In this document: piece by piece, positions 1-33,326 of the stretch
Layout: each line of letters opens with the position of its first letter
Position numbering within the stretch: the stretch's first letter is position 1
NCBI GenBank assembly: GCA_009886205.1
Contig: QXZU01000117.1
Span: 1-33,326, forward strand
Origin: K189A clade bacterium
GTDB lineage: Bacteria > Pseudomonadota > Gammaproteobacteria > Pseudomonadales > Azotimanducaceae
Length of the DNA stretch: 33,326 nt
Direction: 5' to 3'
Translations under genes and position numbers: made by a program
Notes under the pieces: model-generated
The model's database searches: none
What the model was told of the DNA's origin: nothing
Seen by the model: only the letters and a program-made list of their open reading frames with translations

Positions 1-24
1 CGCAAGTCAGTATTAGGATTAACC

Positions 25-690
25 ATGACCCAATCAGCAAACCCAAAAATAGAAGCCATTATCTGGGACTTTGGCGGCGTATTCACAAGCAGCCCATTTG
101 AAGCGTTCAATGTTTTAGAGGCTGAGGTAGGCGCGCCAAAAGACTTCATAAGAGGCATCAATGCCGTGAACCCCGAAACCAATGCCTGGGCGCAATTTGA
201 GTCGAACAGCGTAAGCATGGATGATTTTGACGAACTGTTTGCTGCTGAGAGCGAGGCCAAAGGCCACAGAATTCCTGGCAAAGCGGTTATCGCAAGGCTC
301 AGCGGCACACTACGCCCAAGAATGGTTGAAGTTTTAAAAATATGTAAGCAACACTTCATGGTGGCTTGCATAACCAACAACGTAAAAGCCGGTCACGGAC
401 CGGGCATGGATACTGATCAAGCAAAGGCTAATTCAGTCGCCAGCGTTATGGAAATATTCAGCCTCGTTGTTGAATCTAGCAAGGAAGGCATCAGAAAACC
501 CAACCCTGAAATTTATACGCGCACCTGTGAGAAACTTGGCGTGTCCCCTACTAAAGCTGTATTTTTAGATGACCTAGGCATTAACCTTAAGCCTGCAAAA
601 AACCTCGGCATGCAAACGATAAAGGTGCTCGGAGAAGACCAAGCCATTGCAGACTTAGCCAAGGTCACTGGCCTTACATTTGATGTTTAA
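25..690 (+). CDS. HAD-superfamily hydrolase (phosphatase-like)
   Basis: A 221-residue protein with the four HAD motifs in order: nucleophile Asp15 in WDFGGVF, Thr117 in ITNN, Lys158 in KPNPEIY, and the acidic pair Asp182/Asp183 in FLDDLG. The second position after the nucleophile is Gly rather than the usual acid/base Asp. This is seen in the subgroup that includes the N-terminal domains of ACAD10 and epoxide-hydrolase-like HAD proteins, so phosphatase activity is likely by family but not certain. An AGGA Shine-Dalgarno element six bases before the ATG (positions 15-18) supports the start. The gene is convergent with the sugar kinase that follows. The substrate cannot be told from sequence. 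Confidence 0.85.
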   Translation: MTQSANPKIEAIIWDFGGVFTSSPFEAFNVLEAEVGAPKDFIRGINAVNPETNAWAQFESNSVSMDDFDELFAAESEAKGHRIPGKAVIARLSGTLRPRMVEVLKICKQHFMVACITNNVKAGHGPGMDTDQAKANSVASVMEIFSLVVESSKEGIRKPNPEIYTRTCEKLGVSPTKAVFLDDLGINLKPAKNLGMQTIKVLGEDQAIADLAKVTGLTFDV

Positions 691-788
691 CTAGCCCTCA
701 AACACTTTCAGCGCCTGATACTCGAGTTAACGGGCGCCTGAAGCCTGCTCTTAAGAAAACCCCAAAAATGCTCACCTGAATAAGGCCA

Positions 789-1700
789 CTATGTGCAGCT
801 GGGTTGTGCCTTCATTAACGCGCGCACCTCTTCAAGCTCCGGTATCGCAGGTGCTGCCCCCGCGCGCGTGGTTGCCAGCGCACCAGCCGCGCTGGCCTCC
901 ATTAAAACGTCACGCAGGCTGTCCCCTCTAACCAGTCCTGCCAGTAAATATCCCACGAAGGTATCTCCAGCAGCAGTTTCGTCCACTACATTGACCTCAA
1001 ACGCACCTAACTCCCCGCTGATACCGCCGTGGGTTTGGTAATAGCGCAACCCATCCTTACCCTGGGTTAGGACCAAGTTCATATCAGGATAGGTTGTAAT
1101 AAGGTGCGCAAAAGCTTCGCCTACAGACGCTCGCCCGGTGACAGCCATAGCCTCAAGTTCGTTAACAATCAGCAAATCTACCAGCGCATAGTTATAGCTT
1201 TGGGCATGAGCATCCACTGGCGCCAAATTTAGCGCCACCTTGCAGCCGGCAGCGCTAGCTAACTGAATTATTTCGCCAACATCATTGGTCTCATTCTGCA
1301 TGAGTATCCAGCCGCCACCTTTGGCCAATGCAACAGCGTTGCTGATGATTTTTTGAGGTATCTCGCGGTTGGTACCGCCGGCAATAACAATGGAATTTTC
1401 ACCTTGGCTGTTAATTTGAATAACCGCATGACCGGTTCGACCAGGCAATGAAACGATATTGCTCACGCCTACTCCGGCTGCTTGCATGAACTCGACAAGC
1501 TCAGAGCCATCAGTACCCACAGCGCCAAAATGCACAACGTTGATACCCGCTTTAGCCGCGGCAATAGATTGATTAAGACCTTTACCGCCCGGGAACACGG
1601 ACATGCTTTGGCTTGCCACAGTTTCCCCAACTTTAGCGATCTCGGTCACGCTATAAACATAATCAATACACAACGAGCCGATATTTATTAACTGTGACAT
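789..1700 (-). CDS. PfkB-family sugar kinase, ribokinase-like
   Basis: A 303-residue cytoplasmic kinase of the PfkB/ribokinase family, which phosphorylates sugars or nucleosides with ATP. The N-terminal substrate-binding segment is seen as VGETV and PGGKGLNQ. The C-terminal catalytic and anion-hole motif is ETAAGDTF, with catalytic base Asp246. The AAGDTF form resembles true ribokinases, but the N-terminal segment reads SLCIDY where ribokinases usually have an Asn before the Asp, so the substrate may not be ribose. GGAG at 1711-1714, ten bases upstream, supports the ATG. It lies downstream of and co-directional with the molybdenum-hydroxylase subunits, 220 bases away, with no other sugar-uptake genes in view. 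Confidence 0.85.
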   Translation of the reverse strand: MSQLINIGSLCIDYVYSVTEIAKVGETVASQSMSVFPGGKGLNQSIAAAKAGINVVHFGAVGTDGSELVEFMQAAGVGVSNIVSLPGRTGHAVIQINSQGENSIVIAGGTNREIPQKIISNAVALAKGGGWILMQNETNDVGEIIQLASAAGCKVALNLAPVDAHAQSYNYALVDLLIVNELEAMAVTGRASVGEAFAHLITTYPDMNLVLTQGKDGLRYYQTHGGISGELGAFEVNVVDETAAGDTFVGYLLAGLVRGDSLRDVLMEASAAGALATTRAGAAPAIPELEEVRALMKAQPSCT

Positions 1701-1875
1701 CGAACTATATCTCCAATGGAGTCAAACATTTCCAGCAACCCACTCAAGCCCATTTATTCAACTTGTTTGCTTTGGATTTACTTGCTTTTATATTTCATAG
1801 GCTTTTAAGGGCTTTCACTAACTGGGCGAATAAGAAATTTAGGGAAGGCCGGTTACTGGGCATGCGGTCTGAATT

Positions 1876-1904
1876 GGATGCGGCCCAAATTAGGTACCGC
1901 ATCC
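1876..1904. terminator. Inverted repeat between coxS-like and sugar kinase genes
   Basis: GGATGCGG at 1876-1883 and CCGCATCC at 1897-1904 form a perfect 8 bp stem with a 13-base loop, just after the stop of the 2Fe-2S subunit gene on the minus strand. There is no clear T-run on either side, so intrinsic termination is only possible. It may instead protect the mRNA end. Confidence 0.4.
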
Positions 1905-1920
1905 TATTTCAACATTTACA

Positions 1921-2400
1921 TTAGGCAGGGTGTGACATTTTGGCAGCTGCATCTTGTACAGCGCGGATGATTTTGTCATAGCCGGTGCAGCGACAAAGGT
2001 TTCCAGCTAACCAATAGCGAATAGTGCTTTCATCCGGATTAGGGTGCTTTTCCAGCAGGGCCTTCGACGCCACAATAAATCCGGGAGTGCAGATCCCACA
2101 CTGTAACGCAGCGTTTTCTAGAAAAGCATTCTGTAATGGATGCAGGCCCTCATCACCCGCTATGCCTTCAATGGTCTCCACCTCGCTACCCGAAGCTTCA
2201 ACGCCAAGCATTAGACAAGAACAAACCAAGCGACCATCTACCAGTACAGAACAGGCACCGCAGTCGCCAGTACCACAGCCCTCTTTAGTGCCTGTAAGGC
2301 CTAATTCGTCGCGTAAAACATCTAACAGCGACTGATTGGCGTCGCATAAAAATTCTTGGGCTTCACCGTTAATTGTTGATTCAACATGTAGTCTGGCCAT
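1921..2400 (-). CDS. 2Fe-2S subunit of a xanthine dehydrogenase/CO dehydrogenase-type hydroxylase (CoxS-like)
   Basis: A 159-residue electron-transfer subunit carrying two 2Fe-2S clusters. The plant-ferredoxin-type cluster uses Cys42, Cys47, Cys50 and Cys62 (EGCGTGDCGAC). The C-terminal helical cluster uses Cys101, Cys104, Cys136 and Cys138 (CGIC, CRC). Length and Cys spacing match CoxS/XdhC-type small subunits. The ATG at 2400 was chosen because it begins right after the upstream stop (one base between) and gives the family's normal length; the frame stays open further upstream, but that part overlaps the FAD subunit gene. In the holoenzyme this subunit passes electrons from the molybdenum site to FAD. 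No gene for the molybdopterin-binding large subunit is adjacent. Confidence 0.9.
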   Translation of the reverse strand: MARLHVESTINGEAQEFLCDANQSLLDVLRDELGLTGTKEGCGTGDCGACSVLVDGRLVCSCLMLGVEASGSEVETIEGIAGDEGLHPLQNAFLENAALQCGICTPGFIVASKALLEKHPNPDESTIRYWLAGNLCRCTGYDKIIRAVQDAAAKMSHPA

Positions 2401-2401
2401 C

Positions 2402-3277
2402 TTAATTCTCCAGTGCTCGCTTGTGCGCAATTGCAATTGCACGTTTACATAAAACAGCCACGACCTTCTGTCGATATTCGGCAGTGCCGCGCTTATCACT
2501 GATTGGCGACGCGCTGTCCTTGCAGGCTTGTCCCGCAGCAGCCAGTGCCGCTTCGTCAAGAGAACTACCAATTAGTGCATCAGCAGCACTGGTCACTAAC
2601 AGAGCGGTAGGCGCAACGGCGCCAATTGACACTCGAGCGTCCGTACAAATTCCGTTTTCAACGCTGACTCTAACCCCAACACCTGCTACGGCAATATCCA
2701 TTTCGGTCCGAGGGGTAAAGCGCAGGTACGCATCCTTGGTATTCGCTTTTGGCATCGCAAATTTTACGCCGAGTAGAAACTCGCCTTCCTGTAGGGCATT
2801 TTTGCCTACACCTACGACAAAATCTTCTACTGGCATCTCGCGAGTGCCACTTGCTGTAGCGATATCACAGAGACCACCCGCCGCGATCAGTGCAGGAATA
2901 CTGTCTCCAGCTGGGGATGCATTGCACAGGTTGCCGCAAATGGTCGCTCTACCTTGGACTTGCGTTGAGCCAATAAGATCGCCGGCTTCCATTAAACCAG
3001 GCATCGCTTTGCGCAGGCCTTGGTGCTCGTTCATCACGGCACTAGAAACAGCCGCGCCAATGTAGATGCCCTCGGCACTTACTTCTAAACGATTGGTCTC
3101 GGCTAATTTTTTAATATCGACAATGGTTCGCGGTTGATGGTTTGGCATGCGCATTTGCACAAGGACATCTGACCCGCCCGCCAAAACTTGGGTCATTTGC
3201 CCAGCACTGGTGCTTTCATTAAGCACAGCCAACACTTCGGCAATTGAACTCGGCGCTACATATCCGTAACTCTCCAT
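2402..3277 (-). CDS. FAD-binding subunit of a molybdenum hydroxylase (CoxM-like)
   Basis: A 291-residue FAD-binding middle subunit of the xanthine dehydrogenase/CO dehydrogenase family. The first FAD-binding loop is AGGSDVLVQ (residues 33-41). The second is TICGNLCNASPAGD at about residues 110-123. The rest matches the CO dehydrogenase flavoprotein C-terminal domain. A purine-rich AAGGGGA just before the ATG supports the start. It is followed with a one-base gap by the 2Fe-2S subunit, so the two are co-translated. The pair would carry electrons from a molybdenum centre to NAD or quinone, but its catalytic partner must be encoded elsewhere or be lost. Confidence 0.9.
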   Translation of the reverse strand: MESYGYVAPSSIAEVLAVLNESTSAGQMTQVLAGGSDVLVQMRMPNHQPRTIVDIKKLAETNRLEVSAEGIYIGAAVSSAVMNEHQGLRKAMPGLMEAGDLIGSTQVQGRATICGNLCNASPAGDSIPALIAAGGLCDIATASGTREMPVEDFVVGVGKNALQEGEFLLGVKFAMPKANTKDAYLRFTPRTEMDIAVAGVGVRVSVENGICTDARVSIGAVAPTALLVTSAADALIGSSLDEAALAAAGQACKDSASPISDKRGTAEYRQKVVAVLCKRAIAIAHKRALEN

Positions 3278-3604
3278 TTCGTCCCCTTTTTGAAAAACTT
3301 AACTGGAATAGAATCTAACATGAGATGTGCTGAGGAGGAATCATTGACCTAAGTTTTGCGCGCCCCAATCAACGAATGTCCGTTAACTTCCCTTTTGGTC
3401 ACTCAGTTACTCGTTCTGTTACAGCTTCGGTTAATCGTTCGGCTAATCGTTCGGATAATCGTTCGGATAATAGTTCGGCTGCTGATTCGTTAACCGTCCT
3501 ACGCAACTTTATCAGCCAAACCCGATGCCCCGTCTGTTTAGATGGTGTGAAAGCGCCCGCCCTATTACACTAACACCATCCCAGCTCTGATAAGGCTTAA
3601 TGAC
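3278..3604. other. Divergent intergenic region with tandem repeats
   Basis: This 327-base gap separates the divergently read FAD subunit and pepQ genes and must hold both promoters. The main visible structure is the 12 bp tandem array at 3426-3480. A 65-codon frame (3376-3573) runs through the array, but its product is dominated by the repeat (Asn-Arg-Ser-Asp) and it has no convincing ribosome site, so I do not call it a gene. AAGG nine bases before the pepQ ATG is the likely ribosome site of pepQ. Confidence 0.6.
3426..3480. repeat. 12 bp tandem array, about 4.6 copies
   Basis: The unit is TTCGGNTAATCG. Copies start at 3426, 3438, 3450 and 3462, with a partial copy at 3474. The fifth position of the NTAA block varies (T, C, A, A) and the last full copy ends AG instead of CG. 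Confidence 0.9.
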
Positions 3605-4969
3605 ATGAATTTAGAGACCCCGCTAGAACTATTCTCAGACCATTTTTCAACCATCAACCAGCGCTGGAACCTCGCATTAGATCAATGTGGCTTTGACAGC
3701 GCGGTGATTTACGCTGGCGAACAGGCCATGTATTTCCACGATGACCACGGTGCGCCATTTAAAACCAATCCCAATTTGCTCCAGTGGTTACCGCAAGATC
3801 AGATACCCGAACATTCTTGCTTAATAGTACGTCCGGGCAAAAAGCCGACGCTGCTATTTTTTCGTCCAATAGATTTTTGGCATGCACCAACACTGATGCC
3901 AGAAAATCATGGTCAGCATCTCGATGTAGAACTATTTGAAGACTCCGCCAGCCTCTTTGTTCGCTGCGCTGAGTTGTTAGCGAGTAAAACCAAATATGCA
4001 TTCGTCGGCGAGACTCAGGAAGATTTACTCGTTAAATTGAAAAATTGCGTGGTAAATCCCAGTGACCTTATTCACTACCTTTACTTTCAACGCGGTAGCA
4101 AAACAACCTATGAATTAGAAACCATGCAATGCGCCAGCAATATTGGCGTAATGGGTCACCTTGCAGCGGCCAAGGCATTTCATGCAGGAGCTACAGAATT
4201 TGAGATCCACCTGAATTACCTCAAAGCTACCGGGCACAACGAAGTGGGCCTCCCCTACTCCAACATCATTGCCCAAAATGAGCACGCTAGCCTACTGCAC
4301 TATCAGCACCAAGATAGAACTGCTGCGAAACACCTCAACAGTTTACTCATTGATGCCGGCGGCACCTTTAACGGTTATGCCAGCGATATCACGCGAACCC
4401 ACGTGGGCAAACATTGTTACTCTGCTGAGGCTGGCGATGAATTTGCCGCACTCATTGCCGCTATGGACGCCCATCAACTTAAACTCACCCACGCTGTTAC
4501 CGAAGGCAGCCATTATTTAGACCTACATAAACTCATGCACAGGCAACTAGCCGACCTGTTGGTAGAACATAATTTGCTCACCTGCAGTGCTGAAGAGGCA
4601 TTCGACCAAGGCTTAACCGAGCCATTTTGCCCGCACGGACTGGGGCACCTTCTTGGCATTCAAGTACACGATGTTGGTGGCCACCAAATAAACCTAAAAG
4701 GCGAACAAGCGCCGCCGCCAGCGTCTTATTCCACCCTACGACTGACAAGGCCCTTGGACATAAATATGGTTCTGACAATTGAACCCGGACTCTATTTTAT
4801 TCCTTCGCTCTTAGAACCGCTGAAGCAAGCAAAGGCCGCAGTTAACTGGCAGAAAATAGCTGCCCTTATGCCCTTTGGCGGCATTCGGATTGAAGACAAT
4901 GTGTGCGTGACCCAAGCATCGTCGCGCAACCTCACACGAGACGCATTTGCACTCGCAGCGAACGCCTAA
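3605..4969 (+). CDS. pepQ: Xaa-Pro dipeptidase (prolidase)
   Basis: A 454-residue M24B metallopeptidase that hydrolyses X-Pro dipeptides in the cytoplasm with a dinuclear metal centre. All five metal ligands are in place: Asp250 (LIDAG), Asp261 (SDITRT), His344 (HGLGH), Glu393 (TIEPG) and Glu430 (RIEDN). The spacing closely follows E. coli PepQ (443 residues), which supports prolidase over aminopeptidase P or methionine aminopeptidase. The N-terminal creatinase-like domain covers roughly residues 1-165. It is followed 41 bases later by a DPP IV-type peptidase on the same strand, so the two likely act in sequence on proline-containing peptides. Confidence 0.95.
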   Translation: MNLETPLELFSDHFSTINQRWNLALDQCGFDSAVIYAGEQAMYFHDDHGAPFKTNPNLLQWLPQDQIPEHSCLIVRPGKKPTLLFFRPIDFWHAPTLMPENHGQHLDVELFEDSASLFVRCAELLASKTKYAFVGETQEDLLVKLKNCVVNPSDLIHYLYFQRGSKTTYELETMQCASNIGVMGHLAAAKAFHAGATEFEIHLNYLKATGHNEVGLPYSNIIAQNEHASLLHYQHQDRTAAKHLNSLLIDAGGTFNGYASDITRTHVGKHCYSAEAGDEFAALIAAMDAHQLKLTHAVTEGSHYLDLHKLMHRQLADLLVEHNLLTCSAEEAFDQGLTEPFCPHGLGHLLGIQVHDVGGHQINLKGEQAPPPASYSTLRLTRPLDINMVLTIEPGLYFIPSLLEPLKQAKAAVNWQKIAALMPFGGIRIEDNVCVTQASSRNLTRDAFALAANA

Positions 4970-5010
4970 GCAAAAAAATCACTCTATAAGCACAAAGCCA
5001 CATAAAGAAT

Positions 5011-7293
5011 ATGACAGACGTTACCCAAGCTAATGCGCCCGAAAGTGCAACTCAAAGCCTGACACCAGAGCACTTGTTTGCGGCACCAGGCCTAAGAACT
5101 CAGCCGCCTACACAAATGCGCATTGCGCCCAGCGGCAAATTTGTTGCCTACCTGAAGGCGAGTACAGAAAACCCACTGCAAATGGATCTATGGCGTTATG
5201 ACATTGGGCAGCAAGCACATAGCTTATGGGTCAGTGCAGCCACTTTTGAAAATAAGGATGCAGCGGATGTTACCGCCCTAACGGATGTAGAAAGAGCCGA
5301 GCGCGAACGCAAGCGACAATTTACTTTCGGTATTACCGCTTATTCTTGGTTGGGTAAAAATGATCAAGCACTGGTCAGCTTGGATGGGCAAGCCTACCTA
5401 GTTGAAGCAAAAGTTGAAGCAAAAACTGAGGCCAAAGCTGCGGCAAAAAAAGATGCAAACGCAGATACAGACACCATCCGCGCCCCTAGACTACTGTCGG
5501 ACGCGTCCCACAGACAAAGCGCCTATAAAACCAGCCCAAACGGCAACAAGATCAGTTTTGTTAGAAATGGTGATCTATATATTCAAGAAATAGTAACCGA
5601 CTTTACTCAAGCCTTAGACGAAGATTCAGACAAAAACTCACTATTGGCCGCCGAAGCACTTAGAATCACCCGCGATGCCAGCGATACCATAAGCAATGGT
5701 TTGGCTGACTTTCTCGCCGCCGAAGAAATGCATAGATTTGATGGGCACTGGTGGTCACCCTGCGAACAATACCTGTTCTACTGCAAAGTCGACAATTCAC
5801 CAGTAGCTATTTCCTACCGCTTAGAGATAGACGCCGATGGCAGCAAGACGGTAGAGCAACGATACCCCTATACCGGCAAAGACAACCCCCACGTATGCCT
5901 TTATCGATATGACCTAGGCACAACAAACACAACACTAATCTGGGAACCCACTGATAGTGAGGTTTATCTGGCTAGAATTAACCCACTGCAAACTGGCTTA
6001 TACATTCAGATACAAGATCGACTACAGCAAACACTCTGGCTGAAGAAAACCGAATATGTGGCACATAAATGGCAAACGCTGTTTACGGATAGATCCACAA
6101 CTTGGGTAAACCTGACCGAAGATCTGCGTCAACTCAATGACGGGCGCATCTTATTTTCTACTGAAGCAGAGGGTTGCAGAAAAGCTTTTATTTTGGACGG
6201 CCGAGGCAATACAACTTCGCTGACCGGACCTCAACACATCAACCAAGTGCTCAGCGTAAACGACACCCATGCCTATGTCTGCGGTTGGGACCAGCGCCCC
6301 ATCGAGAATCATTTATTTCGCATTGCGTTAGCAGGAGACAGTAGCCAGCAGATCACCCACGCGCCAGGTTGGCATGAGACCGCGCTGAATCTAGATCAGG
6401 GTTTATATCTCGACCGCTTTAGTGACGAACATCACCCGCTAGAAATTAACCTTCTGAGCTTGGACTCAAACCAAACACTGACGAGTTTGTTTTCCGAAAA
6501 AATTGATAACGATCACCCTTACAAGCCTTTCCATGCTCACCATGTGATATCTACCTTTGGCGAGATCAAAGCGGATGATGGGCAATCAATGTATTACCGG
6601 CTCACACCGCCAGCAGACATTTCCGGCACCCACCCAACCATAGTGTACGTTTACGGTGGTCCAGGAGCGCAAAAAGTCCGGCAAGAATGGGGTTCGCTGT
6701 TAGTCCAAATGTTTTGCCAGCACGGCTACGGCGTATTGGAGTTAGACAACAGAGGCTCCACTAACCGAGGGCGTTTCTTTGAAGCCCCCCTCTACCGCAA
6801 CATGGGTAGCTCCGAGGTAGATGACCAAGTCTTGGGGCTAAGTGTACTGGCGCAAACCCAGTGGGCAGACTTGTCTAGGGTCGGCATATTTGGCCACAGT
6901 TATGGTGGTTTTATGACTCTCATGAGTTTGTGTAAAGCGCCAGATCATTTCAAAGCCGGTGTCGCCGTCGCACCTGTCAGCGACTGGGAGATTTACGACA
7001 CCCATTACACAGAGAGATATATGGGCTTACCCAACGACAATGTTGAGGGATACAAAGAAGGCAATGTGCTGACCCATGTGGACAAATTGTCTGGCCCACT
7101 ACTGCTCATTCACGGCATGGCCGACGACAACGTGCTCTTCACTCACAGCACCATGCTCATGTCCGAGTTACAAAAGCGCAACAAAGCCTTTGAGCTTATG
7201 ACCTACCCCGGCGCAAAACACTCAATGCAAGAAACCCACGTTTCAATACACCGGTTTAATTTGATTTTGGATTTCTTTAATAGAAAACTGTAA
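5011..7293 (+). CDS. Dipeptidyl peptidase IV-like S9 serine peptidase
   Basis: A 760-residue prolyl peptidase of family S9B that removes X-Pro dipeptides from peptide N-termini. The N-terminal beta-propeller spans roughly residues 30-500 and includes the AAEEMHR segment, matching the double-Glu motif that binds the substrate amino terminus. The C-terminal alpha/beta hydrolase domain has the triad Ser630 (GHSYGG), Asp705 (HGMADDN) and His737 (GAKHSM), almost the same numbering as human DPP4. There is no signal peptide, so the enzyme should be cytoplasmic, consistent with its PepQ neighbour. A charged insert at about residues 131-155 consists of four-residue repeats ending in Lys. The ribosome site is weak, so translation may depend partly on pepQ. 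Confidence 0.92.
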   Translation: MTDVTQANAPESATQSLTPEHLFAAPGLRTQPPTQMRIAPSGKFVAYLKASTENPLQMDLWRYDIGQQAHSLWVSAATFENKDAADVTALTDVERAERERKRQFTFGITAYSWLGKNDQALVSLDGQAYLVEAKVEAKTEAKAAAKKDANADTDTIRAPRLLSDASHRQSAYKTSPNGNKISFVRNGDLYIQEIVTDFTQALDEDSDKNSLLAAEALRITRDASDTISNGLADFLAAEEMHRFDGHWWSPCEQYLFYCKVDNSPVAISYRLEIDADGSKTVEQRYPYTGKDNPHVCLYRYDLGTTNTTLIWEPTDSEVYLARINPLQTGLYIQIQDRLQQTLWLKKTEYVAHKWQTLFTDRSTTWVNLTEDLRQLNDGRILFSTEAEGCRKAFILDGRGNTTSLTGPQHINQVLSVNDTHAYVCGWDQRPIENHLFRIALAGDSSQQITHAPGWHETALNLDQGLYLDRFSDEHHPLEINLLSLDSNQTLTSLFSEKIDNDHPYKPFHAHHVISTFGEIKADDGQSMYYRLTPPADISGTHPTIVYVYGGPGAQKVRQEWGSLLVQMFCQHGYGVLELDNRGSTNRGRFFEAPLYRNMGSSEVDDQVLGLSVLAQTQWADLSRVGIFGHSYGGFMTLMSLCKAPDHFKAGVAVAPVSDWEIYDTHYTERYMGLPNDNVEGYKEGNVLTHVDKLSGPLLLIHGMADDNVLFTHSTMLMSELQKRNKAFELMTYPGAKHSMQETHVSIHRFNLILDFFNRKL
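5401..5454 (+). repeat. Coding 12 bp repeat in the DPP IV-like gene
   Basis: A 12 bp unit (GTTGAAGCAAAA and variants) is repeated about four times in frame and encodes VEAK, VEAK, TEAK and AAAK. It lies in a loop of the propeller domain outside the catalytic motifs. Confidence 0.8.
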
Positions 7294-7297
7294 GCCG

Positions 7298-7356
7298 CAA
7301 AGCGCTCTGGCTGTGCTTTATTCGTGCTTTATTAGTGCTTTATTAGCGCTTTGGTC
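7298..7356. repeat. 11 bp tandem array within an inverted repeat
   Basis: The unit GTGCTTTATTA/C is repeated at 7313, 7324 and 7335, with degenerate copies at 7302 and 7346. The array is bounded by CAAAGCGCT (7298-7306) and AGCGCTTTG (7345-7353), a perfect 9 bp inverted repeat. It lies between two convergent genes (the DPP IV-like gene and tatD), where a terminator is expected, but no T-run follows. Confidence 0.75.
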
Positions 7357-7372
7357 TGGACCCAAAATACAC

Positions 7373-8119
7373 TTAGCTCGGTTTAAATAGCGTATTGAAA
7401 TTAGCACTGGTTTGAGCGGCCAGCGCACTCAAACTTGTGTCGCGAAGTTCAGCCAGAAATTTAGCAGTGTCTGCAACGAAGGCAGGCTCGTTGTCTTTGC
7501 CACGATTGGGTACTGGTGCCAGCCAGGGCGCATCTGTCTCGATCAGCAGGCGTTCGATAGGCACCTGACGAGCCACCTCGCGTACGTTTTCGGCATTCTT
7601 AAAAGTAACAATGCCAGAAATCGAAATGTAATAACCCATCTCTAAAGCTTGTTCTGCCATATCCCACGACTCGGTAAAACAATGCAGCACGCCCTCAACC
7701 TCAGGGTACTTGCCCATCAATGCCAACGTATCAGCTTGCGCGTTTCGGGTGTGTACAATAATCGGCAAACGGTGTTTAAGCGCTAACTGCAACTGAAAAT
7801 CAAAAGCCTGCTGCTGCCTTAACTTCGCCTCGTTAGTAATGTCATGTAAATAATCCAGCCCGGTTTCGCCCACTGCTAATACTCGTGGGTGTGACAAATT
7901 CGCTTCTATCCAATCGAGAGATTCAGCAGCAGCATCAGGGTGCACACCAACACTGGCCCATACATCATCGTGGGCATCGGCTAATGCCAAGACTTCATTT
8001 ATGCGCTTTTGTTCAACGCTGATACACAGGCAAGTGGATACGCCAGCATTGCGTGCGCGCTGCAAAACCATCTCAGGTTCCTGTAAATAATTTAAATGAC
8101 AGTGGGAATCAATGAACAC
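7373..8119 (-). CDS. tatD: TatD-family metal-dependent hydrolase (putative DNase)
   Basis: A 248-residue TIM-barrel hydrolase; family members have 3'-5' DNase activity. Metal ligands are seen in order: His-Cys-His near the N-terminus (DSHCHLN), Glu in GETGLDYLH, His in IVHTRN, His in VLHCFTES, and Asp in IETDAPWLAP. The GTG at 8119 is chosen over a longer in-frame start because AAGGAG (8127-8132) sits seven bases upstream and the protein then begins VFIDSHCH as the family does. It follows holB by 86 bases. In many relatives a PilZ-domain gene occupies that gap; none is present here. Confidence 0.92.
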   Translation of the reverse strand: MFIDSHCHLNYLQEPEMVLQRARNAGVSTCLCISVEQKRINEVLALADAHDDVWASVGVHPDAAAESLDWIEANLSHPRVLAVGETGLDYLHDITNEAKLRQQQAFDFQLQLALKHRLPIIVHTRNAQADTLALMGKYPEVEGVLHCFTESWDMAEQALEMGYYISISGIVTFKNAENVREVARQVPIERLLIETDAPWLAPVPNRGKDNEPAFVADTAKFLAELRDTSLSALAAQTSANFNTLFKPS

Positions 8120-8126
8120 CCTAGTA

Positions 8127-8132
8127 CTCCTT
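8127..8132 (-). promoter_or_regulatory. Ribosome binding site that sets the tatD GTG start
   Basis: AAGGAG on the minus strand is seven bases from the GTG at 8117-8119. The further-upstream start that the frame would allow (8155) has no such site. Confidence 0.85.
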
Positions 8133-8205
8133 AAGGCAGTAGTGGCCTCAACCAAAACCGTTCCAACATGTATGTTTTTTTCAGCCGCGAACTTGGGCTA
8201 AAAGA

Positions 8206-9069
8206 TTAGCTACCGCGCTGGCGCTGTAACCTAATCACTTGCAGCCATTGGTAAACCAAACGCTCGATCAACAGCCTTGGATTTGCCGCATTTGAAGTTT
8301 CTAATTGCAGCCGAGTCTGATTAATTTCGTCAGCAAAGGCGAGCAGCGTTCGATTAGCACTTGCTCTTTGTTGCCAAATTAAATCTCTATACCAGCGCGC
8401 CAAAACATCGACTAAATCCGCCTCCAAAATACTAGCAATGCTAGCGTTGGGTTCACGGCTATTTTCAAGCTCGGTTAACCATGCGCCTAAATCAAAGCGA
8501 GACTCTTGCTGCACATGCAAAGGCGCATAACCAGACTGAGCGAAAGCTTGCTTAGAAACATCAGCGCCATTGTCAGACAGCCATGTTGTTGCATCATCAG
8601 CACTTTGCTCCACTTGATAACGCTGACATCTACTTCTGATAGTGGGCAGCAGCCGCCCCCAATGGGGGGTGGAAATCAAAATGTGGGTGTTCGCCGGCGG
8701 CTCTTCAAGGGTCTTCAGCAACGTATTAGCGGCGTTGGTATTCAGTAGGTGAGCGTCAACAATAGCTGCTACCTTACATTTGGAGATTTGCGGCGTTTGC
8801 ACCGCGAATGCATTTAACTTACGCACCTGATCGATTTTGATGACTGCCCCATCGGGCGCTACCCAGCAAAAATCAGGGTGCGCTATTTCATGAGGCGGTT
8901 GCTCAGAGGATAACCCTACCAAGGCAAAAGCAGCCCTCTGGATTAACTCATGACCACCCCACCCTTCTCCACAAATTAAAGCGATGGCGGCCGGCAGCGT
9001 GTCATCGGCAGCACGCTGTTGCAGCTTCTCTATGACCGGCAGATGCCATGGGAGTATTTCACCGAGCAT
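8206..9069 (-). CDS. holB: DNA polymerase III delta-prime subunit (clamp loader)
   Basis: A 287-residue clamp-loader subunit, part of the complex that places the beta clamp on DNA. Visible motifs: a degenerate P-loop (GEGWGG, as expected for a non-ATPase delta-prime), IDQVRKL, LLKTLEEPP, and the arginine-finger SRC motif at residues 146-148. The four-cysteine zinc module usually found after the P-loop in delta-prime is missing; that region is shortened to a few residues with only one Cys (HPDFCWV). It starts three bases after tmk ends, so the two are translationally coupled. The tmk-holB-tatD order supports the identification. Confidence 0.9.
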   Translation of the reverse strand: MLGEILPWHLPVIEKLQQRAADDTLPAAIALICGEGWGGHELIQRAAFALVGLSSEQPPHEIAHPDFCWVAPDGAVIKIDQVRKLNAFAVQTPQISKCKVAAIVDAHLLNTNAANTLLKTLEEPPANTHILISTPHWGRLLPTIRSRCQRYQVEQSADDATTWLSDNGADVSKQAFAQSGYAPLHVQQESRFDLGAWLTELENSREPNASIASILEADLVDVLARWYRDLIWQQRASANRTLLAFADEINQTRLQLETSNAANPRLLIERLVYQWLQVIRLQRQRGS

Positions 9070-9072
9070 GAG

Positions 9073-9717
9073 TTAGCTAACACCCTGCCTATGAAAGCCA
9101 ACAAATTCTTTCACTTGTAGACACACCGCTCGCTGCACATCAACTAAAGGCAGGCTGGCATCCACTGTACGAAAGCGCGCATCCGCTGCGGCTCTGGCCA
9201 AATAACCTTGTCGAACTTTATGAAAGAAAGACATTTGTTCTTGTTCCATGCGGTCACGTTCTCGATTAGCTATTCGCAGCGCCGCAACCTCAGGATCTAA
9301 ATCTAAATAGAGGGTAAGGTCTGGCTGCAAGTCGCCATGCACCCATTCTTCTAACACAGCTATTTTTTCTAAATCTAAGCCCCTGCCATAGCCCTGATAC
9401 GCATAGGAAGCATCGGTAAAACGATCGCACACCACCCACTTACCGGACACTAACGCAGGGCGTATAACCCCCTGTACATGCTGCAAACGCGCAGCAAAGG
9501 CAATAAACAATTCGGTTAAACCGTTAACCGATTCGTCCCACTCAGCCAGCATATTTTCACGTAAAGTCTCAGCCATGGGGGTGCCGCCGGGCTCTCGCGT
9601 CCGCACGTATGAAATCGACAAGTCATCTAGCGTTTGGCACACAGAATCTACGTTAGTAGTTTTACCAACGCCCTCGGAGCCTTCCAGAGTAATAAATTTG
9701 CCTTGCTGAATATTCAC
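9073..9717 (-). CDS. tmk: Thymidylate kinase
   Basis: A 214-residue kinase that phosphorylates dTMP to dTDP, essential for dTTP supply. The P-loop is EGSEGVGKTT (residues 12-21). The DRFTDASYAYQGYGRG segment (DR motif and thymidine pocket) and the LID-region RERDRMEQE are present. The start is GTG at 9717, with GAG six bases upstream and only five bases after the mltG stop, so coupling with mltG is likely. It sits in the conserved mltG-tmk-holB order. Confidence 0.95.
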   Translation of the reverse strand: MNIQQGKFITLEGSEGVGKTTNVDSVCQTLDDLSISYVRTREPGGTPMAETLRENMLAEWDESVNGLTELFIAFAARLQHVQGVIRPALVSGKWVVCDRFTDASYAYQGYGRGLDLEKIAVLEEWVHGDLQPDLTLYLDLDPEVAALRIANRERDRMEQEQMSFFHKVRQGYLARAAADARFRTVDASLPLVDVQRAVCLQVKEFVGFHRQGVS

Positions 9718-9722
9718 GAACT

Positions 9723-10754
9723 CTATTGACCTAATTGATAACGACGCACAGCTGCATTGTGCTGAGCCAGTGTTGCAGAAAACTGACTGCTTCCATCACC
9801 TCGTGCAACAAAATACAAAAAGTCCCCGTCAGCCGGCTGCGCTGCTGCAAGCAGGGACTGCAATGAGGGTAATGCAATTGGTGTTGGTGGCAGCCCTTTA
9901 TAGCGATACGTATTGTAAGGCGAATCTATGCGCAAATCCTTACGCCGTATATCTCCATCAAAACTTTCTCCAACTGCATAAATCACCGTTGGATCTGTTT
10001 GCAAACGCATGTTGCGACTTAGCCGTTTATGGAACACCTGACTGATTTGCGCCCTATCTGCATCCACCCCCGTCTCTTTTTCTATGATAGATGCTAACAC
10101 CAGCAATTGCTCGGCTGAGGTAATACTCAAGGCAGGAGAGCTCGACGAAGCAGACTGCATAGCCCAAACCTCAGCAACTTTGCTGCGCATAACTTGGTGT
10201 GCACGCCGGAGCAAGTCAACATCTTTAAGGCCGCGACGCACATAGTAGGTATCGGGAAAAAAATAACCTTCCGCACTTTTGACAGATAAACCCAATGACT
10301 GCGCCAGCTCATCGTGCACTTGCTGATAGGAGGTAAACTCTCCCAAAGTGTGCGTTAGATAGGGATTTTCTTTCAGATCTTGCAGCATGGTTAGCGCCGT
10401 AATGCCCTCGCGCAGGCGCACGGGATGCAACATTACTTGGCCAGTACTGAATTTTTTTAACAACTGGCGGGGGGAGATGGGGTTATCTAGCTCATATTCG
10501 CCGGCCTTAAGCTGCGTGTCCAAAGACGCCCAGCTGGCAAGCAATTTGAATAACCTGGGATGGTGCACCACATCGAGTTCCACCAACTGCTGGGTTATTG
10601 AGCTGAGAGAGGCACCAGATTTTATTTCAATGACCGCTGCTGAATGGTTTCGGCCTCGATCAGCCCAGGCGTGAAAAGACAAGTAAGCGATCAGCGCCAG
10701 CGTCGCAACTGCAAGACAAAACCAAAGGCCGATCTGTCTAACTGCTACTCGCAT
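9723..10754 (-). CDS. mltG: Endolytic murein transglycosylase MltG (YceG)
   Basis: A 343-residue inner-membrane protein that cleaves nascent glycan strands and is thought to end their synthesis. One N-terminal membrane helix is seen at about residues 9-28 (FCLAVATLALIAYLSF), followed by a LysM-like periplasmic domain (SGASLSSITQQL). The catalytic domain has Glu225 in IIEKETG and the RLQTDPTVIYAVG and SPYNTYRYKGLPP motifs. It lies 35 bases downstream of fabF. The pabC gene often found between fabF and mltG is absent. Confidence 0.95.
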   Translation of the reverse strand: MRVAVRQIGLWFCLAVATLALIAYLSFHAWADRGRNHSAAVIEIKSGASLSSITQQLVELDVVHHPRLFKLLASWASLDTQLKAGEYELDNPISPRQLLKKFSTGQVMLHPVRLREGITALTMLQDLKENPYLTHTLGEFTSYQQVHDELAQSLGLSVKSAEGYFFPDTYYVRRGLKDVDLLRRAHQVMRSKVAEVWAMQSASSSSPALSITSAEQLLVLASIIEKETGVDADRAQISQVFHKRLSRNMRLQTDPTVIYAVGESFDGDIRRKDLRIDSPYNTYRYKGLPPTPIALPSLQSLLAAAQPADGDFLYFVARGDGSSQFSATLAQHNAAVRRYQLGQ

Positions 10755-10789
10755 ACCACTGATATCTATTTATCTGCGCCTACCTAGCG

Positions 10790-12025
10790 CTATACAACAC
10801 CAAATATTAGGGTGCCGTTTGTTCCACCAAAGCCAAAAGAATTACTCGCAGCGCTGGTGATCTTCACATCTCGGGCCGTATTTGGCACGTAATCGAGATC
10901 GCAGCCTTCGCCAGGATTATCAAGATTTATTGTTGGCGCTATGACCTGGTCGGTAAGTGTCTTAATGGCAAAGATTGCCTCCACAGACCCTGCTGCGCCG
11001 AGCAAATGACCAATCATAGACTTGGTTGAGCTGACATATAATTTTGTCTCGTTGCCAAACACAGACTTAACGCCCTTCGTCTCTGCAACATCACCCAACG
11101 GTGTTGAGGTACCGTGCGCATTCAAATAACCCAAATCGGCAGGGTTTAGATGCGCGTCGTTCAATGCATTTTGCATCGCAGCTGCACCGCCTTCTCCAGC
11201 CTCTGATGGCCCAGTAATATGGAATGCATCTGCACTCATACCGAAGCCTAAAACTTCAGCGTAAATCTTTGCGCCACGCGCTTTTGCTCGCTCGTATTCT
11301 TCTATAACCAATACGCCAGCACCCTCGCCTAAAACGAAGCCATCACGGTCTTGGTCCCAAGGACGACTCGCTGCCGCAGGATCTTCATTACGCGTAGAAA
11401 GCGCGCGCATTGAATTAAAACCGGCCACTGTGATGGGTGAGGTAGCTGCTTCAGCTCCCCCTACAACCATTACGTCTGCATCACCGTATTGGATCATTCG
11501 AGCGCCAAAGCCAATGTTATGGGTACCCGTAGTACACGCGGTCACAACAGCAATATTTGGACCTTTGAAACCGTGTTGAATGGAAACGTTGCCTGAAATC
11601 ATATTGATCACGACACCAGGCACGAAAAATGGGGAAACCCGCCGTGGGCCGCTGTTAACCAGCGTGGCATGAGTTTCTTCAATTGTATTAATGCCGCCTA
11701 TTCCAGAACCAATGGCTACGCCAATTCTGTCGGCGTCCGCTGGGTGAGATTCTATGCCCGCATCTTCAATGGCTTGAGCAGCTGCGGCAATTCCGAGCTG
11801 AATAAAGCTGTCCATACGACGAGCTTCTTTGGGATTTATATATTGGGAAATATCGAAGTCTTTGACGCTTGCGCAAATTTTTACGCCGTAGTCGGTGGTA
11901 TCAAAAGATTGGTTTAAGCCAACACCACTTTGACCTGCGATAGCGGCCTGCCAAGATTCATCAACGGTATGTCCGATTGGACTGACCATTCCCATACCCG
12001 TAACGACAACTCTTCTCTTACTCAT
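10790..12025 (-). CDS. fabF: 3-oxoacyl-[acyl-carrier-protein] synthase II
   Basis: A 411-residue condensing enzyme that elongates acyl-ACP with malonyl-ACP. The catalytic triad is Cys164 (TACTTGTHN), His304 (NAHGTSTP) and His340 (MIGHLLG). The residue after Cys is Thr where the family usually has Ala. Of two adjacent ATGs, the second (12025) is chosen because GGAG at 12032-12035 is six bases away from it but only three from the first. It is separated from acpP by 331 bases, unusually far for this pair, so it may have its own promoter. Confidence 0.96.
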
Positions 12026-12356
12026 CATTTTCTCCAGCCAATGTCGACAAACTTGCTGTTACTTGCTGCTATAAGAACGCGTCTGATACCACTTAGAATG
12101 CCGCCGAGTGTTGTTCCAAAAGGCGTTTTGTACACACGTTCCTTTTACAAAAAGCGTTGGTTTTAAAATCAGTACTGCTACCGATAGTCAGGCCATAAAT
12201 TTGCTCTCGCCTAGACCATGAGCCTATACGAGCCATAGATATTCGACCATAGGGGAATGCTATGCATACAGAAGCGCAGCCTGCTTAGGCAACCCATATA
12301 GAGCTACCTACGCAGATGCAATCAGCGGGTGGCAAGCACCGCACCGAGAGATTGGC
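12026..12356. other. acpP-fabF intergenic region with an inverted repeat
   Basis: A 331-base gap with no gene. The one clear structure is TTTTGTA (12126-12132) facing TACAAAA (12146-12152), a perfect 7 bp inverted repeat with a 13-base spacer, about 100 bases upstream of fabF. It could be a leader hairpin or a regulator operator. I see no strong terminator after acpP and no clear promoter for fabF. Confidence 0.4.
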
Positions 12357-12590
12357 CTATTGATGGGCCAATATGTAGTCGACAGCTTCTTTAACAGTCG
12401 TAATCTTCTCAGCCTCTTCATCAGGAATTTCAGTTTCGAATTCCTCTTCCAAAGCCATAACTAGCTCTACTGTATCTAAAGAATCTGCACCGAGGTCTTC
12501 CACGAAGGACGCGTCGGTACCGACCTCGTCTTCCTTGACCCCAAGCTGTTCACAAATCAATTTTTTAACTCTTTCTTCAACACTGCTCAT
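12357..12590 (-). CDS. acpP: Acyl carrier protein
   Basis: A 77-residue acidic protein that carries acyl chains on a phosphopantetheine arm attached to the Ser of the DSL motif ([19 protein letters not shown] region, about residues 34-52). The sequence is very close to pseudomonad AcpP. The ATG at 12590 is chosen because it gives the conserved [10 protein letters not shown] start; the in-frame TTG six codons upstream would add residues not found in the family. GAGGGA lies about ten bases upstream. It has its own promoter in the fabG-acpP gap, consistent with the very high expression usual for this gene. Confidence 0.97.
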
Positions 12591-12634
12591 GCGAATGTCA
12601 TCCCTCAATTGTTCCTAGGCGCGAAGCGAACGGC

Positions 12635-12663
12635 ATTCTATAGAGCCGTATAAGTCAATTCAA
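12635..12663 (-). promoter_or_regulatory. Sigma-70 promoter of acpP
   Basis: On the minus strand, TTGAAT (12658-12663) and TAGAAT (12635-12640) are separated by exactly 17 bases. Transcription would start near 12628, leaving a leader of about 38 bases before acpP. The position between fabG and acpP matches where acpP promoters lie in other gammaproteobacteria. Confidence 0.75.
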
Positions 12664-12760
12664 GCTATCAATTTACAACTTTCGCGCAATTTTTCTGAAA
12701 GAAACAGCTTGCAAACAACAAAATTTTGCAGCCGCTCTTTGCCATTTCCATATTAACTGA

Positions 12761-13492
12761 TCAAGTAAAGTGCAAGCCGCCATTCACCTGCAGTGTTTGT
12801 CCCGTTATATAGCCGGCATTTTCACTGGCCAAAAACGCAACAGTTGCTGCAATTTCCTCTACATTACCCATGCGGCCCAAAGGAATACGCGCCATCATCA
12901 TCGCAGACTGCTCTTCCGTTAGAGACTCGGTCATGTCCGTGGCAATAAACCCCGGAGCCACGGCATTTACAGTGACACCACGTGAGGCAACCTCAAGCGC
13001 CAGAGAACGAGTAAAGCCCTCCAAACCTGCCTTGCTGGCAACATAGTTACCTTGACCGGGATTACCCATACGGCCTACCACAGAGCCCATGTTAATCACT
13101 CTTCCCCAACGCGCTTTCAACATACCGCGCAGAATAGGCTTGGTGACTCTAAAGGCACCATTGAGATTGGTATCAATAACCTCACTCCACTCCGTATCAG
13201 ACATACGTAAAAGCAGATTATCTTTGGTAATACCTGCGTTGTTGACCAACACCAAGGGCATAGCAACACGGTCCTTAATCTGCGCGAAGGCGCCAGCAAT
13301 ACTTTCACTGTCCTGTAGCTTGAGCACTAGACCAAATCCATCATCGCCGAGTGCTGCTGAAATTTGCTCAGCACCCGATTCACTCGTAGCCGTACCCACA
13401 ACATAAAATCCAGCTGCGACTAAGGCCTGTGCAACACTGGCGCCAATACCGCGACTAGCACCAGTAACGAGGGCTGTTACTCTATCTGACAT
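12761..13492 (-). CDS. fabG: 3-oxoacyl-[acyl-carrier-protein] reductase
   Basis: A 243-residue NADPH-dependent SDR enzyme that reduces 3-oxoacyl-ACP. The cofactor motif is TGASRGIG, followed by NNAGITKD. The catalytic Ser is in MGSVVGRMG, and Tyr150 and Lys154 are in GNYVASKAG, matching E. coli FabG numbering within one residue. GGAG five bases before the ATG (13498-13501) supports the start. It lies between fabD (32 bases upstream) and acpP in the standard order. Confidence 0.96.
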   Translation of the reverse strand: MSDRVTALVTGASRGIGASVAQALVAAGFYVVGTATSESGAEQISAALGDDGFGLVLKLQDSESIAGAFAQIKDRVAMPLVLVNNAGITKDNLLLRMSDTEWSEVIDTNLNGAFRVTKPILRGMLKARWGRVINMGSVVGRMGNPGQGNYVASKAGLEGFTRSLALEVASRGVTVNAVAPGFIATDMTESLTEEQSAMMMARIPLGRMGNVEEIAATVAFLASENAGYITGQTLQVNGGLHFT

Positions 13493-13524
13493 ATCAACTC
13501 CAAATATAAATACTTAAACCAAGA

Positions 13525-14442
13525 CTAAAGCGCGTTGGCGGCTTCTAAGCCGGCCATCTTAGAAAGCCCAATGGTCGGTGTTTCCTTCGAAATACGCTTA
13601 ACCAGTCCAGCAAGCACATTGCCTGGACCGCATTCAACACATTGCTGCAACCCTTGGCTAAGCATAGATTGCACAGAGGCAGTCCATTGCACTGGGGAGT
13701 ACAGTTGCTCAACTAAATTGCTCTTTAGCTCACCCACATCCTTGGCCACGCTGGCACCAACGTTTTGCACCACTGGAATCCTTGGCATAACTACTTCAAT
13801 GGCATCCAAGGCTTGAGAAAAGTCGTCTGCCGCAGCGGCCATTAACTTGGAATGAAATGGCCCACTGACATCTAGTTTCAATGCCCGCTTAGCGCCCGCT
13901 GCCTTACAGGCTTCAATGGCTTCATCTACTGCGCTCATGGCCCCAGCAATAACCACCTGTCCAGGCGCATTATAGTTAGCCGCACTGACCTCCCCAGCAA
14001 CCGAAGCACAACAGGCTTCAATTGCATCATCATCCAAACCTAGCACCGCTGCCATACCGCCTTGGCCGTTGGGAACAGCGCGCTGCATTAGCTCACCACG
14101 AGTACGCACAAGTCTCACGCCATCTTCAAAGCTCATAGCACCGGCGCAAACCAACGCGGAATATTCTCCTAGGCTGTGCCCTGCCATAACGTTGACCTTT
14201 TCGCTCCCCGCTGACCAAAGCTCCCATAAGGCAACGCTGGCTACCAATAAAGCGGGCTGAGTATTTTCTGTAGAGCCCAAAACCTCTGCGGGGCCCTCTT
14301 GAACCATGGACCATAAATCGAAACCCAACACTTGGGATGCGACATCAAACTTTGCTTTAACTGAAGCGTGAGCCTCAGCAATATCAGCCAGCATGCCGAC
14401 ACTTTGCGCGCCCTGACCAGGGAAAATTGCTGCCAACTTCAT
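13525..14442 (-). CDS. fabD: Malonyl-CoA:ACP transacylase
   Basis: A 305-residue enzyme that transfers malonyl from CoA to ACP. The N-terminal FPGQGAQ motif, nucleophile Ser90 in GHSLGEYS and His197 in GPFHSKL are visible. Two ATGs are adjacent; the second (14442) is preferred because AAGGAG (14450-14455) is seven bases from it. It follows plsX by about 140 bases, in which I see no further gene. Confidence 0.96.
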   Translation of the reverse strand: MKLAAIFPGQGAQSVGMLADIAEAHASVKAKFDVASQVLGFDLWSMVQEGPAEVLGSTENTQPALLVASVALWELWSAGSEKVNVMAGHSLGEYSALVCAGAMSFEDGVRLVRTRGELMQRAVPNGQGGMAAVLGLDDDAIEACCASVAGEVSAANYNAPGQVVIAGAMSAVDEAIEACKAAGAKRALKLDVSGPFHSKLMAAAADDFSQALDAIEVVMPRIPVVQNVGASVAKDVGELKSNLVEQLYSPVQWTASVQSMLSQGLQQCVECGPGNVLAGLVKRISKETPTIGLSKMAGLEAANAL

Positions 14443-14581
14443 CATCCAACTCCTTGCTATTCACTGCCCCACATAAAGGGACAAACATCATTAATCTGCG
14501 CCAGTTCTAATTCGACCTTCGAACAAGCAGGCATTGATAGAAAATACTACCCAAAGCACATTAGGCCTCGAACTGTAAAAT

Positions 14582-15538
14582 CTATAAATTATCAACCAAG
14601 ACTTTAGTCAGCCCAGACTCTACATATTTGTCGGCCTGATTTAACGCACTCAAAAATCCAAGCTTACCGGTACTGCCATGACTTTTTACTACAATGCCAT
14701 TAAGTCCCGCCATCAAAGCACCATTATAACGCTCAGGATCTAACTCACGACCAAACGCCGACAACGCATCATTGCCCTGAGCCAAAACTCTAAGCTTTTG
14801 TCTGATGTGGGAGGCCACCCCCTCTAAGGTCTTAAGCATAATATTGCCGGTGAAACCATCGCAGACGATAACGTCAGCGCAGCCTGAGAACAATTCAGTA
14901 GGCTCTACAAAGCCGACAAAATCTAAGCGCTGATCGCGGCTTAAAGTAGCGGCAACGCCATTCAATAGCCCCGTACCCTTGCCACTCTCAGTGCCTATAT
15001 TCAGCAACGCAACGCGCACAGAATGCAGACTCTCAAAGCCCCCGCCAGAATAAGCCAAAGCCGCACCGAGCTTGGCGAATTGACTCAACATATTTTCGCT
15101 ACAGTTGACGTTAGCACCTAGGTCTAACATGTAAAACTGCCCCGCATTGCCCTGAAATGATTTTATTATGGCAGGCCTCTGCAGCCCCGGTAGCGTGCCA
15201 ACGTGAGAGCGCGCCAACCCGAGCAATGCCTTGGTATCCCCGGAACTCACCACGGCTTCAACATCATTGTTGGCTAATAATTTGCTGCAAACAGCCATGG
15301 AAGTATCTGGCCGGTTTCTGAGCACTTCGATAAGAGATTCCGAACCCACAAGAAAATCGTCGGCATAGAGAAATGTTGCGCCTTTTGCGGCAAGTACCTT
15401 GGCATGAGGAGTCCCTTGGATCAGTGCTTGCTGCCCAACCAATACTAGGTCTTCAGGCTTGGAAAACTCAGCGCAAGCCACAAGGTTGTTTTCAACCCCG
15501 GTGCTACCACCCATCAAATCAACAGCCATTAACCCCAC
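14582..15538 (-). CDS. plsX: Phosphate acyltransferase PlsX
   Basis: A 318-residue acyl-ACP:phosphate acyltransferase, which makes the acyl-phosphate used by PlsY in phospholipid synthesis. Family motifs include VSSGDTKALL, LDLGANVNC, NIGTESGKG and VCDGFTGNIMLK. The N-terminal motif, normally DAMGGD, reads DLMGGS here. The start is either GTG at 15538 or ATG at 15529; neither has a strong ribosome site, and I give the longer form. It is preceded by rpmF with a hairpin between them, so its expression may depend on read-through. Confidence 0.93.
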   Translation of the reverse strand: MGLMAVDLMGGSTGVENNLVACAEFSKPEDLVLVGQQALIQGTPHAKVLAAKGATFLYADDFLVGSESLIEVLRNRPDTSMAVCSKLLANNDVEAVVSSGDTKALLGLARSHVGTLPGLQRPAIIKSFQGNAGQFYMLDLGANVNCSENMLSQFAKLGAALAYSGGGFESLHSVRVALLNIGTESGKGTGLLNGVAATLSRDQRLDFVGFVEPTELFSGCADVIVCDGFTGNIMLKTLEGVASHIRQKLRVLAQGNDALSAFGRELDPERYNGALMAGLNGIVVKSHGSTGKLGFLSALNQADKYVESGLTKVLVDNL

Positions 15539-15783
15539 GGCAATAACACTACGAATTTGGCTACGAGAATTGGCAAAGATAGGAGCGGCCTAGGCAGCCC
15601 AATAGACTGATTATTCGACGGTTTGCCAGTGCAAACTGCAATCAAGCATCTTTTCGCGGGTTGAATAAAACCGAGGCAGGCACCCGTTTGGACACGCAGT
15701 TGAATTGAAGAACATGAAGTCATGAGCACGCCTACAAAAACTGCAGGGGCATTAGGCGGAAGGATAAATCCATGAGCCAAAGA

Positions 15784-15811
15784 GGGGTAGTAAGCAGAAC
15801 TGCACTACCCC
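15784..15811 (-). terminator. Hairpin terminator or attenuator after rpmF
   Basis: On the minus strand, 11 bases after the rpmF stop, arms 15804-15811 and 15784-15791 (GGGGTAGT/ACTACCCC) pair. An inner stem, GCAG/CTGC (15800-15803 with 15794-15797), extends it to 12 bp with a two-base bulge. TCTTT follows. This should end or attenuate rpmF transcripts before plsX. Confidence 0.7.
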
Positions 15812-15821
15812 GAATATCTAA

Positions 15822-15998
15822 CTAGCCTTTGTCAGGCATCACTTGACGGCCACGGTAGTAACCATCTGCACTTATATGGTGACGGCGATGGGTTTCGCCT
15901 GAAGTAGACTCTACGGACAATGTTGGTCCTGATAGTGCGTCATGAGAGCGACGCTGTCCGCGGCGTGAACGGGTCACTTTGCTTTTCTGAACTGCCAT
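15822..15998 (-). CDS. rpmF: 50S ribosomal protein L32
   Basis: A 58-residue basic protein of the large ribosomal subunit. It begins [20 protein letters not shown] and continues with the conserved ETHRRHHIS and GYYRGRQV segments. It has no cysteines, so it is the zinc-independent form typical of gammaproteobacteria. AAGGA eight bases before the ATG is a good ribosome site. The gene lies between yceD and plsX, its standard place. A 7 bp hairpin sits 25 bases upstream in its leader. Confidence 0.97.
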
Positions 15999-16022
15999 TT
16001 TACTGTTCCTTTTCTCGTATCA

Positions 16023-16043
16023 AGAATCTACTGTGCAGATTCT
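16023..16043 (-). promoter_or_regulatory. Leader hairpin upstream of rpmF
   Basis: AGAATCT (16023-16029) and AGATTCT (16037-16043) form a perfect 7 bp stem with a seven-base loop, 24 bases upstream of the rpmF start and just before its ribosome site. It could modulate translation or mark a processing site in the yceD-rpmF transcript. Confidence 0.5.
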
Positions 16044-16139
16044 AATGTTAAGCCTTACGCTACAACTATTCACTAGGGCGCCTCGCCTTTCGTTTTGGTC
16101 TGTAGCTTCTGTCTATATCTTCTTTTTGCTTCTGTTAAA

Positions 16140-16203
16140 TACTTTTAGCTAATTACTTTTAGTTTGTTACTTTTAGTTTGCTACTTCTAGTTTATTGCTT
16201 TCA
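16140..16203. repeat. 14 bp tandem array between yceD and rpmF
   Basis: The unit TACTTTTAGTTTGT is repeated at 16140, 16154, 16168 and 16182, with a partial fifth copy at 16196. The copies differ at one to four positions. It fills most of the gap directly after the yceD stop. Confidence 0.9.
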
Positions 16204-16214
16204 GCGGCCCAATT

Positions 16215-16871
16215 CTAAATGTCCTCTTCACCCTCTTCGGTTGGAAGCGAGCCGATTTCTTGAAGAGCGGCCTTAAGTCCTAAAAAGGGTAACTGGCGAT
16301 CTACTAGCTCTTCTGTTTCCTCTAACAGGTCTTTTTGATCTCTTTTATCTTTTTGATCTCTCTGTTCTCTCTGATCAGGAGGCGCGTCACTTGCCCCGTC
16401 ATCGTAGACCATTGCAGGTCTGTTGCCACAATTCAGGTCTACGCATACTTGGCCGGGCAAATCGAGTAAGAGTTCATCCTCTACCAATTCAACAATGTCT
16501 AGCCGTGGACCTTCTATTACAACAATATTCAGGTCAGCGCTTTCCTCACCCGAACTCCAGTACTCCGCTTGCTCCTCGGTGGAGGCAATTGTTGCATTGA
16601 ATGTGGTGCGCAAAATGTAAGGCACTGACTCTTGGCACAAATGACAGGGTAATTTTGCCGATGCCTCAATAACACCTTCTACTACAACTCTGTATCTGGC
16701 ATCGCGGTCAAAATAAAGCTTAACCTGCAAATCGCCCAACTCAGTACATTCCTGTTCGAGCCTCGACATCTGTTCCGAGCGGACAACACGTTCTACCAAG
16801 GCCTTGCGTTGGCCCAGTGACTGGTAAGTTAATGCTCCGTCAGTACGCGAGTTCATAGCGGGCGCAATCAT
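16215..16871 (-). CDS. yceD: YceD (DUF177) family protein, 23S rRNA accumulation
   Basis: A 218-residue member of the DUF177 family, which in E. coli and plants is needed for normal 23S rRNA levels. The family's Cys pair is seen in LPCHLCQES, followed by the acidic segment LDIVELVEDELLLDLP and a terminal PFLGLKAAL. It is longer than the usual 170 or so residues because of an inserted charged repeat (QRDQKDKRDQKD). The start is uncertain: the ATG at 16871 overlaps the -10 box of a good promoter, so the ATG at 16856 may be the real one. Position next to rpmF is the standard one. Confidence 0.88.
   Translation of the reverse strand: MIAPAMNSRTDGALTYQSLGQRKALVERVVRSEQMSRLEQECTELGDLQVKLYFDRDARYRVVVEGVIEASAKLPCHLCQESVPYILRTTFNATIASTEEQAEYWSSGEESADLNIVVIEGPRLDIVELVEDELLLDLPGQVCVDLNCGNRPAMVYDDGASDAPPDQREQRDQKDKRDQKDLLEETEELVDRQLPFLGLKAALQEIGSLPTEEGEEDI
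16331..16380 (-). repeat. Coding 18 bp repeat in yceD
   Basis: On the plus strand the unit CTTTTTGATCTCTYTTRT is repeated at 16331 and 16349 with a partial copy at 16367. It encodes the RDQKDK-type charged insert of YceD. Confidence 0.75.
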
Positions 16872-16895
16872 AGGTATCTGTTGTTGTTCTGTAAA
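16867..16895 (-). promoter_or_regulatory. Sigma-70 promoter of yceD-rpmF
   Basis: On the minus strand, TTTACA (16890-16895) and TATGAT (16867-16872) are separated by 17 bases, each one mismatch from consensus. The -10 box covers the first possible yceD ATG (16871), implying a very short leader and use of a downstream start. Confidence 0.6.
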
Positions 16896-17059
16896 GGCAA
16901 GTTGCGGTCAAAGTTGATGTATTTGGCCCTATAGCGTGGGATTTGCACAAAGATTGGGGAAATTGTCCCATTCCATCTTGAGGTTGGGTTATAAGGTGTT
17001 CGACAATCGCGCTACCGCGCTGCCAGTAACAACAATCACATGCCCTGGACACCCGCACC

Positions 17060-17686
17060 ATGTCTTCACAAATAATACTCGGATCATCGTCCAAATATCG
17101 CGCTCAGGCACTCAGAACCCTAGGCCTAGAACTAGATAGAGATTTCAACCAGCGATCACCAAACGTGGATGAAACGCCCAAGCCTATGGAATCGGCCCAG
17201 GCAATTGCGTCGCGCTTAGCCTTGGCTAAAGCAAAAGAAATTGCACTCAACAACCCGGGCAAAGTCATCATAGGATCTGATCAAACGGGCGTTTGCGGCG
17301 ATCGTATTTTAGAAAAACCGGGTACGGTGGAAGCAGCTATTGAATCCCTCACCTATTGCAGCGGCAAAACCGCAGTCTTTTACACTGGCTTAGCCATTTA
17401 TCAGTCCAGTGTTCAGCAGCAAAACAGTGAGGGCGACAAATACACCTTGGATGTAGAAGCAACTCACCTGCAATTTCGCACACTGACAGCGGCGCAAATC
17501 ACCAAGTACGTTGAATTAGATAAGCCACTGGATTGCGCAGGTGCCTTCAAGGCGGAAGGCTTGGGTATTGCTTTGTTCGAATCTATAAAAGCCGACGACC
17601 CAAGCGCCCTAATTGGCTTACCGTTGATCCGCCTGGTTTCTCGACTACAAGAGTTTGGCATAAACATACTGCCCCACTCGCGCTAA
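17060..17686 (+). CDS. maf: Maf-family nucleotide pyrophosphatase (YceF-like)
   Basis: A 208-residue Maf/Ham1-fold protein that hydrolyses modified or non-canonical nucleoside triphosphates. Visible motifs: the N-terminal LGSSSKYRAQAL, the catalytic acidic residue Asp74 in GSDQTG, and a C-terminal GAFKAEGLGIALFESI segment. The GSDQ form resembles the m7GTP-preferring YceF group rather than the dTTP/UTP-preferring YhdE group, but this is inference. The gene is divergent from yceD, its standard neighbour. The sppA gene found between maf and rluC in many relatives is absent. Confidence 0.9.
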   Translation: MSSQIILGSSSKYRAQALRTLGLELDRDFNQRSPNVDETPKPMESAQAIASRLALAKAKEIALNNPGKVIIGSDQTGVCGDRILEKPGTVEAAIESLTYCSGKTAVFYTGLAIYQSSVQQQNSEGDKYTLDVEATHLQFRTLTAAQITKYVELDKPLDCAGAFKAEGLGIALFESIKADDPSALIGLPLIRLVSRLQEFGINILPHSR

Positions 17687-17780
17687 CCACTGCGGCTAAC
17701 TTGGACGCCTGCCCTGAAAAGATTTGGCACATCTAGCCGGGCATTTCAGGCCGACCAACTCAAGCTGCCCAAACACCGGC

Positions 17781-18686
17781 TTATTTCGATTCTAAAGCGC
17801 GCCAGATCGATGCCATTTCTTCTTCGATCGGCGCGGAAATATCTAGTCGATCAGAACCAAAGGGCACCATCAACCTAGACGAGTGCAGGCATAACCGAGA
17901 CACTTCAATCGCGTTTGCGCCGCCATATTTAGAATCGCCGAGAATCGCATGCTGCTGAGACTGTGCGTGCACTCTAATCTGGTGAGTTCTACCCGTGTGT
18001 AAACTTGCAGACAATAAGGTGGCCTTGGGAGCCGCGCCGACGATTTCAAAGTCCGTCCGAGCCGTTTGCCCGGTACCATCGACTCTGACTCGGCGTTCAC
18101 CGGAAGATGTCTCAAACCGCTTAAGGCGGTGATGAATACTTCTGCAATCTCGAGGCCAAACGCCATCAACAATAAGGTGATATTTTTTCTTCACCACTCG
18201 CTCGCGGAAGGCCTCTTGAGCCACCTTGAGCACGCTGCGTTTTTTGCACATCAATAAGCAGCCCGATGTGTCACGGTCAATGCGGTGGGCCAACTCCAGC
18301 CTAGGTTGGTTGCGCATAACTCTAAACATTTCGATCACGCCTGAAGTAATTGAACTGCCGCCATGTACCGCAAACCCCGGCGGTTTGTTGATGACAATCA
18401 AATCGTCATCCTCAAACAAAATACACTGCTCCAATATATCGACGGTATCCCCGGTCATTTGCACTGGCGCTTGCTCACGACTTCGAACCGGCGGGACCCG
18501 CACACGGTCGTTCAGCGCTAGCCGATAGGTTGGCTTGATGCGGCCACCGTTCACGCGCACCTCGCCTTTTCGTAAAATCCGGTAGATTTTGGTCCTTGGC
18601 ACACCTTTCAAGTGGCGTAACAAAAAATTGTCAATGCGCTGACCTACGTCGTCGACATTCACAATATCCAAATATGTCACTTCCAT
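17781..18686 (-). CDS. rluC: 23S rRNA pseudouridine synthase RluC
   Basis: A 301-residue RluA-family pseudouridine synthase with an N-terminal S4 RNA-binding domain (about residues 15-75) and a catalytic domain with Asp137 in HRIDRDTSG. The later motifs HHRLKRFET and LHTGRTHQIRVH are present. Placement divergent from rne indicates RluC, which modifies 23S rRNA positions 955, 2504 and 2580 in E. coli. AAGG eight bases before the ATG supports the start. Confidence 0.93.
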   Translation of the reverse strand: MEVTYLDIVNVDDVGQRIDNFLLRHLKGVPRTKIYRILRKGEVRVNGGRIKPTYRLALNDRVRVPPVRSREQAPVQMTGDTVDILEQCILFEDDDLIVINKPPGFAVHGGSSITSGVIEMFRVMRNQPRLELAHRIDRDTSGCLLMCKKRSVLKVAQEAFRERVVKKKYHLIVDGVWPRDCRSIHHRLKRFETSSGERRVRVDGTGQTARTDFEIVGAAPKATLLSASLHTGRTHQIRVHAQSQQHAILGDSKYGGANAIEVSRLCLHSSRLMVPFGSDRLDISAPIEEEMASIWRALESK

Positions 18687-18890
18687 TAAGAGCGCCTTAT
18701 AGAGAAAAAAACTAATCGTTTGAAGGGTTTAGCAAACACTGTTACCATCCATCCGAGATTTTACATGGAAGGTTAGTTTACAGCTTGAGTGACGATGTGC
18801 ATCTGCAATATGCAAATGGATTTTATCGCTAAAGCAGTAATTGCTTGTAACGTGTGTATATCGGCTAAAACAGGCCCTCTTTCTTCGCTC

Positions 18891-19016
18891 GAAAGACTTA
18901 GTTAGAAAGGCTTAGTTAGAAAGGCTTAGTTAGAAAGGCTTAGTTAGAAAAGCTTGGTTAGAAAGACTTTGATTAAAAAGACCTTGTTTAAAAAGACTTT
19001 GTTTAAAAGAACTTTT
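18891..19016. repeat. 14-15 bp tandem array upstream of rne
   Basis: The unit GAAAGGCTTAGTTA has copies at 18891, 18905, 18919, 18933 and 18947 (14 bp each). Copies at 18961, 18976 and 18991 are 15 bp and more diverged (AAAAGACTTTGTTTA), followed by a partial copy. Three central copies are identical. Confidence 0.92.
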
Positions 19017-19207
19017 GCAGGAACCTTTTGGCCATGCCTAATGACTCAGCAGTACATGTTAGGTAGGTGAAGGCTTGGTATACGGCAGCTACGTGACAAA
19101 TTTGGACTGAGACCCAGCATTATTAGGGGCTCATAGAACATCAGAATAAGAAATAAAATGTCTTATTCAAGATTTAGGCCTTTGAGAGAAGTTCTCTTAG
19201 ACCACTC

Positions 19208-19258
19208 TTAGAACGCTTTTTAAATAGCGTTCTAATTTAACGAGGTGCCTAAGGCACC
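19208..19258 (+). promoter_or_regulatory. Tandem hairpins in the rne leader
   Basis: TTAGAACGCT (19208-19217) and AGCGTTCTAA (19226-19235) form a perfect 10 bp stem with an AU-rich eight-base loop. Nine bases on, GGTGCC/GGCACC (19244-19249 and 19253-19258) form a tight second stem. These are the strongest stems in the leader. Confidence 0.65.
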
Positions 19259-19852
19259 AATATATTCGACGAAATAGTGATTGCATCAGGGCAGACATGC
19301 CATAGCCTGATGACGAAAGCGACTTAAGAGCTGCATTTTGGCGTTTGGCTTATTTGCCGACGCATAAAATGGTCATATTGATAATTGGCCGGTCGTAGAA
19401 GAGCGCGGATTAGTATCCGCAGAGATTACAGAATAATGATATTAGCGGTTCGAGCAGGTAGCCTGCCGAATCCCAGAAAAAGAAAGCGTAACGACGAAAA
19501 TATAAAGACGAGAAAGCTCAGCAGTCTGTGGTTTAAGCCCACGTTAAATTGCTCTGAGCATAAGGATCGTCAAGAGATCGCCCACGTCAGCATATGCGCC
19601 TCGCATTACAGGAGGTATTAGCATACGGTGATTTAGCGCATAGAAGCACTAGGCCTTTAACAATACGGCTTTAAGTAAGTGCGCTATGTGAGTTTAAGCG
19701 ACATATTGAATCGAAGCGCCTCACCGGACCTAGATTAATCTAAGCCGGTCATATCACTGCAATCCCACCTCGTACCCCACTATAACGTCCAAAAAATGTG
19801 CCGAGCTCAGAATATGGCAATTGAGCATCAGCTCTTACAGGACTTATGACAA

Positions 19853-22783
19853 ATGAAAAGAATGCTAATCAATGCAAGACAACCCGAAGAGGTTCGGATT
19901 GCGCTTGTTGATGGACAAAAACTCTATGACCTAGATGTCGACAACGTCGCCAGGGAACAGAAAAAATCCAGCATCTACAAAGCAAAAATCACCCGTGTAG
20001 AGCCTAGTCTAGAGGCGGCTTTTGTCGACTTCGGATCAGAAAGACATGGTTTTTTACCGCTGAAAGAAATCTCTCGAGAATATTTCAAAAAGAAAGGTGG
20101 CGGTCGCTCACCCATCCAAGAACTCGTTGGCGAAGGCCAAGAAATATTGGTTCAGGTTGAAAAGGAAGAGCGCGGCAACAAGGGCGCAGCCCTTACCACT
20201 TTTTTAAGCCTAGCCGGCCGCTACATGGTCCTCATGCCGAACAACCCGCGAGCTGGCGGCATATCCCGTCGTATCGAAGGTGAGGAAAGAGACCAATTAC
20301 GCGACGCGTTAGCACAAATTGAAATTCCAGATGGCATGGGCGTCATCGTTCGCACCGCCGGCGTTGGCCGCAGCTCAGAAGAGCTGAACTGGGACTTAAA
20401 CTATCTCTTGCAGCTATGGCAAGCCATACAAAATGCAGACGAGACAGAACCCACACCTTCGCTCCTGTACCAAGAAAACAGCGCCGTCATTCGAGCAATT
20501 AGAGACAACTTACGCGCAGATATCGGCGAAGTCCTTATTGAAGGCGATGCGGCATTTGAAGAGGCTTCGGCATTCATCGCTCAGGTAATGCCTCACTATG
20601 CAGATAAAGTAAAAGCGTACGATGATTCAATTCCGCTATTCAGCCGCTACCAAATCGAGAGCCAAATTGAGACGGCTTATGAACACACGGTTAAATTGCC
20701 CGCCGGTGGCAGTATCGTAATTGACCCCACTGAAGCCCTTGTTTCTATTGATATCAACTCTGCTCGCGCTACCAAGGGCCATGATATTGAAGAAACTGCC
20801 CTCAATACCAACCTTGAGGCAGCGGATGAAATAGCAAGACAACTGCGCATACGTGACATTGGCGGCCTGGTCGTTATCGACTTCATTGACATGATGAACC
20901 CCAAAAATCAGCGTGCAGTTGAAAACCGCATGCGCAACGCACTAGAAACCGACAGAGCGCGCATTCAGACAGGCCGTATTTCTCGCTTCGGTCTGATGGA
21001 AATGAGCCGCCAGCGTTTACGCCCCTCATTAGAAGAAATAAGCACTGGACTATGCCCTCGCTGTAATGGCCAAGGCCGGATCAGAGACACAAAGTCACTG
21101 GCATTAGCCATTCTTAGAGTCTTGGAAGAGGAATCTCTGAAGGAGCGCAGCGCAGTTATTCGCGTGCAAGTGCCATTGGCTATTGGCGCATTTTTGCTTA
21201 ATGAAAAGCGTGGCGACTTAGCAACAATTGAACAACACACCGGTACGCATATTGTCATTATTCCAAATACTAATTTGGAAACACCCCACTACCTTGTTGA
21301 ACGTCTCCGCGATGATCACGTAGAGGGCGAAGGCGAAGTACCCAGCAATGTGCTTTCAGACCTTGCTAATCAGGCCCAGCAGCAAGAAATCCCAACAGAT
21401 ACGGCATTGCCTGCGAAACCTCAAGCCGCTGTTAAAACACAAATTCAAACTGCGCCTCCCGCGCCCGCTGAAGTTGCGGCGAAAGCCGAACCTAAGCCCT
21501 CAACACCGAGTCTATTTAAACGCATAGTCAGCAGCTTGTTCTCTGACGAAGCAGCGGTAGAAGAGCAACCTGGGCGTAAACCTACGCCCAGTGGTCGAGA
21601 TGGCGGTAGAGACGGCAATCGCGACAACAATCGTGACAGTAATCGCGACAGCAATCGTGAAAATGGTGGGCGCAATCGCCGCCGTAACGACGACGATCGC
21701 AAAACAGAAGGCCGTCAAAGAAAGGACAGTAACGGTCAAGATAATCGCTCAAAGCGCGGCCAGTCTGATGACACAAAGCGAGACGACAACCGCAAAGGCG
21801 AGCATAAATCAGATGAGCGCTCAAATAGAGACTCAAATCGCGAGGAGCGCCGTAGCCCGCGCCGTGAGGACAAGCGCCGTGGAGAAAATCGCCGCGACGA
21901 CACTTCAGAGCAAAGCAAAAAACCAGCCGCAAAAAAGGAATCTAAGCCTTTCGTAGTTGTGCCTAAAGAAGAGCGTCAACCTTCGGAAGAAACTTTAGCC
22001 AAGAGTAAACGGCAGCCGCTTCGAGATCGTTCAGCGCCACCGCGCAATAGCGAAATTAAAACCCCCATTAGCAAAGTGGACAGCGGCCAAGCCGATGAAA
22101 AATCAAAAGCTGTCGCGACCAAGGCCACCACTGAGAGTCAGGCTGATAAAGCTCAGGCAAACTCTGCCAAGCAAGAGCAAGCTAGCAAAGAGCCGCGTGG
22201 AAGAGCCAGCAATGATCCACGGAATCGTGGCGCAAAAGCCTCTGCAAATACAAACGACAACAGCGAGTCTAAAGATGAGTTAGCAGCTAACTCTGCCGAA
22301 ATGCCAGAAGTCAGCCATTCCCCAGCAACAGCCGATGTTACTGAAAGCACTGTAGAAACACAGGACGCGAGCAATGACAGCGTAGCTGAAGTAGTCGCAG
22401 AGGTGATGGAAGCTAAAGCTGAGGTTGAGGTTGAGGTTGAGGCTGAAGCAGAAACAGAAACAGAGACTCAAAACGCAGCAGCGGTAGAGTCACAAAATGT
22501 TGTCGAAGAAGAGGCATCAGAGGAAGCACCGGTAACACCGACAGACAAAACCAACACGCCCTCCGAGGCTGTTGTTGAGGAGGCTGAAAAGGTTAAGGAA
22601 GAAGCTAAAGAACCTGAGCCAAGCACAGCAACTGCGCCTGCCCGAGCGCCAGGACGAGCGTCCAACGACCCGCGTGAAGTCAAACGGCGGGAGCGCGAAA
22701 ACGCGCTACGCAAGCAAGGCGTTTTAATACAGCCGCAGAGCAATAGTTCTCAGGAAAGCAGCGACGGTTCCAGCTCTAGCTGA
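19853..22783 (+). CDS. rne: Ribonuclease E
   Basis: A 976-residue endoribonuclease that starts most mRNA decay and processes rRNA and tRNA. The S1 domain is at about residues 36-120. The DNase I-like catalytic site has Asp300 (SIDINSAR) and Asp343 (VIDFIDM), equal to E. coli Asp303 and Asp346. The Zn-link is Cys401/Cys404 (CPRC). From about residue 540 the protein is a disordered scaffold: an Arg/Asp/Asn-rich RNA-binding block (about 580-700), a highly acidic block with repeated Glu-Val and Glu-Thr (about 840-870), and two SNDPR motifs (787-790 and 938-941), like those repeated in pseudomonad RNase E scaffolds. The tail is Ser-rich and overlaps murB antiparallel by 34 bases. Confidence 0.97.
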
Positions 22784-23745
22784 ACCTGATATTGCTCGAA
22801 CACACTGTGAGCGACATCCTTGGCGAAGCTGAGGATGTCTGCACACTGAGCGCCGCCAAAATTAACAATGACTAAAGGTTGCTGCGACCAGCAGCCTACA
22901 TCGCCCTGCCGAACACCCTTCCAACCACCGCGATCAATCAATTGCGCTGCAGACAACTTATAACCCTGACCATGGACAAAGGCTTTAAAGCCCAGTGCTT
23001 GCATCGCGCGCGCCACCTCGATAGTGACAATAGGGTTTTTAAAAAAACTGCCTACGTTCGCGAATTCCGCAGGATCTGGAAGCTTGCCCCGACGCAGCGC
23101 AATAACGCAATCCGCAACCTCTTGGGGACTAGGTTCTGCGACAGGCAAACCTTGCAGTACACGCTGCAACTCAGGATAGCTGTTTTCAATAACAGGCAAC
23201 TTGGAGAGTCGAAACACAACAGAGACAATGGTCCAATCTGGCTGAGCCTTAAAAACGCTCGAACGGTAGGCAAATTGACAATCCTTTTGCGCTATCTGGC
23301 GGCTCTCGCGCAAGCCATCGACAATATTTACGCCAACAATCAGTTGTGCAACCTCTACCCCATAAGCACCTATATTCTGCACAGGCGCCGCGCCAACTGA
23401 GCCCGGAATTAGCGCTAAATTTTCTAAGCCAAACCAGCCTCGGCTCAAGCTTTCCATGACCAGTTCATGCCAAACTACGCCGGCGCCCACCTCAACTAAC
23501 ACAGACTCCGAGGATTCCTCTACGACATTAATGCCTTCGATGCGCATGGAGCAGACAAGACCAGCGACTTTAGGCTGCAAAATCACATTAGAACCTGCAC
23601 CCAGACAAGTCATCGACAAGTTGTTCTTTTCGGCGAAGTCCTGAGCTGCGGCAACGTCTGTTAGCTGTTCAATTGCCCCCCCCCACTGAGCGCGAGAGGT
23701 AAGACCAAACGTGTTCTCAAGAGGATATTCAGGTTGGATATTCAA
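22750..23745 (-). CDS. murB: UDP-N-acetylenolpyruvoylglucosamine reductase
   Basis: A 331-residue FAD enzyme that completes UDP-MurNAc synthesis for peptidoglycan. FAD and substrate motifs: [31 protein letters not shown], catalytic Ser233 in NVGSFFKNP, and Glu326 in the C-terminal LELEP; E. coli uses Ser229 and Glu325. It is a type I MurB, as in E. coli. The start is a TTG that overlaps the alkB stop (TTTTGA), so it probably depends on coupling to alkB; no ATG is available near the conserved N-terminus. Its last 34 bases, including the Glu326 codon, are antiparallel to the end of rne. Confidence 0.93.
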
Positions 23746-24290
23746 AACGCTAGATTCCGAAATGTTAGATTAATTCGCACACCCACCGGGCGTTTTGTAG
23801 CGCGCAAACAATGCCGCTGGCGGCCGTCAAAGAAGAGCAATGATCCATTGGCCAAATCCACGCTCTCCCGCACCCCTTCAGCCCCAGAGTCAGCACTTAG
23901 GTCTATGGCAAAGCGCCTGACTGCGCCAACGCTCAACGATGCAATTTTGCCCGCACAACCTACCTCATCGTCCCTGTGCCAGCCCATATATTGACTGCCA
24001 TCTACATACTTATTCATGAGCAAAAAGTTAAACGGCTGATTTAAAGCCTCCTGAATACGATCTCTGAGCGCGGCTAGTGGCTCGGGCCAGCCCTTGGTTC
24101 TATGATCTAGCTGGGTGTACCTGTAGTTGAGACCCGCATCGCCACACCAAGCTATTTCCCGCGGTGCTAACACCTCTCTCCCGTAAATTTTGAACTGCTC
24201 CTGTTGCCATGTGACCTGCGATGAGCTGAGCAACCAATGTTCAAGCACTTGGGCTTCAGATTCCTCTATAAAATTTGATATGAGATTCAC
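23742..24290 (-). CDS. AlkB-like 2-oxoglutarate/Fe(II) dioxygenase
   Basis: A 182-residue dioxygenase of the AlkB family, closest in length and motifs to the ALKBH2/ALKBH3-like bacterial group that removes methyl lesions from nucleic-acid bases. Iron ligands His105 and Asp107 (GWHRDDE) and His160 (RQRHCLRAT) are present, as is the RINLTFR motif (172-178) that binds 2-oxoglutarate. The start is a GTG with no clear ribosome site, 71 bases from the divergent SDR gene. Its stop overlaps the murB start. Nothing nearby points to an Ada-type adaptive response. Confidence 0.9.
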   Translation of the reverse strand: MNLISNFIEESEAQVLEHWLLSSSQVTWQQEQFKIYGREVLAPREIAWCGDAGLNYRYTQLDHRTKGWPEPLAALRDRIQEALNQPFNFLLMNKYVDGSQYMGWHRDDEVGCAGKIASLSVGAVRRFAIDLSADSGAEGVRESVDLANGSLLFFDGRQRHCLRATKRPVGVRINLTFRNLAF

Positions 24291-24350
24291 AGGCGATGGC
24301 TGATTCCGTAAAAGCTTAGGGTATACTAGCGGACTGATTGAAACTAACTA

Positions 24351-24355
24351 AAGGA
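24351..24355 (+). promoter_or_regulatory. Ribosome binding site that sets the SDR GTG start
   Basis: AAGGA is six bases before the GTG at 24362. The ATG at 24360 is out of frame and runs straight into a stop. A possible -10 box TATACT is at 24322-24327, without a good -35. Confidence 0.8.
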
Positions 24356-24361
24356 ATTCAT

Positions 24362-25129
24362 GTGAATATCCAAGGAAAAGTCGCTGTCATTACTGGCGGC
24401 GCATCCGGTCTCGGCAGAGCCAGTGCAGAAATGATCATCGCTAATGGCGGTAAAGTTGCGATTCTAGATCTGAATGAAGATTTAGCAAATGCTACAGCAA
24501 AAGAACTTGGCGACGCGAAAGCCTACCAAGTAAACGTTACCGATGACGCATCCGTAACAGCTGCGATCAACCAAATCCATGAAGATTTTGGCGCGATCCA
24601 TATCAATGTGAATTGTGCGGGTATTGGCGCTGCTTCCAGAACCGTAGGCCGTGAAGGTGCTTTAGACATAGCGAAATTCAACTTTATCGTTCAAGTGAAC
24701 CTGATCGGTACATTCTCAGTTCTGAGTAAGTGTGCTGCGATCATGCAGTTGAACGAACCAGAAGGTGAAGCGTTAGAAAGAGGTGTTGTAATCAATACTG
24801 CATCGGTTGCAGCTTATGACGGCCAAATTGGCCAAGCAGCTTACTCGGCTAGTAAAGCCGGTGTTGCAGGCATGACTTTACCTATCGCTCGTGATTTATC
24901 TCGCCAAGGCGTACGCATCTGCACAATCGCACCTGGCATATTCAACACACCGATGATGGCGGGCGCACCTGATGCAGTAAGAGACCCACTAATCGATATG
25001 GTTCAGTACCCTAAGCGTTTGGGCCTACCCCCAGAATACGCGTCACTGACCAAGCAGATTGTAGAAAACTCCTATCTGAACGGCGAAACGATACGGCTAG
25101 ACGGCGGTATCCGTATGGCACCTAAGTAA
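24362..25129 (+). CDS. SDR dehydrogenase, 3-hydroxyacyl-CoA dehydrogenase type II-like
   Basis: A 255-residue short-chain dehydrogenase. The NAD motif is TGGASGLG (residues 11-18), with an acidic Leu-Asp-Leu stretch after strand 2, favouring NAD over NADP. NCAGIG follows, then the catalytic Ser in NTASVAAYDGQIGQ and Tyr/Lys in AAYSASKAG. Overall pattern, including the PGIFNTPMM and PKRLGLPPEYA segments, matches the HSD10/3-hydroxy-2-methylbutyryl-CoA dehydrogenase group of fatty-acid and isoleucine breakdown. The GTG start is chosen from its ribosome site. It stands alone between the divergent alkB-like gene and the convergent kdsB, and ends at a strong terminator. Confidence 0.88.
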   Translation: MNIQGKVAVITGGASGLGRASAEMIIANGGKVAILDLNEDLANATAKELGDAKAYQVNVTDDASVTAAINQIHEDFGAIHINVNCAGIGAASRTVGREGALDIAKFNFIVQVNLIGTFSVLSKCAAIMQLNEPEGEALERGVVINTASVAAYDGQIGQAAYSASKAGVAGMTLPIARDLSRQGVRICTIAPGIFNTPMMAGAPDAVRDPLIDMVQYPKRLGLPPEYASLTKQIVENSYLNGETIRLDGGIRMAPK

Positions 25130-25169
25130 CCTCAAATAGGTAACTTAGAACCCTAACAAGCGTTTTGCA

Positions 25170-25204
25170 TTGTGAGCAGGCATTACCTGCTCACAAATTC
25201 TTTT
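25170..25204 (+). terminator. Strong hairpin terminator between the SDR gene and kdsB
   Basis: An 11 bp perfect stem (25170-25180 with 25186-25196, core TGTGAGCAGG/CCTGCTCACA) has a five-base loop and is followed on the plus strand by TTCTTTTT. It ends the SDR transcript. The same stem covers the last codons of kdsB, whose TAA (25183-25185) lies in the loop; no T-run follows on that strand. Confidence 0.85.
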
Positions 25205-25950
25205 TGCACCCTAGCCAAATCTTCTGGTGTATCCACACCGCCCGGTACGCTTTGACTTACATCTAGCACCAGCAAATCTCTACCTGCCTCTATCCAGCGC
25301 AACTGTTCCAACTTTTCAATGCGTTCCAATCTGGACTCACCCAAATTGACAAAAGTTCGCAGCCCCGCGACCCTAAAACCATAGATACCAATATGCCGTC
25401 GGGCCACGTCGCTTTGCATAAAGGCATCAAACAATTCCTCATCGTCAATGGATTCGCGAGGGTAAGGTGTCGGAGCGCGAGAAAAATTAATTGCCCGCAA
25501 ACCGTCTCCAACCAACACCTTCACAACATTAGGGTCCAAAAAATCGCGCCTGTTTGTAATGGGTTCGGACAACGTCGCCATCTCGATATCTGCCCTAGCA
25601 ACCATTGCCTTAAACAAGTCATCTACAATTTGTGGCGGCAACATAGGTTCGTCGCCTTGAATATTGATCACAAGGTCTTCATCGCCCCAACCCATTTCAT
25701 CAGCTACTTGCATCACTCTGTCTGATCCAGAGGGGTGGTCTGCACGAGTCATTACCCCTTGATAGCCCGCGTCCGCAACCACATCCAACACACGCTGATC
25801 ATCCACCGCGACCACTACATCGTCAGCCATAGTGTTGCTGGCCAGCGCGGCCACGTGAACAATCATCGGTACGCCGTTGATAAGGGCCAAGGGTTTACCC
25901 GGCAATCGTGAAGAGGCGTATCTAGCCGGTATAACAACGTGCATGGCCAT
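25183..25950 (-). CDS. kdsB: 3-deoxy-manno-octulosonate cytidylyltransferase
   Basis: A 255-residue enzyme that activates Kdo as CMP-Kdo for transfer to lipid A. Motifs: IPARYASSRLPGKPL (residues 7-21), TRADHPSGSDRV, NIQGDEPMLPP, and HIGIYGFR. The ATG at 25950 is chosen because AGGAG (25958-25962) is seven bases away and gives the family length; the open frame upstream lies within the lpxK sequence. It starts two bases after the upstream stop, so is coupled to the MsbA-LpxK frame, and all three activities belong to lipid A/Kdo synthesis. The trm112 gene often found between lpxK and kdsB is absent. Confidence 0.95.
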   Translation of the reverse strand: MAMHVVIPARYASSRLPGKPLALINGVPMIVHVAALASNTMADDVVVAVDDQRVLDVVADAGYQGVMTRADHPSGSDRVMQVADEMGWGDEDLVINIQGDEPMLPPQIVDDLFKAMVARADIEMATLSEPITNRRDFLDPNVVKVLVGDGLRAINFSRAPTPYPRESIDDEELFDAFMQSDVARRHIGIYGFRVAGLRTFVNLGESRLERIEKLEQLRWIEAGRDLLVLDVSQSVPGGVDTPEDLARVQKEFVSR

Positions 25951-25952
25951 AA

Positions 25953-28880
25953 CTAAACTCCTGCCTCTTGCGGTACGGCTAGCGTGTTTTGCGCCTCTAT
26001 CGTTGGCACCATTGGCACCATCGGCGCTATACCGCATTTGGCCAGCGTAGAGGCCAGAGCGCTGGCTATATCATCATCGAACACAACATCAATATCCAAA
26101 GACCACACGTTAGACAAATCAACGTCTAACTGAACTAACTTGGTAGCGTCTTTTTCCGTACAAACTACCGTCAACACATCAGAAAACCGGACCTCTTCGC
26201 CAGTGAATAAATGATGATCACTGTAAGCTTCAGGCTCCACTAGAAAGCCCAATTCAGATAAGGTGGAAAAGAAACGACTTGGATTGCCGATACCGCAAAC
26301 GGCGCGGACAGCGCTATGTTGCTGCAAAAACTCCGCAGCACTTACCTGCTGACCGTCCGCAAGACTTCTAAAGTATCGGACCTTAGGACGCATGACAATT
26401 TCGCTGCTCACCAGACCGGAGGCTTGCGCATTGGAAATGACAAGGTCTACATGATCTAACCGGCTTACCGGCTCTCTGAGAGGTCCTGCCGGCAACAGCC
26501 GACCATTACCTACTCCGCGAACCCCATCTATAACAACAATTTCCACATCACGGCCCATTGCATGATGTTGCAGGCCGTCATCGGAAATCACCACATCGCA
26601 ATTTTCGGATTGCAAAAAATCTAACGCTTTCATTCTGTCTGCCGCTATGGCGACTGGACAATTTAACCTGTTTTTCAACAGCACACCCTCATCACCATAA
26701 TGTAACGGGTCTGCGTGAAGGGGCACTAGTCCCCCTTTGTGACTGAGGCTGCCTTTATACCCTCTGGAGACAATACCTGGACTAAATCCGCGACGACGCA
26801 GCTCCTCAACCAGCCATATCACCAGCGGCGTCTTACCGGTGCCGCCAGCAGTAATGTTGCCCACTACAATAACGGGTAATGAAGTGCGCCCTGGCGTTTT
26901 ACTACCTGATCGATAAACATTCGCCCGACGTTGGCTAACCCAGCCGTAGAACCAAGAAAGAGGGGTCAAAATACTCGGCCACCAAGCGTTGGTATACCAA
27001 GCTTGGCTCAAGATATTAGCGGAGCGGTCAATAAAGGAATTAACCTTAGCCATACTTTTAGTATTGGCCAAATTCAGTGTTCCAGCATTCCCCAGCATCG
27101 CGAATTCATCTTCCAACTCAGGATCCGACTCATCTTGAAACTGAGCGGCATACAGCTCTGCATAGTGCCCACCTTGATTCAATAGCGACTTATGATCGCC
27201 CTGCTCAACAACTTGACCTTGATCTAAAACTACAATGACGTCAGCAGATTCTACAGTTGATAACCGGTGAGCAATGACAAGTGTGGTTCGGCCAGTCATG
27301 ACCTCTTCTAGAGCGGCCTGAATATATTTTTCTGATTCATTGTCTAATGCAGATGTAGCCTCATCCATAATTAGGATAGGCGAATCTTTCAGCAGCGCTC
27401 TGGCTATAGCGATACGCTGCCTTTGACCGCCGGAGAGCAAGACACCGTCATCGCCAACCACCGTATCAATCCCGTCTGGCAGCTTGTCAACAAATTCACT
27501 AGCGTAGGAGCGATCCAACGCTACCTTAATATCCTCATCTGATGCGTCCTTGGCATCACCATAAGCAATGTTATTTCTCAATGTATCGTTAAAGAGTGTG
27601 ACTTGTTGATTTACAACTGAGATCTGCCGCCGGAGGCTGTTCATCTCATAATCTCTCAAGTCGATACCATCTAGGGTGATAGCGCCGCCGCCTATTTCAT
27701 AAAACCGTGGCAATAAGCTGGCCAAGGTTGACTTGCCGCTACCCGACCGCCCTACTAACGCTACGCTCTGTCCTGGCTGAATGTTCAGTGAGATTTTACT
27801 GAGCACATTGGGGCCTTGCTCATTATAGGCAAAATCGACGTTATCGAACTTCAATGCTCCTGTAGCCTTTTCGACACTATGCGTGCCGCTATCCGCCTCA
27901 ATAGGCGAATCTAATTGAGCAAATATGTCTTCCGCCGCTGCGAAGCCGCGCTGCAGTTTCGCATTAACTTCGGAGAGCTTGCGAATAGGCTTTCCCAACA
28001 TACCGGCAAGCACAAGAAACGTCACCGCTTCGCCGCTAGTCAAACCACCACCTATTTCTGGGCGGTAAAGCATAATGATCAAACCACACAAAGCCGTGGC
28101 GATAATGGTTTCGTTTATCTGTGAACTAAGGACACGAGTCACCGCCATTTTTAAATTTTGCTGACGATTAACCTTATTTGCGCCCAAAAAACGCTGCTCT
28201 TCGTGGGACTTACCGCCAAATACTTTTACTACCCTGTAACCATTCACGGCCTCGGAGGCAACGTGAGTCACGTCACCCATTGAATGCTGAATACGCCGAC
28301 TGATTTTGCGGAACCGACTACTAGCAAACACCACCACCAAAGCCAAAACCGGCGCGGTGCCGATAAACAAAAGCGTAAGCTGCCAACTTTGAAAAATCAT
28401 CAGGCCGAGATACGCAATAACCTTGACGCCATCCTGTATCAGCGAGCGTAACGCATCGGTACCGGTATCTCTTAGCTGCGTTACCGTAAAAGTAATACGG
28501 GAAACTATGTGCCCTTGTGATTCGTTGTCGAAATAACGACTAGGTAATTTCAAAACCTGAGCAAACAACTCTTCGCGTAGGTTGTACACCACGCCAAAAG
28601 ATATCCGCGCCATCGCTGTTTCGCCAACGATGGTACCTACGGCGCGCACCAGCGTCACCGCCACCATCATGGCGGGTATTGATGCCGCCGCCCTAACCTT
28701 TAAATCATCCCATTGATCAATCAGCTCACCAAACAACTTAACAAAATAGGCTTCGGCACCGGCAGCAAACAAAAAGGCCACTACAGAGACTGTCATAATG
28801 AACCAATACCGCCCCACATATCGCAACAGTCTTCGATAAGTTTGCCAATCCGATGGTTTCGCTATAGCTGGTTGAGCCAT
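25953..28880 (-). CDS. Fused lipid A flippase MsbA and tetraacyldisaccharide 4'-kinase LpxK
   Basis: One uninterrupted 975-codon frame with two complete enzymes. Residues 1-580 are MsbA, the ABC exporter that flips lipid A: six membrane helices, then Walker A GRSGSGKST (377-385), LSGGQ (482-486), Walker B Asp506/Glu507 and His538. Residues about 615-975 are LpxK, which adds the 4'-phosphate: PLSWFYGW, P-loop GNITAGGTGKTP with Lys683, and SDDGLQHH. An acidic linker (DESDPELEDEF) joins them. Met610 could be an internal LpxK start, but it has no ribosome site. Both active sites face the cytoplasm, so the fusion is topologically possible. The genes are usually separate neighbours. kdsB follows two bases on, exbD precedes. 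Confidence 0.93.
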   Translation of the reverse strand: MAQPAIAKPSDWQTYRRLLRYVGRYWFIMTVSVVAFLFAAGAEAYFVKLFGELIDQWDDLKVRAAASIPAMMVAVTLVRAVGTIVGETAMARISFGVVYNLREELFAQVLKLPSRYFDNESQGHIVSRITFTVTQLRDTGTDALRSLIQDGVKVIAYLGLMIFQSWQLTLLFIGTAPVLALVVVFASSRFRKISRRIQHSMGDVTHVASEAVNGYRVVKVFGGKSHEEQRFLGANKVNRQQNLKMAVTRVLSSQINETIIATALCGLIIMLYRPEIGGGLTSGEAVTFLVLAGMLGKPIRKLSEVNAKLQRGFAAAEDIFAQLDSPIEADSGTHSVEKATGALKFDNVDFAYNEQGPNVLSKISLNIQPGQSVALVGRSGSGKSTLASLLPRFYEIGGGAITLDGIDLRDYEMNSLRRQISVVNQQVTLFNDTLRNNIAYGDAKDASDEDIKVALDRSYASEFVDKLPDGIDTVVGDDGVLLSGGQRQRIAIARALLKDSPILIMDEATSALDNESEKYIQAALEEVMTGRTTLVIAHRLSTVESADVIVVLDQGQVVEQGDHKSLLNQGGHYAELYAAQFQDESDPELEDEFAMLGNAGTLNLANTKSMAKVNSFIDRSANILSQAWYTNAWWPSILTPLSWFYGWVSQRRANVYRSGSKTPGRTSLPVIVVGNITAGGTGKTPLVIWLVEELRRRGFSPGIVSRGYKGSLSHKGGLVPLHADPLHYGDEGVLLKNRLNCPVAIAADRMKALDFLQSENCDVVISDDGLQHHAMGRDVEIVVIDGVRGVGNGRLLPAGPLREPVSRLDHVDLVISNAQASGLVSSEIVMRPKVRYFRSLADGQQVSAAEFLQQHSAVRAVCGIGNPSRFFSTLSELGFLVEPEAYSDHHLFTGEEVRFSDVLTVVCTEKDATKLVQLDVDLSNVWSLDIDVVFDDDIASALASTLAKCGIAPMVPMVPTIEAQNTLAVPQEAGV

Positions 28881-28889
28881 AAATGTAGC

Positions 28890-29330
28890 CTATTCCTTTG
28901 GGGGTTCTAATATTGGCTGGGTGGCCAAACTAATTTGAGTTAATCCTACCTGCGCACAAGCGTCCATAACTCGCACCACTGATTGATGAGTAGCAGTTGC
29001 ATCGGCGCTAATAACTACAGGCAAACTTGTCCTTCGTGCGGCATTTTTTTCAACAACTGCTTGAAGCGTTTTAGCAAGCCCTTGAAGAGATGTATCCACT
29101 ACGATACTGCCCTCTATTTCATAGCGCCCATTTTGCTGCACTACAACATTAATAAATAAATCCTCGTTTGGCTGAGCGTCACCGTTAGCTTGAGGAAGAT
29201 CAACATTCAACGCCTGATTTTGCACAAAGCTGGTAGACACCATAAAAAATATGAGCAGTAAAAAAACCACATCTATCAGCGGCGTTAGCTCTACTGTCGC
29301 TTCGCGACGACTGGCTCTAGAGCGCCTCAC
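28890..29330 (-). CDS. exbD: ExbD/TolR-family energy-transducing protein
   Basis: A 146-residue inner-membrane protein with one membrane helix (about residues 17-36) that carries the proton-channel Asp20 in LTPLIDVVFLLLIFF. The rest is the periplasmic domain. With ExbB it forms a proton-driven motor, here placed next to lipid A genes as in pseudomonads, rather than next to tonB or tolA. The start is GTG at 29330; an in-frame stop lies five codons upstream, so no longer form is possible. The ribosome site is weak. It ends nine bases before the MsbA-LpxK frame. Confidence 0.92.
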   Translation of the reverse strand: MRRSRASRREATVELTPLIDVVFLLLIFFMVSTSFVQNQALNVDLPQANGDAQPNEDLFINVVVQQNGRYEIEGSIVVDTSLQGLAKTLQAVVEKNAARRTSLPVVISADATATHQSVVRVMDACAQVGLTQISLATQPILEPPKE

Positions 29331-29426
29331 GCTATGGATGTCTCACAACGTGCTGATAACACGCGCAAAGGCGCAATCCAGCAGATGTTGCTGAGGCTGC
29401 TGAAAAAGCTGTACCTAAGTTTTCCA

Positions 29427-30044
29427 TCAATGAGAGTCCGCACTGACATCAACCCGCAGACGATCGAAAAAGCGCTGGCTAATACTGTCTATCTCCAAGA
29501 TCAATTCATCCACCTTGCGCAAGAAAAATCGGTGGGCTATCAAAGCCGGAATAGCCACTGACAACCCAGCGGCACTTGTTACCAACGCAGTTGAAATACC
29601 GCCTGCCAGAATCTTTGCGTCTCCCTGGCCTGCTGAAACCAACGTGCTAAAGACGTCGATCATGCCAAAGACCGTGCCCAAAATACCCATTAGTGGCGTA
29701 ATGGAGGCAATAATGCCGACTAAAGTTAAGTAGCGTTCAAGCTCATGGGCGACATTGTCGATAGTTGACTGCATGACCCGCTGAAAAGCGTCAGTCTGAA
29801 GATCTATACCATTCAAACCCGCCGCAATTACGTAACCCAAAGGCGAGGCAACGGCGAGTTCCGCCAAAGCCTTGCTATCACTTGACCAAGTTTGGCTGCT
29901 CTGCAATTGGCTCAGCAATTCCGCAGGTATGACCTCTTCACGCCGCAACGTCCACCAACGCTCCAAGCAAATAGCGCCGACTACCACGCTACAAAGAAGA
30001 ATAGGCAGCATCAACCAGCCGCCCGTTATAACTATATCCAGCAT
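29427..30044 (-). CDS. exbB: ExbB/TolQ/MotA-family proton channel protein
   Basis: A 205-residue inner-membrane protein with three predicted membrane segments (about residues 6-26, 105-130 and 145-175). It has the family's ITPLMGILGTVFGMIDVF and AGGISTALVTSAAGLSVAIPA motifs. It partners ExbD to harvest proton-motive force. The ATG at 30044 is preferred over a TTG four codons upstream, because GGGG abuts that TTG. There is a 96-base gap before exbD. It lies 48 bases after the PLP enzyme gene, where comEC is often found in relatives. Confidence 0.92.
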   Translation of the reverse strand: MLDIVITGGWLMLPILLCSVVVGAICLERWWTLRREEVIPAELLSQLQSSQTWSSDSKALAELAVASPLGYVIAAGLNGIDLQTDAFQRVMQSTIDNVAHELERYLTLVGIIASITPLMGILGTVFGMIDVFSTLVSAGQGDAKILAGGISTALVTSAAGLSVAIPALIAHRFFLRKVDELILEIDSISQRFFDRLRVDVSADSH

Positions 30045-30092
30045 GTAGTGAACCAACCCCTTTTAACTAACTGTAGACTCAACTGTAATCGG

Positions 30093-31259
30093 CTACCAAG
30101 AACAACCGCGAGCGGTGATTGGCCAACAGCTATGCACCATGCCATCTGCTTCCATTACCCAATAATATTCGTGCAGATTTACCGTTGGGTCGCAGTGCGG
30201 CGTGGCGAAACGAATAACTTGTCCTAACTGAATTTCTTGTTGACCCTCGGCGAGAATCAACACGCCGTGCTCGTCACCGGCAAATCGAAATTCAACATCA
30301 GGAATATCATCGCAAACCGGATTAACGCTGTCTGAAGCAAAAGCCTTATACCCGCCATCAACAGTAATAGTGGCGCTCTGCGGCTGGCTTATGGTCGTGC
30401 ATGCCACACTTAAAGACAGTTCAAATTCATTAAAGCGGTCACCTTGAGCACTGCCAATGGCACGGTACTCTTCATCCATGAATATGTAACTGCCCACTTG
30501 CAGGTCAGTCATTCTGGCAACTTCCACATCAATATCGTAAGTGCCGGTACCGCCACCGGTAACCACATCAACATCAATACCGTGTTTTTCCAGCAACAAA
30601 AATTTATCTTCTAGGCGCTGCCACGAACTCAGGGATTTCTCCCGGCGCTTGTCAAAATCAGCCAAGTGCATCAAATGCCCAGCGTAATGTTGGACACCCG
30701 AAAAATAGAACCGATCGTCTTTTTCAATACGTTCAACAAGCGTCAGGAGCAAATCATTGTCTCTCGTACCGGTTCGACCCATTGATACATCCAGATCCAC
30801 TAAAATCCCTAACGTCGAATCAGCCGAAATCGCTTGAGCAAGCAATTCAAAGCCATGGAGAGAATCCACCACAATGCGAATGTTTTTTTGGCCCAGTAAA
30901 AGGGTATCCAAAATCCGCGCTTTAGTTAACGTGGATATGGGTGAAGTGATGAGGATTTTAGATACCCCCCCATGCAATAGCGCAGCGGCTTCACTGACTT
31001 TTGCCGCGCACACGCCCACTGCCCCAGCTTCTATCTGCATGCGCGAAATAAGCGGGCACTTGTGTGTTTTTGCGTGAGGTCTAAAGCCTTTACCATGACT
31101 GGTCAAATGCGCAGACATTTTGGCAATATTCGCCTCCAACGCAGGCTTATCTATGATCAACGCCGGAGTTGGCAACTCTTCTATTTCAAATGGTCTGGGC
31201 AACATTGTTGCTTCGACTGGCTTGGCGCGTATGTTTGCCAACGCTAACTCTGACGACAT
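30093..31259 (-). CDS. D-threonine aldolase/D-serine dehydratase-like PLP enzyme (DSD1 family)
   Basis: A 388-residue fold-type III PLP enzyme. The N-terminal alanine-racemase-like barrel carries the cofactor lysine Lys64 in HAKTHK. The C-terminal domain has the metal-site motif PHCDPTVNLHEYYWV that D-threonine aldolases and D-serine dehydratases use to bind a divalent metal next to PLP. Likely reactions are cleavage of D-3-hydroxy amino acids or dehydration of D-serine; sequence alone does not decide. GGAG (31268-31271) eight bases before the ATG supports the start. It is in line with exbB (48-base gap), so may be read with the lipid A operon. Confidence 0.88.
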   Translation of the reverse strand: MSSELALANIRAKPVEATMLPRPFEIEELPTPALIIDKPALEANIAKMSAHLTSHGKGFRPHAKTHKCPLISRMQIEAGAVGVCAAKVSEAAALLHGGVSKILITSPISTLTKARILDTLLLGQKNIRIVVDSLHGFELLAQAISADSTLGILVDLDVSMGRTGTRDNDLLLTLVERIEKDDRFYFSGVQHYAGHLMHLADFDKRREKSLSSWQRLEDKFLLLEKHGIDVDVVTGGGTGTYDIDVEVARMTDLQVGSYIFMDEEYRAIGSAQGDRFNEFELSLSVACTTISQPQSATITVDGGYKAFASDSVNPVCDDIPDVEFRFAGDEHGVLILAEGQQEIQLGQVIRFATPHCDPTVNLHEYYWVMEADGMVHSCWPITARGCSW

Positions 31260-31687
31260 TGAATTCTCTCCAACTAAAAAAGCAAAAGTAAGGACGCACG
31301 ATTTAAAAGAACTTTTTCAAAAAACTTGCAAGAACCTCCGCATAAAATGACCGCGAAGTTCAAACAGCTACTCATTCACTACGGCGATTAAAAAACGAAT
31401 AGTGAAATGCCAGTAACAATTTTCTAGCTGCGCGATAAGCATATTGACAACCTTGCGGCGCAGGAAAAACCTCAGCGCCAATGATAGCTGGTATCGAAAG
31501 GAAAAAAATATCCCAATTAACCGCTAGTGACCAAATTTGTTTAATGAAAATACAGCCTCAGGCAGGCTGGGTTGGCAAGGATTTAAGGTAGGATTGAGCG
31601 CAACACAGATGTATGACGCTGCCAATCTGGCAGAGCTCAAAAAGCCATTTAGACAAACGGCCAAACGCAAACCCTCGGAGTAGGATT
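31260..31687. other. Divergent intergenic region with two hairpins
   Basis: A 428-base gap between the divergent PLP enzyme and GFA-type genes, with no credible gene. CAGCCT/AGGCTG (31553-31558 and 31564-31569) and CTGCCA/TGGCAG (31619-31624 and 31628-31633) each form a perfect 6 bp stem in what would be the leader of the GFA-type gene. A TTGACA occurs at about 31444 but no matching -10 is clear. Confidence 0.4.
31677..31680 (+). promoter_or_regulatory. Ribosome binding site that sets the GFA-type start
   Basis: GGAG is seven bases before the ATG at 31688. The frame is open to an earlier ATG at 31613, but that extension is not family-like and overlaps the leader hairpin. Confidence 0.8.
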
Positions 31688-32098
31688 ATGAAAGTTCAAG
31701 GTGGATGTTACTGTGGGGCGATACGCTATGAAGCCAACGGCGATCCCATGATGAGAGCAGAATGCTATTGCCGCGAATGCCAGTATATTACTGGCGGCGC
31801 GAACGTCTTGGTTATGACCATGCCAATTGATGGATTTACCCTTGTACAAGGCGCGGTTAAGGGCTTTACTCGAGATGATATCGAGCACGCTGTAACTCGA
31901 GAATTTTGTGAACATTGCGGCACACACCTTTTCACCAGAGCGCCTGGATTCAAAGAGGGTGTCATCATTAAAGTTGGATCAATGGATGACCCGTCGCTAT
32001 TTGGCAAAGCCGACAGCGCTAACCATGTGAGCGATGCCCTGCCTCACCACCGTCTACCTGATGACATTCCGCTGCATCAAAAATGGGTGCATAGCTGA
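31688..32098 (+). CDS. GFA/CENP-V-domain zinc protein
   Basis: A 136-residue protein with the GFA (glutathione-dependent formaldehyde-activating enzyme) fold. Zinc-binding cysteines are seen at GGCYCG (Cys7, Cys9), CYCREC (Cys26, Cys28, Cys31) and EFCEHCGTHLF. The family includes glutathione-formaldehyde adduct enzymes, but most short members have no proven reaction, so the name should be kept general. The ATG at 31688 is chosen from its ribosome site and because it starts MKVQGGCYCG. It is a single gene, convergent with the next. Confidence 0.85.
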   Translation: MKVQGGCYCGAIRYEANGDPMMRAECYCRECQYITGGANVLVMTMPIDGFTLVQGAVKGFTRDDIEHAVTREFCEHCGTHLFTRAPGFKEGVIIKVGSMDDPSLFGKADSANHVSDALPHHRLPDDIPLHQKWVHS

Positions 32099-32160
32099 TT
32101 CCAGCGGACGCCTAGCAGCCGCATGCGAGCTACTCGCTCTTGGTTCATGACAAACAAAGG

Positions 32161-33326
32161 CTAATTGGTAATAGCGTTTTGGTCATGGGCCGCTTGTATC
32201 TTCAACGCGGCGACTAAATGCCTACAAATTAAAATGCCCGCCTGCTTACGCTTTTGCTGCTCTTGTTTCTTCACGTTGACGCGAATTTTTTTCTGAACAG
32301 AGGGCCTGATTACTGCGAGGTTGCCCCCCTGAGTTGAGTCCGTAGGCGCTAAGCCCAGCAATGACCGCTGATAGCCAATTTGCTGATGATCTTTTTTATC
32401 AGCAACAGTCGTTTGCGGCCGCTTGGTTATCCCTACTAAGGATTCTTTGGATCGTTTAACGAACCTTCTGGACTCTTCTAAATCGTCTATACATCGTTGG
32501 CGCAAATCGCACGTTTGAGCATTTGCATGACGGGTTGCGCTCTTTTTCTTAGAAGAATTGTTCTCTGTACTGTTTTTCTCTGTACTGTTTTTCTCTGAAA
32601 TATGTTTTTCTGCAGAGACTTTTTCTGGATAAGCCTTTTCTGAATGAAACGGATCTGTTGACGAGGCCACAATTTCATTTAGAGACTGCTCCTGCCGTGC
32701 GGGCTTTTGTTTTGAACGCAGTTGCTGAGCTAAAGTCATAGCTGCCTCAAAATGACGGGCCGAATTTTCAATATCCGGCGTTGGACTTGGCTTAGTCCTG
32801 TTTATGCACCTCACTGGCATCATGTCCGAACCCTCGATATCAGCACTTTTCTCCAGTACATCTGACAGATGGTTTTGACTGTGAGGCATGTTCGCCACGT
32901 CTAATCGCGGGGTTTTGCCCTGCGCAACTGAATGCTGAATCGCCACCTGATGGTTGGTGTCCTTGTTGAACAACACTACGTTGGATCTAGAGAAAGGCGT
33001 TGCCATGCTCTGAGAAATACTCTGAGAAATGCGCGCTGAAATGACCGTAGAAATAGGAATCTCTAACTGCTCAACCTGACGCTGCTCACCGGAGATAAGT
33101 TCACTCATGCCTTGGAGACCCAGCGGCAGTTCGGCCTGATGAACATTGAGGTAATTTGTGTCGCTTCCTATCGACGCTGGGTTAGCGGAGCCAGCCTGGT
33201 CCCTGGCGATCTCACTGCAAGAGTCCACTACTGTCTCTTTAAGCAAAGCCTTCTTTAGCAAAGCCATTTCCTCTAAAGCCTTTTCATCCAAAGCCTTTTC
33301 GTTTACCGCTTCGATTAGAGACGCTT
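32161..33326 (-). CDS. Low-complexity hypothetical protein, 5' end outside the window
   Basis: At least 388 codons; the frame stays open to the window edge, so the true start lies beyond 33326 and an in-window TTG at 33291 should not be taken as the start. I do not recognise it. It is polar, with no membrane segment or signal peptide in view. The first visible part has Leu/Lys/Glu repeats (EKALDEKALEEMALLKKALL), likely helical or coiled-coil. The middle carries a five-residue EK repeat (32561-32650). The end is strongly basic (RPSVQKKIRVNVKKQEQQKR), as in nucleic-acid- or membrane-binding tails. A flagellar, regulatory or structural role cannot be told apart. Confidence 0.6.
   Translation of the reverse strand, partial: ASLIEAVNEKALDEKALEEMALLKKALLKETVVDSCSEIARDQAGSANPASIGSDTNYLNVHQAELPLGLQGMSELISGEQRQVEQLEIPISTVISARISQSISQSMATPFSRSNVVLFNKDTNHQVAIQHSVAQGKTPRLDVANMPHSQNHLSDVLEKSADIEGSDMMPVRCINRTKPSPTPDIENSARHFEAAMTLAQQLRSKQKPARQEQSLNEIVASSTDPFHSEKAYPEKVSAEKHISEKNSTEKNSTENNSSKKKSATRHANAQTCDLRQRCIDDLEESRRFVKRSKESLVGITKRPQTTVADKKDHQQIGYQRSLLGLAPTDSTQGGNLAVIRPSVQKKIRVNVKKQEQQKRKQAGILICRHLVAALKIQAAHDQNAITN
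32561..32650 (-). repeat. Coding 15 bp tandem repeat
   Basis: The plus-strand unit TTCTCTGTACTGTTT is perfectly repeated at 32561 and 32576, followed by four diverged 15 bp copies to 32650. It encodes a five-residue repeat of the type xxSEK/NSTEK in the hypothetical protein. Confidence 0.88.

Follow-up and report, generated by a model that had tools for sequence, protein, structure and literature searches.

An in-frame fusion of the lipid A flippase MsbA and the kinase LpxK in a gammaproteobacterium and many of its relatives

MsbA, the ABC exporter of finished lipid A, functions as a dimer, and MsbA and LpxK, the kinase that completes lipid IVA, have been studied as separate proteins. In E. 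coli K-12, the gene order is msbA then lpxK, and two proteins are made, with the msbA stop codon and the lpxK start codon overlapping by 4 bases in different frames. According to the published accounts cited here, these two genes are co-expressed in E. coli K-12 (PMC10328246), both proteins are essential in well-studied species (PMC6358824, PMC5555675), E. coli MsbA copes poorly with lipid IVA (PMC6358824), and WaaA, LpxL, and LpxM act between the LpxK and MsbA steps of the standard pathway, so that the kinase and flippase steps are non-consecutive (PMC12444477).

We analyzed a 33,326-nucleotide stretch of DNA (the window) from a K189A clade bacterium of the family Azotimanducaceae, in which the gene order is the same as in E. 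coli, with both enzymes encoded in one frame. An earlier note on this DNA had described a single 975-codon MsbA-LpxK frame without assigning it a strand; the frame was recovered on the minus strand (Table 1), with no stop codon between the two parts, and each motif that the note had placed (Walker A, LSGGQ, D506/E507, H538, and Lys683) was found at the position given; SDDGLQHH, which the note had named, lies at residues 766–773. The expectation of a single large product also held, with the size revised from about 107 kDa to the 106.2 kDa computed for the 975 amino acids. In profile searches, residues 14–583 matched TIGR02203 (MsbA) with 688.6 bits against a curated equivalog cut-off of 602, and the LpxK part scored 322 bits against PF02606 (cut-off 27) and, over residues 641–935, 230.1 bits against TIGR00682 (cut-off 91.95), in agreement with the claim that a complete LpxK follows MsbA.

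Table 1. Features of the fusion locus and its neighbors (window coordinates; residues are those of the fused protein)
Feature	Position	Strand	Evidence
msbA-lpxK fusion gene	25953..28880	minus	ORF list and sequence; 975 codons, ATG start, TAG stop
MsbA transmembrane domain, residues 31-296	27993..28790	minus	PF00664, 141.6 bits
MsbA ATPase domain, residues 360-510	27351..27803	minus	PF00005, 109.9 bits; motif positions
Linker, residues 582-618, predicted disordered	27027..27137	minus	pLDDT; coding signal; start-codon survey
LpxK N-terminal helices, residues 616-629 and 634-657	26910..27035	minus	Predicted helices
LpxK kinase domain, residues 636-945	26046..26975	minus	PF02606, TIGR00682; match to 4ehw/4ehx, E about 1e-21
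LpxK P-loop GNITAGGTGKT, residues 674-684 (Lys683)	26829..26861	minus	Motif position
LpxK motif SDDGLQHH, residues 766-773	26562..26585	minus	Motif position
kdsB (CMP-Kdo synthetase)	25183..25950	minus	PF02348, 159.3 bits; TIGR00466, 226 bits
exbD/tolR-like gene, directly upstream of the fusion	28890..29330	minus	PF02472, 107 bits
exbB/tolQ-like gene	29427..30056	minus	PF01618, 105.1 bits

Like the MsbA proteins of solved structure (9bd6, 6bpl, 8gk7), the MsbA part is full length and possesses all the ABC motifs (Walker A at 377–385, LSGGQ at 482–486, D506/E507, and H538); it shares 41.5% identity with its E. coli counterpart (581 aligned residues) but, unlike known MsbA, bears a second enzyme at its C-terminus. 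In this alignment, R78, R148, and K299 of E. coli MsbA, which we take to be the basic residues contacting the lipid A phosphates, correspond to R79, Gln149, and Arg300. The LpxK part shares 42.3% identity with the E. coli enzyme across 319 residues, and its P-loop, GDE, DDGxQH, LLPAGxLREP, and DH motifs align with those of 4ehw; it differs from known LpxK in that there is no stop and restart before it and a disordered linker from MsbA precedes its first helix. Across 18 fused proteins, W628, Y629, and P640 of the N-terminal helices, G674, N675, G679, G680, T681, G682, and K683 of the P-loop, and D767 to H772 of the SDDGLQHH motif are invariant. A search of the window's genome found a single LpxK and one MsbA-like exporter far ahead of the next (2166.8 versus 276.7 bits). 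The best 50 Foldseek matches to the predicted structure of the fused protein were MsbA, at the top, or other ABC exporters and included no LpxK, so that the identity of the LpxK part rests on sequence. The gene for CMP-Kdo synthetase, kdsB, begins two bases downstream of the fusion's stop codon, as previously noted, provided that the ATG at 25950 is its start. A longer kdsB frame, from 26037, is also present.

In the predicted structure, pLDDT falls below 50 throughout the linker, and both flanking domains are mostly well folded; with a pTM of 0.51, the model gives no placement of LpxK relative to MsbA. At the N-terminus of the LpxK part, where LpxK proteins have a membrane-associated helix, the model predicts two helices (616–629 and 634–657), which may contact the membrane. 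Among five close relatives, the pooled pN/pS is 0.07 for MsbA, 0.32 for the linker, and 0.13 for LpxK; on these values, the linker is evidently under purifying selection, i.e., the joint is translated as protein. The median distance from MsbA residue 577 to the WY motif of LpxK is 43 codons in 67 loci of the window's family, 39 in 17 fused loci outside it (range, 29–57), and 21 in 70 unfused loci, so that, by these raw locus counts, uncorrected for kinship, the fused linker has roughly double the length of the corresponding segment in unfused relatives.

The fusion proved far more common than the earlier note had supposed, extending across the window's family and to the SAR86 order. The note knew of no described fusion, and we likewise found no description in the open-access literature, among the matches listed. 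In the window's genus, LpxK was detected in 36 of 40 genomes, within frames of 941–995 codons in 32 of these and cut by contig ends in the other four. Within the family, the fusion was read directly in at least 28 of 33 sampled LpxK-bearing genera, namely those other than g4, g21, g27, g31, and g35 (in G144, of g35, msbA runs off the contig). For the SAR86 order, whose genomes are small (0.7–1.8 Mb), 121 genomes were searched: 21 gave no LpxK, 95 of the remaining 100 contain a fusion frame of 913–966 codons, and five, among them G797, where the frame is in pieces with stops, lack a long one. At least six further gammaproteobacterial families, among the matches listed, also include fusions. In the sample of the class, junction frames were read in 310 of 347 LpxK-bearing genomes, the remainder coming chiefly from genera already covered. 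Two long frames, of 968 codons in G669 (L073) and 950 codons in G572 (L076), were rejected as fusions, with MsbA and LpxK in different frames, and a long open frame alone is thus a poor test; the mid-size frames (554–692 codons) of G501, G414, G290, G352, G326, and G531 are not fusions either.

Trees were built from 133 picked loci (L163 was excluded for its short length, and L177 and L184 were removed manually), along with hand-picked subsets of 74, 35, and 37 rows. These trees imply 8–9 changes between the fused and unfused states (in one tree, 8 changes, of which the starred branches force 7), and a single origin of the fusion was rejected (p 1e-59). The fusion thus seems to have arisen several separate times, and it is old and retained in many lineages. 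A test on 35 rows under a simple model did not reject one fusion common to SAR86 and the window's family (AU p 0.485), but the trees put unfused lineages beside SAR86. In the two-gene tree, SAR86 falls among lineages of the window's order, whereas PMC11582366 has the SAR86 order branching deep within the class, close to Francisellales; because of this clash and the odd letter make-up of the SAR86 rows, the placement may reflect transfer or a tree artefact. In the careful tree, one unfused locus, L069, is adjacent to some members of the window's family, and two gains, or one further split, are possible there. In genus g8, nine of the 13 loci that were read lack the fusion. The earlier note had named relatives whose two genes are separated by an intact boundary as evidence against a true fusion; such relatives do occur in this genus, but the tree nests the unfused g8 loci inside the fused clade, which makes them later splits. 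The fusion is accordingly dispensable, having been lost again in this genus.

We favor, with a probability of roughly 0.6, the reading that the frame encodes a putative bifunctional inner-membrane protein, a MsbA half-transporter with a complete LpxK tethered to it, the gain being a fixed ratio and co-location of the two. Against this stand several other accounts. A missed stop or frameshift, which the earlier note had raised, is conceivable in a genome assembled in 210 contigs, but the same in-frame join is present in 84 distinct loci from many separately assembled genomes, including the one-contig G112 and G075, and an assembly or sequencing artefact is thereby effectively excluded. More serious, if still unlikely, is a near-neutral origin, in which loss of a stop codon joined the neighboring genes at little cost and the join is kept although it serves no function in itself. 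The arrangement of unfused loci is compatible with this: msbA lies directly upstream of lpxK in 73 of the 116 read, and 17 of these pairs are in the same frame, all but one of the 17 separated by exactly one stop codon. So are the repeated gains of the join and its reversal in g8. Such an origin nonetheless sits poorly with retention in 28 or more genera of a single family and in 95 out of 100 LpxK-bearing SAR86-order genomes, with linkers of 29–57 codons in separate origins compared with the unfused median of 21, and with purifying selection on the linker near the window.

Two further accounts concern the fate and the use of the product. The fused frame might yield ordinary MsbA and LpxK through cutting after translation or additional use of an internal start, which we regard as improbable. 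Proteolytic cutting within the linker may occur, as the predicted disorder could provide a protease site, and the window's linker contains two ATG codons, one candidate stretch, KSMAKVNSF, being kept by the nearest relatives; its Met, however, is Ile in L032, the window's candidate starts lack a Shine-Dalgarno-like stretch, and eight members (L030, L087, L117, L128, L158, L179, L218, and L219) have no ATG, GTG, or TTG in the linker at all. Looking for a start accompanied by a Shine-Dalgarno-like stretch does not discriminate: one is present in 15 of 77 family linkers and, at a rate not much higher, in 32 of 126 separate LpxK genes. Very unlikely, in our estimate, is direct hand-off, whereby the tethered kinase would deliver its lipid IVA directly to the flippase in lineages where lipid A is little processed further. 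Both enzymes would use membrane lipid on the cytoplasmic side, within reach that the tether would preserve, and the small size of the SAR86-order genomes speaks for it, but the adjoining kdsB would, from knowledge of the pathway, imply that Kdo is produced and attached after the kinase step and before export, and the poor handling of lipid IVA by E. coli MsbA (PMC6358824) also argues against it. Taken with the relatives, the evidence that the joint is coding and the linkers devoid of start codons support the earlier reading of the frame as a genuine single MsbA-LpxK protein belonging to a lipid A module.

In the favored bifunctional protein, the ATPase domain of MsbA would bear the complete LpxK on a flexible tether some 40 residues long, and the MsbA dimer would carry two such kinases per flippase, in a fixed 1:1 ratio if the product stays whole, as it probably does. 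The tether would hold LpxK at the cytoplasmic face, near the lipid entrance of the flippase, and the gain would lie in the fixed ratio and in placing LpxK, whose step completes lipid IVA, together with the protein that exports finished lipid A, keeping intermediates low. Co-location and dosage balance are favored over direct hand-off because WaaA and the late acyltransferases normally act between the steps. A more speculative and rather unlikely extension is that the fusion acts as a valve, the kinase being gated by the state of the tethered flippase or the reverse, such that export capacity would set the rate of lipid IVA completion; were this true, control of lipid A in lineages such as SAR86 and the window's family would operate at LpxK-MsbA, beyond LpxC alone.

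Annotation may label the fused gene after one half only. The fused protein offers a single chain for structural work on LpxK at the membrane. Besides the window's bacterium and many of its relatives, the fusion is found in SAR86, an abundant ocean group, and, if the tether matters, it would be evolutionary evidence that LpxK and MsbA benefit from being held together and a ready-made test of the physical coupling of lipid A synthesis with export.

That MsbA, the lipid A flippase, and LpxK, the 4'-kinase, are joined without a stop in one 975-codon frame, as described in the earlier note, was borne out by the frame itself and by family profiles. Residues 14-583 were identified as MsbA by TIGR02203 (688.6 bits vs the curated cut-off of 602), with PF00664 and PF00005 matches in the same part, and LpxK is complete, given the matches to PF02606 at residues 636-945 (322 bits) and TIGR00682 at residues 641-935 (230.1 bits vs the cut-off of 91.95). 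The ABC-exporter and LpxK motifs lie on the fusion sequence where that note had placed them, and its kdsB two bases past the fusion stop holds as a possible start position. The computed mass of the protein is 106.2 kDa. Among 22 places in the genome resembling the fused protein, the fusion itself scored 2166.8 bits and the runner-up 276.7, and the genome encodes a single LpxK copy. The remaining window content is ordinary-looking for a bacterium (fatty-acid synthesis genes, ribonuclease E/G, murB, and others).

Coordinates of the fused gene and its upstream neighbors in the window
Feature	Position	Strand	Details
msbA-lpxK fusion	25953-28880	minus	single open frame, 975 codons, ATG start, TAG stop
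exbD- and exbB-like genes	directly upstream of fusion		family profile matches

Codon 149 of the fusion (28434-28436) encodes Gln, aligned with E. coli MsbA Arg148, which we take to be a lipid A phosphate contact; several family members also carry Gln, and other family members and SAR86, an abundant ocean group in a separate order, carry Arg. The substitution may reflect a different lipid A headgroup. The window's genome (G000) contains two complete LpxC genes (G000:C178:13865-14680, minus strand; G000:C206:6095-6910, plus strand), as does genome G168 of the same family.

LpxK was matched in 36 of the 40 genomes of the window's genus, in frames of 941-995 codons in 32 of these, 29 of which had the join verified by BLAST of the frame. 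The frames of the other four end at contig ends; in three (G014, G027, and G036) both domains share one frame, and in G019 the frame start resembles an MsbA tail, as judged by eye. The four genomes without an LpxK match are 58-70% complete. Across the family, LpxK was present in 178 of 200 genomes and 33 of 37 genera, and the join was verified in at least one genome for 28 of these 33 genera. Contig ends shorten several family frames (loci L100, L240-L243, L245, and L246), and the frames of G098 and G205 are broken, exceptions within the family. G168 keeps LpxK with the adjoining MsbA nearly all gone (a real deletion or a misassembly), and no MsbA scored above the cut-off anywhere in this genome; its LpxK frame (L092:3789-4901) opens with an apparent remnant of the MsbA N-terminus, judged by eye.

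Pooled pN/pS across five close relatives was 0.32 for the linker (residues 582-618) vs 0.07 for MsbA and 0.13 for LpxK, indicating that the joint is translated as protein, under relaxed constraint. Among 77 family linkers, duplicates included, an ATG occurred in 33, accompanied by a Shine-Dalgarno-like stretch in 3; in 15, some start codon had such a stretch. The corresponding control values for separate LpxK genes were 95 of 126 with an ATG and 32 of 126 with a start and a Shine-Dalgarno-like stretch, so that this test is weak. The stronger argument from sequence comes from linkers with no ATG, GTG, or TTG at all, found in two family members and six members of SAR86 or its order. The spacer, measured from MsbA residue 577 to the LpxK WY motif, has a median of 43 codons in 67 fused family loci and 39 in 17 other fused loci (range 29-57); in 70 unfused loci the median is 21 (p 1.5e-23, with no correction for kinship). 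Ser, Ala, Pro, and Glu are abundant in the linker. In the AlphaFold2 model (18 fused sequences; mean pLDDT 78.1, pTM 0.51), the stretches with pLDDT below 50 are residues 582-618, both termini, and a few MsbA loops. Helices are predicted at 616-629 and 634-657, ahead of the kinase; the top Foldseek matches are MsbA structures.

Among the best 80 loci of a public-genome scan, all six SAR86-titled records (L117, L128, L141, L149, L158, and L166) carried the fusion; the four AG-named records, two of them titled MAG, were taken as single-cell genomes. The order around genome G381 was equated with SAR86 because the tree groups its members with named SAR86 loci, its genomes are small, and its count of four families agrees with that reported (PMC11582366). 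LpxK was present in 100 of 121 genomes of this order, 95 of them with frames of 913-966 codons, and direct reading confirmed five (G236, G381, G488, G712, and G764).

Sampling 369 genomes across the class showed LpxK in 347, and frame length was read for 310 of these; ten frames exceeded 900 codons, and nine of the ten proved to be fusions, representing families f34, f165, f175 (SAR86), f49, f63, f68, f89, f157, and f166. Unfused genomes occur alongside fused ones in f63 (L217), f89 (L215), and f157 (L216). Outside the family, no fusion was found by frame length among 135 LpxK-bearing genomes of the window's order, the sole frame over 900 codons being that of G669, and the phylum sample outside the class yielded no frame above 816 codons among the matches listed. 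Frame length alone misleads: stop-free LpxK frames of 950 codons (G572, L076) and 968 codons (G669, L073) mimic fusion while overlapping an msbA in another frame, and both were rejected.

The MsbA-LpxK fusion appears from the sequences to have arisen several times. A tree of both parts (37 rows, 892 columns, IQ-TREE, mixture model) needs eight state changes, seven forced by the starred branches by themselves, and a 74-row tree needs nine, six forced, counts that alone do not separate gains from losses; a single change suffices in 0% of 200 bootstrap trees of the 37-row set. In AU tests (35 rows, simpler model), a single clade of all fused and genus g8 rows was rejected (p 1e-59), and one of the window's family with SAR86 was not (p 0.485). 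A short route to fusion exists: msbA lies directly upstream of lpxK in 73 of 116 unfused loci, and 17 of these 73 pairs share a frame, 16 with exactly one stop codon between them, so that one stop-loss mutation would be enough. In E. coli K-12, the separate genes overlap by 4 bases in different frames.

Of 13 loci read in genus g8, nine are split (L077-L085), three are fused, and one (G205) is joined here yet broken inside MsbA. The same AU test rejected a clade of the family's fused rows without g8 (p 1.2e-6); g8 therefore represents a later split of a fused gene. A single in-frame stop parts the genes in L079, L080, L084, and L085. In L080-L083, LpxK has as its first in-frame start a TTG that directly precedes the WY motif; L085 has this TTG and another further upstream.

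Four genera within this otherwise fusion-bearing family look lipid A-less from their gene content: LpxC (PF03331), LpxK (PF02606), and MsbA above the TIGR02203 cut-off were absent at the HMM level from all five sampled genomes of g11 (G049, G080, G102, G119, and G134), both of g14 (G052 and G083), and the single genomes of g26 (G064) and g36 (G074). Completeness is at least 90% in eight of these nine genomes, and the same search recovered LpxC in six others. This pattern fits loss of the fused gene along with the pathway, although G107, G122, G130, and G144 have LpxC without an LpxK match, counter to too neat a picture of loss. In G144, msbA is interrupted by a contig end; G107 and G122 (both g22) and G130 (g2) have no MsbA above the cut-off either (a genome gap or real loss).

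Lipid IVA is completed by LpxK, and the steps of WaaA and the late acyltransferases precede flipping by MsbA (PMC12444477). In Acinetobacter, LpxK depletion leads to accumulation of detergent-like intermediates to toxic levels (PMC5555675). As MsbA acts as a dimer (PMC6358824), the fused product would be a flippase bearing two kinases, probably tethered flexibly at its cytoplasmic ATPase domains; such a tether would set the LpxK:MsbA ratio and hold the kinase close to the flippase. Among the matches listed from 5.39 million open-access papers, none described an MsbA-LpxK fusion; automated domain listings probably, at a guess, already show the architecture. The fusion places two known families in a conserved, recurrent covalent arrangement. 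One review (PMC6358824) presents LapA/LapB as an inner-membrane scaffold on which LPS enzymes are brought together, and we infer that linking LpxK covalently to MsbA would be a second route to that end.
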